From: Trichocoleus desertorum NBK24
Lineage (GTDB): Bacteria; Cyanobacteriota; Cyanobacteriia; FACHB-46
DNA: 64,000 bases
Assembly: GCF_030409055.1 (NCBI RefSeq)
Contig: NZ_CP116619.1
Coordinates: forward strand, 2,370,628-2,434,627
Direction: 5' to 3'
In this document: positions 1-64,000 of the stretch, piece after piece
Layout: each line of letters starts with the position of its first letter
Numbering within the stretch: position 1 is the first letter of the stretch
The notes under the pieces: generated by a model
What the model was told of the DNA's origin: nothing
Database searches by the model: none
What the model saw: the letters and a program-made list of their open reading frames with translations, nothing else
Translations under genes and position numbers: made by a program

Positions 1-578
1 TACAGCTCCTCGCGGATCTAGAAGCCTTACGCTGCATTCATCCCACGTTGACTTTGACTCCAAAGCTGTGGCACCAGATGCGACTGATGAGTCGTTGGTT
101 GCGGCGATTTGATCGCTCAAATACGCTGGTTCACTGGCAAATGCTGCTAGAGGTGTTGATTGCTGATCTCGCACCAGAATATCGGGGTAAGATTGCCGCC
201 AACTTACAACTGCCAGTCAACAGCATTGCTTGCTTGCAGAAGCTTGCTGCGGCTCAAGCTGACATTACGGATCATTTATCTGAATTCCAAAAACCCAGTC
301 AAATTGTGCAACTCCTCAGCCAGTATGATCAGGCAACTCTCGTCTTGATTGCAGTCCAAGCCCCCCGCTCAGTTCGGCGGCTGATTTGGCGCTACCTAGT
401 TTGCTGGGCTCAGGTCAAACCGCTGCTCGACGGTAACAACCTCAAAGCCTTGGGCTACAAGCCAAGCCGCCAATTCAAGCAGATCCTATCTGATTTAACC
501 GCTGCTACTTTGGATGGTGTCATTAGCGATCGCGCTTCAGCCACCGCATTTTTGGCTCAGCATTATCCTCTGAATTAA
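1..578 (+). CDS. tRNA CCA-adding enzyme (nucleotidyltransferase), C-terminal part
   Basis: The reading frame is open from base 3 with no start that fits the family, so this is the last ~191 residues of a gene that begins before the window. The fragment is all helical, and its end (LGYKPSRQFKQIL, then TLDGVISDRA) matches my recollection of the C-terminal tRNA-binding helices of cyanobacterial poly(A) polymerase/CCA-adding enzymes. Those enzymes build or repair the CCA end of tRNAs. The catalytic head with its GS...DxD motif would lie upstream and is not visible, so the assignment rests on the tail alone. The TTG at 48 is internal rather than a real start. Confidence 0.7.
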   Translation, partial: QLLADLEALRCIHPTLTLTPKLWHQMRLMSRWLRRFDRSNTLVHWQMLLEVLIADLAPEYRGKIAANLQLPVNSIACLQKLAAAQADITDHLSEFQKPSQIVQLLSQYDQATLVLIAVQAPRSVRRLIWRYLVCWAQVKPLLDGNNLKALGYKPSRQFKQILSDLTAATLDGVISDRASATAFLAQHYPLN

Positions 579-599
579 AAATTTTTGAGTACGCTAAGC

Positions 600-615
600 T
601 AACTGAATTCAGTTA
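600..615. promoter_or_regulatory. 16-bp perfect palindrome upstream of the kinase gene
   Basis: TAACTGAATTCAGTTA is a perfect palindrome 22 bp after the stop of the preceding gene and ~130 bp before the next start. It has no loop and no T-run, so it looks more like a dimeric-regulator site than a terminator. No regulator is assigned. Confidence 0.3.
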
Positions 616-743
616 AAGTTACGCACAAAAAATTAGCCATTGTGTCTAGAAATCTAACTGGAGTGAGATGCGATCGCACCACTCAGCTCTACAGATTTCT
701 CACAAGGCGCTAGCATAAGTGGAAAAATCGGTAGCATATACCT

Positions 744-2405
744 ATGAACTTGGCGGCTGGAACAGTTCTGCAAAACGGCAAATACGTCGTTGAGGCCATC
801 CTAGGTCAAGGTGGCTTTGGCATCACCTATCGAGCGCACCATTCCTACTTTGATCAACCTGTCGTCATCAAAGTTCTACACGAAAACTTGCGGCGGCACG
901 CAGACTTCGCCCAGTTTCAGCAGCAGTTTATCGCTGAGGCCCGCCGTGTAGCCCGCTGCCAACACCCAAATATTGTGCGCGTGTTCGACTTTTTTGAGGA
1001 AGGGGGTCTGTCCTTCATTGTGATGGACTACATTCCCGGCGACACCCTAGCGGATATTGTGCAATCCGGAGGTGCTCTACCTGAAGCCAAGGCGATTCAC
1101 TACATTCGCCAAATTGGAGCAGCCCTAAATGTGGTGCATCAGGCAGGCTTACTGCATCGGGACGTAAAACCTCACAACATTATCCGTCGTGAGCATACAG
1201 ACTTTGTGATTCTGATTGACTTTGGCATTGCCCGTGAATTTACCCCTGGAGTGACCCAAACTCATACAGGAATGCTATCGGCGGGTTATGCTCCCATTGA
1301 GCAATATCTCCCCCAAGGCAAACGTACGCCAGCAATCGATATTTATGCCCTAGCCGCCACGCTCTACAGCTTAGTCACAGGGCAAGCACCGATCGCGGCT
1401 CCTTTACGCGATCGCATTCCTCTACTCGACATGCGGCAATTCCAGCCCCAAATTAGTACGACTTTAGAGCAAGCCATTCTGCGCGGTATGGAGATGGAAG
1501 CTGAGGCGCGGCCTCAAACCGTAGCCGAGTGGCTCGCCCTCTTACCCAACGGCAATCCCAACAGCAATTTTGTCAGTGCCACCCAAGCAGTTAACGGCAG
1601 TAGGCTTCCCCCAGCCCCCTCACCTAATGGCAACCTTGCCTCTCAACCCCAAATTCCCTCTGTGCCAACCAGTGCCACTCTGCCCGTGGTGCCTCGGCAT
1701 GCCCCCACGCCTGTTGCTGTTGCGTCCGCAGAAGCTGCTTCCCCCTCGGCCACGGTCGCAGCCAGTGGAGCGGCGGCAACGCCAGTGGCTCCTAGAAAAG
1801 TTTCACCTTCAAGACCAGCTCCTGCCAGTTCGCCTTTTCCCAAGGCATTGTTAGGAGCAGCCGCGATCGCCACCTGTATTGGTGCAGCCTTTGGTCTAGC
1901 CCTACGGATGAGTGGGGGGCAAGCAGGCCCAACCTTTTTGCACAATGATCAATCCTTTCCCGAAAAATCCTGGCCTGGGTCAGAGGTTCCCACTTCTATA
2001 CCGCCCGATGTCCCAGTGGAACGGGCTGCACCCCAGGAAAGAGCTGAGCCAGAATCATCGGAATCAACTACCGATTTGGCACCCATTGAACCAGTCGCAC
2101 CTCCTATTGAGCCGAATCCCAGCCTAGACACCGACACCGAAGATGCTCTCAGCCCTCTAGAACCTGTGGTTCCGCCTAATTCATTCCCAGATCCCGCTCC
2201 CACTCCCGTAGAAGCGAGTCCGATCCCTCAACCTGAGCCAGCCGTGGAGCCTCTAGAGCCTGTAGAACCTGAACCCCAGCCTCAGCCGCCTGCGAGTAGT
2301 GCAGAGCCTGCACCTGAGCCTGCGCCTCCTAGCGATAACTTCACAGTCCCTTCGTCCTCATTTGCTCCTCCAGCCCCGCCTGAGCCTCCAGCTCCATCCT
2401 TGTAG
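744..2405 (+). CDS. Membrane-anchored Ser/Thr protein kinase with Pro/Glu-rich tail
   Basis: A Hanks-type kinase domain fills residues ~10-270: glycine loop GQGGFG (21-26), the ATP lysine in VIKVL (K43), HRDVKPHN (138-145) and DFG (159-161), with APIEQY in the activation segment. A Pro/Ala/Ser linker leads to one hydrophobic segment at ~367-388, and the last ~165 residues are almost only Pro, Glu, Ala and Ser with PEP-type repeats. No folded sensor domain such as PASTA, WD40 or TPR is visible in the tail. The layout suggests a cytoplasmic kinase tied to the membrane by a disordered external stalk. Substrate unknown. The gene opens a run of kinase and phosphatase genes on the same strand. Confidence 0.9.
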   Translation: MNLAAGTVLQNGKYVVEAILGQGGFGITYRAHHSYFDQPVVIKVLHENLRRHADFAQFQQQFIAEARRVARCQHPNIVRVFDFFEEGGLSFIVMDYIPGDTLADIVQSGGALPEAKAIHYIRQIGAALNVVHQAGLLHRDVKPHNIIRREHTDFVILIDFGIAREFTPGVTQTHTGMLSAGYAPIEQYLPQGKRTPAIDIYALAATLYSLVTGQAPIAAPLRDRIPLLDMRQFQPQISTTLEQAILRGMEMEAEARPQTVAEWLALLPNGNPNSNFVSATQAVNGSRLPPAPSPNGNLASQPQIPSVPTSATLPVVPRHAPTPVAVASAEAASPSATVAASGAAATPVAPRKVSPSRPAPASSPFPKALLGAAAIATCIGAAFGLALRMSGGQAGPTFLHNDQSFPEKSWPGSEVPTSIPPDVPVERAAPQERAEPESSESTTDLAPIEPVAPPIEPNPSLDTDTEDALSPLEPVVPPNSFPDPAPTPVEASPIPQPEPAVEPLEPVEPEPQPQPPASSAEPAPEPAPPSDNFTVPSSSFAPPAPPEPPAPSL

Positions 2406-2431
2406 CTCCATCCCTATAGCTCCACCTGAGG
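2390..2431. repeat. Three tandem 14-bp units across the kinase stop codon
   Basis: Units beginning AGCTCCA occur at 2390, 2404 and 2418. The period is 14 bp, the first two copies are almost identical and the third is diverged. The array spans the TAG stop of the kinase gene, consistent with slippage adding sequence at the gene's 3' end. Confidence 0.5.
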
Positions 2432-2492
2432 TTGAGGCAGGATAGCGAGCAAGCAAGTTATAATCTTGGCGGACACCCGCAGAGATTTTCCC

Positions 2493-2819
2493 ATGAGTAA
2501 TCCGCTAGTTCACGCCTTTTTTGTTGGCAGAGCCCTGGCTGAAACCTTGGGCGAGCAGCTAGAGCATTCACTCACCAATGCTTTGAGTGAGCTAGGCAAG
2601 TTTGATGCTGAGCAGCGAGAGCACCTGCGTCAGTTTACAGAACAAGTTCTAGAAAGGGCTCAACGCGAAGAAGAAGTAGTGATGCGAGCTCGTACTACTA
2701 CCGCGATCGTGCCTCAAGGCTCTCAACCGACTGACCTACAAGCGACCATTGACGAGCTACGGGCTGAAATTGCTCAGCTGCGCTCCGAGTTAAAAACATA
2801 CCGGAGTAGTTCGGTTTAA
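2493..2819 (+). CDS. Small conserved coiled-coil protein, function unknown
   Basis: 108 residues from the ATG at 2493 (MSNPLVHAFF); the frame can be extended to a TTG at 2466, but the ATG gives the cleaner start. The N-terminal half is a helical stretch rich in Leu, Glu and Gln, and the C-terminus (~80-100) is a heptad-like coil of the form DELRAEIAQLRSELK. I recognise it only as a type of short protein found in cyanobacteria, and I do not assign a function. It sits 88 bp downstream of the kinase gene and just upstream of the ABC1-type kinase gene on the same strand, so co-transcription is likely. Confidence 0.7.
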   Translation: MSNPLVHAFFVGRALAETLGEQLEHSLTNALSELGKFDAEQREHLRQFTEQVLERAQREEEVVMRARTTTAIVPQGSQPTDLQATIDELRAEIAQLRSELKTYRSSSV

Positions 2820-2939
2820 GGTTGAAGCATTGCGCTTCCCTTCTCTTTGCTTAGGCTGCCAAATTTAAAAGCTGATTTAGGAATCCAAGTGTCTGCCCTT
2901 TTTGATGACCCTGTTACTCTTCCGGAATCTAAGGAGCAC

Positions 2940-4646
2940 ATGACGATTACAGGGTGGCTCCGCCGAGACGCCCGTAAGGAAAAAGTCTACCGCTGGAGTC
3001 GTGACAAGTACTCCCGCCGTCGTCGCTTTGTAGACATTTGGTCTTTTGTTCTCACCCTGTTGACCTCGCTCTGGCTCAATGACAAAGCTTGGAGCTATCG
3101 GGGTGGCATAACTGAAGCTAAGAAGGTTGCCAGACGGCGAAAACAAGCAATTTGGATTCGAGAAACCCTGCTGGATTTGGGGCCAACCTTTATTAAAATC
3201 GGACAGTTGTTCTCAACGCGAGCCGATTTGTTTCCCTCTGAATACGTCGAGGAGTTATCCAAGCTCCAAGACCGAGTCCCTGCCTTCAGCTACGAGCAAG
3301 TTGAAGCCATTATTGAGCAGGACTTGGGGAAACAGGTGCATGAGCTTTACCGCAGCTTTGACCCGATTCCTCTTGCAGCGGCTAGCTTGGGCCAAGTGCA
3401 TAAAGCCCAGTTGCACTCTGGAGAAGAAGTCGTTGCTAAAGTGCAACGTCCAGCTTTGCGACAGTTATTTGAAATCGATTTACAAATTCTTAAAGGAATT
3501 ACCCGTTACTTCCAAAACCATCCAGAGTGGGGCCGAGGCCGAGATTGGCTAGGTATTTACGAGGAGTGTTGTCGGATTCTTTGGGAAGAAATCGATTACC
3601 TCAACGAAGGGCGTAACGCGGATACATTTCGGCGCAACTTCCGCAACGAGGATTGGGTGTCTGTGCCACGGGTTTATTGGCGCTATACTTCTCCCCGTGT
3701 CCTGACTCTAGAATATGCTCCCGGAATCAAAATCAGCCACTATGAAGCTATTGAAGCGGCAGGGCTCGATCGCCGGAATCTAGCACAGTTGGGAGCAAGA
3801 GCTTATCTGCAACAACTGCTGAATGATGGCTTTTTCCATGCCGATCCGCATCCAGGTAATATTGCCGTTAGCCCCGACGGTTCGTTAATCTTTTACGATT
3901 TCGGCATGATGGGCCGCATTCAACCCATCACTCGCGAGAAGCTACTCGATACGTTTTTTGGTATTGCGCAAAAAGATGCCGATCGCGTGGTTACTTCTTT
4001 AGTAGCGCTGGGTGCTTTGTCCCCAGTAGAGGATATGGGGCCTGTGCGCCGCTCGGTGCAGTACATGCTGGATCACTTTATGGATCAGCCGTTTGAGAAC
4101 CAATCGGTGAGTGAAATTAGTGACGACTTGTATGAGATTGCTTACGACCAGCCCTTTCGCTTTCCAGCTACCTTTACCTTTGTGATGAGAGCTTTCTCTA
4201 CACTCGAAGGTGTGGGTAAAGGGTTAGATCCAGACTTTAACTTCATGGAGGTCGCAAGACCTTTTGCGATGCAAATTATGTCTAATGGCAATAGTTCTCC
4301 AGAAAACAGCATCCTGAGCGAATTAGGTCGTCAGGCGGCTCAAGTGGGTAGCACGGCTTTTGGTTTGCCACGACGAATTGAAGATACGTTAGAAAAATTA
4401 GAGCGGGGCGATTTACGAGTTAGGGTTCGTTCTACTGAGACCGACCGAGTCATTCGCCGTCTCAGCAGCGTTAATATAGGAACTAACTACACGTTACTGG
4501 TCAGTGCCTTTACACTTTCAGCCACTATCTTGTATGTTAGCGGTCATGTTTGGTTGGCGTTGCTAGTTGCCCTTGGTGCTGCTGCGATCGCCTTTGCCCT
4601 GATTCGCCTGTTAATGCGCCTCGATCGCTTCGATCGTATGCTGTAA
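2940..4646 (+). CDS. ABC1/UbiB/AarF family atypical kinase
   Basis: 568 residues if started at the ATG at 2940, which has AAGGAG just upstream; the frame stays open to a TTG at 2847. Family hallmarks are all present: the KIGQLFSTRADLFP motif (KxGQ), the Ala-rich loop AAASLGQVHKAQL that replaces a normal glycine loop, HADPHPGNI and the DFG-type triad in YDFGMMG. Two hydrophobic segments close the protein (LLVSAFTLSATIL and the following VWLALLVALGAAAIAFALI). Members of this family regulate quinone or tocopherol metabolism and are membrane-associated; in cyanobacteria several copies exist, so the exact role is not decided here. Confidence 0.93.
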   Translation: MTITGWLRRDARKEKVYRWSRDKYSRRRRFVDIWSFVLTLLTSLWLNDKAWSYRGGITEAKKVARRRKQAIWIRETLLDLGPTFIKIGQLFSTRADLFPSEYVEELSKLQDRVPAFSYEQVEAIIEQDLGKQVHELYRSFDPIPLAAASLGQVHKAQLHSGEEVVAKVQRPALRQLFEIDLQILKGITRYFQNHPEWGRGRDWLGIYEECCRILWEEIDYLNEGRNADTFRRNFRNEDWVSVPRVYWRYTSPRVLTLEYAPGIKISHYEAIEAAGLDRRNLAQLGARAYLQQLLNDGFFHADPHPGNIAVSPDGSLIFYDFGMMGRIQPITREKLLDTFFGIAQKDADRVVTSLVALGALSPVEDMGPVRRSVQYMLDHFMDQPFENQSVSEISDDLYEIAYDQPFRFPATFTFVMRAFSTLEGVGKGLDPDFNFMEVARPFAMQIMSNGNSSPENSILSELGRQAAQVGSTAFGLPRRIEDTLEKLERGDLRVRVRSTETDRVIRRLSSVNIGTNYTLLVSAFTLSATILYVSGHVWLALLVALGAAAIAFALIRLLMRLDRFDRML

Positions 4647-4680
4647 TGTTTTTTGAGTTTCGGATAAAAGCAGCCAATTT

Positions 4681-5439
4681 ATGAAACGCCTCTTCACGGG
4701 TCTCACGGATCTGGGACTCCTTCGTTCCGTAAATCAGGATGCTTATCATATCGACCCTGAAGGGCGATTTTTTATTGTGGCGGATGGCATGGGCGGGCAT
4801 GCGGGTGGTCAGGAAGCTAGCCGCATTGCCACTCAAGTCATTCAAGACTATTTAGAGCAACACTGGCTATCGTCAGACCCCTCATCTGCTTTGCTAGAAG
4901 CGGCGCTAGTAGAAGCCAACCAAGCGATTCTACAAGACCAGCAGAGCCACCCAGAACGCTCGGATATGGGAACAACGGTGGTTGTGGTCATCTTTCGCGA
5001 TGACCAGACTTGGTGTGCCCACATTGGCGACTCCCGTCTCTATCGGCTCAGAGGTCCCAAAATAGAACAAATTACGGAAGACCACACTTGGGTTGCCAAA
5101 GCTCTGCGCGGTGGGGATTTGACACCAGAGCAAGCTCGAAACCATCCGTGGCGGCATGTGCTATCGCAGTGCTTAGGGCGGGAAGATTTGCGCCAAATGG
5201 ATATTCAAGCTTTGGAAGTCCAAGCAGGCGATCGCTTGTTGTTGTGCAGTGATGGACTCACCGAAGAACTCTCCGATCATTCAATTGCCGCGCACCTCAA
5301 AGGCATTCGAGCTTCAGAAAAGGCTGCTGCCGCTTTAGTAAATGCCGCGAAAGATAAAGGTGGGCGAGACAACATTACCGTCGTGCTCGTGACTCTCGAT
5401 GGCTTCCATCACCCCGATCCCCCAACTCAGGGTTCTTAG
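4681..5439 (+). CDS. PP2C-type Ser/Thr protein phosphatase
   Basis: 252 residues, the usual length for a bacterial single-domain PP2C. Metal-binding motifs are intact: VNQDAY (17-22), [11 protein letters not shown] (33-43), [27 protein letters not shown] and [11 protein letters not shown] near the end. It removes phosphate from Ser/Thr residues in an Mg/Mn-dependent reaction in the cytoplasm. It begins 34 bp after the ABC1-type kinase gene and lies in the same run as two Hanks kinases, so it is a natural candidate to oppose one of them; that pairing is inferred from position only. Confidence 0.95.
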
Positions 5440-5911
5440 CCTCTGTTTTTAGCCTCTGAGGATTAGCGAGATCTAAAAGAAATTTTTGGCACGGCAAATA
5501 GTAATTTGTCCTAGGCTGGGCGATCGCCTCTAGCCCATAGCTAGCCGACTTTTAGATCGAAGCTTAGACTTTTTCTACCCCTTAAAGCCCTCTAGCAAAA
5601 TGAGCAATATCACAAGATTGGTTCATTTTGAGCATTTTTACAATTTGTAACTTGGTAAAAATAATCCAACTCATTATTTGGTGTTGGAGGTAGTATGTGC
5701 ATTCTGAAAAAGCTATCTCGTCAGGGATAGTTGACAATTGGCTCAATTTACCCCAACGGGGTAGGTGCGTTTTGTCAAATGATTGTTATCTTTTTTAATA
5801 CAGGGTAACTGGATTTGCAGGCAAAGCAGTTGAAGAGAATAAGTAGTCCCTAGAGTAAAACTGCTTTTCCAGACTCGCTGTACTCTCCTCTCTCTTACTT
5901 TGGAGTTACAT
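5440..5911. other. 472-bp non-coding region upstream of nblA
   Basis: No gene-sized frame. It holds a 13-bp palindrome TTACAATTTGTAA (5638-5650) and a tiny open frame of 11 codons at 5695-5730 preceded by TTGGAGG. A near-NtcA match of the form GTA-N8-TAG lies close to 5500, with the last base wrong. A long leader is plausible because nblA genes are tightly regulated by nutrient status. Confidence 0.5.
5638..5650. promoter_or_regulatory. Palindrome TTACAATTTGTAA in the nblA upstream region
   Basis: Two TTACAA half-sites face each other around one T. TTACA is also the core of the HLR1 element bound by RpaB, a known regulator of nblA in Synechococcus elongatus, but HLR1 is normally a direct repeat, so assignment to RpaB is uncertain. 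Confidence 0.35.
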
Positions 5912-6106
5912 ATGAACCAGCCCATCGAACTTTCCCTAGAACAACAATTCAATATCCGCTCCTTTGAAACTCAAGTACAACAAATGAGCCGTGAACAAGC
6001 TCAAAACTTCCTGATTGACCTCTACAAGCAAATGATGATGCGTGAGACCATGTACAAGCACTTCCTGAAGCATCAGTGGGGCTTGGAACCAGGTCCGCAA
6101 ATGTAG
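5912..6106 (+). CDS. nblA: NblA, phycobilisome degradation adaptor
   Basis: 64 residues from the ATG at 5912, with GGAG seven bases upstream; the frame extends to a TTG at 5900 but family proteins begin MNxPIELSLEQQF as here. The sequence follows NblA throughout: the N-terminal helix ELSLEQQFNIRSFETQVQ, the central REQAQNFLIDLYKQMMMRE and the C-terminal KHFLKHQWGL. NblA binds phycobiliproteins and the ClpC chaperone so that antenna complexes are degraded during nitrogen or sulfur starvation and high light. The gene stands alone between long non-coding stretches. Confidence 0.96.
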   Translation: MNQPIELSLEQQFNIRSFETQVQQMSREQAQNFLIDLYKQMMMRETMYKHFLKHQWGLEPGPQM

Positions 6107-6382
6107 TTGTACTGCCTTGAGCGCGGTAGGGCGACCTCTATCTCTTGCTTGGTTCCAACGGAGAAAGAAGCTGGGGTCTTGGGGCGTCGAAACCGCATCT
6201 ACATCTAGAACCACTTATATCTAGAGCCTCTAAATATTATTCAGCTCGTCTCATGTTTTGAGTAAAATTCTTGAGCTGGTTGAATCAAATCACTAAAATT
6301 TTCGCAAAATTAATTGGCCGTCTTTGTAGTTAAGTGCTTAATTAAGGAGAGTTGCGCCTCATATCTCCTTCACTCCTAACTT

Positions 6383-7258
6383 ATGTTTAAGCGTCCTTTA
6401 ATTTGCACCGACTTCTCCGACTATTTACATCGTTTGGCTAACTTTGTCCCCAGCTTGGCGGCTGGAGGGATGCAGCAGATTACCTTTCTGCATGTTGCGT
6501 CCTTGTGGGAAGAAGGCGAGATTCCCCGAGAAGATACAGAAAAGGTGAACCAAGCCCGCGATCGCCTAGGAGTTGCCTTACAAGAGGTGCCCGATGGCGT
6601 CGAAGTCAAAGTAGAAGTGCTCTCAGGGCGAGCCAGCGACACTATCCTCAAAGTTGCCAAAGCTCAACAGGCTGATGTCATCATTCTAGGAACCCCCACC
6701 CGAAGCTTATTAAGTGAAAAGCTGTTTGGTAGCACTACCGTTGGTTTAGCTCAGCGTACGAATACACCTTTGTTAGTGTTACGGCCCCAACTGATTTCGG
6801 CCTACACCTCAGAAGAACTAGATCTGCGCTGTCGGCATTTGTTCCGCTACCTGTTGGTCCCCTATGACGGAAGCGACCCAGCTAAATATTTGGTACAGCA
6901 AATCGAGCAGCGTTGCCAAGGCCAACAAGCCTTAGAGCAGTGTTTATTGTGTTGGGTTGTGAGTGATAGTGGCCGTCGAGAACTCAGAAATCTCAGTCCA
7001 ACTCAGGAAGTTGCTGAACGGCTTGCTGCACCTCAAGCGGCTTTAGCCAAACATAACTTGCAGGTTCATACAGAAATCCGATCTGGCAATCCAGTGACAG
7101 AGACTTTGGACGTAGCGGTAATGTTTGATATTAGTGCGATCGCCGTTTCATCAGGCAGTTTGGGTCGTTTAATTGAATGGTCAGCGCCTAGCTTTACAGG
7201 AGAAATGTTGCGTCGCAGTTGGCATCCAGTGCTGTTTTTCCCCCCCGCTCGTTCTTGA
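6383..7258 (+). CDS. Tandem universal stress protein (two UspA domains)
   Basis: 291 residues forming two Usp folds, ~1-145 and ~155-291. The first domain carries the ATP-binding type signature LGTPTRSLLSEKLFGSTT followed by LLVLR; the second is degenerate, with SSGSLGRLIEW in its place and no clean G-x2-G-x9-G. Such tandem proteins work as cytoplasmic stress or nucleotide-sensing proteins. It lies ~275 bp after nblA with its own likely promoter region and converges with the following kinase gene 10 bp away. The target is unknown. Confidence 0.88.
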   Translation: MFKRPLICTDFSDYLHRLANFVPSLAAGGMQQITFLHVASLWEEGEIPREDTEKVNQARDRLGVALQEVPDGVEVKVEVLSGRASDTILKVAKAQQADVIILGTPTRSLLSEKLFGSTTVGLAQRTNTPLLVLRPQLISAYTSEELDLRCRHLFRYLLVPYDGSDPAKYLVQQIEQRCQGQQALEQCLLCWVVSDSGRRELRNLSPTQEVAERLAAPQAALAKHNLQVHTEIRSGNPVTETLDVAVMFDISAIAVSSGSLGRLIEWSAPSFTGEMLRRSWHPVLFFPPARS

Positions 7259-7268
7259 GTCGCTAGCT

Positions 7269-8747
7269 TTAGCTCTCCTCCAACTTCATTAAGATTCTGG
7301 GTTTGATCTTCTCCAGTTCTTGCTTGAGCAGCGTCTTGCTGGTGCTGGCTTGGGCAGATGAGACGAAGAGCTGGCTAGCATCGGCCCATTCTCGCAAGCG
7401 ATCGCGCTGCATGTCGGCAATATTGGAACTCATCACTGTCAGGCACCGCTGAGGTTCTTCCAAAGCAAAAAATAACAGTCGGTATAAGCCTTTTTCTGCT
7501 AACAACCGTGTCATATCTTGGCCTTGTGGCGTTTTGAGATCTAAGTAGCAGGGTAGCCAGCGGGGGCCGTGCTCTCGGCTATGCAAGGCAGTCAGCCACA
7601 GCAACATGGGATGAGGAGCCATCATAAACAAGAACTGGTTGTAACGGGTTGCGAGTAGCCGTCGTTGAATTTCTTGCTTCGGCATCATCACCCAGAGCGT
7701 AGCCAAGACTTCGTGACTGGTTCGTAGGGGATGGGGAAAAACAATTTCAGCAATCGGCTTACTTTTGGGCCAAGAAGCGAGTTGGCAAACCTCATCTGGA
7801 GAGATGGAGTCTTGACGCTTAGTATCGGGGAAAACGGGCAGCTTGGAGAGGGCAGCTTCAATCCGATGCCCAATTTGTCTACCAGGGCCGAAACGGTCTT
7901 CTAAGGGTTCTAGAGCTTTGAGAACTTCTGTGGCGCTTTGAGGGCGATCGCTAGGTGCTTTAGCCAAGCAGCTCATGACCAAGTTTTCCAAAGCTTTAGG
8001 CAGCTTCAGAACAGGGTTAATGGAGTCAAATGAGCGGGGGAGCTGAAAATGATGCGCCTTGTACCAGCTACCAAAGGTATGAGTCTCTGCATGTAGGGGT
8101 AGCTTGCCTGTCAACATCTCATACATCATGATGCCCAAGCTGTAGATGTCGGAGCGGCTGTCTAACTCTTTGCCCTCCATTTGCTCTGGAGAGGAGTAGG
8201 CTAACGTCCCCATGAACGAATTGGTTTGTCCGGTGTCAGCTTGCAACAAGCGAGCAATGCCAAAATCGAGAATCTTGACCAGCTCACCAATGCTGGTGTC
8301 GTGGCTCACCAGAATATTGCCCGGTTTAATGTCGCGGTGAATCACCCCATCTTGATGAGCGCACTGTAAACCTAAGCAAATTTGACGAGAGATGCTGAGA
8401 AATCGGGGCAGCACTAGCGATCGCGTCTTAATTACGTCGCTCAGGCTTTCCCCCTGGAGGTACTCCATGACGTAAAACGGCACTTCATCATCGTCAACGC
8501 CATAATCCATGACTCGGACGATGTGAATGGTTTTCTGGCCCAATAACGCACAAGTTCTAGCCTCACTTTTGAAGCGATCGCGCATTTTCTGGTTCAGCAG
8601 AGTCCGAGCCAAGAACTTAACTGCTACTGGCACGTCCCCCAGTAAAACATCTTGAGCCCGATAAACTCGGCCCATTGCCCCCTTACCGATCAGCTCTGCC
8701 AACTGATAACGGTCGTTCAGCAAGCGACCACTATTAGGGTCCGACAT
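7269..8747 (-). CDS. Soluble Ser/Thr protein kinase with unassigned C-terminal domain
   Basis: Kinase domain at residues ~14-285: glycine loop GKGAMGRVY (21-29), ATP lysine in AVKFL (K44), HRDIKPGN (137-144), DFGIAR (161-166) and SPEQ in the activation segment. The remaining ~200 residues contain no recognisable domain; they are globular in composition, not Pro-rich, and include hydrophobic runs such as QFLFMMAPHPMLLWL that look like a buried core rather than a membrane span. No transmembrane segment is evident, so unlike the kinase at 744-2405 this one is probably cytoplasmic. It is transcribed towards the universal stress gene. Confidence 0.92.
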   Translation of the reverse strand: MSDPNSGRLLNDRYQLAELIGKGAMGRVYRAQDVLLGDVPVAVKFLARTLLNQKMRDRFKSEARTCALLGQKTIHIVRVMDYGVDDDEVPFYVMEYLQGESLSDVIKTRSLVLPRFLSISRQICLGLQCAHQDGVIHRDIKPGNILVSHDTSIGELVKILDFGIARLLQADTGQTNSFMGTLAYSSPEQMEGKELDSRSDIYSLGIMMYEMLTGKLPLHAETHTFGSWYKAHHFQLPRSFDSINPVLKLPKALENLVMSCLAKAPSDRPQSATEVLKALEPLEDRFGPGRQIGHRIEAALSKLPVFPDTKRQDSISPDEVCQLASWPKSKPIAEIVFPHPLRTSHEVLATLWVMMPKQEIQRRLLATRYNQFLFMMAPHPMLLWLTALHSREHGPRWLPCYLDLKTPQGQDMTRLLAEKGLYRLLFFALEEPQRCLTVMSSNIADMQRDRLREWADASQLFVSSAQASTSKTLLKQELEKIKPRILMKLEES

Positions 8748-9307
8748 GAGTTGAAACTCCGTTTTTCACGGTGCGAGTCGCGACTCGTCGGTTACTCTCA
8801 AACTGACAACTCTGAGCTAGATTTTGAGCTAAATCCACAGAAAAACAACTGACTTCTGCCACGGCTTACCTTAGAAGTACCAAACTTAGTCAAAAATTCT
8901 TTTCGCGAAATTAGAAATGTAGTGCCCAGTCTGATGCTGGCTAACCAACATCCCTCAGTCTTGGCGTTGAGGAATAGGCAGGCTTAACCAAAATACTTAA
9001 GTTAGGCACAAAGCCTTGGACTACCTAGCATTTTGCCTTTAGCTACCATCAAAAAATTGGGAATTCCATAAAGCTTCTGTAAAGCTATTGTAGCGACCTT
9101 AGTCTATCCCTGGCATAGGGACGGATTAAACTTACTCTGTTCGGGCAATGCTCTGCTTGGGCAGGGGGCAGATACAAGACCTACCCCTACGGAAGTGGTA
9201 TCTTTCAAGCCATTGAAAATCGCTGTGGTTCATCTCAAAGTTACTAAGTTAAATCAAGGGATCGTAACTTCAAGAGTACCCAAGCTCCTAGGCTGTTGAG
9301 ACAAATG
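8748..9307. other. 560-bp region without a gene
   Basis: No convincing frame on either strand. It serves as the upstream region of the minus-strand kinase gene and lies beyond the 3' end of the small protein gene at 9308. It is moderately AT-rich. I see no tRNA, clear terminator or known RNA motif. Confidence 0.5.
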
Positions 9308-9757
9308 CTACTGCTCTGGTTGACGTTCTAGCGTGGCTTCCATAGTGCTGGTCAGATAATGACCAGCCATGATGCTGCTAGAGAGATAGTACCGCTCTGG
9401 ATCAATGCAATGCATGGTCTCAAAGCCGCTACGACGCTGGCGATCGCCTAGAACCCAATAGCGCTGCACAATCGATTCCGGAGCAATCCAGCCTTCGCCC
9501 TCGACTCGCCCCAGCAAACTGTGTTGCAGCACGAAAGTATATTGCCGCTCTCCGATATCCAAGCGACCTCGATATTGCAGTGAAATATCTTCACGTTCGG
9601 AGTCTGGAAACACCAACTTGGTCACCATCGTGTACCAATTATCCCGGCTCCAGCCAACTAATGTTTTGCCTTTAACCAAGATCGGCATCCCATCACGCTC
9701 TAGCCAATTTCCTTGCAGCGTCCAGCGTCCTGCCTCCATTAGAAAGGTGTGAGCCAC
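9308..9757 (-). CDS. Conserved beta-rich protein of unknown function
   Basis: 149 residues from a GTG start at 9757, or 143 from the ATG at 9739. The chain alternates short beta-type stretches (RWTLQGNWLERDG, VGWSRDNWYTMVTKLVF, LQYRGRLDIGERQYTFVLQHSLLGRVEGEGWIA), suggesting a small barrel, perhaps lipocalin-like; this is a reading of the pattern and not a family match. No signal peptide or membrane segment. I do not recognise the family. It precedes anmK on the same strand with a 65-bp gap in between, so the two would be read anmK first. Confidence 0.65.
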   Translation of the reverse strand: MAHTFLMEAGRWTLQGNWLERDGMPILVKGKTLVGWSRDNWYTMVTKLVFPDSEREDISLQYRGRLDIGERQYTFVLQHSLLGRVEGEGWIAPESIVQRYWVLGDRQRRSGFETMHCIDPERYYLSSSIMAGHYLTSTMEATLERQPEQ

Positions 9758-9822
9758 AGCGCTAATCCTTACTTGTATTGCGTTTCGCTATGCTAATGCG
9801 GATGGCACTCTATGCTATCACG

Positions 9823-11007
9823 CTAAGGGATGCTCACAAGATGGATTTCCCCTAGCGCGATCGCTTTCGCCGCCCCCGTGACTTGTGGCAGATTTCCAGG
9901 TATACCGTGATGCCGCCAGTAAGCCAACACGGCAAAGGCGATCGCTTCCTTAAAGTCTGCACTTAAGCCAACGTCATCTGTCGTCATCACTGCCGCTGAG
10001 GGTAAATGCACTTGCAATCGCTGTTTGAGATACAAGTTGCGGCTGCCTCCTCCACAGAGAAGCACTTGATTAGGCAGTTGCGGCAGAAAAGTCCCATAAC
10101 TATGAGCGATCGAGCGAGCGGTAAGTTCCGTCAGGGTGGCAAGAAAATCAGCCTCACTAGGCTGGTAAGCCTCGGCATCAGCAAAACAGCTTTTCAGGTA
10201 ATCAAGCCCAAACAGCTCCCGTCCGGTTGATTTGGGTGGTGCTTGCTGAAAAAAACTCTGCTGGAGCCACTGCTCTACCAACATTTGGCAAGGAGTACCT
10301 GTAGCTGCCCAAGCCCCGTCTTGGTCGTAGGTTTTGGCTCCCTGAGAAAGCTGTTGCACAGCCAAATCTAGCAACATATTGCCAGGGCCTGTATCCCAGC
10401 CTCGGACTTGCTGCTCCCAATCGGCAGTACTTCTGGCAGGTAAATAAGTGACATTGCCAATGCCACCGATATTCTGCACACAACGGCTCTGGTTAGGCTG
10501 ACTCAACAAATAAGCATCCACTCGCGGCACTAGTGGCGCTCCTTGCCCTCCCACGGCAATGTCAGCGACCCGAAAATTGCTAACCGTGGAAATTCTAGTT
10601 AAATGAGCGATCGCAGCTCCACGACCCAATTGGAGACTGTAGCCAAGGTTTAAGGAGGGATAAACAACTCCGTCATTTACCCTTTGATCCTTTTTTGGCG
10701 GTCGGTGATAGACGGTCTGACCATGAGAGCCAATTAAATCTGCTGGAGGGTGGCCTGCTTGCACGACTAAAGCGGCTTGAGCAAATTGCTCGGCGATCGC
10801 ATCATCTAGGGTGGCAAATTCTACCATTGAGATGAGTTCGCCTGCACCGACTGCGAGGATTTGCGATCGCAAGTCTTCTGGATAGGGATAAGTTGCTCCA
10901 GCCAGGAACTTGACTTGTAAGTCGGTTTCTAAACCGGAAATTTCTACTAAAGCAGCATCAATGCCATCCACCGATGTGCCACTCATTAAACCAATTACAT
11001 GCATCAT
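9823..11007 (-). CDS. anmK: Anhydro-N-acetylmuramic acid kinase
   Basis: 394 residues, close to the family norm. The signature [15 protein letters not shown] (6-20), GSHGQT (93-98), the catalytic aspartate in APLVPRVD (D164), NIGGIGN (179-185) and the late LLCGGGSRN are all in order. The enzyme hydrolyses the 1,6-anhydro ring and phosphorylates the sugar, giving MurNAc-6-phosphate during peptidoglycan recycling in the cytoplasm. ATGATG gives two possible starts; 11007 is used. It ends 16 bp before it would meet the hydrolase gene transcribed from the same strand upstream. Confidence 0.96.
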
Positions 11008-11023
11008 GCGTTCGGGCGCGACC

Positions 11024-12268
11024 CTAGCAATAGTTGCTTCTGATCAACTCTACCGCTTGCTTCAAGCCTGAAGTATGAATCCAGCCTACATACCCTCTAA
11101 ATTGAGACACATTTTGAGCGTTCGAAAGACAAACATGATGCACTCCAGCAGGGGTTCTAATCAGTTGGAGGCTACCACTGCGATCGCGAAACTTGAGGTC
11201 AATTAGGGTTTCATCCAAAAACTGACCTGCTGGGATAAAGTTGCGAGTCATGCCAGGAACTTGTTGGAGCTGTGCGATCGCTTGCATCAAGCTGGATGAT
11301 CCTTGTGCCCTCGGAGAGTTTGCCAGCAGATTATCAGCAATTAAACGAGCGACTTGAGGACAGCTCCAGTAATTAATATGGGCATCTCCTGCCCCCGCCA
11401 CCATTGGTGCATGGTCGATCGCGACTTGAACTGCTGGATTAACCAATCCTGCAACCTTAGCAACTCGATTGACCAAATCAGAATTCACAAAGTTCCGGAC
11501 GGCTGTTTCTGTGGAGTTGGCTTCTGATTGTAGGTAGTAATCTTGAAGGGTTAGGTTCCAAGACGAGTCTGGGTTGAGGCAGGCTTGCATGGGATAGGCA
11601 ATGACATCAGAGGCATGAATAAGATTTCTCCATCTCAAGCTGCGATCGCTGTATTGGCTCACTAACGCTTTCACGCGATCAGGCTGAATTCCCAGCATGA
11701 TATTAAAGAAAGCAATGGGAGAACCCATCGTAGTAATGCTTTTCAGTTGTAGTTTTGGCTGAGAATCAGAATTGTTGCAGCCCTGAACTAAGGCTCGAAT
11801 TTCAAAGGCTGGGTCATTGGGATGAAATCTCTCAGAAAACAAAGCATCCCATAAAACAACTGTTCCTAGGGAATGAGAAACGATGTGTAGCTCTGTCTCA
11901 CCTGGATTTCGAGCGATGAAGTCAGAGAGCTGTTCCGCAATTAATTTTCTAATTTTGATGCCGCGCTCTGAGTTCAAATAGGTGAAAGCATCACCGACAA
12001 ATTCCGAAAAAAACCCTTGCCGAAAGTTTTGATAACGAAAAACTGCTTGAGTATCAGTTTGGGGATTCTCTGACTGCAACGTTTGCAAATCTCGATGAAC
12101 CGCATTCCACAGCTTGCCAATATCACTCAGCACATCCCCCCAAAAGCTAGCGTAAAAAAGGGGCAGCGGCGCTTTTACCTGAGAAAATTCTTCTCGAATT
12201 AAGCCCTGTAGGGAATTAGCATACTGCACGTTGCGAGTGGCAACTCCGTGCATGAAAAATACAAGCAT
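11024..12268 (-). CDS. Alpha/beta-hydrolase-like serine hydrolase
   Basis: 414 residues. The start [13 protein letters not shown] resembles the first strand and oxyanion turn of an alpha/beta hydrolase, and [16 protein letters not shown] (128-143) is a nucleophile elbow G/S-x-S-x-G with Ser133 as the likely nucleophile. A late His (HHVCLSNAQ or [12 protein letters not shown], the latter resembling lipase C-terminal H-x-x-Y) could complete the triad. No signal peptide, so it is probably cytoplasmic. Substrate cannot be told; class 3 lipase-like or PGAP1-like proteins have a similar look. Just upstream of anmK (16-bp gap), same strand. Confidence 0.75.
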
Positions 12269-12360
12269 GATGTCAATTGCAAAAATTGAGCATTGCTTCT
12301 TATTCTTCCCTACTGGCTTAGCGATGTAATGCAGCCAAACCTTGAAGTTAGATGGGGAAG

Positions 12361-13056
12361 TTAGATAGGCAGTTGATCGATCCCCTTATTGGAACCAATT
12401 ACCACCATTGCTTCTCCTTTGCGAAGACGACGGCCTGGTTCAGGGTTGATTTCAAACTTGCCGTTGTTGCTAACTGCGAGTAAGTTTAGCCCGAAGCGAC
12501 TCCGTAACCTCAGTTCTGAAATTGTTTGACTATCGAATACTTCCGGAACAATGATTTCCACAATACTGTTGTCGGGATCAAGCTCAAAGCGATCGAGAAT
12601 TCCAGGTTTCGTTAGCGATCGCGCCAAGGCACAACCCATTTCATGTTCCGGAAACACCACATGGTCAGCACCAACTTTGCGCAGCAGCTTTTCATGAATC
12701 TCTGAAGAAGCCTTGGCGACCACATGGGGCACTCCCGCTTCCTTCAGGTTCATAGTGGTGATTACGCTTTCTTCTACATAGTTGCCGATCGCAACAATTA
12801 CGGTATCAAACTCAAAAACTCCTGCTTCTTTAAGAGCAGCAACCTCAGTCGAGTCTAGCTGCACTGCATGAGCGGCTAGTTGGTCTGTCAGAATCTGAGC
12901 CACCCGCTTTTCGTCTGAGTCAATCCCTAGCACCTCGTATCCCATGCGGTGAAAGGATGCACAAACAGCCCGACCGAAGCGCCCCAAACCAATAACAGCA
13001 AATTGCTTATTCTCAGTTCGTAAGCTACGAAAGAAGCTCAGATAGGATAAATTCAC
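12361..13056 (-). CDS. ktrA: Ktr/Trk potassium channel regulatory subunit (RCK domains)
   Basis: 231 residues from a GTG at 13056 with AGG upstream. Residues 18-140 are an RCK-N/Rossmann domain with the nucleotide motif VIGLGRFGRAV (21-31) and an acidic end of strand 2 (GIDSDEKR). Residues ~150-231 are an RCK-C domain ending EPGRRLRKGEAMVVIGS. KtrA-type proteins form an octameric cytoplasmic ring that opens the KtrB pore when ATP or NAD(H) binds. The gene follows the KtrB gene by 118 bp on the same strand. The symbol reflects this pairing. Confidence 0.9.
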   Translation of the reverse strand: MNLSYLSFFRSLRTENKQFAVIGLGRFGRAVCASFHRMGYEVLGIDSDEKRVAQILTDQLAAHAVQLDSTEVAALKEAGVFEFDTVIVAIGNYVEESVITTMNLKEAGVPHVVAKASSEIHEKLLRKVGADHVVFPEHEMGCALARSLTKPGILDRFELDPDNSIVEIIVPEVFDSQTISELRLRSRFGLNLLAVSNNGKFEINPEPGRRLRKGEAMVVIGSNKGIDQLPI

Positions 13057-13174
13057 AAATTAACCTCAGGCGGTAAACGCCCAGACTTGATTTAGAGTCC
13101 ATAACCCTTTAAATTATCAAGGTTTTGGCTGCAAATTCATTCCGGGAATCCTAACCAGTTTTGATCCAGAAATC

Positions 13175-14509
13175 CTACCCTACCAGTAGGTTTTCTTCTG
13201 GATAGCGGATTGCTGTAGGGGTAGAATCTCCAACGATGGCCCCGATGAATAGCAAAATTCCCACCCGACCGATATACATAGTGGCAATCAGCACGAGCTT
13301 GGCGAAGGTGGAAAGGCCAGCCGTGATTCCGGTCGAAAGCCCTACTGTAAAAAAACCTGAGACAACTTCAAATAAAATTTGGATGAAACTAAATTTTGTA
13401 TCTGTAATAGAAATCAAAGTAGTCATGACAATAACAGTTGCAAGAGAGCCAACTGCCACTCCAACTGCCTTTAAAATCAAAGAAATAGGAATTTGACGTT
13501 CATACAAAATCACTTCTTCCTTACCCTGTAAAATTGCTTGAGTGCAGCTTGTCAGAATGCGTAAAGTTGTAGTTTTAATTCCGCCAGCTGTACCACCCGG
13601 ATTGCCACCAACAAACATCAGCGCGATCGTAATAAACAAGGTAGCATCCGTCATTTGACCAATATCAATTGTGTTAAATCCAGCAGTTCTTGGGGTAACT
13701 CCTTGAAACCAGGCAGTCATTAACTTAGTTGGCAAATTCATTGAACCTAGGGTCTCGGAGTTATTTAGTTCTGTTAGAAAAATTGAAATAGTTCCAAGAG
13801 CCAGCAAAATTAGAGTAGTACTCAGTGCAACTTTGAAGTTTAAGGAAAAGACAATTTTCTCGGGCTTGCTTGACAGGCGATCGCGCAGCCATAGAAACAA
13901 CTCAAATATTACTTCGTAGCCAATACCACCGAAGATAATCAGGGCTGGAATAATGAGGTTCAATAATACAGAAGACTGATAGCTAATTAGGTTGTCTCTA
14001 AATGGGCTAAATCCAGCATTATTCCAGGCAGTAATACTATGAAAAATAGAGAGCCACAATCCCTTGCTCCAACCATGATCTGGCACAAAAACTGCAAGCA
14101 ATAAAAACGCGCCTGTGAGTTCAAAGATCAAGGTGAGAGCGATAATAGAGCGCAGAACTTGAGTGGCTCCTTGCAGGCCAGGGCGATCGAGAGCCTGTTG
14201 TAAAGCGATTTTGTCTCGTAGGCCGAATCGTCGCCCCAAAAGTAGCAGGAGAAACGTGGTAGCGGTCATGTATCCCAAACCGCCAACCTGCACCAAGGCG
14301 AGCAGGATCACTTGTCCCGTCATAGAAAAATAACTGCCTGTGTCCACTACGATGTGGCCTGTCACACAAACGGCTGACGTAGAGGTAAACAGAGCCACGA
14401 TAAAGTCATTCCAGGTGCCACTGCTAGTCGAAAAAGGCAGCATTAGCAGGAACGTTCCTAGGGCAATGACAGCTAGAAAACCTAGACAAATAGTTCTAGA
14501 GACAGTCAT
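13175..14509 (-). CDS. ktrB: Ktr-type potassium uptake transporter, membrane subunit
   Basis: 444 residues, almost all membrane helices, as in the TrkH/KtrB/HKT superfamily. The four pore loops each keep a glycine filter: SAVCVTGHI, TAWNNAGFS, VTPRTAGFN and FFTVGLSTGI. KtrB moves K+ (Na+-coupled in Synechocystis) across the plasma membrane and is part of osmotic adjustment in cyanobacteria. Together with the RCK protein immediately downstream it forms a standard two-gene Ktr system; the third cyanobacterial component KtrE is not seen here. Start at ATG 14509. Confidence 0.92.
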   Translation of the reverse strand: MTVSRTICLGFLAVIALGTFLLMLPFSTSSGTWNDFIVALFTSTSAVCVTGHIVVDTGSYFSMTGQVILLALVQVGGLGYMTATTFLLLLLGRRFGLRDKIALQQALDRPGLQGATQVLRSIIALTLIFELTGAFLLLAVFVPDHGWSKGLWLSIFHSITAWNNAGFSPFRDNLISYQSSVLLNLIIPALIIFGGIGYEVIFELFLWLRDRLSSKPEKIVFSLNFKVALSTTLILLALGTISIFLTELNNSETLGSMNLPTKLMTAWFQGVTPRTAGFNTIDIGQMTDATLFITIALMFVGGNPGGTAGGIKTTTLRILTSCTQAILQGKEEVILYERQIPISLILKAVGVAVGSLATVIVMTTLISITDTKFSFIQILFEVVSGFFTVGLSTGITAGLSTFAKLVLIATMYIGRVGILLFIGAIVGDSTPTAIRYPEENLLVG

Positions 14510-14639
14510 GAAGCGATCGCGTAAAGGGTTAAAGTTTGGACTGCAAATTTAGACGACAAAACTGAGGCTGTTTAAGAGCTTACTGCTAGCTGAGGTAGCC
14601 GTTGCATAATTCTGGGTTAGTTCCGTCTTGGCAGGCTAT

Positions 14640-15266
14640 TTAAGCGCGAGAAGCCCAAGCTGCTTGAAAGAAATCGTGCTCACATTGCATGGCATAACGA
14701 TAGGTATTGTGAGCTAGGCTGGGCTGACTGGTATAGCGATCGCAAAGCTGCTCTAGCTGTTGAGCCAGTTGGTCAAACTCTGGGCTACTGTAGGTGCGAA
14801 TCCAAGTAGTATAGGTATGCTCAGACTTTTGGTTGGCAGCGAGTTGCTGACCTAAAAACACATACAAGCGCATACAAGGCACCATTGCCGCCGTAGTTAA
14901 TCCCGCATCTCCACTCCAAGCCGTTGCGAGCAAGAAATCTGTATAGCGCCGTGTGGCAGTTCCAGGGGCTATGTTCTGCAAGTCAACGCCCCAGTCTTGA
15001 GCGTAACTTTGGTGCAATTGCAATTCTTCTAGCACTCCACCTGCCAAGGTGTGAAATACTCCAAACCCTTCCCAATCAGGTGCTTTGGCGGCAGCAATGC
15101 TATAGGCCCGCGCAAACGCTTCTAGAAAAAACGCATCTTGGCCGACGTAATAAGTAAATAGCTCTTTGGGTAAGGTGCCATCGGCAATCCCTTGGACGAA
15201 AGGATTTTTTAGACAAGCTTGGGCCAAATCCTGATTGGCTTGCCACAAATCACTAGATACGGCCAT
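14640..15266 (-). CDS. TenA family protein (thiaminase II-like)
   Basis: 208 residues from the ATG at 15266, chosen because GAAGGA lies at a suitable distance and family members begin near LW..N.DLA; the frame extends to an ATG at 15299. The all-helical TenA fold is shown by the N-terminal LAQACLKNPFVQGIADGTLP, the FTYYVGQDAFFLEAFARAY segment and the active-site region AAMVPCMRLYVFLG, whose Pro-Cys matches the catalytic cysteine of TenA. TenA enzymes hydrolyse aminomethyl-pyrimidines for thiamine salvage. No other thi genes are nearby, so the substrate is not settled. Confidence 0.88.
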   Translation of the reverse strand: MAVSSDLWQANQDLAQACLKNPFVQGIADGTLPKELFTYYVGQDAFFLEAFARAYSIAAAKAPDWEGFGVFHTLAGGVLEELQLHQSYAQDWGVDLQNIAPGTATRRYTDFLLATAWSGDAGLTTAAMVPCMRLYVFLGQQLAANQKSEHTYTTWIRTYSSPEFDQLAQQLEQLCDRYTSQPSLAHNTYRYAMQCEHDFFQAAWASRA

Positions 15267-15370
15267 ACAAAGTTTTCCTTCTTTGAATACAAATTCCATC
15301 TTCTGAGCCTAGGGAGATTCAGCCCACTCTGCTAGGCTAATTCCGATCTTGATTCAAAGTTACATTTCCT

Positions 15371-16231
15371 ATGACCTCAACCCTTCACCAGCAAATTCAG
15401 CAATTCTATGATGCCTCCTCTGGTTTGTGGGAGCAGATTTGGGGCGAACACATGCATCATGGCTACTATGGCCTAGATGGCAAAGAACCCAAAGAACGCC
15501 GCCAAGCTCAGATTGATCTAGTCGAGGAATTGCTGAAGTGGGCCGAAGTTAGTCAGGCAGAAGCGATTTTAGATGCAGGCTGCGGGATTGGGGGAAGTTG
15601 TTTATATTTAGCTCAAAAGTTTCAAGCGGCGGCGACTGGCGTTACGCTAAGCCCCGTGCAAGCTGCCAGAGCCACCGAGAGAGCGCGTGAGGCAGGCATG
15701 AGCAGTTTGACTACCCAGCCTAGTGCTCGGTTTTTTGTCAGGGACGCTTTAAACACTGATTTTGCCGGCAATTCCTTTGATCTCGTCTGGTCCCTGGAAA
15801 GCGGGGAGCACATGCCAGACAAGCGCAAATTTTTGCAAGAATGCTATCGGGTGCTAAAGCCAGGTGGCACGTTAATTATGGCGACTTGGTGCCACCGACC
15901 CACCACACCCAGCACTCCACTGACCACCGCTGAGCGGCAACATTTGGCTGATATCTATCGTGTTTATTGCTTGCCTTATGTAATTTCGCTGCCAGAGTAT
16001 GAGGCGATCGCGAACCAACTCTCGTTTCAAAATATTCGTACTGCCGATTGGTCGGATGCAGTGGCTCCGTTCTGGGACAAAGTGATTGAATCCGCTTTGA
16101 CCCCCAACGCAATTTTCGGTCTACTGTTTTCTGGTTGGACGACAATTCAAGCGGCTCTGGCGTTGAATTTGATGAGTCGAGGCTATCAGCGTGGGCTAGT
16201 CCGTTTCGGCTTGCTCTGTGGCACTAAATAG
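15371..16231 (+). CDS. Gamma-tocopherol methyltransferase-like SAM methyltransferase
   Basis: 286 residues. The SAM-binding motif I is LDAGCGIGGS, followed by the post-I acid region and RVLKPGGTLIMATW, typical of class I methyltransferases. The start (IQQFYDASSGLWEQIWGEHMHHGYY) is characteristic of the tocopherol and sterol methyltransferase group in cyanobacteria. The next gene on the strand encodes a homogentisate phytyltransferase, which strongly supports a role in tocopherol methylation (gamma to alpha). A membrane-associated hydrophobic stretch near the C-terminus fits work on a lipid substrate. MPBQ methyltransferase cannot be excluded. Confidence 0.85.
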   Translation: MTSTLHQQIQQFYDASSGLWEQIWGEHMHHGYYGLDGKEPKERRQAQIDLVEELLKWAEVSQAEAILDAGCGIGGSCLYLAQKFQAAATGVTLSPVQAARATERAREAGMSSLTTQPSARFFVRDALNTDFAGNSFDLVWSLESGEHMPDKRKFLQECYRVLKPGGTLIMATWCHRPTTPSTPLTTAERQHLADIYRVYCLPYVISLPEYEAIANQLSFQNIRTADWSDAVAPFWDKVIESALTPNAIFGLLFSGWTTIQAALALNLMSRGYQRGLVRFGLLCGTK

Positions 16232-16354
16232 GCACTAAATAAACGATTTAAGCAAGTTGTGGTCAAGCTAGCTCAGCCATTCTCTATCGAGGGATTGCTG
16301 CCAAAATTGTCATTGATTGCTTAAAATCAAGCCTGTGTATCAATTCAGGCACGC

Positions 16355-17326
16355 ATGAGCCAGATTTCCCCCCAAAAGCCTGCTGTTTCGTCGTCCCAGA
16401 TTAATCTTCTCCAAAAGTATGCCCCCTGGCTCTATGCTTTCTGGAAGTTTTCCCGCCCCCACACCATTATTGGCACGAGCCTGAGTGCGCTGGGGTTGTA
16501 CGCGATCGCCAGTGCCACAACGTCGATTCCCTTTGCCCTCAGCTCTGTAGGAGTGCTGTTAGCAGCTTGGGTAGCTTGTCTCTGCGGCAACGTCTACATT
16601 GTGGGGCTAAATCAACTAGAGGATATCGAGATTGACCGGATCAACAAACCACACTTACCTGTGGCTTCGGGTGAATTTTCGCGATCGCAAGGTTGGGCTA
16701 TTGTCCTTTTCACTGGAGCCTTGGCGCTGCTGATTTCCCTCAGTTCCGGTTGGTTTCTCTTCGGTACAGTGGGGATTAGCTTGGCGATCGGGACTGCCTA
16801 CTCTTTACCCCCGATTCGGCTGAAGCGATTTCCAGTTTGGGCCTCACTGTGCATTTTTACAGTGCGGGGTGTGATCGTAAATTTGGGACTATTTCTACAC
16901 TTTAGCCAGCAACTTCAGGGCCAAGGTACTATCACTCCAGCAGTTTGGGCGCTGACGCTATTTGTTCTGGTATTTACGTTTGCGATCGCCATCTTTAAAG
17001 ATATTCCTGATATTGATGGCGATCGCCAATACAACATCAATACATTTACAATTCGGCTCGGTACAAAAGCCGTATTTAAGCTATCTCGCTGGGTGCTGAC
17101 TGCTTGCTATCTTGGCATGATTTTAGCTGGCTTATTTAACCTGGCAGGCGTTAATTCTAAGTTTTTAATTGTGACTCACTTAGCCGCTTTGAGCTTGCTT
17201 TGGTGGCGAAGTTTGCGAGTTGACCTGTCAGACAAAATCGCGATCGCCAGCTTCTACCAATTCATTTGGAAGCTCTTTTTCTTAGAGTATTTAGTTTTTC
17301 CTCTTTCCTGCTTTCTAAGACTTTAA
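16355..17326 (+). CDS. Homogentisate phytyltransferase (UbiA family)
   Basis: 323 residues with about nine membrane helices. The first Asp-rich prenyl-diphosphate motif is NQLEDIEIDRINKPHLPVASGE (written here as NQLEDIEID then NKPHLP), and the second is KDIPDIDGD. These and the opening FWKFSRPHTIIGTSLSALGLY place it with cyanobacterial VTE2-type enzymes, which join phytyl diphosphate to homogentisate in the first committed step of tocopherol synthesis. It follows the methyltransferase gene by 123 bp. Its stop overlaps that of the convergent large fusion gene. Confidence 0.92.
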   Translation: MSQISPQKPAVSSSQINLLQKYAPWLYAFWKFSRPHTIIGTSLSALGLYAIASATTSIPFALSSVGVLLAAWVACLCGNVYIVGLNQLEDIEIDRINKPHLPVASGEFSRSQGWAIVLFTGALALLISLSSGWFLFGTVGISLAIGTAYSLPPIRLKRFPVWASLCIFTVRGVIVNLGLFLHFSQQLQGQGTITPAVWALTLFVLVFTFAIAIFKDIPDIDGDRQYNINTFTIRLGTKAVFKLSRWVLTACYLGMILAGLFNLAGVNSKFLIVTHLAALSLLWWRSLRVDLSDKIAIASFYQFIWKLFFLEYLVFPLSCFLRL

Positions 17327-20238
17327 AGAATTTCCACAGTTCCTTGTTGACCATCAATTCTGACCCACTGGCCATCTTGCAATTGATGGGTCGCGTCATG
17401 CACATCCATCACGGCAGGAATGCCATACTCCCGTGCCACGATCGCACCGTGAGACAAGCGCCCTCCTACTTCCGCAATCAAGCCTCCTGCTCTGGCTAGC
17501 AGTGGTGCCCAACCAGAATCGGTGTATGGCACCACCAAAATTGTTTCTCGATCAATTTCTGCGATCGCTTGCAAACTCCGCAACACTTTGACTCGGCCCT
17601 CTACCTGGCCTGGGCTAGCTCCAATGCCTTGTAATTTTTGCGAAGGTTGCCAGTTGTGAACGGTGACAGAGGTGAGTGGAGCATTCCCATAGACCAAAGC
17701 GGGCACTTGTACCAGTTCATTATCTTGGGCCAGTTGCGATCGCCGTTCTGCAATTAACGTAGAAACTTGGCTAGATAAATCAGCATCCGATTGCTGAATT
17801 AGTCGCCAAATTTCCTCAAATTTCAAAAAGAAAATATCGCCTGCTGCCGCCAGCAATCCCTGCTCCAGCCACAACTTTTCTAGCACCACAAAACTCCAGC
17901 GCAATTCTGCTAACAACTGACTATAAACCTCTGTCACCTGACCTTTCAAACTCACTCGCTGCTGGACTCGCTGTACTTTCCAAGCAGGCGATCGCCCCTC
18001 AGCAAGAGCAGGAGCAGAAGCAGGTGGGTTGAGCAGAAATTGGGTGAATAGGTCACAAACAGGTTTGGAATCTTCTCGCCAAGTCGGCACCGCAATATCC
18101 GTCCCCACTTCGCTCAAGTAACCATAGGTGTCGAGAAACTGAGCTAGCTGGTCAGACAAGGTTTGACCGTTGGGGAGGGCTGCTAAGGTGTCCAAAACTT
18201 CAGGAGTTGGAGCAGGATTCTCCAAGTTAGCGACTAAGTGGCGGTTACGATTGGCGATGTCTTGCAGCGATCGCAACGCAGCGACTTCTGGGGTGCTGCT
18301 GTTGTCTATTTCGCTATCCTGAACCTTTAGAATTGCCTGTCGTAGCGCTGCGCTCAGCGGAGCCAAAATGCTGTAATAAGTCGCCCGCTTCAATACTCGC
18401 AAGATAGTATCAATGCGCTCTAGGAGAGCAGGAGCGCTCAAGTTCTCGGCAGGTTCTCGCGTTAACGTGGTTAAGAGGGGTGCAAACTGACGCTGATAGT
18501 CGTACCGAAAGTCTTTGTCGAGCTGCCATTCTCGTTGGAGCAGTCGCAGTAGCCCTGGTGTATTGCTTACAGTGGAGCCTAAAGGTGGTTTGCTGAACTT
18601 GGCTCCTCTCGTCAAGAATTCCAGGCTCTCAGGAGGTAAGCCCATGCGGAGGAAGGTTTGCCCTAACAAAGAGGCGTTGAAGTAAGCGCGAGACTGATGT
18701 AACGTCGCGGTTTCATTGAAGTCAAGTCCTCGCGATCGCTTGCCGCCTAAAACTAAGGTAAAAATTTCGCCCCAAACTCCACAGGTCAAAGGCCGATTAA
18801 TTGACCAAGTTAAGGGGCGGATCAAGCCAGGAATCACTTCCGCTGCAATCTTGCGAGTCCAAATGGGCAACAGAGTAGTGATAGGGCGCGATTGCAAGAG
18901 CCACAAGGTCTGTCCGTCGTAAGTCCACTCTATATCTTGCGGCAGTCCATGATACCGGGCCTCTAAATGTCTAGCCAAAAACGCCACTTGCTGAATTAGG
19001 CGGGGCGGCAAATCTCCTGTTCCTTCGACGGGTAGCTCTAAATCAGTGGGTAGCACCCAGCTAGAGTCCGCTTGAGCTAAATCGCTTTCACGCACCAAAA
19101 CCCGATATTGCTCTGGGGTAAACTGCCCAGATACAATCCGTTGGGTCTCACCGGGGAGCGCTTCAATCACCACGGCTTCACCCTGCCGAGCGATCGGGTC
19201 ACGGCTAAAAGCTACTCCTGAAAACGCGCCACGAATTTGCTGCTGCACCAGAATTGCCATTGCAGCTTCTGGTAGTCCGCGATCGCGCCGATATTGCACC
19301 GCTCCGGGCTGGTCGTAGGAAGCCAAGCACTGAGCGATCGCCCGCTCCAAAGCGCCTTGACTTGTCACATTCAAAATACTTTCGTACTGCCCTGCCGCCG
19401 ACGCTAGCTCCGAATCTTCTCCCACCGCTGAGGAGCGCACTACCAAAGGTTTCTCGGAGGAAGGTTGCAGAAACTCAATCAGTGGTGTTGAATCATCGCC
19501 GGGTGGCAAGACCCAACCTGCTGGGACAGGATAGCCCCACCGCATTAGTTGTGAGAGTGTGGCTGCTTTCTGCCCAACTTTTTGCGCTTCTAAAGGCCGA
19601 TTCAGCGAGACTAGAGCGCGATCGCCGCGAAAAAACTTAAACACTGCTTGGGATTCCGGTTGGCCTGCTTCTGGAGTTAAGTCTAAATCATCGGGAATCT
19701 TGCGGTAAATCCAACCCATGAGACTGCCCAAAGCGATCGCTGCCACAATCAAAGCAGGTTCTTGGGGATGCAATAAAGCAGTGAGCAGGGGAAACAAAAC
19801 CAATACTAAGATCTTGCCCTGACGCTTTTCTCGCAGAATCGTGGAGCCAATACCCCCCAGAATAAACGCCAGCAACCAAGCCATCCAATCGTGAACAGCG
19901 TAGCCCCAAACCACATTGGTTGTGCCTGCGCCGCGAGCTATCCAGTAACGCCCCATCACCAAGGCAATTAAAGAGATTAGCTCCCACTCTGGAGCTTGCG
20001 GAAAAAAGTAACGGGCAATTAAAACCGCAGCAACCCCTTTGAATGCCTCTGACAGGACAGCCAGAATTCCAACAAAGCGACCCCCGTGATAAAACGCTGC
20101 TGAAACACTGACATTGCCTGTCCCTAGTTTGATGAGCTGTTTTCGGGTCAAAGCATAGGTGAGCCAGCTAATTAGAGGCAACCCACCCAGCAAGGGACAG
20201 CCAATGCAGATAATTAGAGCACCTAAAACTTCGTTCAT
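17323..20238 (-). CDS. Fusion: PlsY-like membrane domain + PEP-synthase/rifampin-phosphotransferase-like enzyme
   Basis: 971 residues. Residues ~1-190 are membrane helices resembling PlsY glycerol-3-phosphate acyltransferase, with GTGNVSVSAAF in place of the family GSGNxGATN motif. From ~205 a PPDK/PEP-synthase ATP-grasp domain follows (ALVSLNRPLEAQKVGQKAATLS, VVRSSAVGEDS, AAGQYESIL, ILVQQ.I.GAFSGVAFSRDP, DIEWTYDG..WLLQSRPI to ~450). A helical region of ~400 residues leads to the phospho-histidine swivel domain at the C-terminus (GGRLSHGAIVAREYGIPAV). The TIM barrel of PEP synthase is missing, so the order ATP-grasp, helical part, His domain resembles rifampin phosphotransferase. Substrate unknown. 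Confidence 0.85.
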   Translation of the reverse strand: MNEVLGALIICIGCPLLGGLPLISWLTYALTRKQLIKLGTGNVSVSAAFYHGGRFVGILAVLSEAFKGVAAVLIARYFFPQAPEWELISLIALVMGRYWIARGAGTTNVVWGYAVHDWMAWLLAFILGGIGSTILREKRQGKILVLVLFPLLTALLHPQEPALIVAAIALGSLMGWIYRKIPDDLDLTPEAGQPESQAVFKFFRGDRALVSLNRPLEAQKVGQKAATLSQLMRWGYPVPAGWVLPPGDDSTPLIEFLQPSSEKPLVVRSSAVGEDSELASAAGQYESILNVTSQGALERAIAQCLASYDQPGAVQYRRDRGLPEAAMAILVQQQIRGAFSGVAFSRDPIARQGEAVVIEALPGETQRIVSGQFTPEQYRVLVRESDLAQADSSWVLPTDLELPVEGTGDLPPRLIQQVAFLARHLEARYHGLPQDIEWTYDGQTLWLLQSRPITTLLPIWTRKIAAEVIPGLIRPLTWSINRPLTCGVWGEIFTLVLGGKRSRGLDFNETATLHQSRAYFNASLLGQTFLRMGLPPESLEFLTRGAKFSKPPLGSTVSNTPGLLRLLQREWQLDKDFRYDYQRQFAPLLTTLTREPAENLSAPALLERIDTILRVLKRATYYSILAPLSAALRQAILKVQDSEIDNSSTPEVAALRSLQDIANRNRHLVANLENPAPTPEVLDTLAALPNGQTLSDQLAQFLDTYGYLSEVGTDIAVPTWREDSKPVCDLFTQFLLNPPASAPALAEGRSPAWKVQRVQQRVSLKGQVTEVYSQLLAELRWSFVVLEKLWLEQGLLAAAGDIFFLKFEEIWRLIQQSDADLSSQVSTLIAERRSQLAQDNELVQVPALVYGNAPLTSVTVHNWQPSQKLQGIGASPGQVEGRVKVLRSLQAIAEIDRETILVVPYTDSGWAPLLARAGGLIAEVGGRLSHGAIVAREYGIPAVMDVHDATHQLQDGQWVRIDGQQGTVEIL

Positions 20239-20382
20239 CGTTGGGGGTGGCGGAATGAGTAACTTCTAGGACTTCTAGACACTAGAGCAGAGCGATCGCT
20301 CCTCTTCCATCAAAGCTCATTTCAGCCCTCGTCAGCCCAGAAAACTTATCGGCCTGAACAGACAGGAGGAAAAACAGAAAGC

Positions 20383-20410
20383 AAAAAGCGCCCCCCGTAA
20401 GGAGAGCGCT
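20383..20410 (-). terminator. Terminator of psbA
   Basis: Downstream of psbA on its strand, AGCGCTCTCC and GGGGGGCGCT pair (two G-U pairs) around a TTAC loop and are followed by TTTTTGC. Stem arms are 20387-20396 and 20401-20410. Confidence 0.85.
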
Positions 20411-20436
20411 CTTATTTAGCTAGTAGTAGCTAGAGA

Positions 20437-21519
20437 TTAACCGTGGATAGCAGGAGCGGTTAGCGCTACAGGAGCAGCTTCGCCAGCAGCCAGGTCGAGG
20501 GGGAAGTTGTGAGCGTTGCGCTCGTGCATCACTTCCATACCCAGGTTCGCACGGTTCAGTACGTCAGCCCAGGTGCCAATCACTTGACCCTGTGAGTCGA
20601 TGATCGACTGGTTGAAGTTGAAGCCGTTTAGGTTGAACGCCATCGTGCTGATGCCCAAGGACGTGAACCAGATGCCGATCACAGGCCATGCACCCAAGAA
20701 GAAGTGCAGCGCCCGGCTGTTGTTGAAGGACGCATATTGGAAGATCAAGCGGCCGAAGTAGCCGTGAGCTGCCACGATGTTGTAGGTCTCTTCTTCTTGA
20801 CCGAACTTGTAACCGTAGTTCTGAGACTCGTTCTCGCTGGTTTCACGCACCAAGGAGGAAGTCACCAAGGAACCGTGCATCGCGGAGAACAGAGCACCCC
20901 CGAATACACCTGCGACACCGAGTTGGTGGAAGGGGTGCATCAAGATGTTGTGCTCCGCTTGGAACACCAACATGAAGTTGAAGGTACCAGAGATACCGAG
21001 GGGCATGCCATCGGAGAAGGAACCTTGGCCGATAGGGTAGATGAGGAAGACTGCGGTTGCTGCTGCTACGGGTGCAGAGTAAGCAACGCAGATCCAAGGA
21101 CGCATACCGAGGCGGTAGGAGAGTTCCCACTCACGACCCATGTAGCAGAAGACGCCAATGAGGAAGTGGAAAATCACCAACTGGTAAGGGCCACCGTTGT
21201 AGAGCCACTCATCGAGGGAAGCAGCTTCCCAGGTGGGGTAGAAGTGGAGGCCGATCGCATTGGAGGAAGGAACAACGGCACCAGAGATGATGTTGTTGCC
21301 GTAGATGAGGGAGCCAGCGACAGGCTCACGGATACCATCGATATCAACGGGAGGAGCGGCAATGAAGGCGATGATGAAGCAGATGGTGGCAGAGAGCAGG
21401 GTAGGAATCATCAGGACGCCGAACCAGCCTACATAGAGGCGGTTGTCGGTGCTGGTGACCCAGTTGCAGAACTGCTCCCACAGGTTGGCGCTTTCGCGTC
21501 TCTGTAGAGTAGTAGTCAT
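20437..21519 (-). CDS. psbA: Photosystem II D1 protein
   Basis: 360 residues, the full precursor length. Functional residues are in place: Tyr161 (YZ), Asp170, Glu189, His190, His198 (P680 chlorophyll), His215, His252 and Ser264 at the QB site, His272 (non-haem iron), His332, Glu333, Asp342 and Ala344, after which CtpA cuts. D1 carries the reaction-centre cofactors and most ligands of the Mn4Ca cluster in the thylakoid membrane. Residue 130 is Glu, the form linked in cyanobacteria to high-light D1 copies, while Gln130 marks the low-light form. Only this psbA copy is in the window. The coding bias is that of a highly expressed gene. Confidence 0.99.
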
Positions 21520-21578
21520 GTTTGGATGAGTGCTTATTACGAAATTAGATGAATCTATGTAAAGTAGGGCGAACCCCG

Positions 21579-21606
21579 CTTATTTATAGATTAATTGCTT
21601 TGTTGA
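21579..21606 (-). promoter_or_regulatory. Possible psbA promoter elements
   Basis: Upstream of psbA on the minus strand a TATAAAT box (plus 21582-21588) lies about 60-70 bases before the ATG, and TTTACA sequences occur both further upstream and at ~50 bases from the ATG. The spacing of TTTACA to TATAAA is longer than the usual 17-18, so the exact start cannot be fixed by eye. Confidence 0.3.
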
Positions 21607-21663
21607 GCTTTGTAAAGCATTTTCCTCATATTTTTAACTTTGGCTCTATTTAGCCTATCTAGC

Positions 21664-22011
21664 TCAACCAGGAGGCCATGCCAACGGACGACCGCCCAAG
21701 ATGTGTAAATGCAGATGATGCACGGTCTGCCCAGCATCTTCACCGTTGTTGATTACAACTCTGTAGCCGTTTGCTAAGCCTTCCTGCTCAGCAACTCGCT
21801 TCACTGTTAGCAACAGATGCCCCATCAGTGCATGATTCTGCGATTCAGCGTCGGAAAGCTTAGCGATCGCCTCTTTGGGAATCACTAGGATATGCACTGG
21901 AGCTTGCGGATTCACATCCCGGAAAGCTAGGGCTAGATTGTCCTCATAAACAATATCCGCTGGAATTTCCCGGCGAATAATCTTGCTAAAAATCGTGTCT
22001 GTATCGCTCAT
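21664..22011 (-). CDS. HIT family nucleotide hydrolase (HINT-like)
   Basis: 115 residues, the family size. The N-terminal DTIFSKIIRREIPADIVYEDNLALAFRDVNPQAPVH is typical of PKCI/HINT proteins, and the catalytic histidine triad is HHLHLHILGGRP near the C-terminus. These proteins hydrolyse adenosine phosphoramidates or adenylates in the cytoplasm. It is 143 bp upstream of psbA on the same strand with a long AT-rich spacer, so the two are likely transcribed separately. Confidence 0.95.
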   Translation of the reverse strand: MSDTDTIFSKIIRREIPADIVYEDNLALAFRDVNPQAPVHILVIPKEAIAKLSDAESQNHALMGHLLLTVKRVAEQEGLANGYRVVINNGEDAGQTVHHLHLHILGGRPLAWPPG

Positions 22012-22206
22012 AGCTGGAACTCCTTGAACTTAGCTGCAATTTTAGTTGGCGATCGCAACTTCAGAATCAGAATTCTTAATCTTGAGTAGCTGATGAATGA
22101 AGGCGATCGTGAGCGCTTATCCATTGGTTAATAAAGGTAAACAGGCGAATGTTGGCCGATTAGCGATCGCGGGCATTCTACGGCTAGAAGTCTCAGGAAT
22201 GACCCA

Positions 22207-23736
22207 GTGCTGGCCAGGATTTGGAGTGCATCTCTAGTTGGGATCGATGCGGTAAAGGTTGGAGTCGAGGTCGATGTCTCTGGGGGTTTACCAGGCATTG
22301 TCTTAGTGGGCCTACCTGGAACCGAGGTGCAAGAATCACGAGAACGGGTCAAAGCAGCTCTAAAGAATGCAGGCTATGCCTTCCCTATGCGTAAGATCGT
22401 GATTAACCTCACGCCAGCAGATCTACGTAAAGAAGGCCCCAGCTTCGATTTACCGATTAGCGTAGGCATCCTAGCGGCCTCTGAGCAGGTAAATGCAGAA
22501 CTGTTGGGCGATTATTTGTTTTTGGGAGAAGTCTCACTAGACGGCAGCTTGCGACCTGTAGCTGGGGTGTTACCGATCGCAGCAGCAGCGCAACAGATGG
22601 GAATCACAGGCTTAGTCGTACCTGCGGGCAATGCCCACGAAGCAGCCGTGGTCCAAGGTTTAGCAGTCTACGGCTTTAAGAATTTAGCCGAAGTGGGCGA
22701 CTTTCTTAACCAACCTGAGCGCTATGCACCTGTGCAAGTGGACGGGCAAGCAGTATTAGCGCGATCGCGGTACACCGGGCAAGACCTGAATGAAGTCAAA
22801 GGGCAAGCCCATGCTCGTCGAGCCTTAGAGATTGCGGCGGCAGGGGGACACAATCTAGTTTTTGTGGGGCCTCCCGGTAGCGGCAAAACCATGCTAGCCC
22901 GACGACTACCTGGGATTTTGCCACCCCTCAGCTTTAGTGAGTCGCTTGAAGTTACTCAGATTCACTCAGTCGCAGGGTTACTCAAAGAAAAAGGCTCCCT
23001 GGTCAGCGATCGCCCCTTCCGCAGCCCTCACCACTCTGCTTCTGGCCCCTCGTTGGTAGGCGGTGGCAGCTTTCCCAGACCTGGCGAGATCTCATTGGCA
23101 CACCGTGGAATTTTATTTCTTGACGAATTAACAGAGTTTAAGCGAGATGTCCTGGAGTTTCTGCGACAACCGCTAGAAGACGGGCATGTCACAATTTCCC
23201 GCACGCGCCAATCGGTGTCTTTTCCTGCCCAGTTCACCTTGGTTGCCAGCACCAATCCCTGTCCTTGTGGCTACTTTGGCGACACGATTCAGCCTTGCAC
23301 TTGTTCGCCACGCCAACGGGAGCAATATTGGGCAAAACTCTCTGGCCCGCTGATGGATCGAATTGACCTGCAAGTGGCGGTAAATCGGCTCAAGCCAGAA
23401 GAAATCACGCAGCAACCCTTAGGCGAAGCTTCCGCCAATGTGCGGGAACGAGTACAAGTAGCTCGCGATCGCGCCCAAACCCGATTTGAATCAGAACCTA
23501 GTTTGCGCTGCAATGCCGACATGCAAAGCCGCCACCTGAGAAAGTGGTGCTCACTGAATGATGCTGCCCGCAACATTTTGGAAGGAGCGATTCGCAAGCT
23601 TGGGCTTTCTGCTAGAGCCACCGATCGCATCTTGAAAGTCGCTCGCACGATCGCGGACTTGGCTGGGGAAGAGCATCTACAAACGCATCATGTCGCAGAG
23701 GCAATTCAGTACCGGACGATCGACCGGATGCAATAG
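22207..23736 (+). CDS. YifB/ComM family Mg-chelatase-like AAA+ ATPase
   Basis: 509 residues from a GTG at 22207. The N-terminal domain (GIDAVKVGVEVDVSGGLPGIVLVGLPGTEVQESRERVKAAL, cited in parts) is the Lon-protease-like fold of this family. The AAA+ core has Walker A VGPPGSGKTMLARR, Walker B GILFLDELTEF, and the Mg-chelatase features FRSPHHSAS and a Cys-containing insertion STNPCPCG with CSPRQREQY. The ComM homologue is a hexameric helicase that promotes branch migration during natural transformation. The gene stands alone. Confidence 0.93.
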   Translation: MLARIWSASLVGIDAVKVGVEVDVSGGLPGIVLVGLPGTEVQESRERVKAALKNAGYAFPMRKIVINLTPADLRKEGPSFDLPISVGILAASEQVNAELLGDYLFLGEVSLDGSLRPVAGVLPIAAAAQQMGITGLVVPAGNAHEAAVVQGLAVYGFKNLAEVGDFLNQPERYAPVQVDGQAVLARSRYTGQDLNEVKGQAHARRALEIAAAGGHNLVFVGPPGSGKTMLARRLPGILPPLSFSESLEVTQIHSVAGLLKEKGSLVSDRPFRSPHHSASGPSLVGGGSFPRPGEISLAHRGILFLDELTEFKRDVLEFLRQPLEDGHVTISRTRQSVSFPAQFTLVASTNPCPCGYFGDTIQPCTCSPRQREQYWAKLSGPLMDRIDLQVAVNRLKPEEITQQPLGEASANVRERVQVARDRAQTRFESEPSLRCNADMQSRHLRKWCSLNDAARNILEGAIRKLGLSARATDRILKVARTIADLAGEEHLQTHHVAEAIQYRTIDRMQ

Positions 23737-23758
23737 CCAGATGCACCGGATGCAATAG
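23723..23758. repeat. Two copies of a 14-bp repeat at the yifB-like gene stop
   Basis: ACCGGATGCAATAG occurs at 23723-23736, where its TAG is the stop codon, and again at 23745-23758. The period is 22 bp, suggesting a recent tandem duplication at the 3' end. Confidence 0.6.
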
Positions 23759-23801
23759 AGGGTGCCATTAAGTATTTCGCTAAAAACTAGGAGTATGGGT
23801 C

Positions 23802-25079
23802 ATGTTTAGGCAAATTCGTCGTCCCCAGGGCAATCGCGTCGTCGTAGGGGGGTATCACCGCGATCGCCAAGATGACCGCGATCGTCATTATGCTCGGCCC
23901 CACAATGTGAGGCAAAACAGCTTGCCCAAGTTTGTAGATTTGCGGCAGCACATGACCACAGTCGAAAACCAGGGCGAGATAGGAAGCTGTACAGCCAATG
24001 CGATCGCAGGAGCCTATGAATATCTAGCTAAGCGGCTCACAGGGCAAAACTACGATATTAGTCGGTTGTTTATCTACTACTTAGCCAGAAAATTTGATGG
24101 CTGTGAGCAAGAAGACAGTGGCGCAACTTTACGTCGGGGCATGAAAGTTTTAACCAAGTATGGCGCTTGCTCCGAAGCCACTTGGCCCTACCAAGTTGAA
24201 ACTTTTTGCGATGAACCGCACGATGAAGCTTTTCAAGAAGCGGCTGAGCATTTAATTGATGAGTACGATCGCATTGATGTCAATTTGCACGCAATGAAAG
24301 TCTGTCTAGCCGAGGGTTATCCCTTCGTCTTCGGTTCTGATATCTTTCAATCTTTTGAAGAGCTAGATCATCGAGGGCACGTGAATATGCCGCTCCCTAG
24401 CGAAGAAAACTTGGGTGGTCACGCCATGCTCGCTTGCGGCTACTCCGATAAAGACCAAGTGTTTCTAGTTCGCAACTCTTGGGGCACCGATTGGGGCGAC
24501 AGAGGTTACTGCTACATGCCCTACGAGTACTTGACCAACACAGACTTAACAGGCGACTGCTGGACTCTCCGCCGCGCCAACAATCTCGATTTCTCAGAAG
24601 ATATCAGCAGTAGCTATGAAGAAGGCTTCTCATTCTTTGATTTGCTAATCGAACTCCTCACAGGCACGGACGTACCCACAGACGAAGAAGAATACGAAGA
24701 CGAGGAAGGCGAAGAAGTAGAGGAAGAATACGAGGATGAAGAATCTGAGGAAGATGAAGAAGCTGAAGAGGAGGATGAGGAACTAGTAGAAGAATCTGAA
24801 GACGAAGAGTACGAAGACGAGGAAGAACTAGAGGAGGAAGAAGAGTCTGAAGAGGATGAGGAACTAGAGGAATCTGAGGAAGATGAGGAGGAGTACGAAG
24901 ACGAGGAATCTGAAGAGGATGAGGAACTAGAAGAGGAGGATGAAGAATCTGAGGAATACGAAGACGAGGAAGAATACGAAGACGAAGAATCTGAAGAGGA
25001 GGATGAAGAATCTGAGGAATACGAAGACGAGGAAGAATACGAAGACGAGGAAGAATACGAAGATGAAGAAGAGGAGTAG
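23802..25079 (+). CDS. Papain-family (C1) peptidase-like protein with long Glu/Asp tail
   Basis: 425 residues, start ATG with AGGAG upstream. Residues ~40-260 are a C1 peptidase fold: oxyanion Gln57 and nucleophile Cys63 in ENQGEIGSCTANA, catalytic His207 in GGHAML, Asn225 in VRNSWGTDWGDRGYCYMPYEY. All catalytic residues are present. The N-terminus is Arg-rich (HRDRQDDRDRHY). From ~293 to the end, ~133 residues are nearly only Glu and Asp with spaced Tyr and Ser, in repeats such as EESEEYEDEEEYEDEE. No signal peptide, so likely cytoplasmic. The tail could bind metal ions or basic partners, or keep the enzyme soluble; this is inference. The repeats make the DNA prone to length change. Confidence 0.88.
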   Translation: MFRQIRRPQGNRVVVGGYHRDRQDDRDRHYARPHNVRQNSLPKFVDLRQHMTTVENQGEIGSCTANAIAGAYEYLAKRLTGQNYDISRLFIYYLARKFDGCEQEDSGATLRRGMKVLTKYGACSEATWPYQVETFCDEPHDEAFQEAAEHLIDEYDRIDVNLHAMKVCLAEGYPFVFGSDIFQSFEELDHRGHVNMPLPSEENLGGHAMLACGYSDKDQVFLVRNSWGTDWGDRGYCYMPYEYLTNTDLTGDCWTLRRANNLDFSEDISSSYEEGFSFFDLLIELLTGTDVPTDEEEYEDEEGEEVEEEYEDEESEEDEEAEEEDEELVEESEDEEYEDEEELEEEEESEEDEELEESEEDEEEYEDEESEEDEELEEEDEESEEYEDEEEYEDEESEEEDEESEEYEDEEEYEDEEEYEDEEEE

Positions 25080-25132
25080 GGGCGATCGCCTGCTCACACC
25101 CTTAAGTCACTAACTTTTTCAATTTAGGGACT

Positions 25133-25163
25133 TGCAAAACTCAAATCGTTCGTACTAGACTAA
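25133..25163 (+). promoter_or_regulatory. Likely promoter of the tRNA-Glu gene
   Basis: TTGCAA and TAGACT are separated by 18 bp, ending ~52 bp before the tRNA. The gene-free stretch before it makes an independent promoter necessary. Confidence 0.45.
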
Positions 25164-25214
25164 TATTCCGCCGGGATACGCGAGCGGTTGAGGGTAACGC
25201 CTTCAAGTCACCTA

Positions 25215-25287
25215 GCCCCCATCGTCTAGAGGCCTAGGACACCTCCCTTTCACGGAGGCGACGGGGATTCGAATTCCCCTGGGGGTA
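25215..25287 (+). tRNA. tRNA-Glu (anticodon UUC)
   Basis: 73 nt without encoded CCA. Acceptor stem GCCCCCA pairs with TGGGGGT, discriminator A at 25287. The anticodon stem CCTCC/GGAGG encloses the loop CTTTCAC with anticodon TTC, and the T arm is GGGG-ATTCGAAT-CCCC with the standard TTCGAAT loop. Besides translation, glutamyl-tRNA is the starting point of chlorophyll and haem synthesis through glutamyl-tRNA reductase in cyanobacteria. Confidence 0.97.
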
Positions 25288-25294
25288 TAAAAAC

Positions 25295-25326
25295 AAAAAG
25301 GAGTTGCTACGGTGCAGCTCCTTTTT
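25295..25326 (+). terminator. Terminator of tRNA-Glu
   Basis: AAAAAGGAG and CTCCTTTTT form a 9-bp perfect stem eight bases after the tRNA, with the T-run in the descending arm. The symmetrical A/T runs could allow function in both directions. Confidence 0.85.
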
Positions 25327-25392
25327 GTGTAATTGCAAGTTGCGGGTTGAGATAGCGCTAAAATATGACGGTTGTATTCTGCGACACGGGCT

Positions 25393-26688
25393 TTGATTGA
25401 GCGTTATACCCTGCCTGAGATGGGCGAACTCTGGACGGAGGCTTACAAACTCAAAACTTGGCTACAGGTAGAGATAGCAGTTTGTGAAGCCCAAGCCGAA
25501 CTTGGATATATTCCGGCTGAAGCAGTTGAAGAAATTAAAGCAAAAGCGAACTTTGACCCCAAGCGGGTGTTAGAAATTGAAGCCGAAGTTCGTCACGATG
25601 TCATTGCCTTTCTGACCAACGTGAATGAATACGTCGGCGATGCAGGCCGCTACATTCACTTGGGCTTGACAAGCTCCGATGTGCTCGATACCGCGCTGGC
25701 ACTACAACTGGTTGCCAGCTTGGATGTGCTGTTAGGTCAGCTCGAAGCCCTGATTCAAGCGATTCGTTACCAAGCTCAGCAGCATCGTGATACCGTCATG
25801 ATCGGGCGATCGCATGGCATTCACGCCGAACCGATTACCTTTGGCTTCAAGCTGGCGGGTTGGTTGGCAGAAGTGTTGCGGAATCGCGATCGCTTGGTGC
25901 GCCTGCGGGATGACATCGCAGTGGGCAAGATTTCTGGTGCTGTGGGCACCTACGCCAACATTGACCCGCAAGTAGAAGCATTGGCTTGCCAGAAGCTAGG
26001 GCTGAAACCAGACACCGCTTCAACTCAAGTTGTTTCCCGCGATCTGCATGCCGATTTCATGCAAACCTTGGCGCTGTTGACCGCTTCCATTGAGCGGTTT
26101 GCTGTGGAGATTCGCAACTTACAGCGAACCGATGTTTTGGAAGTGGAAGAATTTTTCGCCAAAGGCCAAAAAGGTTCTTCTGCGATGCCCCACAAACGTA
26201 ATCCGATTCGCTCGGAGCGCTTGACTGGGATTGCGCGCCTCATTCGGGGTTATGCAGTGGCGGCGATCGAAAACGTAGCTTTGTGGCATGAACGGGATAT
26301 TTCCCACAGTTCTGTGGAACGAGTGGTCTTTCCAGACGGCTGCACCTTAACTCACTTTATGTTGGTGGAAATCACTGAGCTAGTGAAGAACTTGCAGGTT
26401 TACCCCGAAAACATGCAACGCAACATGAACCTCTATGGTGGGGTTGTGTTCAGTCAGCGAGTCCTCCTGACGCTAGTAGAGAAGGGAATGGGCCGAGAGG
26501 AAGCCTATGCCACAGTGCAATCTTGTGCTCACACGGCATGGAACAAAGCTGATGGCAACTTCCACGATTTGATTGCGAAAGATCCACGAGTGACAGAGCG
26601 ATTGTCGCCAGAGGAAATTGAAGAATGCTTCAATCCTCAACACCACTTGCGCCACTTGGATCACGTCTATCAGCGCTTGGGTATCTAA
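25393..26688 (+). CDS. purB: Adenylosuccinate lyase
   Basis: 431 residues from the TTG at 25393, chosen because family members begin MIERYTLPEM; a longer start at TTG 25372 adds seven residues. Fumarase/aspartase-superfamily features are clear: LTSSDVLDTALALQ, RSHGIHAEPITFG with the catalytic His, and the flexible signature GSSAMPHKRNP. The enzyme cleaves SAICAR to AICAR and adenylosuccinate to AMP in purine synthesis. It is monocistronic, with a strong terminator after it. The ATG at 25365 is in another frame. Confidence 0.96.
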   Translation: MIERYTLPEMGELWTEAYKLKTWLQVEIAVCEAQAELGYIPAEAVEEIKAKANFDPKRVLEIEAEVRHDVIAFLTNVNEYVGDAGRYIHLGLTSSDVLDTALALQLVASLDVLLGQLEALIQAIRYQAQQHRDTVMIGRSHGIHAEPITFGFKLAGWLAEVLRNRDRLVRLRDDIAVGKISGAVGTYANIDPQVEALACQKLGLKPDTASTQVVSRDLHADFMQTLALLTASIERFAVEIRNLQRTDVLEVEEFFAKGQKGSSAMPHKRNPIRSERLTGIARLIRGYAVAAIENVALWHERDISHSSVERVVFPDGCTLTHFMLVEITELVKNLQVYPENMQRNMNLYGGVVFSQRVLLTLVEKGMGREEAYATVQSCAHTAWNKADGNFHDLIAKDPRVTERLSPEEIEECFNPQHHLRHLDHVYQRLGI

Positions 26689-26713
26689 CGTAACTCCAAA
26701 AACCTAATTTTAG

Positions 26714-26748
26714 AGTGCAGGGTTGCTGATGTAGCTCTGCACTTTTTT
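26714..26748 (+). terminator. Terminator of purB
   Basis: AGTGCAG and CTGCACT pair across a 16-base loop, followed by a run of six T. It starts 26 bp after the purB stop. Confidence 0.9.
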
Positions 26749-26760
26749 AGTTGTGCAAAT

Positions 26761-26819
26761 TTAGACGGGGCAAAGTTTCTGGAGCAGATCCATTAACTGC
26801 TGTCCATCTTCTAGATAAC
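26761..26819 (-). pseudogene. Severed 3' end of the receiver gene, beyond the IS element
   Basis: On the minus strand this stretch reads YLEDGQQLMDLLQKLCPV then TAA, a typical last strand and helix of a receiver domain. It joins in frame to the truncated receiver gene at 27962-28834 when the IS element and one TGA repeat are taken out (TAC GTC AGT TAT CTA ...). It has no start and is separated from its gene by 1.15 kb of IS, so it is non-functional debris. The match is by frame and by sequence sense, which I consider strong. Confidence 0.8.
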
Positions 26820-26822
26820 TGA
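26820..26822. repeat. Likely target-site repeat TGA (left copy)
   Basis: TGA here and at 27973-27975 flank the element. Using this 3-bp repeat as the target duplication restores the disrupted receiver frame. The usual IS630 duplication TA (26823-26824 and 27971-27972) is also present but would leave the gene out of frame. Confidence 0.55.
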
Positions 26823-26829
26823 TACCAAT

Positions 26830-27416
26830 TTAAACAGCGTTCAAGGCAGATAGAGCCTCCAAGATAAAGGGATAACCTGTGATGGAAGCAATCACTTCAG
26901 GCCTTAACTCAGCCAAGAGTTGATCGACTTTGGTTTGGAGTTGAGCCAACGTCTTGAACGAGGCCCATTTGAGATCTGCCTTGAGATGTTCCCACAATCG
27001 CTCCACCGGATTTAGCTCTGGACAGTAAGGCGGTTGAAACAACAGAATGATGTTCTCTGGCACCACTAGACCCTGGCCCTTGTGGAACCGTCCGTTATCG
27101 ACTTGAACAATATTGAGGCTATCGGGATAAGCCTGAGAAAACTCATCCAAGAAGCGCTGATAGCACTCGGTATCGACATGGGAAAATTGCAGAAAAAAGG
27201 ATTCTCCGGTTGCAGGTTCGACCGCTCCATAGAGCCAGAAGGCTTTGAACAACCACTGCCACTGTCCAATCGGCTTGACTCCACAAGCTGTAATCAAGCG
27301 TCCAATGAGCGTGTGCAGTCCAAAGCGGCTCTCATCTTGAGCAAAGTAGCGAATCGGGCGCTTGCCCTCCTGCCCTGGGTCAGCGTACTGACTCAGCAGG
27401 CTGAGGTCGTCTGCAA
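26830..27416 (-). CDS. IS630 transposase, C-terminal catalytic part (second frame)
   Basis: This frame carries the DDE catalytic core: first Asp in FAQDESRFGL (27330 region), second in IVQVDNGRFHKG, and the Glu in NPVERLWEHLKADL. It has no proper start of its own; the frame opens after a TAA at ~27425 and the first ATG-like start (27297) is already past the first catalytic Asp. It must therefore be joined to the N-terminal frame by a -1 shift near the CAAAC at ~27420 or be a broken copy. The stop TAA lies within the left inverted repeat. Confidence 0.85.
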
Positions 27417-27905
27417 GGTTTGCTTAAACGCCTCTCGCTGCTGAGGGTCTTGCCGACAATTTTGAGGACGGGCCACTTTCAGTTTGGCTTGAAGTCGATA
27501 GCGAGTCATTTGATAGACCGCGTGATACTGCGCCTCTATCCCCAGCGTCTGAGCCAACCACTGCTGCACTGCTCCGTAACTTTGAAATCCATGATTAGGT
27601 TCTTGTAGGCGTTTGGCTAGGGCCGCTTCCGCCCATTGCGGAATCACCCGCGCCCTTCCAGATGATTTCTTCACGTCCAGCATCGCTGCGAGTCCCCCTT
27701 CTCGGTACATCGATAACCAGGTTTGTACCGTATTTCGATGCTTTCCCACCGCTTGAGCGATCGTGCTGATACTCGGTGCCTGCTCTTGTTTGAGCCAGTA
27801 GAGCACTTGCAAGCGTTCTTTGGCAGTTGGCGTCGCCGCTTGGCGCAACTGTTCTACGAGCTCATCCAAACTTTCCTTCACGTCGATTGAGGTGACACCA
27901 GCCAT
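27393..27905 (-). CDS. IS630 transposase, N-terminal DNA-binding part (first frame)
   Basis: 170 residues with a helix-turn-helix near the N-terminus (QAPSISTIAQAVGKHRNTVQTWL) followed by the second HTH-like region typical of IS630/Tc1 proteins. The frame runs ...AFKQTLQTTSAC-stop, while a -1 change after Lys-Gln gives AFKQNLADDLSLLSQYADPG and continues into the catalytic frame. Either the element uses frameshifting there or one A was lost from an A-run (CAAAAC to CAAAC). The heptamer is not a canonical slippery site, which slightly favours decay. Confidence 0.85.
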   Translation of the reverse strand: MAGVTSIDVKESLDELVEQLRQAATPTAKERLQVLYWLKQEQAPSISTIAQAVGKHRNTVQTWLSMYREGGLAAMLDVKKSSGRARVIPQWAEAALAKRLQEPNHGFQSYGAVQQWLAQTLGIEAQYHAVYQMTRYRLQAKLKVARPQNCRQDPQQREAFKQTLQTTSAC

Positions 27906-27961
27906 CAGCAGAGCAGACGAAACAACTCCTCTCAGCCTAGCTTATCTCCCCTCTGCCTAAT

Positions 27962-28834
27962 TTAAATTGGTATGACGTATTCGCGATCGCCAACCTGCAC
28001 GTCCTTGCCTTCTAAATCCACACCGTACCGTTCAGCAATCACAACGATCGGTGTGTCCTTAGGAATTCCTGAAGTTGCACAAATCCGCCGTGCTGTCTCA
28101 ACAACCTCCTCAATCGATTGCCCGAATTGGTTGAGCAAAATCAGATCTGGGCAATGAAATCCGCCCATCAGCCGCTCGATCGCATCTTCTTCATCGAGAG
28201 CAGCGATGACTCGATAACCTTGGTGCTTGAGGTTGTACTTCAAGAGGGGTCGCGTTTCATCATCGGGTTCCACCATCAGGATCATTGGCGAGCTATTTTG
28301 CTTCTCGTTCATAAGAATTTTGCGATCGCTTCCTCGTCCTAGCAGGCGATCGAGCTTTTCGCTAGTGTGACGCATCTCCTCTAATACGAGCTGTTGCTCA
28401 AGCGTAGACTGGCGTACTTCCTCAGCGGTTTGTCGTAGCGTCTCGGCTGCTTGTCGGGTAGCTTCAGCGACTTGCCGCGCTTCCTCTGTTGCTTGTCGTA
28501 AGCTTTCTGCGGAGATCCGCAACTGCTCAGACATTTGGCGCTGCGCCTCTGATTCTATCCGCTCAACCTCAGCCTTTGCTCGAAGCGCTTCTGACTCTAT
28601 TCGTTTAGCTTCAGCGCTGGCCCGACTCTCTTCAGAAATCAGCCTTTGCTGCTCAGACGCTTCATAATGAGCCGCTGCCTGGAGAAATTGCTGGGCTGCC
28701 AAACCCCGTTGGATTTCTGCTTGCTGCCTTTGCTGCTCGGCGGCCTGTCTTTGTTCCTCTGCCACTTGACGCTGTATTTCAGAATTGCGCCCAGTTTCAG
28801 AACTTTGAGAAATACTAGGTTGATGAGTGATCAC
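27962..28834 (-). CDS. Coiled-coil protein with degenerate receiver domain, truncated by IS
   Basis: 290 residues from a GTG that overlaps the stop of the PAS-CRP gene (GTGA). Residues ~15-165 form a long coil of seven-residue units such as RQAAEQQ and RQVAEAT. Residues ~183-287 are a receiver fold (MILMVEPDDE, CPDLILLN), where Asn235 sits at the phospho-acceptor place, so it should not take phosphate normally. The last three residues and the stop are supplied by the IS end; the original last strand and helix lie at 26761-26819. The reconstructed protein would be ~306 residues. The loss removes the beta5-alpha5 face, which often mediates receiver signalling. Confidence 0.82.
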   Translation of the reverse strand: MITHQPSISQSSETGRNSEIQRQVAEEQRQAAEQQRQQAEIQRGLAAQQFLQAAAHYEASEQQRLISEESRASAEAKRIESEALRAKAEVERIESEAQRQMSEQLRISAESLRQATEEARQVAEATRQAAETLRQTAEEVRQSTLEQQLVLEEMRHTSEKLDRLLGRGSDRKILMNEKQNSSPMILMVEPDDETRPLLKYNLKHQGYRVIAALDEEDAIERLMGGFHCPDLILLNQFGQSIEEVVETARRICATSGIPKDTPIVVIAERYGVDLEGKDVQVGDREYVIPI

Positions 28835-30060
28835 AGTGAGGCTCCTTGAGTAACGAGCAAACCTCTCTCTGGGGTAGATACAGCTTTGCTAAGCGAAACG
28901 GTTGGGGAAGAACCATTGTTGTCCTCCGGTAAAACTAGATGGTGCTGGGCATCTACTTTTAGCTTCTTTTGCTGCTGAAATTGTCTGAGCAAGCGAGTAA
29001 TGGTCACTCTAGTGGTGCCACAGGCGATCGCCAAGTCTTCATGGGTCAGACGCACACTCAATCGCGTGCCTCCCTCAGCAGGCTGTCCCACTTCCTGCTT
29101 TAACAACTGCAACAAAGTGTATAGGCGATCGCTGACTCGGAGTTGCCCGTAAACCGTTAGCAGCAGCTCAGTTTGCTTGAGCCGTTGACTGATTTGCGGC
29201 AAAAGTCGTTGCTGTAGCTCCAAGGAAGTTGTGAGATCGGTTAGGGGAATACACCATAGCTGAGTATCGGCCAAGGCAGTCGCTTCGTAGAGCGTAAGCG
29301 CAGTGAGGCTAGGGCCAAAAGGCGCTGAAGCCCCAGCTATACCAACCAATATTTCTTGGCCTGTCTGCGAAAAAGTGGTCAACTTCACCAAGCCTGAGCG
29401 CACTTGCCAAATTTCTTGCAGGCTTAAAGGAATTGTTTCTCCCTTGTGATAAGTCCGCAACGGATAGCTCAGATTGGGGCATTGGTCAGACTGATGATCG
29501 CTGAGGTAGCGCACTAGCCAACGCAGCGTGGGTGCTTGGCTAGAGTCCTGATGGCTCACTTCAACCAAAATGCTGGCATTAAAAGCAACCCCTTGATACG
29601 GCTGCAATTGCACCCGCCACTCATGCTTCCAAGATCTTTGCTGGAGCCGCTGTAGCTCAGTTTGGAACTGTGGCCGCGCTTCTGGAGACACAAAGGCCGT
29701 GAGCAAACGACCTGTGAGAGCAGCAGGTGGCAAGTTCAACAATTTGGTGGCCGCTTGGTTGGCTTGCTGCACCACCCCAGCGGCATCTGTGATCAAACAG
29801 GCATCAGGGATGAAGTCCAACAATTCCTGATAGCGTTGGCGTTCGGTTGCAGCGCTCTGGTTCGCCAACAACAATTGCTGAGTCTGCTGATTCAGTAAAT
29901 TGGCTGCTACCTGAAGTCGCTCAGAGGCAATGCCTAGTTCTTTCAGAGCGGAGGGCAACAGAGCGGGCGATAAGGTAGAAGAGGTGCCGATACCTTGATA
30001 CAAATCGCTTAAGCGATTGGACATCGCTGCGACCTGTTGAGAAAAGGTGGTTGCGTTCAT
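28831..30060 (-). CDS. PAS domain-CRP/FNR-type transcription regulator
   Basis: 409 residues. A helical N-terminus (1-70) leads to a PAS domain at ~74-190 (ERQRYQELLDFIPDACLITDAAGVVQQANQAA, in parts). Residues ~200-300 resemble a cyclic-nucleotide-binding jelly roll (QVRSGLVKLTTFSQTGQEILVGIAGASAPFG) but without the phosphate-cassette RxS signature, so cAMP binding is doubtful. A Crp-type winged HTH follows at ~335-378 (THEDLAIACGTTRVTITRLLRQF). The fusion suggests a regulator sensing a ligand or redox cue through PAS. It overlaps both neighbours by 4 bp (ATGA and GTGA), pointing to coupled translation of a three-gene operon. Confidence 0.85.
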   Translation of the reverse strand: MNATTFSQQVAAMSNRLSDLYQGIGTSSTLSPALLPSALKELGIASERLQVAANLLNQQTQQLLLANQSAATERQRYQELLDFIPDACLITDAAGVVQQANQAATKLLNLPPAALTGRLLTAFVSPEARPQFQTELQRLQQRSWKHEWRVQLQPYQGVAFNASILVEVSHQDSSQAPTLRWLVRYLSDHQSDQCPNLSYPLRTYHKGETIPLSLQEIWQVRSGLVKLTTFSQTGQEILVGIAGASAPFGPSLTALTLYEATALADTQLWCIPLTDLTTSLELQQRLLPQISQRLKQTELLLTVYGQLRVSDRLYTLLQLLKQEVGQPAEGGTRLSVRLTHEDLAIACGTTRVTITRLLRQFQQQKKLKVDAQHHLVLPEDNNGSSPTVSLSKAVSTPERGLLVTQGASL

Positions 30061-30482
30061 GTTGTAGGCACCATTCGGGGAGATTTAGTCAGGTCAGCAA
30101 CCGTGGCAATTAATTCGTCAAGATCAACAGGTTTAGCTAAATGCTTGCAAAAGCCAGCGGCTAAGGCTCGAACTCGGTCGTCTTTGCGGCCATGCCCAGT
30201 CAGTGCGATCGCGGGGATTTGAACTTGGTGTCTACTCTCTAGGGCTTTTACTTGCTGCATCAGGGAATAGCCATCCTCACCGGGTAAAGCCAGTTCGCTG
30301 ATCAGCAGATCCGGTTTGATATCTTGCAGAATTGCGATCGCTTCGCAGACCAAGGCTGCGGCAATCGTTCTGATGCCATAGGTTGCAAACAACACGCTCA
30401 GCAAATGTCTAGAATCGGGGTCATTATCAACCACTAGCACTTGTAACTCTTTCATCAACCTTGGATGGGGGATTGTCTCCAT
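30057..30482 (-). CDS. Single-domain response regulator with Glu at the acceptor site
   Basis: 141 residues from the ATG at 30482 (METIPH); other starts are an ATG at 30455 and upstream codons to 30563. The receiver fold is complete: acidic pair in VLVVDNDPDS, Thr in AIALTGHG and Lys in KHLAKPVDLDEL. The phospho-accepting Asp is replaced by Glu (PDLLISELALPGEDGYSLM, Glu63), which may mimic a permanently phosphorylated state. No output domain. It is the first gene of the operon with the PAS-CRP regulator, and its stop overlaps the next start. Confidence 0.85.
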   Translation of the reverse strand: METIPHPRLMKELQVLVVDNDPDSRHLLSVLFATYGIRTIAAALVCEAIAILQDIKPDLLISELALPGEDGYSLMQQVKALESRHQVQIPAIALTGHGRKDDRVRALAAGFCKHLAKPVDLDELIATVADLTKSPRMVPTT

Positions 30483-30911
30483 AGGTCTGGTCTTAGGGGA
30501 GGGAGCATAGCCAAACTCAGTAGATAGTGGGCACATGTGGTTCTGCTCAAAAGACGAAAGCAATTGGTTCGTTGTTTAGTTGTTTAAATGAATTAAGTAG
30601 ATGAATTAAGTTTTTAAGCTTATAAAGAAGGTTTATTCAATGACTCGATTGAAGATCATCAGCAAGGCTCAAAACCTGCAATCTGAATAGTGCTCTTCTT
30701 TGAGTCTTCTTTGAAGATAAGGCAATGGCTGGGAAGATTCAGTACGATTTCGTACGTACAAACGGCTTGCTCGGTTTCTACATGAATCCTTAAGGATTGG
30801 AGAGGGCCAGCTATCAAATTGTTAGCACTACTCAGTGCGATCGCCTATGCCTCAACACGGCGCTGTCAACTTCGGCACTCTCAAGGCGCAGCAACTCGTT
30901 TAATGAAAAGT
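30483..30911. other. Non-coding region between signalling operon and phosphoesterase gene
   Basis: AT-rich near 30570-30640, where ATGAATTAAGT occurs twice with 13-bp spacing, about 100 bp upstream of the response-regulator start. TTCGTACGTAC near 30750 is partly palindromic. No gene-sized frame and no clear terminator. It likely holds the operon promoter. Confidence 0.4.
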
Positions 30912-31886
30912 TTAATGACAAGCGCTGTTACCAGAGTCTGAGAAGCTTTTGCCAGCTTCAGAAATAAAGCGCCAATCGTAGCTGTTTGGGTGCAAGGTCA
31001 GCTTCAAGACGCCATAGGTCTCGGCATTTTGCACTTGGCTATTCGGTTGGATCTCATCCAACTCATAGTGGTTTTTACCCCCGGTTCCTACCACAAACTG
31101 ACGGATACCGCGATCGGGGTCTAGCTTGCCTTGCGGAGTTTGGGGAGCAAAACGCTCATAGTGATGGTCATGCCCTGCCAAGACAACATCTACGCCCGCA
31201 TCGTAAAGCGTTTGCCAAAAAGCCTGAGTGTTGGGGTTGTTGCCATGATGCCCCGAAGAGAAGCGGGGGTGATGCCAATAAGCTAAAGTGCATTTCCTGG
31301 GGTGCGCTGCCAAGTCTGCTTTGAGCCATCGCTCTTGGGGCGATCCTGCGCCACAGCCCCCGACTTCAGAGCAATTGGAGTTGAGCGCAATCACACGCCA
31401 CTGTCCAATGTCGTAACTGTAATAACCCCGCTGCGGATCGCCTGCGGCTGCCCCAAAGTAGCGATAGTAACTGGCAGCACCCGGATCTTCATATTCGTGA
31501 TTGCCTACCACGGGCCGAGTAATCGATTTGAGCTGACCCCAGCTAGGAGCATAGGATTTTTGAAAGGCTTCGGCACTGCCTACCTCGTATTGCAAATCAC
31601 CGAGGGGCAAAACAGCGGCTAAATTTTCGTTGAGCAAAAGCTGGGCTGTTGCCTGCATCCGGCAAGCTGTGGCGGTTCCTCGTCCCGCGTTAAAGTTAGG
31701 ACTTTTGGGATCGCAAGCGATGTCCCCCGCTGCCGCGATCGCTGGAGCAGTTCCTGTCTCTCTAGTTCCTGTCTCTCTATTAGATTGCGTAGATTGTGTA
31801 GATTGTGTCTGCTTCACCTGATTGGCAACCCAATAACTTCCCGATGCCAATCCCACAACTAGAAGCAACACTACAACTGGACGCAT
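30912..31886 (-). CDS. Exported calcineurin-like metallophosphoesterase
   Basis: 324 residues with an N-terminal hydrophobic segment (VVVLLLVVGLASGSYWVA) that is a signal peptide or anchor. Metal-binding motifs in order: GDIACD, GDLQYE, GNHEYE, HHPRFSSG and GHDHHYER, as in purple-acid-phosphatase-like and calcineurin-like enzymes. It probably hydrolyses phosphate esters outside the cytoplasm. It starts 7 bp after the SH3b lipoprotein gene, with AGGGAA as its ribosome-binding site, so the two are an operon. Specific substrate unknown. Confidence 0.9.
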   Translation of the reverse strand: MRPVVVLLLVVGLASGSYWVANQVKQTQSTQSTQSNRETGTRETGTAPAIAAAGDIACDPKSPNFNAGRGTATACRMQATAQLLLNENLAAVLPLGDLQYEVGSAEAFQKSYAPSWGQLKSITRPVVGNHEYEDPGAASYYRYFGAAAGDPQRGYYSYDIGQWRVIALNSNCSEVGGCGAGSPQERWLKADLAAHPRKCTLAYWHHPRFSSGHHGNNPNTQAFWQTLYDAGVDVVLAGHDHHYERFAPQTPQGKLDPDRGIRQFVVGTGGKNHYELDEIQPNSQVQNAETYGVLKLTLHPNSYDWRFISEAGKSFSDSGNSACH

Positions 31887-31893
31887 AGATTCC

Positions 31894-32670
31894 CTATTTC
31901 ACTTGAGCGGAGAAGGCATAATCGTAGCCTTTGAAGTTTGAGTCTAGCTCCAAGGTGTACTCTCCGGTAGCGGGAAGTTCACCAGTCCAGTTTTGACGAT
32001 TTTCATCATAATTCTCGGAAATCAAAGGCTGGCCTGCAGGAGTCAAGATGTTAGGGAAGACATCTTTTTGATTCGTAACGGTTAGGGTTTGGCCTTGATT
32101 CGCCCGCAATACATACTTGTGGCTACCAGTGCCGACAAAGCGATCGGCGATCGCTACCGTTCCACCCGATTGAGGAAGCGCAATCCGGGCTGTCTTTTGG
32201 TTGCAGTTGCTCTCAGTCCGATTTTTGGCGACCCAACCTTCAACTTCATTGCCATCCGTTGATCTGATCTGAAACCAACCATCTTTTTCAGCTACTACCG
32301 AAACCCAAGCGCCATTCCTCAGGGTGCCGACCACGTTATCAGATTGAACTTCTGGGCCAGAACGAATATTGAGAGGTGGATTGGGATCAGCCGCGATCGC
32401 CTGAGTTACGACACAATTTTCCACCCGTACGGCTGGCTCACTGTCCTGAGCATTGTTAACGGGAGAAGATTTGAGAGGTTGCGCCGTCGAGGGAGGAGCG
32501 GCTGCGGGACTAGAGCCTCGAGTAGTAGGGGTTGTGGGGTTTGCGGGGGTGGTGGGGCTGGGGCTCACTGCTGTTGAGTCCAGGTTGGAGGCTGGGGCGC
32601 AGGCAACACAGACCAAGGACACCAGTGTGAGCAAACCAGTTCCAAGCATTCTGTGAAATTGAGGAGACAT
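31894..32670 (-). CDS. SH3b-domain lipoprotein
   Basis: 258 residues from the ATG at 32670. The N-terminus is a lipoprotein signal, with LVCVAC as lipobox. A Thr/Pro-rich linker precedes a bacterial SH3 domain (~95-160: PPLNIRSGPEVQSDNVVGTLRNG, in parts, then GWFQIR and GWVAKN). The C-terminal ~80 residues form a beta domain ending YTLELDSNFKGYDYAFSAQVK, like pre-peptidase or PPC-type domains. SH3b domains bind peptidoglycan or peptides, so a cell-envelope role is likely. The upstream gene encodes a paralogue. Confidence 0.85.
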   Translation of the reverse strand: MSPQFHRMLGTGLLTLVSLVCVACAPASNLDSTAVSPSPTTPANPTTPTTRGSSPAAAPPSTAQPLKSSPVNNAQDSEPAVRVENCVVTQAIAADPNPPLNIRSGPEVQSDNVVGTLRNGAWVSVVAEKDGWFQIRSTDGNEVEGWVAKNRTESNCNQKTARIALPQSGGTVAIADRFVGTGSHKYVLRANQGQTLTVTNQKDVFPNILTPAGQPLISENYDENRQNWTGELPATGEYTLELDSNFKGYDYAFSAQVK

Positions 32671-32760
32671 ATGAATGAAATCCGTAGAGGGGTTGGTTGG
32701 AGGAATTGAGAGCAAGGTTCTACAGAGTCTCAGAGCCAGAATTCAACCCACTGATGAAGC

Positions 32761-33825
32761 TCAGTCAAGTTGGACCGAAAAAGCATAATCATAAGGTTGC
32801 GATCGAGAATCGAGCTTGAGCTTGTAGGTGCCACTGAGCGGTAGTTTGCCTGTCCAGCGTGTGGGCCGATTGCTTGTCTCACCCAGCAAGGTACCGTTTG
32901 GGGCCATGATGATGGGTAAAGGGCCTAAGCCGCCAGTATCAATTGTGAGAGTTTGCCCTTGAACTGCGCTCAGCAGGTATTGGTGGACTCCCGAACTAGC
33001 AAAGCGGCCAGCCACCGTAGTAGGACGGTTATTGTCAGGCAGGGTAATCAACTTGGTTTTGTTGTCGTAGTTTCCACTCGCGTGGCCCTGCTGCTCAATG
33101 GTGGCCTTTACCACTGGTGTTAACTTCTCTTTCCAGAAGCGAATCTCCGGAAACCCATTTACTTGGCTCAGGACATCTTGCCACCGCTGCTCTTGGAAAG
33201 CTTGTTGCGCGGCTTGAAAGCGAGTTTTTGCCTGTTGCCAATCTTGTTGCCACTGGGCGATCGCTAGCTGAGCTTCGGCATAGGCAAGGCTATCTTTGGA
33301 CACCGCTTTGGCTAAAGCCATTGCCACCTCCAAATTACCTGCTTGGTATTGCTCGGTGGCGGTCGCGAGCAAAGTAGGGCCAGCATCTACAGGCTGACTA
33401 GAGCTAGCAGGAGCCGAGGTAGATCCGCGAGCAGGAACACCATTAGCTGTAGGGCAACTCGTGAGAGTCCGAGTTTTGTAAACCCAACCTGCAATCGGAG
33501 TCTTGACTTGAAACCACTCGTCTTGTTCTAGCACCACAGAGAGGCGGGTACCATTGGCGAGCTGACCCACCACATTGCCTGAGGCGACAACTGGGCTAGA
33601 GCGCACATTCAACGGTGGCATCGGATCGCTGACTAAGGTGATGCAACTTTGCGACTGAATCACTTTTGCAGATGCCCTTTCGGATATCCCAACTGATGGC
33701 CCCGTAGAATTAGCGCTGGGGTTTTCGGCAGGAATCGAGTTCTGATGCACCACGTAACTGAGTCCTGCTACGGTTGCGATCGCCGCTATCCCGGAGCCCA
33801 CCAAAAGGGGAAGCTTCAGTTTCAT
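32761..33825 (-). CDS. SH3b-domain exported protein, paralogue of the next gene
   Basis: 354 residues with an N-terminal membrane segment (LPLLVGSGIAAIATVAGLSYVV). An SH3b domain follows (MPPLNVRSSPVVASGNVVGQL, GWVYKT), then a helical insert of ~90 residues with tandem-helix look (YQAGNLEVAMALAKAVSKDS) and a C-terminal beta domain ending YKLKLDSRSQPYDYAFSVQLD. The SH3b and C-terminal parts match the lipoprotein encoded 90 bp downstream, so they arose by duplication; the helical insert is unique to this copy. Confidence 0.85.
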   Translation of the reverse strand: MKLKLPLLVGSGIAAIATVAGLSYVVHQNSIPAENPSANSTGPSVGISERASAKVIQSQSCITLVSDPMPPLNVRSSPVVASGNVVGQLANGTRLSVVLEQDEWFQVKTPIAGWVYKTRTLTSCPTANGVPARGSTSAPASSSQPVDAGPTLLATATEQYQAGNLEVAMALAKAVSKDSLAYAEAQLAIAQWQQDWQQAKTRFQAAQQAFQEQRWQDVLSQVNGFPEIRFWKEKLTPVVKATIEQQGHASGNYDNKTKLITLPDNNRPTTVAGRFASSGVHQYLLSAVQGQTLTIDTGGLGPLPIIMAPNGTLLGETSNRPTRWTGKLPLSGTYKLKLDSRSQPYDYAFSVQLD

Positions 33826-33899
33826 AACTTCAAATGCTGTTGTGATACACCCAATCCGATTTTCTCAAAGAAGTGCGATCGCCCTCGTAGAATAAAGTA

Positions 33900-34733
33900 A
33901 TGGCACCTCCGACTCGAAAACAATTTGGTCAGCATTGGTTGCGGAGCGAAAAAGCCCTCAATCAAATCATTAAGGCTGCGGCTCTATCCCCAAGCGATCG
34001 CGTGCTGGAAATTGGCCCTGGCACAGGCATTTTAACGCGGCAATTACTACAACAAGCCCAGTCAGTTGTGGCGGTAGAAATTGACCGAGATTTATGTGCG
34101 CTATTAGCCAAGAAATTAGGCTCAACAGCCAACTTTTTACTGCTCCAAGGCGATTTTTTAACTCTTGACTTAGAGGCTCATTTAGCAGCTTTTCCCCAGT
34201 TTCAAGCTCCTAAAAAAGTCGTTGCCAATATTCCCTATTACATTACTGGCCCCATTCTAGAAAAGCTGTTAGGCAATATCGCTGAGCCTGCTGCCTCGCC
34301 TCTAGAGTCAATTGTGTTGTTGGTGCAAAAAGAAATTGCCGATCGCCTGTGCGCCAAACCCGGTTCTAGAACTTATGGCGCTTTGTCGGTGCGAGTGCAG
34401 TATTTAGCCGCGTGCGACTTCATTTGTGATGTCCCTGCCAAAGCATTTGAGCCGCCACCCAAGGTAGATTCGGCTGTGGTGCGCTTGCGCCCCCGACCCA
34501 CAGAACCACCTGCCCAAGACCCCAAGCAACTCGCTAGTTTGGTCACAATGGGCTTTGCTACAAAGCGCAAGATGTTGCGAAATAATTTAAAAAGTGTAGT
34601 CGATCGCGATCGCCTGACTCAATTGCTGGAACAATTAAACGTGAACCCGCAAGCTCGCGCTGAAGATGTGAGCGTAGCTGAATGGGTGGCTTTAAGTAAT
34701 TTGTTGACACCCGCATGCGCTCCTACTCCTTAA
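33900..34733 (+). CDS. rsmA: 16S rRNA dimethyladenosine transferase
   Basis: 277 residues. KQFGQHWL at the start, SAM motif VLEIGPGTGILT, the acidic VEIDRDL, and the catalytic NIPYYITGPI are diagnostic for RsmA/KsgA, which dimethylates two adenosines in the 3' hairpin of 16S rRNA. The C-terminal helical domain (GFATKRKMLRNNLK) is present. The end overlaps the start of ispE by 19 bp, so translation is probably coupled. This rsmA-ispE pairing is common in bacteria. Confidence 0.97.
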   Translation: MAPPTRKQFGQHWLRSEKALNQIIKAAALSPSDRVLEIGPGTGILTRQLLQQAQSVVAVEIDRDLCALLAKKLGSTANFLLLQGDFLTLDLEAHLAAFPQFQAPKKVVANIPYYITGPILEKLLGNIAEPAASPLESIVLLVQKEIADRLCAKPGSRTYGALSVRVQYLAACDFICDVPAKAFEPPPKVDSAVVRLRPRPTEPPAQDPKQLASLVTMGFATKRKMLRNNLKSVVDRDRLTQLLEQLNVNPQARAEDVSVAEWVALSNLLTPACAPTP

Positions 34734-35671
34734 CTGCCGCAGCCAAAATCAATCTGCACCTAGAAATCATTGGCGATCGCCCAGATGGGTTCCATGAGTT
34801 GGCGATGGTGCTCCAAAGCGTTGACCTCTGCGATCGCATTGATTTGCGCCCACTTTCTACCGACCACATCCGAGTGCATTGCAACCATCCAGAAGTTCCT
34901 GTCGATCAGCGAAATTTAGCTTACAAAGCCGCAGCGCTGATGGCCGCAGAATTTCCTGACACCTTTGCTCAGTATGGTGGCGTAGAAATCAATATTCATA
35001 AACAAATTCCGGTCGGGGCTGGCTTGGCAGGGGGTTCAACCAATGCAGCAGCAGTGCTGGTCGGCTTAGACCTGATGTGGCAACTGGGCCTTACCCAGTC
35101 AGAACTACAAGAACTGGGAGCTCGCTTAGGCTCAGATGTGCCCTTTTGCATTGTCGGCGGCACCATGCTAGCGACAGGCCGTGGCGAAGAACTCGCGCCT
35201 CTACCAGACCTAAACCAGCTCCATGTAGTTCTGGCTAAGTACCGCAGCCTCTCGGTCTCTACCGCTTGGGCTTACCAAACCTTTCGGCAGCAGTTTGGCC
35301 ACACTTACGTGTCTAACACTCAGGAGCTAGAAACTCGAAGACAGCGGGTGCACTCAGGCCCGATGGTAGCGGCGATCGCTCATCGCAACAGCACTGAGAT
35401 TGGTCAACGCCTCTACAACGACCTAGAGCGGGTGGTGTTGCCAGCATATCCCCAAGTGTTGCGTTTACGAGAACAGTTTCAGCAGCAAGGTGTACTCGGT
35501 ACGATGATGTCTGGTTCTGGCCCTACGGTTTTCGTGCTGATCGAATCATCCGCCCAAGCCGAACAAGTGCGAGATCGAGTAAAAGCGGCGATCGCAGACC
35601 CAGATCTAGAACTTTGGACAGCTCCACTCACCAACACCAGCATTCGGATTGCCTCTTCCCGCCCAGTTTAA
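34715..35671 (+). CDS. ispE: 4-diphosphocytidyl-2-C-methyl-D-erythritol kinase
   Basis: 318 residues of the GHMP kinase fold. The opening AAAKINLHLEI carries the substrate Lys, the ATP loop is PVGAGLAGGSTNAAA, and MMSGSGPTVFVL is the third GHMP motif. It phosphorylates CDP-ME in the non-mevalonate isoprenoid pathway, which feeds chlorophyll, carotenoid and tocopherol side chains. It starts inside the 3' end of rsmA. Confidence 0.97.
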   Translation: MRSYSLTAAAKINLHLEIIGDRPDGFHELAMVLQSVDLCDRIDLRPLSTDHIRVHCNHPEVPVDQRNLAYKAAALMAAEFPDTFAQYGGVEINIHKQIPVGAGLAGGSTNAAAVLVGLDLMWQLGLTQSELQELGARLGSDVPFCIVGGTMLATGRGEELAPLPDLNQLHVVLAKYRSLSVSTAWAYQTFRQQFGHTYVSNTQELETRRQRVHSGPMVAAIAHRNSTEIGQRLYNDLERVVLPAYPQVLRLREQFQQQGVLGTMMSGSGPTVFVLIESSAQAEQVRDRVKAAIADPDLELWTAPLTNTSIRIASSRPV

Positions 35672-35701
35672 TTCGCCTGTCCCCTTTCTACAGGAAAAAT
35701 T

Positions 35702-36043
35702 ATGGCTAACCTCACGCCTCCTCCTAAGTCCAACTCAGATGCAGAAGCTCAAGCCCTTCCTGGCCCCTTCCGTTGTTTGAGCGGTGCTTTGATTGCAGGT
35801 AGCCTTGCCTTTGCTGGCTACAAACTCACGATGTCGATCGCTGCCACCTTTGCAGCCAAACCCATTCACTCCGATAGCACTGTCGTGCTCAATATTGCTT
35901 CCGCCGTCCGAACCCTAGTGGTTGGAATCGTAGCTTTAGGTGCAGGCGTATTTGGCTTCGCGGCTTTGGGTCTTTTGGCATTGGGTGTGCAAGTCACGCT
36001 CCAACGATTCAGCCAACCTCATCCTCCCGCCGATCCTTCCTAG
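35702..36043 (+). CDS. DUF3082 family membrane protein
   Basis: 113 residues with two or three hydrophobic helices (ALIAGSLAFAGYKLTMSIAATFA, then AVRTLVVGIVALGAGVFGFAALGLLALG in parts). This matches the small cyanobacterial family DUF3082 often found after ispE. Function unknown. It follows ispE by 30 bp in the same direction and is probably the last gene of the rsmA-ispE operon. Confidence 0.85.
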   Translation: MANLTPPPKSNSDAEAQALPGPFRCLSGALIAGSLAFAGYKLTMSIAATFAAKPIHSDSTVVLNIASAVRTLVVGIVALGAGVFGFAALGLLALGVQVTLQRFSQPHPPADPS

Positions 36044-36135
36044 GGGACGCAGGAGAACTCGCTGAACACGCACAAGCGCTCTCTACCGCTGGGATCATCT
36101 GTCTGAGGCCATTCCCAAGTTTTCTGTCCTGCTTC

Positions 36136-36182
36136 ACTAGCTAATCTTCTGATTTTTTTGTAATTCTTATCATTCCCTAAAC
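36136..36182. other. AT-rich stretch next to the DnaA-box array
   Basis: About 45 bp with a T-run and very few G or C, directly before the first box. In a bacterial origin such a stretch would serve as the unwinding element; that role is inferred from position. Confidence 0.4.
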
Positions 36183-36256
36183 TTTTCCCCACTTTTTCCA
36201 CAAGCTTTCCACAGAAACAGCCTAGGTTTTCCACAGGTTAGTCAGAGTTTTCCACA
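36183..36256 (+). promoter_or_regulatory. Phased array of DnaA-box-like sites (candidate oriC)
   Basis: TTTTCCACA, the cyanobacterial DnaA-box form, is exact at 36194-36202, 36227-36235 and 36248-36256. One-mismatch copies are at 36183-36191 (TTTTCCCCA) and 36205-36213 (CTTTCCACA). All five share orientation, with steps of 11, 11, 22 and 21 bp, about one or two helical turns. No dnaA or dnaN is in the window, and gene strands do not clearly diverge here, so an origin is possible but not proven. Confidence 0.6.
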
Positions 36257-36693
36257 GGCAAAATGAGCGAGATCCCACCTTTGCGCCGATTTGGGGATTT
36301 TTCAGTTAAACCCATCCAGAAATGAGAGTGGCTGGATTTTTGTAAAGGAAAGTAACGAGAATGACCCCTAAACACTGATTCTCTGGTAAATCTTTTTTTT
36401 ATCTGAAGGCGATCGCAACATTTCGAAGCATTGACAACCCTCCCCCCTAATAGCGCAAAATGATGCGACCCACTTAAATGCAACGCGGAGTTCCGATGAT
36501 CGTAGTTGGAGCCCGTAGCCGTTGCTGAGCGCGCTAGCTTAACCTGACAGCTGATGTTTTCCCATCAGATTGTGGGTGAAAGGTGTTACCGCAGGCTAGA
36601 TCGGCGCTACTTTTTGCTGTAACCCTTTTGCTGTCATCCAAGCGCTAAGCCGAATTCTATCCAGTTCACCTTGGTTCACGAGTAGAGGTTCTA
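36257..36693. other. Non-coding remainder between the box array and DUF2811 gene
   Basis: No gene-sized frame. Includes an A/T-run near 36388 (AATC followed by eight or nine T) and a HIP1 copy near 36410. No other DnaA-box-like site was found here on either strand. Confidence 0.4.
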
Positions 36694-36894
36694 ATGAACG
36701 CAACCGTCAGCATCCTGGCAGAAATTCCTGAAGCCCTTCACGAATCTCTTTCCTACTACCTTGAATCCCATCCGGATTGGGATCAAGACCGTGTCTTTGC
36801 GGCAGCATTGTCGCTGTTTTTACTTCAAAACGGAGATGGCGATCGCCGAGCCGCCCGTGTGTATCTTGATACTTTATTTAAACATCCTGTTTAA
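36694..36894 (+). CDS. DUF2811 family small protein
   Basis: 66 residues, ATG with GAGGTT upstream. The pattern (ILAEIPEALHESLSYYLESHPDWDQDRVFAAALSLFLLQ, in parts) matches the small DUF2811 family of cyanobacteria. The chain looks helical, with a ribbon-helix-helix-like strand and helix order, but no DNA-binding role is established. It stands alone ~440 bp after the DnaA-box array. Confidence 0.85.
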   Translation: MNATVSILAEIPEALHESLSYYLESHPDWDQDRVFAAALSLFLLQNGDGDRRAARVYLDTLFKHPV

Positions 36895-37338
36895 GCCTCT
36901 CTAGAAAGTTCCCACTTCAGCCCCGCTCGGCTGAATTTGGGTTAAGCTTGATGCACTTACTTCAAAAATTCAATCGTTAAGTTCAAGACCGCTATTTCAA
37001 GACCACTATTGAATATCCAGCCTGGGTGTAGCTTCCCTGCTCAGCCGAATATAGGCTCTCGCTGCGTTAAGGTAGAGCCTAGGATTGAAAGCATCAACCA
37101 CTCACCACATTTAAGGCAATGCTGCTCAGGCTGGAGCGGCTTTATTTCATCACGACTTTGACTAGTTTCAGGCTTTGCTCTACCCGTTTCCTAGCCCTCA
37201 CTTCAGTTAGATGGGCTTAATATAATCGTTTCCTAACTTTTTCCTGACTTGGGAACGATTCGGGGTTCAATCGCATCCCGATGACCAAGTTTAAACTTGG
37301 CTATAGTAGACAAACTGACCTTAATTTACCAGGCGCAT
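36895..37338. other. 444-bp region with two hairpins, no gene seen
   Basis: Holds a hairpin at 36911-36941 (CCCA...TTCAGCC with GGCTGAA...TGGG), just after the DUF2811 stop but without a T-run, and a second at 37121-37147 with a T-rich tail. No gene-sized frame. Confidence 0.45.
37121..37147 (+). terminator. Terminator-like hairpin far from any gene end
   Basis: GCTGCTC and GAGCGGC pair (one T-G) around AGGCTG, followed by TTTATTT. It lies 230 bp after the DUF2811 stop and 190 bp before the PHP gene, so it may end a long DUF2811 transcript or a small RNA. Confidence 0.45.
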
Positions 37339-38070
37339 ATGGCGGTTAATCCTGCTCCGGTTGCTGTTTCTAGGCCAGCAGCGCAGAACATGCCAGCCCT
37401 CAGACGGGTCTTGGCAACAATTCGTGCCGATAGCTGTCCTCGCTCTTTCAATTTCCACATGCACACGGTTCATTCCGATGGTCAATTGCAACCGGAAGAC
37501 TTGATTGAACAGGCGATCGCGATCGGTCTGAAAGGCTTAGCGATCACCGATCACCACAGTGTCAGCGGCTACCGAGCAGCTCAGCAATACTTAGATGACT
37601 GGAAGTGGCGCTCGAGCTCTGTCAGAGGCGCTAGCACTAATGCTTGCCAATCAGTGCCTTACCTATGGACAGGCGTGGAAATCAACGCGAATCTTTTAGG
37701 GATCGAAGTTCACATTCTGGGCTATGCCTTTGATCCCACCCACCCCTGCTTGCAGCCTTATCTGCAACACCGAGCGGTTCAGGGTAATGCTTATCAGGCA
37801 GCGAATGCCATCGGTGCAATTCAGAAGGCTGGGGGTTTAGCAGTGTTGGCCCACCCCGCTCGCTATCGGCGATCGCCCGTAGAGTTGATTCAAGCGGCGG
37901 TTCACTTAGGGATCGATGGCGTGGAAGCTTACTATGCCTACAACAACCCCAATCCTTGGAAACCAAGTCCTGACCAAACACAGCAAGTTCAGACGTTAGC
38001 TGACAGCTACAAGCTGCTGAGAACCTGTGGCACAGATACTCACGGTTTGAACTTATTACAGCGCTTGTAG
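37339..38070 (+). CDS. PHP-domain metal-dependent phosphoesterase
   Basis: 243 residues from the ATG at 37339; the frame extends to a TTG at 37297. PHP metal-binding motifs are in order: FHMHTVHSDG, TDHHSVSG, LAHPARY and GTDTHG. Members include nucleotide 3',5'-bisphosphate phosphatases and histidinol phosphatases; the TrpH/YciV type (small stand-alone PHP protein) fits best by length and motifs. Likely cytoplasmic. No operon partner. Confidence 0.88.
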   Translation: MAVNPAPVAVSRPAAQNMPALRRVLATIRADSCPRSFNFHMHTVHSDGQLQPEDLIEQAIAIGLKGLAITDHHSVSGYRAAQQYLDDWKWRSSSVRGASTNACQSVPYLWTGVEINANLLGIEVHILGYAFDPTHPCLQPYLQHRAVQGNAYQAANAIGAIQKAGGLAVLAHPARYRRSPVELIQAAVHLGIDGVEAYYAYNNPNPWKPSPDQTQQVQTLADSYKLLRTCGTDTHGLNLLQRL

Positions 38071-38204
38071 CTACAGCCTAATATCCAACTTAGTTGTTTC
38101 AAATTTGAACCAGAGATAGCGATGAAAGAGGCTACCTCTCAGTTTCTCTTGCAGTTTTATTATTGAGCCGTTAGAGGATAGAGATTAAGAAGAGTAAACC
38201 TCTC

Positions 38205-38315
38205 TTATCTGAGGGCTCCGCTTTGAAGGGTCATGAGTCCAACAATGCCAAGGCTGCTAACTACTAAAAGCAGTCCCATTCCGAATGATTGGCCTAAATG
38301 CTTAGAGGATTTCAT
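38205..38315 (-). CDS. Unannotated 36-residue single-span membrane peptide
   Basis: ATG at 38315 has GGAG six bases upstream and the frame ends in TAA at 38205-38207. The product starts MKSSKHLGQS, has a hydrophobic span (GMGLLLVVSSLGIVGLMTL, ~12-30) and ends QSGALR, with a basic N-terminus. That is the shape of small photosynthetic-complex subunits (Psb, Pet, Ndh type), but I cannot match it to any of them. It is in a region otherwise empty of genes, upstream of nothing on its own strand. Conservation between relatives would decide whether it is real. Confidence 0.55.
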   Translation of the reverse strand: MKSSKHLGQSFGMGLLLVVSSLGIVGLMTLQSGALR

Positions 38316-38488
38316 GGCGGTCTCCACATCTAAGGAATTTTACTGAGAATATCAGCCCTTCTCAGATTGAGACATAAGATGACGAAAACTTAATCTAAAT
38401 CCATCTAAGTTAAAAATAATCTAGGCTCCAGCTCATTAGTTGCTGAAGATTTGTAACGACGCTGAAAGCAACAGCATTCAACTCGCTG

Positions 38489-39178
38489 TCATTTTGTCAA
38501 GCCATGCTCAAGGGCGTACCGTACCAGTTCAGTACGGCTGTTGGTTCCAGTTTTGCTGAATAAGCGACTGACATACTTTTCTACGTTCCGCACACTAGTG
38601 TCGAGGCGACGAGCAATTTCTTTATTCATCAAGCCTTCGGAGACAAGGTCAAGCACGCTCTGCTCGCGTGGAGTAAAATCAATCGGAATCGACGCTGGCG
38701 TGGTTGAAATCCCATTGCGCTGCGTCAAGAGGGCTTTAATCTCAGCAATCTGACGAGCCATATCCGCAATATCTGGAGTGTCTCCATCCTCGGTGCCTGT
38801 TCTAGAAGTTCGTCGCTCTAACAGATTCTCCACGATCGCAACTAGTTCATCTGGGTCAAAAGGTTTGGGCAGATAAGCATCACAACCCGCTTGGTATCCC
38901 TGAATGCGATCGCTAGTCATGCCTCTAGCTGTTAAGAACACCACGGGCAGCGTTTTAAAGCGTGGATCTTCCCGCATTTGTTTGAGAAACTGGTAGCCGT
39001 CTACTTGCGGCATCATCACATCAGAAATCACTAGGTCAGGTAGCCTTTGCTGTAAAAGTTGCCAGCCTTCGTGAGCATTACCCGCAACATCTACAGCAAA
39101 ACCGCTGTCTTCCAAATAAGCCTGCACTGCCTCGCGCAAACCTGGTTCATCATCTACCAACAGCACCTGTCCCGCCAT
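38489..39178 (-). CDS. NarL/LuxR-type two-component response regulator
   Basis: 229 residues from the ATG at 39178 (MAGQVLLVDDEPG). The receiver is intact: acidic pair DDE, phospho-acceptor in PDLVISDVMMP, Thr in VVFLTARG and Lys in YLPKPFDPDEL. A linker (~125-160) leads to a LuxR-type HTH (FTPREQSVLDLVSEGLMNKEIARRL, VRNVEKYVSRLF). It resembles Ycf29-type regulators of cyanobacteria and red-algal plastids. No histidine kinase gene is adjacent, so its partner is encoded elsewhere. Confidence 0.92.
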   Translation of the reverse strand: MAGQVLLVDDEPGLREAVQAYLEDSGFAVDVAGNAHEGWQLLQQRLPDLVISDVMMPQVDGYQFLKQMREDPRFKTLPVVFLTARGMTSDRIQGYQAGCDAYLPKPFDPDELVAIVENLLERRTSRTGTEDGDTPDIADMARQIAEIKALLTQRNGISTTPASIPIDFTPREQSVLDLVSEGLMNKEIARRLDTSVRNVEKYVSRLFSKTGTNSRTELVRYALEHGLTK

Positions 39179-39574
39179 CAATTTTTACCTATCTATCTAG
39201 CCCTTATTATTGTCTAAGCAGTTACCACTAAAAGTCTCTATCGGGGGCAAGAAATCTGCCATTTTAGCGACTTTAGGTAACAGCTTACGCACTGAATCGA
39301 TGGGTTTAGCCTCATTCAATTCGTCTAAAAATTGCTATAACCAATCATCAAATTATCTCTAAATAACAATCGATTTAGAGAGATTGAACTGTACTTGAAT
39401 TATAGGCTACTCAGTAGTGGAAGCTCAGTCTAAACCAAGCTTTAGCTCCATCTGCACTGGAACTAGCCTTTGAATTCAACTGAGATCTCTTTATAAAAAA
39501 AACTAGTATTTCGTTCAGCGACCAGACCTTCTGCTTCCATAATTTCTTTAAAGCTGTTCTAAGGTGCAACACGA
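39179..39574. other. Intergenic region between divergent genes
   Basis: The upstream regions of the response regulator and the amidase face each other here. It contains a 9-bp inverted repeat TCTCTAAAT/ATTTAGAGA at 39356-39381 and is AT-rich. No gene-sized frame. Confidence 0.45.
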
Positions 39575-40675
39575 ATGCTCAAAGTTCTTCAAGCCCCCAC
39601 AGCTCCGGTGCTAGTTAAGCAGAAATTCTCTATAGTAGGGACGACCTCTGCCGAAAATGCTGGCAAAGTCATTGCTTTAACCATTGATGACCAAATCAAA
39701 ACTTCTGGGCCAGCCGTGGGACAAGATGGAGCTTGGCGGGTGGAGTTCGTGTTTTTACAACCCGGTAACCGTCAGCTAGAAGTGGCGATCGCAAATGAAA
39801 GCGTTGATGTGCCGATCGAAGTGGTAGCAGAGGCTCCAAAAGCTATCGTCTCGTCTCGCCTGCGCTTTGCTCCCCTGCCTAAAAACGTTCGTGCAGAAGC
39901 AGCGTTTATTCTGAGCGGCTTTGCAGATGCTTACCAAGATGGGGATCAGTTAATTCTTAGAGCTGACAAAACCATTGAGCTGGCTCGTCCCCGAGTCCAA
40001 GCAGGGCGATGGCAAGCAAGTCTGCTATTGCATGGGTCTGGCAAGCGCCTGATTGAGATTATTGGCTCCGACCAAGACCGAGCCCAAACCACTTTAGAGG
40101 TTCAGCCTGCGGAGTTACAAGTTCAGCCGCGCAGCATTTGGACCAACAAACCAACTCCTTCTGACGTAGCCAACCTGCAACCCCAACGGATTACAATTCA
40201 TCACACTTTCATCAGTCCGACTTTGTCGCCCAGTGCTAGCCAGACCGCAGAAATTCAGCGGATGCGGCAACTCTGGCAAGGCCATGTCGGCGGTAATGGC
40301 TGGAGCGATATTGGCTATCATTACGTGATCATGCCGAGTGGCAGAATTTATGAAGCTCGCTTTGAGCGCAAACGGGGGGCTCACGATGTGATTAATGATG
40401 GGCTGGGAGTCGCCTTTGATGGAGTTTACAGCAGCGCTACCATCACGCCTGCGCAATTTCAATCGGCTGTGGCTCTTTGCACTACATTGTGCAAGCGCTA
40501 TGGCATTAATGACCCGGTGAAACTTGTCCCAACCCCTACCGATGCCTTTGGGATTCGCCAACTTCCCCGGATTTGTGCCCATCGCGATCGCGTTCAAACG
40601 GAGTGCCCCGGCTCTGGAGCAGGTCGCACAGTTAGGCTAGAAGAAATTCGTCAAGCTGTCAGACAACGGCTTTAG
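39575..40675 (+). CDS. PGRP-type N-acetylmuramoyl-L-alanine amidase with Ig-like N-terminus
   Basis: 366 residues. The N-terminal ~190 residues contain two beta repeats of Ig-like look (IALTIDDQIKTSG..., LILRADKTIEL...). From ~200 a PGRP/amidase_2 domain begins: zinc ligands in ITIHHTF and CAHRD, with ECPGSG supplying the third ligand; the central GWSDIGYHYVI is typical. The enzyme would cut the amide bond between MurNAc and L-Ala in peptidoglycan. No clear signal peptide is seen, unusual for an envelope hydrolase; the N-terminal domain may mediate binding. Confidence 0.87.
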   Translation: MLKVLQAPTAPVLVKQKFSIVGTTSAENAGKVIALTIDDQIKTSGPAVGQDGAWRVEFVFLQPGNRQLEVAIANESVDVPIEVVAEAPKAIVSSRLRFAPLPKNVRAEAAFILSGFADAYQDGDQLILRADKTIELARPRVQAGRWQASLLLHGSGKRLIEIIGSDQDRAQTTLEVQPAELQVQPRSIWTNKPTPSDVANLQPQRITIHHTFISPTLSPSASQTAEIQRMRQLWQGHVGGNGWSDIGYHYVIMPSGRIYEARFERKRGAHDVINDGLGVAFDGVYSSATITPAQFQSAVALCTTLCKRYGINDPVKLVPTPTDAFGIRQLPRICAHRDRVQTECPGSGAGRTVRLEEIRQAVRQRL

Positions 40676-40743
40676 TGTTCAGGCAAGCACGCCTGGATTT
40701 GTAAACTTCAACAGCACTTTACCTAATTGATAGCAGTAAAACC

Positions 40744-41250
40744 ATGCCAAAAGTGGTGATTGGAGTCATGGGGCCTGGAGCTACTGCAACTGCGACAGAC
40801 CTACAAAATGCCTACGCAGTAGGTCAACTGATTGCTGCCGAAGGCTGGGTTTTGCTGACGGGAGGACGGAACAGTGGCGTGATGCATGCCGCTAGCCAAG
40901 GTGCCAAACAAGCAGGCGGACTCACAATAGGAATTTTGCCCGCTGCTGACAAGACCGCCCTATCAGATGCGATCGATATCGCAGTTTTGACAGATATGGG
41001 CAGCGCCCGCAACAACATCAATGTTCTCTCTAGCGAAGTTGTAATTGCCTGCGGTATGGGTGCGGGTACGGCCTCAGAAATTGCCCTGACGATCAAGGCT
41101 CAGAAGAAAGTCATTTTGCTAAACGATAACGACCCTAGCCAAACTTTTTTTCGGGAGCTAGCGCCTGAGGCTGTATTTGTCGTGGATCAACCAGCAGCGG
41201 CGATAGAAATAGTCAAGGCAGTGGTCTGCGATCGCCCAGTCTTCAACTAA
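40744..41250 (+). CDS. LOG-like Rossmann-fold nucleotide-binding protein
   Basis: 168 residues. GPGATATATDLQNAYAVG, LLTGGRNSGVMHAASQGAKQAGG and GMGAGTASEIALTIK show the TIGR00725-type Rossmann fold related to lysine decarboxylase/LOG proteins. The LOG catalytic signature PGGxGTxxE is altered to GMGAGTASE, so cytokinin-type hydrolase activity is uncertain. Cytoplasmic. It follows the amidase gene by 68 bp and precedes a small conserved gene. Confidence 0.85.
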   Translation: MPKVVIGVMGPGATATATDLQNAYAVGQLIAAEGWVLLTGGRNSGVMHAASQGAKQAGGLTIGILPAADKTALSDAIDIAVLTDMGSARNNINVLSSEVVIACGMGAGTASEIALTIKAQKKVILLNDNDPSQTFFRELAPEAVFVVDQPAAAIEIVKAVVCDRPVFN

Positions 41251-41316
41251 TATCCATCTCCCCCATTCGTGGCAAATATTTCTCTCTTGGAAATCTAGTT
41301 CTTAACCCTGGGGTGA

Positions 41317-41700
41317 ATGTTAGAGGACGCTCACAAGCCTATTGTGAAAAGAGTGCTCGATGCGGGCAAGCTAGATTTTAGGCACGAAACACCGAACTAT
41401 ACGGCTGGGGTAATTGTTGTGGCGGACAATACAAGCATCAACACCAATAAGGACAAGTTCTTCTATCCAACTGGACGGTATTACGGTGAGTTCACACCCG
41501 AATATTTGGCCTTTAATGCTAACTTGCAAGAGTTTACCCAGCGAGTCTCTATCATTTGTGGCTTAGAGGCAGGCGGCAAAATTTCTCCTCAAGACGCTTA
41601 TGAAGAAATTCGGGCCTTGTGGCACCAGCTCAAAGCCTCCAAGCAAAATTTGCTAGATCAGCAGCGTCCGCCTCAGGTTGACCCACCCCTAGAAAATTGA
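41317..41700 (+). CDS. Conserved protein of unknown function
   Basis: 127 residues, ATG at 41317. Composition suggests a small alpha/beta protein with a helical C-terminus (SPQDAYEEIRALWHQLKASKQNLL) and a Pro-rich tail. Aromatic and Lys/Asn-rich middle (KDKFFYPTGRYYGEFTPEYLAFNANL in parts). I do not recognise the family. It is 66 bp after the LOG-like gene and convergent with wecB. Confidence 0.65.
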   Translation: MLEDAHKPIVKRVLDAGKLDFRHETPNYTAGVIVVADNTSINTNKDKFFYPTGRYYGEFTPEYLAFNANLQEFTQRVSIICGLEAGGKISPQDAYEEIRALWHQLKASKQNLLDQQRPPQVDPPLEN

Positions 41701-41731
41701 ACGGCTACTGTTTTTACTCACACCCAAACAG

Positions 41732-42844
41732 TTAACCAAAATATTGAGTCACAATTTGCAAGATTCGCTCAGCCGCTCGCCCATCGCCAAACGGGTTAAC
41801 CGCCGTTGCCATCGCTTCATAAGCGGTAGGGTTGCTGAGGAGGTTAGATGCTGTGCTCACCACATTAGAGGGTCGTGTCCCAACTAACTTGGCAGTACCA
41901 GCCGCGATCGCTTCAGGTCGTTCTGTGGTTTCCCGCAACACCAACACAGGCTTGCCCAGGCTTGGAGCTTCTTCTTGTAGCCCGCCGGAGTCCGTAAGCA
42001 GCAAATGACAGCGTTGGATCGCCCCAACCAAATCAGCATAATCTAGAGGTTCAGTCAGAAAGGCTCTAGGATGCTGGCCTAGAAGTGCTTGCAAGGGTTC
42101 TCGTACCGTTGGATTGCGGTGGAGCGGTAGCAGTAAAGCGGTATCAGGGAATTTATCGAGAATTTGGAGAAAGCTTTGACCAATATCTTGCAAAGGCTCA
42201 CCCCAGTTTTCCCGACGATGTACGGTGGCTAGAAGAACTCGATGTTGCTGCCAATCTAAACCAGGAATATTACAGATAGGGCGTTGGGCTGCCACAGATA
42301 GCAAAGCATCAATCACCGTATTACCTGTTTGGTGAACTTCGCCTACCACGCCAGAGCGCTGCAAATGCTCCACAGCTAAACTGGTCGGGGCAAAATGAAG
42401 CTGAGTCAGTTGCGAAATCAGCCGCCGATTCGCTTCCTCTGGGTAAGGGTTGTAGAGGTCGTCTGTTCGCAAACCCGCTTCGACATGACCCACCGGAATT
42501 TTTTGGTAAAACGCGGCGATCGCAGCAGCAAATGCTGTGGTGGTATCTCCTTGCACTAAAACAATCTGCGGATCAATCTCCTTAAATAGACGCTCTAACC
42601 CTTGCAAACTGCGGCAAGTGATATCAGTCAGGGTTTGCTGAGGCTGCATAATCGCCAAGTCTTGATCGGCTTGCAGGTCAAACAGTTGCATGACCTGGGC
42701 AACCATTTCTCGATGTTGACCCGTCAAAACTACATGCGTGTCAAAAAGGTCGGAACGCCGAAACTGTTGAATCACGGGGGCCATTTTGATGGCTTCCGGG
42801 CGGGTGCCTAACGTCACGCAAACTCGAATGGGAAATTGCTGCAT
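41732..42844 (-). CDS. wecB: UDP-N-acetylglucosamine 2-epimerase (non-hydrolysing)
   Basis: 370 residues, GT-B fold. TLGTRPEAIKMAPVI, LTGQHREMV, VQGDTTTAFAAA, GHVEAGLRT, YPEEANRR and LLTDSGGLQEEAPSLGKPVLVLRETTERPEA (cited in parts) are the family's catalytic and UDP-binding motifs, all intact. It converts UDP-GlcNAc to UDP-ManNAc for surface polysaccharides. No other polysaccharide genes adjoin it. Confidence 0.96.
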   Translation of the reverse strand: MQQFPIRVCVTLGTRPEAIKMAPVIQQFRRSDLFDTHVVLTGQHREMVAQVMQLFDLQADQDLAIMQPQQTLTDITCRSLQGLERLFKEIDPQIVLVQGDTTTAFAAAIAAFYQKIPVGHVEAGLRTDDLYNPYPEEANRRLISQLTQLHFAPTSLAVEHLQRSGVVGEVHQTGNTVIDALLSVAAQRPICNIPGLDWQQHRVLLATVHRRENWGEPLQDIGQSFLQILDKFPDTALLLPLHRNPTVREPLQALLGQHPRAFLTEPLDYADLVGAIQRCHLLLTDSGGLQEEAPSLGKPVLVLRETTERPEAIAAGTAKLVGTRPSNVVSTASNLLSNPTAYEAMATAVNPFGDGRAAERILQIVTQYFG

Positions 42845-43287
42845 TGAACTGAATCGCTCTTAAATCACAACTCACGCAAAGGCTTTTCCTAGGCTAATTG
42901 CCTCTGCCAACCCTGCCTCACTTCATAACACTTATACCCGATACCTGGCTCTCCTATACCTGTCCATTGATGCTTCGCCGAGGCATAGGACATGGCAATT
43001 TCAATCGCTTTGATACTTTGACAAAGTTACGGGGGAACCCTGAGGCAAGATGGAAGTCAATCAAATGCTTTCGACCAAAATCTTTGGCTTAGGTATATAC
43101 GTTAGAAAAGTTTTGCAGTTACTCTATGGAATGATAGGTAGTTGCGTATCCTGACAAAAAAGTCAAGCCTTTCATCTAGGAAGTTAAGGCAGTCGGGAAT
43201 TTGAAGCTTTTCCCAGTCAAATCTGCATCGGCTTGACAGACTTCTACGGGTTGTTTGCATCTCAGCGTTCTTGTAGAGAAGTAGTAT
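42845..43287. other. 443-bp region between divergent wecB and pilT-like genes
   Basis: No gene-sized frame. It must hold both promoters. GCATAGGACATGG near 42980 and TCCTATACCTGTCC near 42951 are partly complementary. No riboswitch that I recognise. Confidence 0.4.
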
Positions 43288-44631
43288 ATGACAGAATCAC
43301 AGCGCCCACCCACCTCGCCGCCCCCCGCCCCTGGTCCCCGCGTTCCTCCACCGCCTCCACCCCCCATGCGGTCTGCTGCCACTGCTGTACCTACAGGAGC
43401 TACTCAGCAAATGCCTCCGCAGACGATGCCTATGCCAGCCGCTACGGCAGTTCAAAACCCTGCGCCCCCTCCAATGGCACCTCCTCCAGGGCCTCCTGCT
43501 GGGGTTCCTGCTGGACACCGTCCTGGCGCACCACCGAGTGCTCCAAACGCAGCTCGCAAAACCAATACTGGCGCACCTACTCTAGAGCAGTTGGTTCGGG
43601 AAGCGTTTGACAAAGGCTTTTCTGATGTTCACTTAGGCGTAGGTGAAATACCTCGATTCCGGAACCGAGGAGAAATTGATACTACCAACTACCCTGTAAC
43701 CGATGAAGCAACCTTTATGGGGTGGTTGCGAGAGATTTTGTCGGATGAAGAAATTCGGCGCTTTCAGGACACTCTAGATTTTGACGGTGCTTCCCAGTAC
43801 GAATTTGCCCGTATCCGGATCAATATTTTTGATTCCCTACACGGCCCTGCAATGGTACTGCGACTCATTCCAGTCAAGATCTTGACGATGGAAGAACTCA
43901 GTCTGCCTCCGGTCTTCCGCGATTTGTGCCATTACCACAAAGGCTTGATCTTGGTGACAGGGCCAACGGGTTCGGGTAAGTCCACCACGATGGCGGCGAT
44001 GATCGACTACATCAATAAGGAGATGCCCAAAAACATCATCTCCATTGAGGACCCGATTGAATTCGTTCACACAAGTCGGCGATCGCTGATCAAGCAGCGG
44101 GAAGTAGGAATTAACACCCTCAAGTTTGATAACGCCTTGAAAGCCTCTTTGCGGGAAGACCCAGACATCATCCTGATTGGGGAGATGCGCGATCGCGAGA
44201 CAGTGAACACGGCACTCAAGGCGGCACAAACAGGTCACTTAGTGTTTGGTACCTTGCACACCAACAGCGCCGTGAAAACGATTGAGCGGATTTTGAACCT
44301 CTATAACCCAGAGGAGCAAGGCCCCATGCGGATTCAGGTGGCAGAATCTCTCATCGGTGTTATTGCCCAGGGTCTGGTGCGGACGACCGACGGCAAACGG
44401 GCTGCGATTCACGAAATCATGATCAACACTGACGCTATCCGTGACTACATTAAGCGGGGCGAAGTGGACGAAGTCGAGGCGATCATTCCGAAATGTACCT
44501 TTGACGGTATGTGTACGATGAACCAGTCTCTGTACAAACTGTATGAGGCAGGTCGGATTACCGAGGAAACCGCACTAGAGGCGTCGCCTAAGGCAAATGA
44601 AATGGCTATGACCCTGAGAGGCCGTATCTAG
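43288..44631 (+). CDS. PilT-family type IV pilus retraction ATPase with Pro-rich extension
   Basis: 447 residues. The first ~90 are Pro/Ala-rich and disordered, unlike standard PilT. From ~97 the secretion ATPase follows: N-terminal domain to ~215, Walker A GPTGSGKSTTMAA, Asp box EDPIEF, Walker B LREDPDIILIGEMRD and His box GHLVFGTLHTNSA. Unlike PilB it has no tetracysteine zinc site, consistent with PilT. These hexamers drive pilus disassembly for motility and DNA uptake. Cyanobacteria have more than one PilT; this extended form may be the second, PilT2-like, type. A strong terminator lies ~100 bp downstream. Confidence 0.93.
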   Translation: MTESQRPPTSPPPAPGPRVPPPPPPPMRSAATAVPTGATQQMPPQTMPMPAATAVQNPAPPPMAPPPGPPAGVPAGHRPGAPPSAPNAARKTNTGAPTLEQLVREAFDKGFSDVHLGVGEIPRFRNRGEIDTTNYPVTDEATFMGWLREILSDEEIRRFQDTLDFDGASQYEFARIRINIFDSLHGPAMVLRLIPVKILTMEELSLPPVFRDLCHYHKGLILVTGPTGSGKSTTMAAMIDYINKEMPKNIISIEDPIEFVHTSRRSLIKQREVGINTLKFDNALKASLREDPDIILIGEMRDRETVNTALKAAQTGHLVFGTLHTNSAVKTIERILNLYNPEEQGPMRIQVAESLIGVIAQGLVRTTDGKRAAIHEIMINTDAIRDYIKRGEVDEVEAIIPKCTFDGMCTMNQSLYKLYEAGRITEETALEASPKANEMAMTLRGRI

Positions 44632-44733
44632 CAAGCGCCAGCTAACTCAGCAATAAGGGTTAGACCTTTTTTCCTAGCTTCACCTGTGAAGCCTTAAACA
44701 GAAAACAGACTGTTTAAGCGAGTTATTTACTTC

Positions 44734-44770
44734 AAGCAACTGCTTTCACCTAGAAAGTGGTTGCTTTTTT
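44734..44770 (+). terminator. Terminator after the pilT-like gene
   Basis: AAGCAAC/GTTGCTT with inner CTTTC/GAAAG arms forms a long hairpin followed by a run of six T. Confidence 0.85.
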
Positions 44771-44843
44771 ATGTGCCAGTTAACCGCAGCACCAGATTAA
44801 ATCCTTACAATCTTCATATGATCTCCTCAACCGTAAATATCTC

Positions 44844-45620
44844 TTGAATCAAGTTCGCTCTGCCCCACCACAACTATTCAAAGGCATTGCCTTATTTACG
44901 CCTAAGGGGGATTTGATCTATTGCATAGACCCAAGTAAGCAAAAGCGTTGGCATTTACATTTGTGCGTGGCTTTGCAAGAAATTTTGGGTTTGTCGGAGC
45001 CTCCTCATTTTCTGGTTCCTTGTTATACAGCTACCATCGATCGCTGGCTAGACCCACAGACCCAGCAGGTACGAGTTGTTGCCGAGGCTTACCCTCCGGT
45101 TTTACGTCATCAAACCTTACTCAATGCTTTATTTGAGACGAAGCACTTAGTTTGGCAGCCAGTTCCTATCACAAATGGCTTGTGTGAGCCAGTCGTTCTG
45201 GCAATGCATCGCCGTCAATTTCCCCAGCTCTGGGAATCTCATGAATTGATTGTGCGCTTTGACCAAAACTTTTCTCGTTGGGATAATGCTGTTCCTGGGC
45301 GATCGCTTGATCTAAACAAGACAACCCCTCCCCCTGAGCGAACAGCACAAGGCTACGTGCTGCGGCTATTTGTGTCTGGGCATAGCGCCGCCACCGAACG
45401 CACCTTGCAAACTCTGCATGAACTCTTAGAAAATTCGCTGCACCATCCTTATACACTCAAAGTCATTGACATTTTGAAGCATCCAGAGCAAGCCGAGACA
45501 GATCAAGTTTCTGCGACACCAACCCTAGTCAGAGTTTGGCCCCACCCAGTTCGACGCATCGTGGGTGAACTCAATAATGTCAACCGAATTCTTCAAGTGC
45601 TGGGGGCGTCAGAGCCTTAA
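44844..45620 (+). CDS. Two-domain protein with C-terminal KaiB domain
   Basis: 258 residues from a TTG at 44844; no ATG in frame lies nearby upstream. Residues ~171-256 match KaiB closely: YVLRLFVSGHSAATERTL, the later TLKVIDILKHPEQAE, ATPTLVRVWPHPVRRIVGEL and NNVNRIL align with KaiB in order. The first ~165 residues are a separate alpha/beta domain that I cannot name (LFKGIALFTPKGDLIYCIDP, ending near RFDQNF). KaiB domains switch fold to bind KaiC and SasA; an extra N-terminal domain suggests a clock-linked output or modulator. No kaiA/kaiC here. Its stop overlaps that of the convergent thioredoxin-NHL gene. Confidence 0.85.
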   Translation: MNQVRSAPPQLFKGIALFTPKGDLIYCIDPSKQKRWHLHLCVALQEILGLSEPPHFLVPCYTATIDRWLDPQTQQVRVVAEAYPPVLRHQTLLNALFETKHLVWQPVPITNGLCEPVVLAMHRRQFPQLWESHELIVRFDQNFSRWDNAVPGRSLDLNKTTPPPERTAQGYVLRLFVSGHSAATERTLQTLHELLENSLHHPYTLKVIDILKHPEQAETDQVSATPTLVRVWPHPVRRIVGELNNVNRILQVLGASEP

Positions 45621-47140
45621 TAATGTGGAAAACAGAGTGTTGGGGCACACAGTCCTGGGAAAGCCAGCGTCGTTACCCTCAAAGTATCAAGGGCTATGCA
45701 GCGAATAGCATGGTTGTTAGTATCCGCCACATAGAGGCAGTTATCCCAAACGCTCAGACCAGAGGGTTCTGAAAAGGCACTGGTGATCCCTGGCCCATCT
45801 TGATGACCAGATTTCCCGTGGCCTAAACGGGTTTGGCAGAGCTGAGTGCTAAGGTCAATTTGCTTAATTTTGTGGTTGTAGGTATCCGCAACCCATAAAT
45901 TTTCTTGAGCGTAGGCAATTCCTAAACAGTGCTGTAGCCGCACCTCTTCGCCGATGCCATCTACGTCACCAAAATCAAACAACTGACCGCTACCACAGAC
46001 AGTCTTGACTTGATAGTTTGCTCCTAGACCAACTGCCCGGATAGAACTGCTCTCGCTATCTGCAATATAAAGCTCTTGCCCATCGGTCGTGATGCCACTG
46101 GGCTGAGCAAAAGCTGCTTGGGTTGGCTCTCCATCTACACCCGCTTCTGCACCAGTGCCCGCATAGGTTTGGATGAATTCAGTAGGCAGGTGCATGGCCC
46201 AGATTTGGTGTGAGCCTGCCATCGCGATGAAGAGGCGATCGCCCACCAACACCAAATCCCGAGGAGAATTTAACGGCGTTTCTAAAGCCAACCCTTGCTG
46301 AGGTCGAATTAAACGGTTTTGGATGCCTGTCCCAGCGATCGTCTCTACCCGTTGCTGTCTCAGGTCAACACGACGCAGGACATGGTTTTCGGTATCGGCT
46401 ACATAGAGAATTGACTGGTCTGAATCCAGGCTCATTCCTTGGGGCGCAAAAAAGTTGGCTTCTGCAAAAGGGCCATCCACTAACCCAGGCTCTCCCGAAC
46501 CGATGACATGTCGCACTTCACCCGTTAGCGTGGTCATGACCAGCCGATGATGTCCTGAGTCAGCCACAAATAACCAAACTTCTGAATCTACCTGACCAAC
46601 TAAAACTTTGCCGGGAAAAGCAAAAGGGCTGCTCAGGGATTGCTGCTGCTTTTCGAGTATGAAACTCAGCTCTTTTAACTGCAGGGTTTCTTGAGTTTGA
46701 AAATTTTGTAATAGTTCATCCAGTAAAGCTTCTAGTCGATCGCGGCTGACTTCTCCGGTTAAAGAATGCCGCACATAGCCAGCAGGGTCGATGATGACTA
46801 AAGTGGGCCAAGCTCGAACCGCGTACTGCTGCCAAACCTCAAAATCGCTATCTACCAGCACTGGGTGAGCAATGTCATAGCGCAAAATTGCTTGGCGAAT
46901 GCTGTCTAGCTCTTGCTCGTTGGTAAATTTAGCAGAGTGAATCCCAATTACGGTCAGGCTGTCTTTGTACTTCTGCTCTAGGTACTTGAGCGTGGGCAAA
47001 ATATGGAGGCAGTTGATGCAGCCATAGGTCCAAAAGTCCAACAAAACAAACCGACCCCGGAGCGATCGCAGCGTCAAAGGATGAGCTGTGTTCAACCAAG
47101 GTCGGTCTTGAGGAAATTCTGGGGCTCTAACGCGGGACAT
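45617..47140 (-). CDS. Thioredoxin-NHL repeat protein (NHLRC2-like)
   Basis: 507 residues. The N-terminal ~150 are thioredoxin-like, with the redox motif YGCINC and the cis-Pro region VRAWPTLVIIDP. Residues ~165-500 are NHL beta-propeller repeats (HHRLVMTTLTGEVRHVIGSGEPG, NHVLRRVDLRQQRVETIAGTG, NHKIKQIDL, NHAIRCIAL). The order matches NHLRC2-type proteins. No signal peptide, so probably cytoplasmic thiol-disulfide chemistry coupled to a protein-binding propeller. Partners unknown. Confidence 0.9.
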   Translation of the reverse strand: MSRVRAPEFPQDRPWLNTAHPLTLRSLRGRFVLLDFWTYGCINCLHILPTLKYLEQKYKDSLTVIGIHSAKFTNEQELDSIRQAILRYDIAHPVLVDSDFEVWQQYAVRAWPTLVIIDPAGYVRHSLTGEVSRDRLEALLDELLQNFQTQETLQLKELSFILEKQQQSLSSPFAFPGKVLVGQVDSEVWLFVADSGHHRLVMTTLTGEVRHVIGSGEPGLVDGPFAEANFFAPQGMSLDSDQSILYVADTENHVLRRVDLRQQRVETIAGTGIQNRLIRPQQGLALETPLNSPRDLVLVGDRLFIAMAGSHQIWAMHLPTEFIQTYAGTGAEAGVDGEPTQAAFAQPSGITTDGQELYIADSESSSIRAVGLGANYQVKTVCGSGQLFDFGDVDGIGEEVRLQHCLGIAYAQENLWVADTYNHKIKQIDLSTQLCQTRLGHGKSGHQDGPGITSAFSEPSGLSVWDNCLYVADTNNHAIRCIALDTLRVTTLAFPGLCAPTLCFPHY

Positions 47141-47171
47141 GGCAATCTCCTAGCAACTAGCCCCAGGAATT

Positions 47172-49679
47172 TTAAGGCGCTTCTACAGGTTCTACCTCTA
47201 AATTATCAATTGCAGTGCCAGTGTTAGCTTCTACGTCATCAGCGGCATCTGTAGCTGCGGGTGAGCTAGGAGCCGCAAACTTTTCTCGCAATTGTTGTAA
47301 GCGGTCAGATGATTCCGGAGCCTGAATAATAGGCACTTCTTTAGGCGTAAGTGGAACTACAGGCGCTGGCTGCGGACGTTTGCGAATTGAGGAAGTTGTC
47401 TGCTTAGGTTGAGCTGGTTTTGGTTTCGGCACCACCACTTCCGGCAAGGTGGGAGTCACAATGGGCGCAGGCATAACCGGGGCAGGAGTCGCCTGATGCA
47501 GCCGTTCAAAGATGTCGCCGTACTTAGATTCCAGCGTTGGCTCTGGCGCTTCGGGTGCCGCTACAGACGGCTCTGGGCTAGGAGCGATCGCGGGTTCTGA
47601 GGATTCGATGCTAGGTGCTACTTCTGGAGCCTCGATCGCTGGGGGTGCAGCGGTTGGCACAGGAGAACTAGGTGCTGGCTTCTGGAAGCGATTAAAGAAA
47701 CCACCAGGCTTGGCCGTTGCTTTAGGTTCTACGGGAGCAGGGACAACTTCAGGAATAGGGACAGGCTCCGTGACAGAACTTTCGGGTGCTGCCCAGTCTG
47801 TGGAAGGTGCAACCGGTTCTGGTGCGGGTGCCTCAATGACCTTAGGTAGGCTCGGAGCTACCGTTGGAGCGGGCGCGGCAGGAGCTAAACCACGAAAACG
47901 ATTAAAGAACCCGCCTGATTTAGATTCAGTTGGTTGAGCTTTGGTTTTCTCCTCTAGAGAAGGCGTTGCAGATGGTGTTTCGGCTTCAACTGGCGTTGGC
48001 TCTGGCGTGGAGCTGGGAGCAGGCGATTGCAGATGGAAGAAACCTGTTGGTTTTTCAGCGTCAGGGCTTTCGGCCTGGGTCGGCTCCTCAGCAGCTTCCG
48101 GCGAAGGAATTGCCGCAGGAGTTGGCTCTGTGTCACTCCTTTCTGAGGCTGGAGTTTCCAGTAAGTCTGGCAAGGTAGGCGCAACACTAGGAGCTGGAAT
48201 GACAGGGCTAGGTGCTGAACGGCGGAAGCGGTTGAAGAAACCACCTGGTTTTGGCTTTGCAGTTTCTAAAGGCTCTGTTGGGACTGCTGCGGGTGATTCT
48301 GTTTCCTCTTCGGTTATGGAGGAGGGAGCCGATTCCGTTTCCTCTAGAGAGGGCACGATCCCAGGTTCGGGCTGAATTTCTGGAAGAATTTCAGGCTCTG
48401 GAACCTCAATCACCTCTGGCTTGCTTCTGGGAACGAAGTTAGGCTTCGGAGTGGTGTAAATAGGAGCAGATGGCCCCCGGAAACGATTGAAGTAGCCACC
48501 TGGTTTGGGTGCTTCTGGTTGCTGAATTTGGGGTGGAGTTGAAACAGAAGGTTGGCTGGCCTTCGGTTCAGGCAGCGTTTCTGTAAAAGGTGCAGGCGTA
48601 AATTGCTCTTCTGGTTGCGCTTCTTCTAGTTGCTCCTCTTCTGGCTGCTCTGCTTCGGGTAGCACTTCTACCGCAGGGCTTGGCAAGGGCGCGATCGCTT
48701 CAGGTTCTGGAGTAATAGCTGGCGTTGTTTCTAGAGGCGCTGTTTGTCCCTTATAGTTCGGATCGACAATGCCACTCGCTTGTTCTGCGGTGATCTCTCC
48801 TCGAACTAGCTTAGACAGCGTATCTTGGCCGTTGAGGTCGTAAGTAATCAGCCGCACCGTGTTGTTAAAAGCATTCTCAATCGGCTTACCCTTCTCATCG
48901 AGCAACTCTAACTGCACCCAGTTTTTACCAGGCTGGAAACCTTTGAGGTAAAGGGGCTGCCAACGATCGAAGATAAAACTCTCGCCATTAATGGTGCAGC
49001 GAATCCGCCAGTCGGAAATATCATCATCGTCTTCTTCCTGGGCTACCAAATGTAAGGGCGCATTGGTGAGGTAAAAGTCGAGCATGATCGGCTCAGCCCC
49101 ATAGTCCCCTTTAGGGCGGCTATAAGTAAGCAGCGGCTGTTCTAGGGCTGGCGTATTTTCTTGGGTCTTAGTAAAGACATGAAAAGTAGTCTGGGCGTAG
49201 GCTCCTTCATTCTTGAAGCTTTCATGCCAAGGCCGAGAAGCAAAGACTCGTAGCGTATGGGTTCCAGGTGCTACATCTTTCAAGACCAAAGGTTGGTCAG
49301 CATTGTAAACAGCCTCATAAGGCTCATTGTCTAAAATCACATGTAAATGTGGCCCTAGACCCAATTGAGCATTTTTGAACAGAGGTAAATCTGTGACTTG
49401 GAACCGCACCGATACGGTGTTGTCTTGCAGCACCTCACTCGGACGAGGACTCAGAATCGAGACTTGAGGCTGATATTTTTCTAAGCTTTGCCGCAGTGTT
49501 TGAATGACTTCCGGCGGAGAAACTTCTGAGACTTTGCCTGCTTTCCCGACAAGTTGAGGAGATCCAGCGGGACCAGGGAGTCGCGCTTCGGAGCGATCGC
49601 CACAGCTGACTAGGCCCACCACCAAACTGACTGCTACTAGGAAGGAAACGAAACCTTTAGCAGCACACCGCCAATTCAT
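47172..49679 (-). CDS. Large Pro/Glu-rich lipoprotein with repeated FFNRF motifs
   Basis: 835 residues from the ATG at 49679 with a lipoprotein signal ending LVSC. Residues ~40-270 form a beta-rich folded region (VSVRFQVTDLPLFKNAQLG, HVILDNEPYEAVYN, GTHTLRVFASRPWHE), possibly one or two Ig-like domains. The rest is a long disordered Pro, Glu, Ala, Ser chain. Within it five blocks repeat: PGGYFNRFRG, PGGFFNRFRR, PTGFFHLQ (degenerate), SGGFFNRFRG and PGGFFNRFQK, each followed by a Pro-rich AP... segment, 45-85 residues apart. The repeats look like binding sites on a flexible tether. Function unknown. Confidence 0.85.
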   Translation of the reverse strand: MNWRCAAKGFVSFLVAVSLVVGLVSCGDRSEARLPGPAGSPQLVGKAGKVSEVSPPEVIQTLRQSLEKYQPQVSILSPRPSEVLQDNTVSVRFQVTDLPLFKNAQLGLGPHLHVILDNEPYEAVYNADQPLVLKDVAPGTHTLRVFASRPWHESFKNEGAYAQTTFHVFTKTQENTPALEQPLLTYSRPKGDYGAEPIMLDFYLTNAPLHLVAQEEDDDDISDWRIRCTINGESFIFDRWQPLYLKGFQPGKNWVQLELLDEKGKPIENAFNNTVRLITYDLNGQDTLSKLVRGEITAEQASGIVDPNYKGQTAPLETTPAITPEPEAIAPLPSPAVEVLPEAEQPEEEQLEEAQPEEQFTPAPFTETLPEPKASQPSVSTPPQIQQPEAPKPGGYFNRFRGPSAPIYTTPKPNFVPRSKPEVIEVPEPEILPEIQPEPGIVPSLEETESAPSSITEEETESPAAVPTEPLETAKPKPGGFFNRFRRSAPSPVIPAPSVAPTLPDLLETPASERSDTEPTPAAIPSPEAAEEPTQAESPDAEKPTGFFHLQSPAPSSTPEPTPVEAETPSATPSLEEKTKAQPTESKSGGFFNRFRGLAPAAPAPTVAPSLPKVIEAPAPEPVAPSTDWAAPESSVTEPVPIPEVVPAPVEPKATAKPGGFFNRFQKPAPSSPVPTAAPPAIEAPEVAPSIESSEPAIAPSPEPSVAAPEAPEPTLESKYGDIFERLHQATPAPVMPAPIVTPTLPEVVVPKPKPAQPKQTTSSIRKRPQPAPVVPLTPKEVPIIQAPESSDRLQQLREKFAAPSSPAATDAADDVEANTGTAIDNLEVEPVEAP

Positions 49680-50358
49680 CACAAACACGCAGCAATACTC
49701 CTAAGCGATCGACATCAAAAATCTTTACGCAAATCGTTCCGGAGGAACTAAGCGAAAAAGGCTTTAACTCCCCGATTGCACCTCAGTTGAGTATGAGTCA
49801 TTACGGAGTTACAGCACGATACTACTCTAAGGCTTAAAGACTATATTCCCAGGTCTTGGCCTTGGAAAGAAGCCAGTTTTCTTGCTTTTCAGCCATTTTC
49901 GCAGACTTTGAGAGCAACCTCAGTCTAGGGGCTGACCTGCCAAAGGAGTCTTCAGAAGCACTCACTTTTTTACACTTCATGGCGCTGTGTGAACTTATGC
50001 AAATCTCCTTGACATTTTACCCAGCATCACAAAACGCCAAGCTCAGACCTACTCCTGCTTTAGACAACTTGAATTATTGTTAACTGCTTCGTAAACCCAA
50101 GGTAAGGCAAGCCTATAATTCACCTTGAAGCTCCCCTCAGGCACTCCGCATCATATTTTCAACCTCTCGCGGGATGAAATGAAGCGATTGCATTCTTTTC
50201 TGAATTCCCAAATTCAGATGGGGTTACAAAGCTTAGTTCAGGTCTCATAAACCTGGATTCAGCATTTGTAACGGTTCAGAAAAGGGCTCTAGGTGAATTC
50301 AAAACACCTCTGAGGGTGGGAGATTCCTCGTTCCTTGTCTAAAGAGAGGAGAGTCTCA
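49680..50358. other. Promoter region between the lipoprotein and psaA
   Basis: No gene-sized frame with a credible start. Inverted GTTACAAA (50223-50230) and TTTGTAAC (50265-50272) sit ~90-135 bp before psaA. Confidence 0.45.
50223..50272. promoter_or_regulatory. Inverted pair of GTTACAAA sites upstream of psaA
   Basis: GTTACAAA and its exact complement TTTGTAAC are 34 bp apart. GTTACA is an HLR1/RpaB half-site, and RpaB is known to bind psaAB promoters in Synechocystis, but HLR1 is a direct repeat with 2-bp spacing, so the match is partial. Confidence 0.35.
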
Positions 50359-52614
50359 ATGGCAGTTAGTCCACAGGAGCGAGAGGCTAAAGCAAGGGTG
50401 GTCGTTGACAAAGACCCAGTTCCTACTTCTTTTCAGAAGTGGGCACAACCAGGGCACTTTGACCGGACCCTCGCTCGAGGACCCAAAACCACTACTTGGA
50501 TTTGGAATCTTCATGCCCTCGCTCACGATTTTGATAGTCATACTAGTGACTTAGAAGACGTATCCCGTAAAATCTTCAGTGCTCACTTTGGCCACCTGGC
50601 TGTAGTGTTCATCTGGCTCAGCGGGATGTATTTTCATGGCGCTCGCTTTTCAAACTATGAAGCTTGGCTGGCTAACCCTCTAGGCGTTAAACCTAGCGCT
50701 CAAGTGGTTTGGCCGATTTTTGGCCAAGAAATTTTGAATGCAGACGTAGGCGGCGGTTTCCAAGGTATTCAAATCACCTCTGGTTTCTTCTATATCTGGC
50801 GCGCTGCTGGCTTTACTAATACCTACCAGCTATATGTCACCGCTATTGGTGGTCTGGTAGCAGCTGCTCTGATGCTGTTTGCTGGCTGGTTCCACTACCA
50901 CAAACGGGCTCCAAAGCTGGAGTGGTTCCAAAACGTTGAGTCTATGCTCAACCACCACTTGGCGGGTCTATTCGGTTTGGGCTCGCTATCTTGGGCTGGT
51001 CACCAAATCCACGTAGCACTGCCTATCAACGCCTTGCTCGATGCAGGTGTTCCAGCTGATCAGATTCCTCTGCCCCACGAGTTCATCTTGAACTCCAACT
51101 TAATGGCAGAGATTTTCCCTAGCTTTGCGAAGGGTCTAACTCCTTTCTTCACCTTGAACTGGGGTGAGTATGCAGACTTCCTGACCTTCAAAGGTGGTCT
51201 GAATCCAGTGACAGGTGGTTTATGGCTGACTGATACTGCCCATCACCATTTGGCGATCGCAGTTCTCTTCTTGATTGCAGGTCACCAGTACCGCACTAAC
51301 TGGGGTATCGGCCACAGCATCAAGACCATTCTCGAAAACCACAAAGGTCCCTTTACTGGCGAAGGCCACAAGGGTCTTTACGAAAACCTGACCACTTCTT
51401 GGCACGCTCAACTGGCAATCAACCTAGCAATGGTTGGTTCTTTGAGCATCATCGTGGCTCAGCACATGTATGCGATGCCTCCGTATCCCTACCTGGCAAC
51501 GGACTACGCAACGCAGCTTTCAATCTTTACTCACCACATGTGGATTGGTGGCTTCTTCATCGTCGGTGGAGCTGCTCACGCTGCAATCTTCATGGTGCGT
51601 GACTACGACCCAGTCGTAAATCAAAACAACCTCTTAGATCGCGTCCTGCGTCATCGGGATGCCATCATTTCTCACCTCAACTGGGTGTGCATTTTCTTGG
51701 GCCTCCACAGCTTCGGTCTGTACGTTCACAACGACACGATGCGGGCTTTGGGTCGTCCCCAAGATATGTTCTCGGATTCTGCAATTCAATTGCAGCCTAT
51801 CTTTGCTCAGTGGATCCAAAATGTTCATACCTTAGCTCCAGGTGGTACTGCTCCCAACGCGCTGGCTCCAGCTAGTTATGCATTTGGTGGTGGTGCGGTT
51901 GCTGTCGGCGGCAAGGTCGCAATGATGCCAATCGCATTGGGTACGGCGGACTTTATGGTTCACCACATCCATGCGTTCACAATCCACGTTACTGTCTTGA
52001 TCCTGCTCAAGGGCGTACTATTCGCTCGCGGATCTCGCCTAGTACCAGACAAAGCCAACTTGGGCTTCCGTTTCCCTTGCGACGGTCCCGGTCGTGGCGG
52101 CACCTGCCAGATTTCTGGTTGGGACCACGTCTTCCTAGGCTTGTTCTGGATGTACAACTCCATCTCGATCGCAATTTTCCACTTCAGTTGGAAGATGCAA
52201 TCGGATGTGTGGGGTAGTGTAAATCCTGATGGCACCGTGTCTCACGTCACGGGTGGCAACTTTGCTCAAAGTGCAATCACGATCAACGGCTGGTTGCGTG
52301 ACTTCCTCTGGGCACAGGCTTCTCAGGTCATTCAGTCCTACGGTACAGCGCTGTCTGCTTATGGCTTGCTGTTCCTCGGCGCTCACTTTGTTTGGGCATT
52401 CAGCCTCATGTTCCTGTTCAGTGGTCGCGGCTACTGGCAAGAACTGATTGAGTCCATTGTTTGGGCTCACAACAAACTGAAAGTGGCTCCTTCTATCCAG
52501 CCTCGTGCTTTGAGCATCATTCAAGGTCGTGCGGTAGGGGTAGCTCACTTCCTCCTGGGAGGAATTGCCACAACCTGGGCATTCTTCCTAGCTCGATCAA
52601 TTTCGATAGGATAA
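50359..52614 (+). CDS. psaA: Photosystem I P700 apoprotein A1
   Basis: 751 residues from the ATG at 50359, which is preceded by GAGAGGAGAG; the frame extends to 50335, but family proteins begin M..S..EREAK. It has eleven membrane helices, the F-X iron-sulfur motif [13 protein letters not shown] near the C-terminus and the P700 axial histidine region. With PsaB it forms the PSI core in the thylakoid, binding P700, A0, A1 and F-X. Start of the psaA-psaB operon. Confidence 0.98.
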
Positions 52615-52638
52615 GGGCGAGGAGGACACCCTAAAACT

Positions 52639-54855
52639 ATGGCAACTAAATTCCCTAAATTTAGCCAGGACCTCGCTCAAGACCCGACTACACGTCGGAT
52701 TTGGTACGGGATCGCGACGGCTCACGACTTTGAAAGCCATGACGGCATGACGGAAGAAAATCTTTACCAAAAGATTTTTGCTTCCCACTTCGGTCACTTG
52801 GCAATCATCTTCCTGTGGACTTCTAGCCTCCTGTTCCACGTCGCCTGGCAAGGTAACTTCGAAACGTGGCTCAAAGATCCACTAAATGTCCGTCCCATTG
52901 CTCACGCGATTTGGGACCCCCACTTCGGTCAACCTGCGATTGATGCGTTCACCCAAGGTGGCGCTTCTGGCCCGGTTAACGTTGCTTACTCTGGTGTTTA
53001 TCACTGGTGGTACACCATCGGGATGCGCACTAACGGCGACCTTTACCAAGGTTCCGTGTTCCTGCTCATCCTCTCTGCGGTCTTCTTGTTCGCAGGTTGG
53101 TTGCACCTCCAGCCCAAGTTCCGTCCCAGCCTTTCTTGGTTCAAGAATGCTGAGTCTCGCCTGAACCACCACCTTGCTGGTTTGTTCGGTGTTAGCTCTT
53201 TGGCTTGGACTGGTCACTTGGTTCACGTTGCGATCCCCGAATCTCGGGGACAGCACGTGGGTTGGGATAACTTCCTGACCACTCTGCCTCACCCAGAAGG
53301 TCTACGTCCCTTCTTCACAGGTAACTGGGGTGTTTATGCAGAGAACCCAGATAGTGCTCAGCACTTATTTGGTACTGCGGAAGGTTCGGGTAATGCAATC
53401 CTGACTTTCTTGGGTGGCTTCCATCCTCAGACCCAGTCCTTGTGGCTGACTGATATGGCTCACCACCACCTAGCGATCGCAGTGCTCTTCATCATTGCGG
53501 GCCACATGTACCGCACCAACTTTGGGATTGGTCACAGCATCAAAGACATGCTGAATGCCAAGAACTTCTTTGGTGCTAAGACTGAAGGCCAAGGCAACTT
53601 GCCTCACCAAGGCTTGTATGACACCTACAACAACTCGTTGCACTTCCAGTTGGGTATCCACCTGGCAGCGTTGGGTGTTGTCACCTCCTTGGTTGCACAG
53701 CACATGTATGCGATGCCTCCTTACGCTTTCATGGCTAAGGACTTCACCACTCAGGCAGCTCTGTACACCCATCACCAGTACATTGCAGGCTTCTTAATGA
53801 TTGGTGCGTTTGCTCACGGTGCTATCTTCTGGGTTCGTGACTACGATCCGGATCAGAACAAAGGCAACGTGCTCGATCGCGTACTCCGTCACAAAGAAGC
53901 GATCATCTCTCACCTGAGCTGGGTTTCTCTCTTCCTAGGCTTCCACACCCTAGGCCTATACGTCCACAACGACGTTGTAGTTGCTTTCGGAACTCCTGAA
54001 AAGCAAATCCTGATTGAGCCTGTATTCGCTCAGTTCATTCAGGCTTCTCACGGTAAGGCGCTCTACGGCTTCAACACCCTGCTATCCAATGCAGATAGTG
54101 TTGCTTCCAATGCTGGTGCTACTTACCTGCCTGGCTGGCTCGATGCGATCAACAGCGGCACCAACTCCCTCTTCTTGACCATCGGTCCTGGCGACTTCCT
54201 AGTTCACCATGCGATCGCTCTGGGTCTGCACGTTACAACCCTGATTTGCGTCAAGGGTGCGTTGGATGCTCGCGGAACTAAGCTAATGCCCGATAAAAAG
54301 GACTTTGGCTTTACCTTCCCTTGCGACGGTCCTGGACGGGGCGGCACTTGCCAAACCTCTGCTTGGGAACAGTCGTTCTACCTTGCTGTTTTCTGGATGC
54401 TGAACACCCTGGGTTGGGTTACCTTCTACTGGCACTGGAAGCATCTGGCTGTATGGCAAGGCAACGTAGCTCAGTTTAATGAGTCTTCTACTTACCTCAT
54501 GGGCTGGCTGCGCGATTACCTCTGGCTAAACTCTGCTCAGTTGATCAACGGGTACAACCCCTATGGCATGAACAACCTAGCAGTCTGGTCCTGGATGTTC
54601 CTCTTTGGACACCTGGTTTGGGCAACTGGTTTCATGTTCTTGATCTCCTGGAGAGGTTACTGGCAAGAATTGATCGAAACCTTGGTTTGGGCGCACGAGC
54701 GTACTCCTCTAGCTAACTTGGTTCGCTGGAAAGATAAGCCTGTTGCTCTCTCCATCGTTCAAGGCTGGTTGACTGGTCTAGTCCACTTCACGGTTGGCTA
54801 CGTCCTCACCTACGCCGCTTTCCTCATCGCCTCCACTGCTAGCAAGTTCGGTTAA
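52639..54855 (+). CDS. psaB: Photosystem I P700 apoprotein A2
   Basis: 738 residues, ATG with GAGGA upstream, 24 bp after psaA. It keeps the same F-X motif [13 protein letters not shown] and all eleven helices. It is the heterodimer partner of PsaA in the PSI core. Both genes carry the strong codon bias of highly expressed photosynthesis genes, which creates long open shadows on the other strand. A terminator follows 40 bp after the stop. Confidence 0.98.
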
Positions 54856-54897
54856 TCGTCACCGATTGACTCTCGCGTTAGCCGTATAGGTCAAACG

Positions 54898-54929
54898 AAC
54901 TCCTCTGCCGAAAGGTGGGGGAGTTTTGT
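54898..54929 (+). terminator. Terminator of psaA-psaB
   Basis: AACTCCTCTGCC and GGTGGGGGAGTT pair (12 bp with G-U pairs) around GAAA, followed by TTTTGTT. Confidence 0.85.
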
Positions 54930-54947
54930 TATGAGCTGGTTTTGAGG

Positions 54948-55616
54948 TTAACGATGAACTTCTACCCCGATTTGCTGACACATATCTAATACGGGGCAAG
55001 TAGAACAACGGGGGCGATCGCCTGTACAAATATGTTTGCCAAAGGGCACCAGCAACCGATTAATTTCTATCCAGTAGTCAGGTGGTAATTGCTTCTCTAG
55101 GGCTGCTAAGGTTTTCTCTGGCGTGCGAGTGTGGACGTAGCCCCAGCGATTAGTAACGCGATGAACGTGAATATCCACGCTGATGTAAGGCTGATTGCAA
55201 GCAATCCCCAAGACTAGATGAGCGCATTTAGGGCCAACGCCGTTGAAGGAAAGTAGGGTGTTGAGATCGCAAGGCAATATCCCGTTGTGTTCTGCTACGG
55301 CTTGTTGGGCGATCGCGTGAATCTGGGGCGCTTTGCCTTCGTGAAAAGTGGAGTCGCTGATTAGTTGGTCAATTTCGGCGATCGCAAGTTGGTTCACTTC
55401 AGCGGGAGTCCGAGCTTGCTGAAACAAGCGGCGAGACACAGGTAAGGTGGTTTCGTCGCGGGTGCGAATCGAGATCATGCAAGCAACTAATAACTCAAAA
55501 ACCGAGTTGTGGCCTTCCTCAGCTAGCTCAAACAATGCCGCCTTGGGAAAGGGCTGCACTGCTTCACGAATTCGGGCGATCGCTATCTCAATATCAAACG
55601 GTTGTTTCTCAGTCAC
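54948..55616 (-). CDS. nth: Endonuclease III-like DNA glycosylase
   Basis: 222 residues from a GTG at 55616. The helix-hairpin-helix LLSFNGVGPKCAHLV bears the catalytic Lys, VDIHVHRVTNR the catalytic Asp, and the 4Fe-4S cluster ligands have the pattern C-x6-C-x2-C-x5-C (CTGDRPRCSTCPVLDMC). Endonuclease III removes oxidised pyrimidines in base excision repair. The sequence lies towards one divergent branch of the family (SFNGVGPK where E. coli has ALPGVGRK), so exact specificity may differ. Confidence 0.9.
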   Translation of the reverse strand: MTEKQPFDIEIAIARIREAVQPFPKAALFELAEEGHNSVFELLVACMISIRTRDETTLPVSRRLFQQARTPAEVNQLAIAEIDQLISDSTFHEGKAPQIHAIAQQAVAEHNGILPCDLNTLLSFNGVGPKCAHLVLGIACNQPYISVDIHVHRVTNRWGYVHTRTPEKTLAALEKQLPPDYWIEINRLLVPFGKHICTGDRPRCSTCPVLDMCQQIGVEVHR

Positions 55617-55647
55617 AACGCACTACCTCTGGTGCCAATGCGATCGC

Positions 55648-55899
55648 TTAACTCTCTGCTTGCCGCTGTTTTTCAATTTCTTGCAGCAGTTGGTCATCGG
55701 AGTAGGAGTTTTCCCAGTCACCTTGCAACTCTAGCCGTACTGATTGCGCTCCACCGCTCGGAGTACAAACTACGCGATAGGTGTCTTTGTCTTCGTTAAC
55801 TTGCGCGGCTTCCTGTTTCTCGGAATTCTGGGAAAGCCCTGCATAAGCTTGAATACAACTCCAGGTAATTCCCTCGGCATCGGTGACTTCTCTTGGCAT
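55648..55899 (-). CDS. Small conserved protein of unknown function
   Basis: 83 residues, ATG at 55899. Starts MPREVTDAEGITWSCIQAY and has a beta segment TYRVVCTPSGGAQSVRLELQGDWENSYSDDQLLQEI (in parts). Hydrophilic with no membrane or signal segment. I do not recognise a family. It precedes the nth-like gene (32-bp gap), same strand, so a two-gene transcript is possible. Confidence 0.7.
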   Translation of the reverse strand: MPREVTDAEGITWSCIQAYAGLSQNSEKQEAAQVNEDKDTYRVVCTPSGGAQSVRLELQGDWENSYSDDQLLQEIEKQRQAES

Positions 55900-56139
55900 G
55901 GCCTCTCACACTCAGCTTTACGGTTTGTAGAGAGAATTATGGCTGAGCGATCGGATTAGGGCTTCTATCACAGGCATGAAATGAATCTATTCACTACTAG
56001 TTTGATCATTCATCTTGCTTGTGTTGCCACCAGTAACTAAGCAGCATAACGACTCTGTTCATCTGCTGCTAGCAACTTCTCACTTCCAACCAGCCAGTTC
56101 TGTAAGTCGGTATGCAATGAACTTATTAGTCTGTGTGGC

Positions 56140-56943
56140 TTACTCTTTCTGCATTTCTACCACTATCTCGTGCAGTAACACTTCCAAATTTGGCTTGAAT
56201 GGCTCGACTTGATTGCGAGTTGGCAAGTTCTCTTTATGGCGGATTAGGTCATGAGTATGTAAATCCGCAACGTCTCTTGATACCTCTTCTAATGGCTTAA
56301 ATAACTCACGGCGGCTTTTCGACACCTGACTAATCACTTGTTGAAATGTTTTTTGCCCAAAAACGGGCGGAATGTGATTAATGAGTGCTCGCATCAAGAG
56401 AGTGGTAGCTATATAATTTCCTGAACTAAAAGAGCTATTAATTTCTTCGCAAAATCGAATAACTTTGGAGAGATCAAAACTTAAACTTACTACTGAACGT
56501 AACTCCTCAATAATTTTGTGATCGACAAAATCAGACACCAAGTTACTTTCCTGTCTCAAATGAGCATCTGTCTGATTTATGTACTTAAGATTGTTAATTA
56601 AATCTTTTACTGATCCACCTTTTTCCTTAACGGCTTCTACTGCTTGCGTCCAAAGATTCTCGTCTCGTGCTGCCTCTAGAAAACTGTGACCCAACATCGT
56701 TAAACGATCAATCGCGACCCCATCTGAACTTAAATGCTTACTTCCAAGGACCCGAACAATAGCTAAGTTTTCATCACCTAGAAAGAGTATGTGCTGGAAC
56801 ACTTTCAGAAAATCCTGACTATCAATATCGAGTGCATAGTGTTCACCACCATACATTCCTTGTGTGAGGACTAGTGGGTAGGGATCTTCACAAGACTCTA
56901 CTTCATTCAAAAGCCAACGAATCAAATCCCAGTCACGCTGCAT
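56140..56943 (-). CDS. DUF2513-like accessory protein
   Basis: 267 residues from the ATG at 56943; a GTG at 56949 is an alternative. The start MQRDWDLIRWLLNEVE and the later RLTMLGHSFLEAARDENLW fit the DUF2513 pattern of phage and accessory-gene proteins, where a winged-helix-like fold is expected. The C-terminal half (FSSGNYIATTLLMRALINHIPPVFG and LIRHKENLPTR, in parts) is a helical domain that might be HEPN-like, but the RxxxxH motif is not clear. The gene is richer in A+T than its neighbours, suggesting transfer. Function unknown. Confidence 0.7.
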   Translation of the reverse strand: MQRDWDLIRWLLNEVESCEDPYPLVLTQGMYGGEHYALDIDSQDFLKVFQHILFLGDENLAIVRVLGSKHLSSDGVAIDRLTMLGHSFLEAARDENLWTQAVEAVKEKGGSVKDLINNLKYINQTDAHLRQESNLVSDFVDHKIIEELRSVVSLSFDLSKVIRFCEEINSSFSSGNYIATTLLMRALINHIPPVFGQKTFQQVISQVSKSRRELFKPLEEVSRDVADLHTHDLIRHKENLPTRNQVEPFKPNLEVLLHEIVVEMQKE

Positions 56944-57383
56944 TCCCACAGTCCAGAAGATTAATATTTCTAATAATCATAGCAAGCCGATCATTCTAGC
57001 GTGTCTTGTTTATAACTCAACTGTTTTCTATAAAAGGGATTTGGCGGGCTAGCTATTGTTGAACTAAAAATTACTATGCAACGCATAGAAATGGGTGAAT
57101 AGGCAGGTGGCTTTTACATCACATTTAAATCAATTAAACATGCAGAAACACTCCACCTATTTAATTGATTCAGTAAACTTCTTTCACAAACCAGTAGAAA
57201 ATCTATGGGTTCTGAGCCGTAATTATTGTCTACTGCACTGAAATGGGTCATGTCTGCATTGAGCTTGAAGGCGATCGCTTCTCCAAATACCCAAGGAGCG
57301 ATCGCTTCAAAAACACAGCCAGAGAAGAAGTTTGCAAATACTCCTCTCTGGCTACGATTTTTAGGGATAAGTTGCGATCGCGC
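56944..57383. other. AT-rich intergenic region with inverted repeats
   Basis: Contains an 11-bp perfect inverted repeat AATCAATTAAA/TTTAATTGATT (57128-57170) with a 21-base loop and a hairpin at 57317-57353. Two HIP1 copies occur at ~57270-57310. No gene-sized frame. Confidence 0.45.
57317..57353 (-). terminator. Probable terminator of ycf23
   Basis: AGCCAGAGA and TCTCTGGCT pair; on the minus strand the hairpin is followed by GTGTTTTTG. It lies 31 bp beyond the ycf23 stop. Confidence 0.55.
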
Positions 57384-58133
57384 TTACACAGTTACTTGAG
57401 CACGGCTCACAGTAGCTAGTGCTTCTACCAAGCTACGAACGACTGCAATCATGGCAACTTCGCTGTTGAGTTGGTTGACCGCAGAACCGACACCAACACC
57501 CGCCGCGCCAGCCGCGATCGCCAGAGGTGCGGTGACGCTGGACAAACCAGACGCACAGAGAACAGGCACGCTCACGGCGCGAGAAATTTCTGCGGCGGCT
57601 GCCAGGGTGGGAGCTGCCTTCTCGATGAGGCCCAAGGTGCCAGGGTGAACGGGGGCGCTGCTGGTGCCGCCTTCGGTTTGGATGATGTCTGCGCCAGCTT
57701 TTACCAATTCTTCTGCCAATTGCACTTGCTGGTCGAGGGGCAAAATGTGAGGCACGGTCACAGACAAGGTGATGTGGGGGAGGAGCGCACGAGTGGCTTT
57801 GGTCAGAGCCAGCACTTCCTCTGCTTCAAACCGACGACCTTGAGCGTAGAAGCTATCAAAGTTGCCAATTTCAATCAAGTCAGCACCCGCCTCGACTGCG
57901 GCCACAAATTGCTCAGGCTCAACCGCAGAGACGCAAATGGGGAGGCTGATAGCTTGACGCACTTGGCGCACGAGTTCAGGATCAGCAGCGATGTCAACGA
58001 ACGTCGCGCCACCCAGCTCAGCCGCTTTAGCCACTGCTAAAACGTTCTCTGCATCAAAATTATGCAAACCGCTGATAATTTTGAGCGCACGGCCTTGATC
58101 GAAAGCGCTTTGTAGCGTGGGAAGAATGGTCAT
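57384..58133 (-). CDS. ycf23: Ycf23/DUF561 family protein
   Basis: 249 residues from the ATG at 58133 (MTILPTLQSAF); the frame extends to 58166. The sequence (ALKIISGLHNFD, ATFVDIAADPELV, LPICVSAVEPEQFV, GADLIEIGNFDSFY, GADIIQTEGGTSS) follows the TIM-barrel Ycf23 family, which occurs in cyanobacteria and in some red-algal plastids. The barrel ends with the phosphate-binding-like AAGAAGVGVGSAVN. The reaction is not known. It is not clearly linked to any neighbouring pathway. Confidence 0.92.
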   Translation of the reverse strand: MTILPTLQSAFDQGRALKIISGLHNFDAENVLAVAKAAELGGATFVDIAADPELVRQVRQAISLPICVSAVEPEQFVAAVEAGADLIEIGNFDSFYAQGRRFEAEEVLALTKATRALLPHITLSVTVPHILPLDQQVQLAEELVKAGADIIQTEGGTSSAPVHPGTLGLIEKAAPTLAAAAEISRAVSVPVLCASGLSSVTAPLAIAAGAAGVGVGSAVNQLNSEVAMIAVVRSLVEALATVSRAQVTV

Positions 58134-58259
58134 GATCCGTCTCAAGGTAAAAAACGTATGGATCATTTTGGCATTCCTAGCATCTGGATACTAGTACCTG
58201 CTGAAAGTTACATTACAAGCAGGCTGAATATTCCCGCCTTATAGAGAAGGAGCTACCCT

Positions 58260-58556
58260 ATGAATCGCTTGAATCGTTTGGTGCGGCAATATCACCGCAA
58301 GATTGCTTTAGTGTTGGCCCTGCCCCTGCTCCTGACGGTGTTGACTGGCATGGCTTACACCATCTTGGTGGAATGGTTGCAACAAGGCGCGATCGCACCC
58401 ACCATTCTCAGTCTGCATAACGGCGAGATCTTGGGTTTAGGCGGCATCTACCCGATTCTCAATGGCTTGGGATTGTTGGGTCTATTAGCCACTGGTTTAC
58501 CCATGACTAGTCTGTTTTCAAAGCGGCGCACACAAAAAGAAGCCAGCGATCGCTAG
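58260..58556 (+). CDS. Small two-span membrane protein (PepSY-TM-like)
   Basis: 98 residues, ATG with AAGGAG upstream. Opens RLVRQYHRKIALVLALPLLLTVLTGMAYTIL, the pattern of the first helix of PepSY-associated membrane proteins, and has a second span near PILNGLGLLGLLATGLPMTSLF. The basic C-terminus ends RRTQKEASDR. The remaining helices and periplasmic domain of larger PepSY-TM proteins are absent; many cyanobacteria have such short forms. Function unknown. Confidence 0.8.
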   Translation: MNRLNRLVRQYHRKIALVLALPLLLTVLTGMAYTILVEWLQQGAIAPTILSLHNGEILGLGGIYPILNGLGLLGLLATGLPMTSLFSKRRTQKEASDR

Positions 58557-58605
58557 CTTCCCTTGCATTTCATTCCTAGATTGATGAGAAGAATAAGGTA
58601 GGGGC

Positions 58606-59571
58606 TTAGAACCCTTCTTCCTCATACTCAGGCGCTTTGGTTTTCTCTGGAAGGTTCAACTTTTGAGGCTTGTAGGGCTTGTCATCGGCCCAAGCATCTT
58701 CTACTAGCTCTTCTTCGTAGGTGCCCGCGAAATCATCCTCGTAGTCATCGTCGTAGCTGGAAGCAGCATAGCGATCGCGATCGGTGGCTTCGCTCCAATT
58801 GTCTTCCTCATCGTAATAAGCAGGCTCGACTTGGCGTTGCTGGCGCAGTTGCTTGGGAGCGGGCTGGCTTCCCCAGTCGTCTTCACTCCAAGCTTCTTCT
58901 ACCACGGGCTGAGGGGTACGCAGGGGTTGCTGCATGGTGGGAATCCGCACGCCGCTCCCCAGTTGGTTTTCAGCAGGAGTGGTGGGCAGAATGTAGTCTT
59001 CTTCTTCCTCGCGCTCCCAGGGGGCACGACCAATCCCAATTCGCTCCAGCAGACCCACGGTGAGCTGTGTGACTCGCTCTTCTGCCCCTTCAAACACAAT
59101 CAGGCGATCGGGACCACTACTAACGATTTCATCAATCGGTAATTCATAAGTGCTGACGACTTGATCAGGAATCAGCGGCACTCCTAAGGAGGCAATGATT
59201 AGAGAATAAACTTTGCCATCCTCAACATTGAACCGGAAACCGCGTACCCGACCCAGCATTTCACCCGTTTCTGTAATCACTTCGCTGTTGATCAGGGTGC
59301 TATAGCCATCAATATTGATGTCATCCAGCGCGGTGTCGTTATCGACAAGGGCCACATCCCCAATCTGACGAATGCTGTCCAAACTCATGAACTGAGGCAT
59401 ATTGCCTAGGACACCGGAAAGCAGGTTTTCTCGAAGACCGAGCGCGACGACTTCTCGCCGATCTACGTCCACCCACAACTGACTGACGACTCCCAAACGC
59501 TTACCTGTGTCGCGGGTAATCACTTGAGTGCCAAGGAGATCGGAGCGTTGCCAGATTTTGTCAGATGTCAT
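58606..59571 (-). CDS. PRC-barrel domain protein with acidic C-terminal tail
   Basis: 321 residues. Two PRC-barrel domains: ~10-85 (LLGTQVITRDTGKRLGVVSQLWVDVDRREVVALGL, in parts) and ~92-175 (STLINSEVITETGEMLGRVRGFRFNVEDGKVYSLII, in parts). After ~200 the chain is acidic and disordered with Tyr and Asp repeats (YDDDYEDDFAG). PRC barrels bind RNA, photosynthetic complexes or membranes in different proteins; the exact role here is unknown. It lies next to smc on the same strand with a 53-bp gap. Confidence 0.9.
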   Translation of the reverse strand: MTSDKIWQRSDLLGTQVITRDTGKRLGVVSQLWVDVDRREVVALGLRENLLSGVLGNMPQFMSLDSIRQIGDVALVDNDTALDDINIDGYSTLINSEVITETGEMLGRVRGFRFNVEDGKVYSLIIASLGVPLIPDQVVSTYELPIDEIVSSGPDRLIVFEGAEERVTQLTVGLLERIGIGRAPWEREEEEDYILPTTPAENQLGSGVRIPTMQQPLRTPQPVVEEAWSEDDWGSQPAPKQLRQQRQVEPAYYDEEDNWSEATDRDRYAASSYDDDYEDDFAGTYEEELVEDAWADDKPYKPQKLNLPEKTKAPEYEEEGF

Positions 59572-59624
59572 TATGTCCGAGTCCTGATCGTGAATCCTAG
59601 CTACTAAGTATCAATATTACTAAA

Positions 59625-62600
59625 TCATACCGAGGCACTTTGAGGCTCTAGTTTAATGCCTATCACTTGAGTATGCGCCCCACGAGCTTGGGTAACACCA
59701 ATGGTGCGCTCAGCAGACTCAATCATAGGACGGCGAAGACTCACCACAATAAACTGCGCTTGTTGGGCCTGTTGCCTAATCATTCTAGCTAATCGCTCCA
59801 CATTTGCTCCATCCAAGAACATGTCCACCTCGTCGAAGGCATAGAACGGCGAGGGACGGTAGCGTTGGAGTGCAAAGATGAAACTGAGCGCTGTCAGGGA
59901 TTTTTCACCCCCCGACATGGAGGCGAGGCGCTGCACGGGTTTGCCTTTGGGGTGGGCGACTAGATTCAGGCCACTATTAAAAGGATCTTGGTGATCGTCT
60001 AGCTGCAAGTGCCCGTCGCCATCAGAGAGTTCAGCAAAGATGACTTGGAAGTTGGCATTCACGGCATCAAAGGCTTCTTTGAAAGCTCGCTGCCGCAGAG
60101 TGGTGAAGTTCTCAATGCGTAGAAGTAGTTCGGTGCGTTCTTCTTCCAGAATGGTCAGCTTTTGTGTCAGTTCTTCCAGGCGGGTTTGAGTGCGATCGTA
60201 CTCTTCTAGCGCCAACATGTTGACAGGTTCCATTGCCTGAATCCGCTTTTGCAGCGATCGCAACTCTTGCTGCAACTGCTCCAAACCCAAATTTTCCGGC
60301 AGTTCGGGCAAGGGATCGGGCAGTTCTGCCTGTTGTTCGCTGAGCTGTTGTTGCAGTTCTACCAACTGTTGCCGCTGGGCTAGGAGGGTTTCTTGCAGTT
60401 TTTGCCGTTGCCACTCTAGCTGTTGTTGCGCGGTTTGTCGTTCGCGCAATTGTCGCTCTAGGCGATCACGGGCTTGCTTAGAAACCCCCAACGTTTTCTC
60501 TAAGGTTGCCAGTTCAGCTTGGGTTTGGGCAATCTGTTGCTGGAGCGTAGTTTGCTGTTCGCTTAGGCCAGCTTGCTGATTGACTTGAGCGGTTTGCTGG
60601 GTGCGGAACTCTTGCAAGCGGGTTTGGCCTTGCTGCACTTTTTCCTGCAACCGTTGTTGTTGATTTTCCAGGTCTTTCAGGCGTTGCTCAGCAGCCCGCA
60701 GCGCTAATTCGCGCTCATGTAGTTGCGCTTCTTGCGCCCGAATCGCTACCTGGATTTGCTGCCACTCACTATGAGTTTGAGATTGCTCTAGCTCAGCCAG
60801 AGTTTGTCGCCACTCTTGCAGTTGGGCTTCCTGGGCAGGAATTTCAGTTTCTAGCTTCTGTAACCGTATCTGAGCTGTGGTTAGCTCTTGGGAATTTTGC
60901 TGAAGCTGGGTTTCGAGTTGCGATCGCTGTTGAGTGAGACTCTTCAGCTCTTTTTGTAATTGCTCGACTTGCAGTTGGTTTTCCCGATGAGCTTGGCGGG
61001 CTTCGATCAGTTCTTGCGATCGCTGCTTCACCGCCACCGAGGCTTTGGCGATCTCATTGGTACAACGGTTGAGGATGCGATCGATCTCTTGTAAGCGTTT
61101 TTTTAGCTCGACAATCTCTGCTGACTCGGTGGGGTCAGCTTTCCCAAAATGGATGGCGTAACGGCTATCGCTGCTTCCCCCGCTCATTGCGCCGCTGGTT
61201 TCTAGCAATTCGCCATCGAGTGTTACCATGCGGTGCTTGCCGATGTAACGACGGGCATCATTTAGAGTTTCGAAGACGACCGTGTAGCCGAACACATAGG
61301 CAAACACATCCAGATAGCGCGGATCGCACTCAATCAAGTTTACAGCGTAGTCCACGAAGCCAGAGCCAACCCGTTCCCAAGGCGCATTGGAAATCCGAGG
61401 GGCTTGGATTTTGTTGAGAGGGAGGAAAGTGGCTCGTCCGGCACGTTTCTGCTTCAGTAGCTCAATTCCAGCCGCCGCTACGGCATCATCTTCTACGACT
61501 AACTGGCCTAGACGACCACCCGCCGCAGTTTCTAACGCTAACTGATATTGCGGTTCTACTCGACCCAGTTGCGCCACCAGACCGCAGACACCAGGCATCC
61601 CAGTTTGCAGAATCAGCCGCGTTGCATGAGTGCCCTGGGATTCTTGAGCGGCTTGAGCCTGGGCTTCTAGTTTGTCCAGGCGGCGCTGTTTTTCCCGTTG
61701 CTCTTGTAATAAGCGAGTTTCGGTGTCCTTTTGAATTTGCAGATTTTGCTCTGTATTGGCAACGGCTTGAGCGAGTTCCTGCACTTGCTGAGCAAGGCGA
61801 TCGCGCGTCTCACTTTGCTGGGTGGCGATCGCTTCCTTCTCCGCGATTTCTTGCGTCACCGCCTGTAATAAGTGCGTTTGTTCTTGAATCTGCCGCTCTA
61901 GTTGCGTGGTTCGTTCTCGTAACCGTGCTTGCTCAGTGCGCTGAGGCTCCAAGCTTTGCAACAGTGTGTCAATTTGTTGGTGCAGGCTGGTTTGTTGCTG
62001 TACCCAAGCTTCGGAAGCAGAGGCGATCGTACTGGCTGCTTCACGATTTTGATTGAGAGTCTGCTCCGCTTCATCCCTTGCCTGTTGTAGGGGAGCGAGA
62101 CTTTGCGTCCCTGCGATTTGCTCTTTAGCCAGGTTCTCCAGGGTTTTGAGGTATTCCTGGCTTTCCTGCTGAGTTTTAGTTAGGTTTGCCGCTGTTTCTT
62201 GGCTCGCCTTGATTAAATCCTGCTGCTGTCGTTGCAGTTGCCGCAGCTCAGCTTCACGAGTAGCAAGGGTGGCTTGGAGGGCGAGTTGTTCTTCCTCACC
62301 CAGTGCTTTCACTCGACTGTTGAGTTCTTCTAGTTCTGCCGTGGCTTGTTGCACTTCAGCCGTAACCGTGGTTAATTGGGCAGCTAATTCTGTAGTCTGG
62401 CGAGCGCCTGCTTCAATTTGTTGATGGAGTTGTTGTGCTTGTCGCTGTTGAGTCCGCCAAGCCAACACGCCTTCCCACTGTTCTTTGGCTTGCAGGTCTT
62501 TGCGTAATTTCTGATATTTCTCGGCTTTGACACGGTCTTGCGCCAAGCGATCGCGCTGCACCACTAATTCATTTTCGACAATGCGAAAGCGGTCTTCTCG

Positions 62601-63224
62601 TTCTTTAACCGCATCCAGCTTGTCTTTGGCTTGAATAATCTTGCGATCGAAGGATGCTACCCCAGCCAGCTCATCAATAATGGCTCGACGTTCGCGGGGG
62701 TTCATCGAAATGATGCTGGTCACGTCCCCCTGGAGCACTACGTTGTAGCCTTCGGGGTAAATCCGCAGCCGATTTAGATGCTCGTGCAGTTCGGTAAGGG
62801 TGCAAGGCTCCCCATTAATGTAGTAGTTGGAGGTGTAGGTGCCCTGCTGCGTCACCCGGAGTTTCCGCATCACAGTCCAATCACTGGACTCCGAGCTTTG
62901 TAGCTTAAACTTGTTCTCCGAGTTAGGGTTCTCAGCCGCTAGATTCGAGAGTTCGTCTTCTAGATCAAAAGTGACAGTTACACTCGCTTCGACGGTAGAG
63001 CGTCCCCGTGCAGTTTGCTGGTTGTTCACCAAGTCAGGCAGTCTCTCAGCCCGCATGCCTTTGGAACTAGACAAACCCAGGGCAAACAGCAACGCATCTA
63101 GAATATTAGACTTTCCCGATCCGTTCGGTCCCGAAACCACAGTAAAACCAGGGAGCAACGGAACTGGGGTCGTGCCGCCAAAAGATTTGAAATTAGAGAG
63201 TTCCACCCGCTTGACGTACACCAC
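59625..63224 (-). CDS. smc: Chromosome segregation ATPase SMC
   Basis: ~1199 residues from the GTG at 63224, giving MVYVKRVELSNFKSFGG as in related proteins; the frame opens at 63248. Walker A GPNGSGKSN, the two long coiled coils, the hinge (around GMPGVCGLVAQLG), signature MSGGEKSLTALSF and Walker B FYAFDEVDMFLDG are complete. SMC dimers organise and segregate the chromosome with ScpA and ScpB, which are not in this window. The coils are very rich in Gln, Glu and Ala. Confidence 0.96.
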   Translation of the reverse strand: MVYVKRVELSNFKSFGGTTPVPLLPGFTVVSGPNGSGKSNILDALLFALGLSSSKGMRAERLPDLVNNQQTARGRSTVEASVTVTFDLEDELSNLAAENPNSENKFKLQSSESSDWTVMRKLRVTQQGTYTSNYYINGEPCTLTELHEHLNRLRIYPEGYNVVLQGDVTSIISMNPRERRAIIDELAGVASFDRKIIQAKDKLDAVKEREDRFRIVENELVVQRDRLAQDRVKAEKYQKLRKDLQAKEQWEGVLAWRTQQRQAQQLHQQIEAGARQTTELAAQLTTVTAEVQQATAELEELNSRVKALGEEEQLALQATLATREAELRQLQRQQQDLIKASQETAANLTKTQQESQEYLKTLENLAKEQIAGTQSLAPLQQARDEAEQTLNQNREAASTIASASEAWVQQQTSLHQQIDTLLQSLEPQRTEQARLRERTTQLERQIQEQTHLLQAVTQEIAEKEAIATQQSETRDRLAQQVQELAQAVANTEQNLQIQKDTETRLLQEQREKQRRLDKLEAQAQAAQESQGTHATRLILQTGMPGVCGLVAQLGRVEPQYQLALETAAGGRLGQLVVEDDAVAAAGIELLKQKRAGRATFLPLNKIQAPRISNAPWERVGSGFVDYAVNLIECDPRYLDVFAYVFGYTVVFETLNDARRYIGKHRMVTLDGELLETSGAMSGGSSDSRYAIHFGKADPTESAEIVELKKRLQEIDRILNRCTNEIAKASVAVKQRSQELIEARQAHRENQLQVEQLQKELKSLTQQRSQLETQLQQNSQELTTAQIRLQKLETEIPAQEAQLQEWRQTLAELEQSQTHSEWQQIQVAIRAQEAQLHERELALRAAEQRLKDLENQQQRLQEKVQQGQTRLQEFRTQQTAQVNQQAGLSEQQTTLQQQIAQTQAELATLEKTLGVSKQARDRLERQLRERQTAQQQLEWQRQKLQETLLAQRQQLVELQQQLSEQQAELPDPLPELPENLGLEQLQQELRSLQKRIQAMEPVNMLALEEYDRTQTRLEELTQKLTILEEERTELLLRIENFTTLRQRAFKEAFDAVNANFQVIFAELSDGDGHLQLDDHQDPFNSGLNLVAHPKGKPVQRLASMSGGEKSLTALSFIFALQRYRPSPFYAFDEVDMFLDGANVERLARMIRQQAQQAQFIVVSLRRPMIESAERTIGVTQARGAHTQVIGIKLEPQSASV

Positions 63225-63410
63225 TAGCGAAGCTTCTAGTAAGTACAAATTTACTAACTACTGTACCAGATGAGAATCACCAGATGACAATAATGTCCAA
63301 CAGAGTAGCACGAGCCTCTTTAGAAGCAGTCAAAAATTCAACAACTCTATATTGCTCTTGCTCAATACTCGATTAAATAGTCGGCATGTCTGTTCAGATT
63401 GAAAATTCTC

Positions 63411-63460
63411 CAAGATCGATCTTGATCTTTTTTGATCTAATAGATTATTATCGATCTTAA
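63411..63460. promoter_or_regulatory. GATC-rich palindromic site before the last gene
   Basis: CAAGATCGATCTTG (63411-63424) is a perfect 14-bp palindrome. TGATCT and TCGATCTTAA follow within 36 bp, so half-sites repeat. It lies 45-58 bp upstream of the start at 63469 and may be an operator for that gene. Confidence 0.4.
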
Positions 63461-63468
63461 GTTCATTC

Positions 63469-64000
63469 ATGAATCGGATTACTGATATGGCTACTGATTA
63501 CTCTAAAGAGTCTTTCTTAAAGTTTTTGGATTATCTAGTAGATCGAGGTTTGATCAAGTATCAAACCGTAAGAGGTTGGCGTTCTGCGGCTTCTAAGCTT
63601 TTGAATGATCTTTCGGATGCTGAAGAAGCTGATGTTCGAACTATAGATCTTGAGTTGGCTGTACACAAAGCAGCAAATCGAGAGCCAGGATTGATATCTC
63701 CACAGTCGCTCAAAACCTACCAGCAACGCATTGCGATTGCAATTCAGGAATTTGTTGCATGGCGCAGCAATCCCGCTGGTTACAAACCTCGAAGCTCAAA
63801 TGGGCAAACAGGTACTAACAAATCTGTTGAGCGACTAGTAGTACAAGAGCGCTCGATCTCAGAAAAGCACGAAAGAGAGAATCTAATTCTTCATAGTGGC
63901 CTAACGCTGTCTTATCCGCTGCGGTCTGATTTCCTAGCACAGGTTGTTATACCTCGTGATTTGAATGTTGTAGAAGCTAAGCGCTTAGGAGCCTTTCTAT
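63469..64000 (+). CDS. 3'-truncated accessory gene, function unknown
   Basis: ATG at 63469; the frame stays open for 177 codons to the window edge. Residues ~8-75 (SFLKFLDYLVDRGLIKYQTVRGWRSAASKLL and following) form short helices like the SAM-like core-binding domain of tyrosine recombinases; ISPQSLKTYQQRIAIAIQEF is similar. Then comes a basic hydrophilic linker and, at the end, LSYPLRSDFLAQVVIPRDLNVVEAKRLGAFL, a strand and helix that look like a separate C-terminal domain rather than a recombinase. Codon use is more A/T-rich than in the neighbouring smc. No name is assigned. Confidence 0.7.
   Translation, partial: MNRITDMATDYSKESFLKFLDYLVDRGLIKYQTVRGWRSAASKLLNDLSDAEEADVRTIDLELAVHKAANREPGLISPQSLKTYQQRIAIAIQEFVAWRSNPAGYKPRSSNGQTGTNKSVERLVVQERSISEKHERENLILHSGLTLSYPLRSDFLAQVVIPRDLNVVEAKRLGAFL

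Follow-up and report, generated by a model that had tools for sequence, protein, structure and literature searches.

A PlsY-fold domain joined to a rifampin-phosphotransferase-like dikinase in most larger cyanobacteria: a candidate enzyme for acyl phosphate formation and acyl transfer at the membrane

The acyltransferase PlsY, which acylates glycerol-3-phosphate (G3P), takes its acyl group from an acyl phosphate. The group of rifampin phosphotransferase (RPH) and PEP synthase has, to our knowledge, no carboxylate-phosphorylating member: the acceptors we know of are alcohol, phenol or enol oxygens. Here we describe a cyanobacterial protein whose two halves are most like PlsY (PDB 5xj5-5xj9) and RPH (PDB 5hv1-5hv3, 5fbs-5fbu). 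PEP synthase and PPDK share its ATP-grasp and swivel domains, but the fusion lacks their PEP/pyruvate barrel and has its His domain at the C-terminus. The phenol dikinases HpeHI and PpsAB are alike in the ATP-to-His-to-hydroxyl chemistry to be expected from the ATP-grasp and swivel parts, but consist of two soluble subunits with phenol acceptors and no membrane domain. The FakAB-PlsY system of Gram-positive fatty acid recycling would resemble the fusion in phosphorylating free fatty acids with ATP and passing the acyl phosphate to a PlsY-type acyltransferase, but it uses a different two-component kinase, separate proteins and G3P as acceptor.

The window, a stretch of 64,000 nucleotides from the genome of Trichocoleus desertorum NBK24, encodes the fusion in a single open frame of its ORF list, with the following features.

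17323..20238, minus strand: whole fusion gene, 971 residues (ORF, Pfam, AlphaFold2 model)
19624..20238, minus strand: PlsY-fold membrane domain, residues 1-205 (Pfam and structural match to 5xj7)
20080..20124, minus strand: counterpart of PlsY motif 1, residues 39-53, GTGNVSVSAAFYHGG (profile alignment)
19903..19953, minus strand: counterpart of PlsY motif 2 (GH..GGKGVAT), residues 96-112, GRYWIARGAGTTNVVWG (profile alignment)
18871..19623, minus strand: ATP-grasp domain, residues 206-456 (Pfam, structural match, alignment)
17644..18870, minus strand: mostly helical part, residues 457-865, presumably acceptor-binding (model, structural matches)
18604..18870, minus strand: best-conserved stretch of the fusion, residues 457-545 (alignment of 43 sequences)
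17326..17643, minus strand: phosphohistidine swivel domain, residues 866-971 (Pfam, structural match)
17449..17451, minus strand: codon of His930, counterpart of RPH His825 (alignments)
20384..20413, minus strand: terminator-like hairpin in the gap between psbA and the fusion gene (from a consensus scan that gave 9 hits where 4.9 were expected)

Pfam places G3P_acyltransf at residues 14-177 (E 6.3e-15), PPDK_N at 261-456 (E 3.2e-42) and the PEP-utilizers mobile domain at 896-966 (E 1.3e-23); the last two are the only matches in the dikinase half, and the PEP-synthase barrel family is absent from the Pfam matches. In structural comparisons with the AlphaFold2 model (mean pLDDT 88.5, pTM 0.75), PlsY matches residues 4-205 (5xj7: Z 18.3, rmsd 3.0 over 180 aligned residues of a 193-residue target) and RPH matches residues 207-971 (5hv3 over the whole length: Z 35.1, with an rmsd of 21.7 over 648 aligned residues, presumably because the domain poses differ). 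HpeI (9goj) also matches (Z 16.6, rmsd 5.2, 225 aligned). A phmmer search of the PDB with the N-terminal part alone gave no match, and PlsY surfaced by the fold search. The architecture is thus the one that the sequence-only reading had described, a PlsY-like domain on a dikinase that resembles RPH but lacks the PEP barrel, and the helical part that it put at about 400 residues spans about 410.

The follow-up confirmed that the fusion is genuine. Many genera contain full-length relatives whose frame is uninterrupted, which excludes an erroneous joining of two genes by misassembly or frameshift, a possibility that the sequence-only reading had raised together with absence from relatives. Of 339 genomes sampled from the phylum, 96 carry the gene; they belong to 25 families, and the gene is spread over most larger cyanobacteria. 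A search of plasmids with the fusion matched 322 records, none over as much as 80% of the query, and among open-licence PMC papers we found none on an acyltransferase-dikinase fusion. One locus, L063, has the two halves in separate ORFs; we rejected a natural un-fusion there, as the break at the linker resembles a one-base frameshift.

Conservation in the dikinase half was assessed on 43 sequences (alignment A1, made of 44 of the 53 loci L033-L085 and the window, minus two f14 rows). By Pfam and structure, the order of ATP-grasp domain, acceptor domain and C-terminal His swivel is that of RPH. K224 and R268, equivalent to RPH Lys22 and Arg117, and S270, a further ATP-site residue, are present in 43/43 sequences, and His930 is a histidine in 42/43; Gln stands at this position in L065 and in the degenerate f14 pair. 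The fusion differs from RPH in its extra N-terminal domain, in an ATP-grasp domain shorter by the region after residue 250, and in its acceptor part. The block Arg666-Glu667..Lys670, reported in PMC4844700 as conserved in RPH from clade A to Q, is missing from the fusion in MAFFT and HHalign alignments, which place K765 or a gap there, and the control paralogue L211 aligned its REYPK to RPH-Lm at this block (the RPH-like comparison set held 13 sequences, L222 being left out for its wrong frame). The absence of these residues implies an acceptor chemistry unlike that of RPH. The helical part opens with residues 457-545, where the mean share of the majority residue reaches 0.825.

In the first domain, the membrane fold of PlsY is present by Pfam and structural searches, and the motif is altered as had been noted, with GTGNVSVS at residues 39-46. 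In the profile alignment the residues that clamp G3P are replaced, Ser35 by T40, Arg45 by Y50, Lys104 by G105 and Asn180 by about I181, as is His177 by Y178 (the last two pairings are by extension of the alignment). Motif 2 is four residues shorter than in PlsY. The acyl-phosphate side appears to be partly kept, and better so than the G3P side: Thr41 corresponds to S46, a serine in 37/43 sequences; the loop 104-107 corresponds to GTTN and remains glycine-rich; and His92 corresponds to R97, an arginine in 43/43 sequences. Among the aaPlsY mutants of PMC5700162, T41S retains 45% activity (Table 2), and none of the His92 replacements given there is good (H92K 2%). We therefore predict from the sequence comparisons that G3P binding is lost, which need not hold for acyl transfer.

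The pocket seems rebuilt rather than decayed. T40, N42, R97, T107, N108 and W111 are new pocket residues of the fusion and nearly invariant. When pocket and dikinase residues, chosen after inspection of the alignment, were followed through 133 aligned fusions (all loci except L063), both sets were intact in 124 and both altered in 8, with a change in the dikinase set only in 1/133 and in the pocket set only in 0/133. Near-invariant replacements, none of them lost while the dikinase residues stay intact, suggest a pocket under selection. The joint change can also arise where selection has relaxed on an entire gene that is no longer in use. In several of the eight the dikinase changes are mild and single: S270T (L158, shared with L128), D275E (L068) and E274K (L070). 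L077, 591 residues long and without the helical domain, is a degenerate copy, as are the copies of the three f14 genomes (L080-L082). The earlier suggestion that the first domain may have lost its acyltransferase activity is not supported where it takes the altered motif as a mark of decay. Its reading of the protein, an ATP-dependent phosphotransferase acting near the membrane with a lipid precursor as a possible acceptor, is partly supported.

PlsY takes an acyl phosphate as donor, and an enzyme that transfers phosphate from ATP could supply one; this would be the simplest reason for joining the two folds. The reading we prefer, with a probability of roughly one in three, is that of a membrane enzyme that forms an acyl phosphate at the expense of ATP and then acylates an acceptor other than G3P in its PlsY-like domain. 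More tentative is the fuller version, in which a single-chain dikinase of most larger cyanobacteria starts from free fatty acid and converts ATP to AMP and Pi through a phosphohistidine. Judging from the conserved residues and the fold, the ATP-grasp domain and His930 would take the beta-phosphate of ATP, releasing AMP and Pi, like their equivalents in RPH and PEP synthase; the swivel domain would then turn to the helical domain and phosphorylate a lipophilic acid, for which a free fatty acid is the likeliest candidate; and the resulting acyl phosphate would enter the PlsY-like domain, where its acyl group would pass to the acceptor. Against this reading, the acceptors known for the RPH group include no carboxylate. 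Moreover, acyl-ACP synthetase already activates free fatty acids in cyanobacteria (PMC11973298), and PlsX, which T. desertorum NBK24 encodes, supplies acyl phosphate, so a second activation route needs a reason.

Other readings stop short of acyl transfer. The dikinase might transfer phosphate to a hydroxyl group on a membrane lipid such as a prenol, a quinol or a glyceride, with the PlsY-like domain holding or releasing the lipid phosphate, a reading we regard as doubtful. RPH phosphorylates a hydroxyl of rifampin (PMC4844700) and HpeHI and PpsAB phosphorylate phenols (PMC12167813), and the PlsY fold offers a phosphate-binding hole. A PMT-type glycosyltransferase gene lies near the fusion in 6/134 loci, in 5 of them directly after it; enzymes of this family use a polyprenyl-phosphate sugar. 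A gene for homogentisate phytyltransferase (16355-17326) is convergent to the fusion in the window, but the remaining 133 loci do not have it as a neighbour, and 14/96 fusion genomes lack it; we therefore rejected a general link to tocopherol or phytol. Of the 89 carriers of this gene, 7 lack the fusion. Moreover, a mere holder leaves the conserved residues of the former acyl-phosphate side unexplained. That the domain is a bare membrane anchor for a soluble-type dikinase, as the loss of the canonical PlsY motif might suggest, is highly improbable, since its conservation equals that of the ATP-grasp part (in 43 sequences the majority residue has a mean share of 0.618 in the one and 0.617 in the other) and its chosen residues are never lost alone.

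The remaining readings name the acceptor. A second G3P acyltransferase, which would use ATP to join a fatty acid to G3P as lysophosphatidic acid and so replace PlsY in a bypass free of PlsX, is unlikely: the fusion lacks equivalents of His177 and of three of the four clamp residues, and in aaPlsY R45A alone leaves 1% and K104A alone 7% of activity (PMC5700162). A normal plsY accompanies the fusion in T. desertorum NBK24, a check the sequence-only reading had proposed, and in 94/96 fusion genomes overall. The two exceptions, G051 (1 contig) and G064 (2 contigs), are near-complete and yielded no canonical plsY to a family model or tblastn; their plsY locus is rearranged and free of N, and both keep plsX. 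As plsY is missing from only 1/2 and 1/16 genomes of the two genera, the gene may have fallen into an assembly gap or have been lost very recently. As a special case of the acyl-phosphate reading, the fusion could acylate plastoquinol or phytol independently of the DGAT2-like slr2103, a proposal we consider improbable. Strains without slr2103, including Gloeobacter violaceus, are reported to make acyl-plastoquinol by some other enzyme (PMC11973298 and PMC12048435), and loss of the G3P clamp suggests a neutral hydroxyl acceptor; but slr2103 orthologues can account for acyl-plastoquinol in Nostoc and Anabaena (PMC11973298). A search for DGAT2, run to compare its distribution with that of the fusion, gave matches in 5/339 genomes at a cut-off that was too strict.

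The neighbourhood of the fusion holds no general conserved operon, few neighbours being common to the 134 loci, which count some genomes twice (for example as L035 and L091). In the window psbA (20437-21519) and the fusion are probably transcribed separately, given the hairpin between them. A cupin gene lies near the fusion in 22/134 loci (Nostocales where named), often with an ATGA overlap, and a YegS lipid kinase gene in 8/134, directly downstream in several. A GDSL hydrolase gene, whose product is modelled as resembling TesA/lysophospholipase L1, is near in 38/134, mostly divergent and mostly in Nostocales, and overlaps the fusion by ATGA in one lineage (L145). It occurs in 71/339 genomes, 70 of which also have the fusion (G133, a weak partial match with E 6.4e-31 and 36% over 184 residues, was excluded from an initial 72). 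Among genomes of the class of at least 3 Mb, it is found in 70/96 with the fusion against 1/18 without, in counts that ignore kinship, and is thus missing from 26/96; the phytyltransferase gene, as control, gave 82/96 against 5/18. In 39 genomes the surroundings of the GDSL hydrolase gene pointed to no pathway; its neighbours there are presumably an oxidoreductase, BtpA-like and VKOR-like proteins and a diguanylate cyclase. On the acyl-phosphate reading, the hydrolase would either set the fatty acid free or cleave what the fusion makes, and the two would form a cycle of acyl recycling or remodelling.

Family matches would label this protein a PEP synthase or a G3P acyltransferase, and both labels are probably wrong. 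If the chemistry proposed here is true, it would add a carboxylate to the acceptors of the dikinase group, define a new class of PlsY-fold acyltransferase serving acceptors besides G3P, and open a new route of fatty-acid activation. The fusion would then also be a candidate for making those cyanobacterial acyl lipids whose synthesis is unexplained, such as acyl-plastoquinol formed without slr2103.

The fusion gene lies in a cyanobacterial genome of 5.46 Mb, a single contig that contains the window, and its product has three Pfam domains, all over the cut-off:

17323-20238, minus strand: fusion gene, an open reading frame of 971 residues
Residues 14-177 of the product: G3P_acyltransf
Residues 261-456 of the product: PPDK_N
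Residues 896-966 of the product: PEP-utilizers

The Pfam search found no barrel domain in the fusion, and NCBIfam returned only PEP synthase, rifampin phosphotransferase (RPH) and prodigiosin ligase models, all far under cut-off, so the curated NCBIfam families listed there include none for this fusion. The top PDB relatives by sequence are Listeria RPH. An AlphaFold2 model built with 45 relatives (mean pLDDT 88.5, pTM 0.75) matches PlsY over residues 4-205 and RPH over residues 207-971. Both folds are already known, and none of the papers listed by our literature searches describes the fusion, its double active-site change or its spread.

Aligned by profile with 34 of the phylum's canonical PlsY proteins (probability 97.6), the fusion shows no gap in motif 1, where it has T40 for PlsY Ser35 (40 of 43 aligned fusion sequences), S46 for Thr41 (37/43) and Y50 for Arg45 (39/43). 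Motif 2 has a four-residue deletion relative to PlsY, with R97 replacing His92 in all 43 sequences and G105, followed by TTN, replacing Lys104 in 42; extending the alignment puts Y178 and I181 opposite His177 and Asn180. From these replacements we predict that G3P binding is lost and that the donor side of the pocket is partly retained. Lacking the G3P clamp (Ser35/Arg45/Lys104/Asn180), the fusion does not belong to PlsY proper. The PlsY-like domain is conserved at a mean majority-residue share of 0.618, versus 0.617 for the ATP-grasp domain.

In the dikinase half, K224, R268 and S270 are invariant (43/43) and H930 is present in 42 of 43 sequences, residues by which the first half-reaction of RPH appears to be retained. 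For its second half-reaction RPH needs an Arg-Glu..Lys block, reported for clade A to Q (PMC4844700). The Arg-Glu pair occurs in all 12 aligned RPH-like paralogues of the phylum, a 13th sequence (L222) having been dropped as wrong-frame. Some genomes of the phylum (loci L211 and L212) encode a protein that aligns end to end with Listeria RPH, REYPK block included, at 1174 bits for the L211 paralogue. The fusion has K765-Gly or a gap there, depending on the aligner, which suggests an acceptor chemistry unlike that of RPH; without the block, it falls outside RPH proper. Over the whole protein, conservation peaks at residues 457-545 (0.825), where the helical part starts.

We compared pocket residues (T40, N42, F49, R97, T107, N108, W111, G112) and dikinase residues (K224, R268, S270, E274, D275, H930), picked with the alignment already in view, across 133 fusion proteins, a set holding some genomes twice. 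All are intact in 124 proteins, both halves are altered in eight, the dikinase half alone in one (L128, S270T) and the pocket alone in none. The eight represent about six lineages (family f14 three times; L065, L068, L070, L077, L158); some of their dikinase changes are single and mild, and decay of the entire gene can explain these doubly altered proteins. The absence of pocket-only changes argues against the PlsY-like domain being a mere anchor. Loci L080, L081 and L082 (genomes G058, G083 and G211) hold a degenerate fusion whose frame is open although the catalytic His is changed to Gln and deletions have removed both the ATP-site loop and PlsY motif 1; its neighbours are an aminotransferase gene on one side and a PMT-type glycosyltransferase gene on the other, with kaiA next. 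The L077 protein (7605-9377) is a 591-residue paralogue of the fusion that lacks the helical acceptor domain; its PlsY and ATP-grasp motifs are altered, and it retains the swivel His.

Across a 339-genome sample of the phylum, the query matched 147 genomes at 1e-10. Counted by match strength (best E of about 2e-90 or lower), the fusion is in 96 genomes from 25 families; the weaker matches look like RPH-like or PEP-synthase-like proteins. None of the 96 belongs to f20, a family of small genomes that are probably picocyanobacteria. Among named-genome relatives, the best 80 of 572 bear cyanobacterial names except one MAG labelled Tatlockia. Plasmid records matching the fusion number 322, none reaching 80% query coverage.

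In many Nostocales loci the fusion has a divergent neighbour that encodes a GDSL hydrolase carrying an N-terminal helix; in a Leptolyngbyaceae MAG (L145) this gene overlaps the fusion stop codon (ATGA). It occurs in 71 of the 339 genomes, 70 of them with the fusion; G129 is the sole genome with a strong match (E 1.6e-72) and no fusion. Within the class, counting genomes of 3 Mb or more, the gene is found in 70/96 with the fusion versus 1/18 without (Fisher p 8e-8, uncorrected for kinship). A control phytyltransferase gene also correlates (82/96 versus 5/18, p 2e-6), giving a measure of what kinship alone can produce. In the window's own genome the GDSL gene lies apart from the fusion, at C1:3375513-3376424. 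Modelled from five sequences (pLDDT 68), the hydrolase is similar to GDSL hydrolases, thioesterase/lysophospholipase L1 among them. Separate lineages have further neighbours on the fusion's strand, namely genes for a YegS-type lipid kinase, for a cupin and for a PMT-type glycosyltransferase. A 718-residue protein with a swivel-type His domain (L059:5030-7183; also in L071), by eye resembling a PEP-utilising enzyme with a barrel, adjoins the fusion in two genomes of the same genus. Elsewhere in the window, a protein encoded at 23802-25079 resembles a papain-type protease; its long acidic tail consists of EDEE repeats.

Canonical plsY was not found in G051 and G064 (L290 and L289), two fusion-bearing genomes that are near-complete, Nostocaceae-like members of family f7 and whose close relatives possess it. 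At the former locus the flanking genes are rearranged beside repeats, with zero N, and plsX is retained in both. Either PlsY has been replaced there, by the fusion or by something else, or the assemblies missed it. G193 has two canonical plsY genes (L256, L259) and no fusion.

Past ATP binding, we infer every step of the mechanism. The fusion might phosphorylate a lipid alcohol with no acyl transfer, a reading that comes a close second. Most likely, at a probability of roughly one in three, the dikinase half would turn a lipophilic acid into an acyl phosphate, and the PlsY-like half would use this acyl phosphate on a neutral acceptor.

What the first reader, a model, noticed from the sequence alone, without database searches (positions are those of the whole stretch)
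36136..36260. Helically phased array of five DnaA-box-like sites beside an AT-rich stretch: candidate replication origin
Three exact copies of TTTTCCACA and two with one mismatch lie within 74 bp, all in the same direction, starting at 36183, 36194, 36205, 36227 and 36248. The steps of 11, 11, 22 and 21 bp are close to one or two turns of B-DNA. Directly before them is a ~45-bp A/T-rich stretch with a long T-run. Elsewhere in the window I noticed only a single complementary copy (TGTGGAAAA at 45625). TTTTCCACA is the known cyanobacterial DnaA box. Origins of many filamentous cyanobacteria are poorly defined and not always next to dnaA or dnaN, so the site could be oriC or a DnaA-titration or control locus.
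Basis: partly seen in the sequence, partly recalled or inferred. Interest (0 to 1): 0.75.

Follow-up and report, generated by a model that had tools for sequence, protein, structure and literature searches.

The report
DnaA-box switch upstream of DUF2811
The row of five DNA sites is not the chromosome's replication origin but part of a control region, shared across cyanobacteria, in front of a small gene of unknown function (DUF2811) that tends to disappear from genomes that have lost the replication starter DnaA, so it points to a little-known job of DnaA in these organisms.

Summary
In detail: five same-direction TTTTCCACA-type boxes at 36183-36256, steps 11, 11, 22, 21 bp, far beyond chance. 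It is not oriC. The same genome has a stronger two-directional cluster (8 exact boxes, DnaA-trio-like TAG repeats) beside dnaA, 226 kb away, and sampled GC skew switches there. The array belongs to the upstream region of DUF2811. The same phased array lies upstream of DUF2811 in 79 of 79 named genomes tested and in 41 of 45 dnaA+ genomes across the class (background 0.3%), although the other flanking genes differ in most. It sits in a conserved block: a fixed AT-rich motif, the boxes, an HLR1 (RpaB)-like site and a sigma-70-like promoter. In two genome samples DUF2811 is lost together with dnaA: 11 of 13 and 36 of 42 dnaA-less genomes lack it or hold a pseudogene, against 2 of 323 and 5 of 211 dnaA+ genomes. 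Genomes without dnaA that keep the gene have lost or decayed boxes. Best reading: a DnaA-responsive promoter of a DnaA-linked protein. DnaA binding and the function of DUF2811 are not shown. No published account was found.

The parts
36157..36170 (+). Conserved AT-rich motif TTTGTAATTCTTAT, 26 bp before the first box
   Evidence: Best match to TTTGTAATTCTTAT within 2 mismatches upstream of DUF2811 in 50 of 80 sequences; spacing to the first box exactly 26 bp in 47 of 80. TTTGYAATTCTTATY occurs in 59 of 255 fetched loci, and those opened are DUF2811 upstream regions. Bound factor unknown.
36183..36191 (+). Box 1, TTTTCCCCA (conserved as a non-consensus box)
   Evidence: column conserved in the 30-sequence alignment
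36194..36202 (+). Box 2, TTTTCCACA
36205..36213 (+). Box 3, CTTTCCACA
36227..36235 (+). Box 4, TTTTCCACA
36248..36256 (+). Box 5, TTTTCCACA
36292..36299 (+). Conserved TGGGGATT block, function unknown
   Evidence: 30-sequence alignment
36339..36356 (+). HLR1-like (RpaB) element TTTGTAAAGGAAAGTAAC, 1 mismatch
   Evidence: Best upstream match within 1 mismatch in 28 of 79 loci and within 2 in 55 of 79; shuffles 0 and 5 of 395
36431..36461 (+). Conserved sigma-70-like promoter: TTGACA (36431-36436), 19 bp, CAAAAT (36456-36461)
   Evidence: TTGACA and the -10 region are conserved in the alignment; conservation stops at about 36470. Not mapped experimentally.
36694..36894 (+). DUF2811 (PF10929) gene, 66 aa
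   Evidence: Pfam E 6.6e-30
35702..36043 (+). DUF3082 (PF11282), upstream neighbour; not part of the element
   Evidence: upstream of DUF2811 in only 7 of 80 loci; kept in 12 of 13 dnaA-less genomes

Best explanation
The array is the DnaA-binding part of a conserved promoter region that controls DUF2811. DnaA fills five helically phased boxes of mixed strength on one face of the DNA. It thereby sets transcription from the TTGACA promoter about 175 bp downstream, together with an RpaB-type light/redox input at the HLR1-like site, so that DUF2811 is made according to the amount or ATP-state of DnaA. DUF2811 probably acts in a DnaA-dependent process, because it is rarely kept when dnaA is lost. 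Shown: anatomy, conservation, linkage to DUF2811 and not to its neighbours, co-loss with dnaA. Inferred: DnaA binding, the sign of regulation, RpaB binding, the action of DUF2811.
For: Array upstream of DUF2811 in 79/79 named loci, 201 of 230 box steps under 60 bp being 11, 21 or 22; in 41/45 dnaA+ genomes against 3/960 background stretches; upstream of several paralogous DUF2811 copies too. The array stays with DUF2811 although ispE/DUF3082 precede it in only 7 of 80 loci. Conserved motif-array-HLR1-promoter order. Co-loss: class sample, DUF2811 absent or pseudogene in 11/13 dnaA-less against 2/323 dnaA+ genomes; order sample 36/42 against 5/211. Control gene DUF3082 kept in 12/13. The four dnaA-less genomes with intact DUF2811 whose upstream region was read have at most one exact box and at most three boxes with up to 1 mismatch. 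Within-genus contrasts g84, g152 and g166 show the same loss.
Against: No DnaA binding or expression data. Six dnaA-less genomes keep an intact DUF2811, so its use does not strictly require DnaA. A few dnaA+ genomes have almost no boxes left (L157, L160 no exact box; f14 has one). The boxes lie about 175-250 bp above the promoter, far for a simple activator or repressor. Fisher p-values ignore shared ancestry; the number of independent losses was not reconstructed on a tree.
Confidence: 0.72

Rival explanations
1. A datA/DARS-like site: the array titrates DnaA or changes its nucleotide state for the whole cell, and lies next to DUF2811 for historical reasons.
For: Phased boxes outside oriC. 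A second recurrent three-box locus exists in this genome in a convergent intergenic where it cannot be a promoter.
Against: The array stays with DUF2811 through changes of neighbours, is embedded in a conserved promoter region, and lies at variable distances from dnaA in closed genomes (about 0.08 to 0.97 of a replichore, read from coordinates). E. coli datA and DARS keep their relative position (PMC5010248, abstract).
Confidence: 0.17
2. The array is oriC or a second active origin.
For: AT-rich motif beside a phased box array; several cyanobacteria replicate from multiple sites (PMC7198777).
Against: Stronger cluster with TAG repeats beside dnaA; skew change point at 2.62 Mb, SSE 414 against 480 with the origin at the array, and the stretches between the two sites keep the left-arm sign; boxes in one direction only; no trio repeats at the array.
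Confidence: 0.03
3. Another protein binds the repeats; DnaA is not involved.
For: No binding data; a conserved AT-rich motif of unknown use adjoins the array and survives in dnaA-less G149.
Against: The box sequence equals the cyanobacterial DnaA box used at oriC (PMC4674748) and at the own oriC; boxes and gene vanish with dnaA.
Confidence: 0.06

Closest known systems
DnaA-regulated intergenic box clusters of Bacillus subtilis (eight regions, Ishikawa 2007, as cited in PMC7198777)
   Same: DnaA boxes in intergenic regions that control neighbouring genes
   Different: Here one element is conserved over the whole cyanobacterial class, the target is an uncharacterised protein, and the target is lost together with dnaA
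E. coli datA, DARS1 and DARS2
   Same: DnaA-box clusters outside oriC
   Different: The array follows one gene, sits in a promoter region and has no fixed place relative to oriC
Cyanobacterial oriC beside dnaN/dnaA (PMC4674748)
   Same: Same box TTTTCCACA, similar 11-12 and 21-bp steps
   Different: One direction only, no DnaA-trio repeats, not at the skew switch
HLR1/RpaB promoters (PMC6331805)
   Same: HLR1-like site upstream of the core promoter
   Different: Combined with a DnaA-box array

Membership tests
Chromosomal origin oriC | Main DnaA-box cluster of the chromosome | tested here: not met
   8 exact boxes at C1:2632867-2633062 against 3 in the array
Chromosomal origin oriC | GC-skew sign switch at the site | tested here: not met
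   Change point at 2.62 Mb, not at 2.407 Mb (44 stretches)
Chromosomal origin oriC | Next to dnaA or dnaN | tested here: not met
   Neighbours ksgA, ispE, DUF3082, DUF2811; dnaA 226 kb away
Chromosomal origin oriC | DnaA-trio repeats next to boxes (unwinding element) | tested here: not met
   TAGTAGTAGTAG precedes the boxes at the dnaA locus; none flanks the array, judged by reading the sequence
Chromosomal origin oriC | Replication starts there in vivo | not testable with these tools
   Needs marker-frequency sequencing
datA/DARS-type control site | DnaA-box cluster outside oriC | tested here: met
datA/DARS-type control site | Conserved position relative to oriC | tested here: not met
   Distance to dnaA varies over most of the replichore in closed genomes (coordinates)
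datA/DARS-type control site | Changes the nucleotide state of DnaA | not testable with these tools
   Biochemical assay needed
DnaA-regulated promoter | Boxes upstream of the same gene across genomes | tested here: met
   79/79 and 41/45
DnaA-regulated promoter | Core promoter downstream of the boxes | tested here: met
   Conserved TTGACA and -10 region; start site not mapped
DnaA-regulated promoter | Boxes depend on the presence of dnaA | tested here: met
   Decayed or absent in four dnaA-less genomes that keep the intact gene and in pseudogene-bearing G355; two further such genomes (G449, G571) were not read
DnaA-regulated promoter | DnaA binds and changes expression | not testable with these tools
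   Needs ChIP, EMSA or a reporter
RpaB (HLR1) promoter | HLR1 direct repeat | tested here: met
   Enriched over shuffles, but with mismatches in most loci; the consensus used was recalled, and PMC6331805 gives example sites only
Ribbon-helix-helix DNA-binding proteins (for DUF2811) | RHH fold | tested here: inconclusive
   Model pLDDT 78, three helices; no significant fold or family match

The most novel reading that the evidence does not exclude
DUF2811 is a cyanobacterial DnaA partner or regulator not described before, made under the control of DnaA itself and of light/redox signalling. It would close a feedback loop on replication initiation, and it would be a conserved reason why oriC-independent cyanobacteria still keep dnaA.
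Probability: 0.33. Interest if true: 0.85.

Novelty: new variant of a known kind. Interest (0 to 1): 0.68.

Why it matters
What DnaA does in cyanobacteria that replicate without it is stated as unclear in PMC7198777. A class-wide DnaA-box promoter in front of a gene that is lost with dnaA gives one defined locus and one 66-residue protein with which to test that question, and with it how cyanobacteria may control DnaA.

Tried and rejected
Rfam scan of the region: no match. DUF2811 against Pfam and PDB sequences: only its own family. First AlphaFold model too weak; second usable, but Foldseek gave nothing below E 1.7 and VIA-align nothing above Z 3.3, so the ribbon-helix-helix guess from the sequence pattern is left open. 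The AT-rich motif was compared by eye with Fur-type and unwinding-element consensus sequences, without a convincing match. Literature: no paper names DUF2811; searches for DnaA binding sites in cyanobacteria outside oriC gave nothing relevant; the library is open-access only.

Full report
Observation. The number of boxes in the window is ordinary; the cluster is not.

Not the origin. The window is C1:2370628-2434627 of a single 5.46-Mb contig. A scan of this genome found 53 exact TTTTCCACA in all. Eight of them lie at C1:2632867-2633062 in both directions, directly upstream of dnaA. There a TAGTAGTAGTAG run adjoins two boxes, a pattern like the DnaA-trios of the unwinding system (own knowledge; PMC8287927 is on that subject but was not opened). 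The array has no such run. GC skew from 44 stretches (about 0.86 Mb) is best split at 2.62 Mb with the other switch near 5.28-0.08 Mb. Putting the origin at the array fits worse (SSE 480 against 414), and the seven stretches between array and dnaA have mean skew -0.0145, like the left arm.

What it belongs to. The next gene, 36694-36894, is DUF2811 (PF10929), 66 aa. In 79 of 79 GTDB loci with enough upstream sequence, a phased array in the direction of the gene lies roughly 250-700 bp upstream of it. These loci were chosen by similarity to this protein, so they lean towards relatives. In a separate set spread over the class, 41 of 45 dnaA+ genomes have at least two such boxes within 110 bp and 34 have at least three, against 3 of 960 background stretches. 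Neighbouring genes differ: ispE or DUF3082 precede DUF2811 in only 7 of 80 loci, and in many genomes DUF3082 lies far away. Some second copies of DUF2811 also have boxes upstream. So the array goes with DUF2811.

Anatomy. An alignment of 30 upstream regions shows ordered blocks: TTTGYAATTCTTAT; boxes, the first kept as TTTTCCCCA; TGGGGATT; an HLR1-like repeat; TTGACA and a -10 region; then no conservation up to the start codon. The first motif is 26 bp from the first box in 47 of 80 sequences and was found at no other kind of place among the loci opened. HLR1 enrichment over shuffles is strong, but the consensus used was recalled from memory and PMC6331805 gives example sites only.

Co-loss with dnaA. 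In the class sample (336 genomes at least 90% complete and at most 5% contaminated) 13 have no credible DnaA. In these, DUF2811 is absent in ten, broken by two stops in one (G355) and intact in two; of 323 dnaA+ genomes two lack it, both drafts of several hundred contigs. The order sample (254 genomes, which overlaps the first) gives 42 dnaA-less genomes: 35 without DUF2811, one pseudogene, six intact; 5 of 211 dnaA+ genomes lack it, all drafts of 90-760 contigs; G396, with a partial DnaA match, was set aside. A genome counts as dnaA-less if it has no TIGR00362 match, or only a sub-cutoff match with E above 1e-20. Some absences were inferred from handles missing in the printed lists. Within genera: g84 six dnaA+ with and two dnaA-less without; g152 three and four; g166 one and one; g147 one dnaA+ with, three dnaA-less of which one is a pseudogene; g88 dnaA+ members keep the gene (array seen in the two read, G327 and G422), whereas dnaA-less G149 keeps the gene without any box. 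The neighbour DUF3082 is kept in 12 of 13, so general erosion does not explain this. Fisher tests give p about 5e-17 and 5e-32 but ignore ancestry; I did not map losses on a tree.

Mechanism. The most likely reading is DnaA-dependent control of DUF2811 with a second input from RpaB. DnaA as a transcription factor is established elsewhere, and its role in oriC-independent cyanobacteria is posed as open in PMC7198777. What DUF2811 does is unknown: no relatives outside its family, a three-helix model of moderate confidence, no fold match. The direction of regulation cannot be inferred.

A second locus. Three exact boxes at 20-22-bp steps recur 3' of guaA or of a CDF transporter gene in several families, at C1:3212290-3212339 here. 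In this genome it lies between converging genes, so it is the better datA/DARS candidate.

Noticed in passing
L004:1791-1840 (C1:3212290-3212339); also L166-L169, L173, L178, L185, L187, L188, L190, L191, L194, L195, L208-L214: Second recurrent box locus: three exact same-direction boxes at 20-22-bp steps, often 3' of guaA or of a CDF transporter gene, convergent intergenic in this genome; candidate titration or DARS-like site. The reversed-pattern control gave no match in any genome.
   Followed up: partly
The genome search (order of G149): dnaA is missing from near-complete genomes in more families than I expected from PMC7198777, including some but not all members of g152 and g166.
   Followed up: partly
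window 36157-36170 and the same place in other DUF2811 loci: TTTGYAATTCTTATY is nearly fixed in sequence and spacing and survives in dnaA-less G149, so its binding factor is probably not DnaA.
   Followed up: partly
L247 (C1:2633001-2653000) and L223 (C1:1990001-2010000): Two stretches with G+C of 36-37% in a genome of about 49%; the first begins at the dnaA locus.
   Followed up: no
L002 (C1:988877-989269): A second Bac_DnaA-like ATPase match (E 7.8e-9, open frame 308 aa) in the same genome.
   Followed up: no
L157, L160 (f31, g44): dnaA+ genomes whose DUF2811 upstream region keeps the layout but has no exact box.
   Followed up: no
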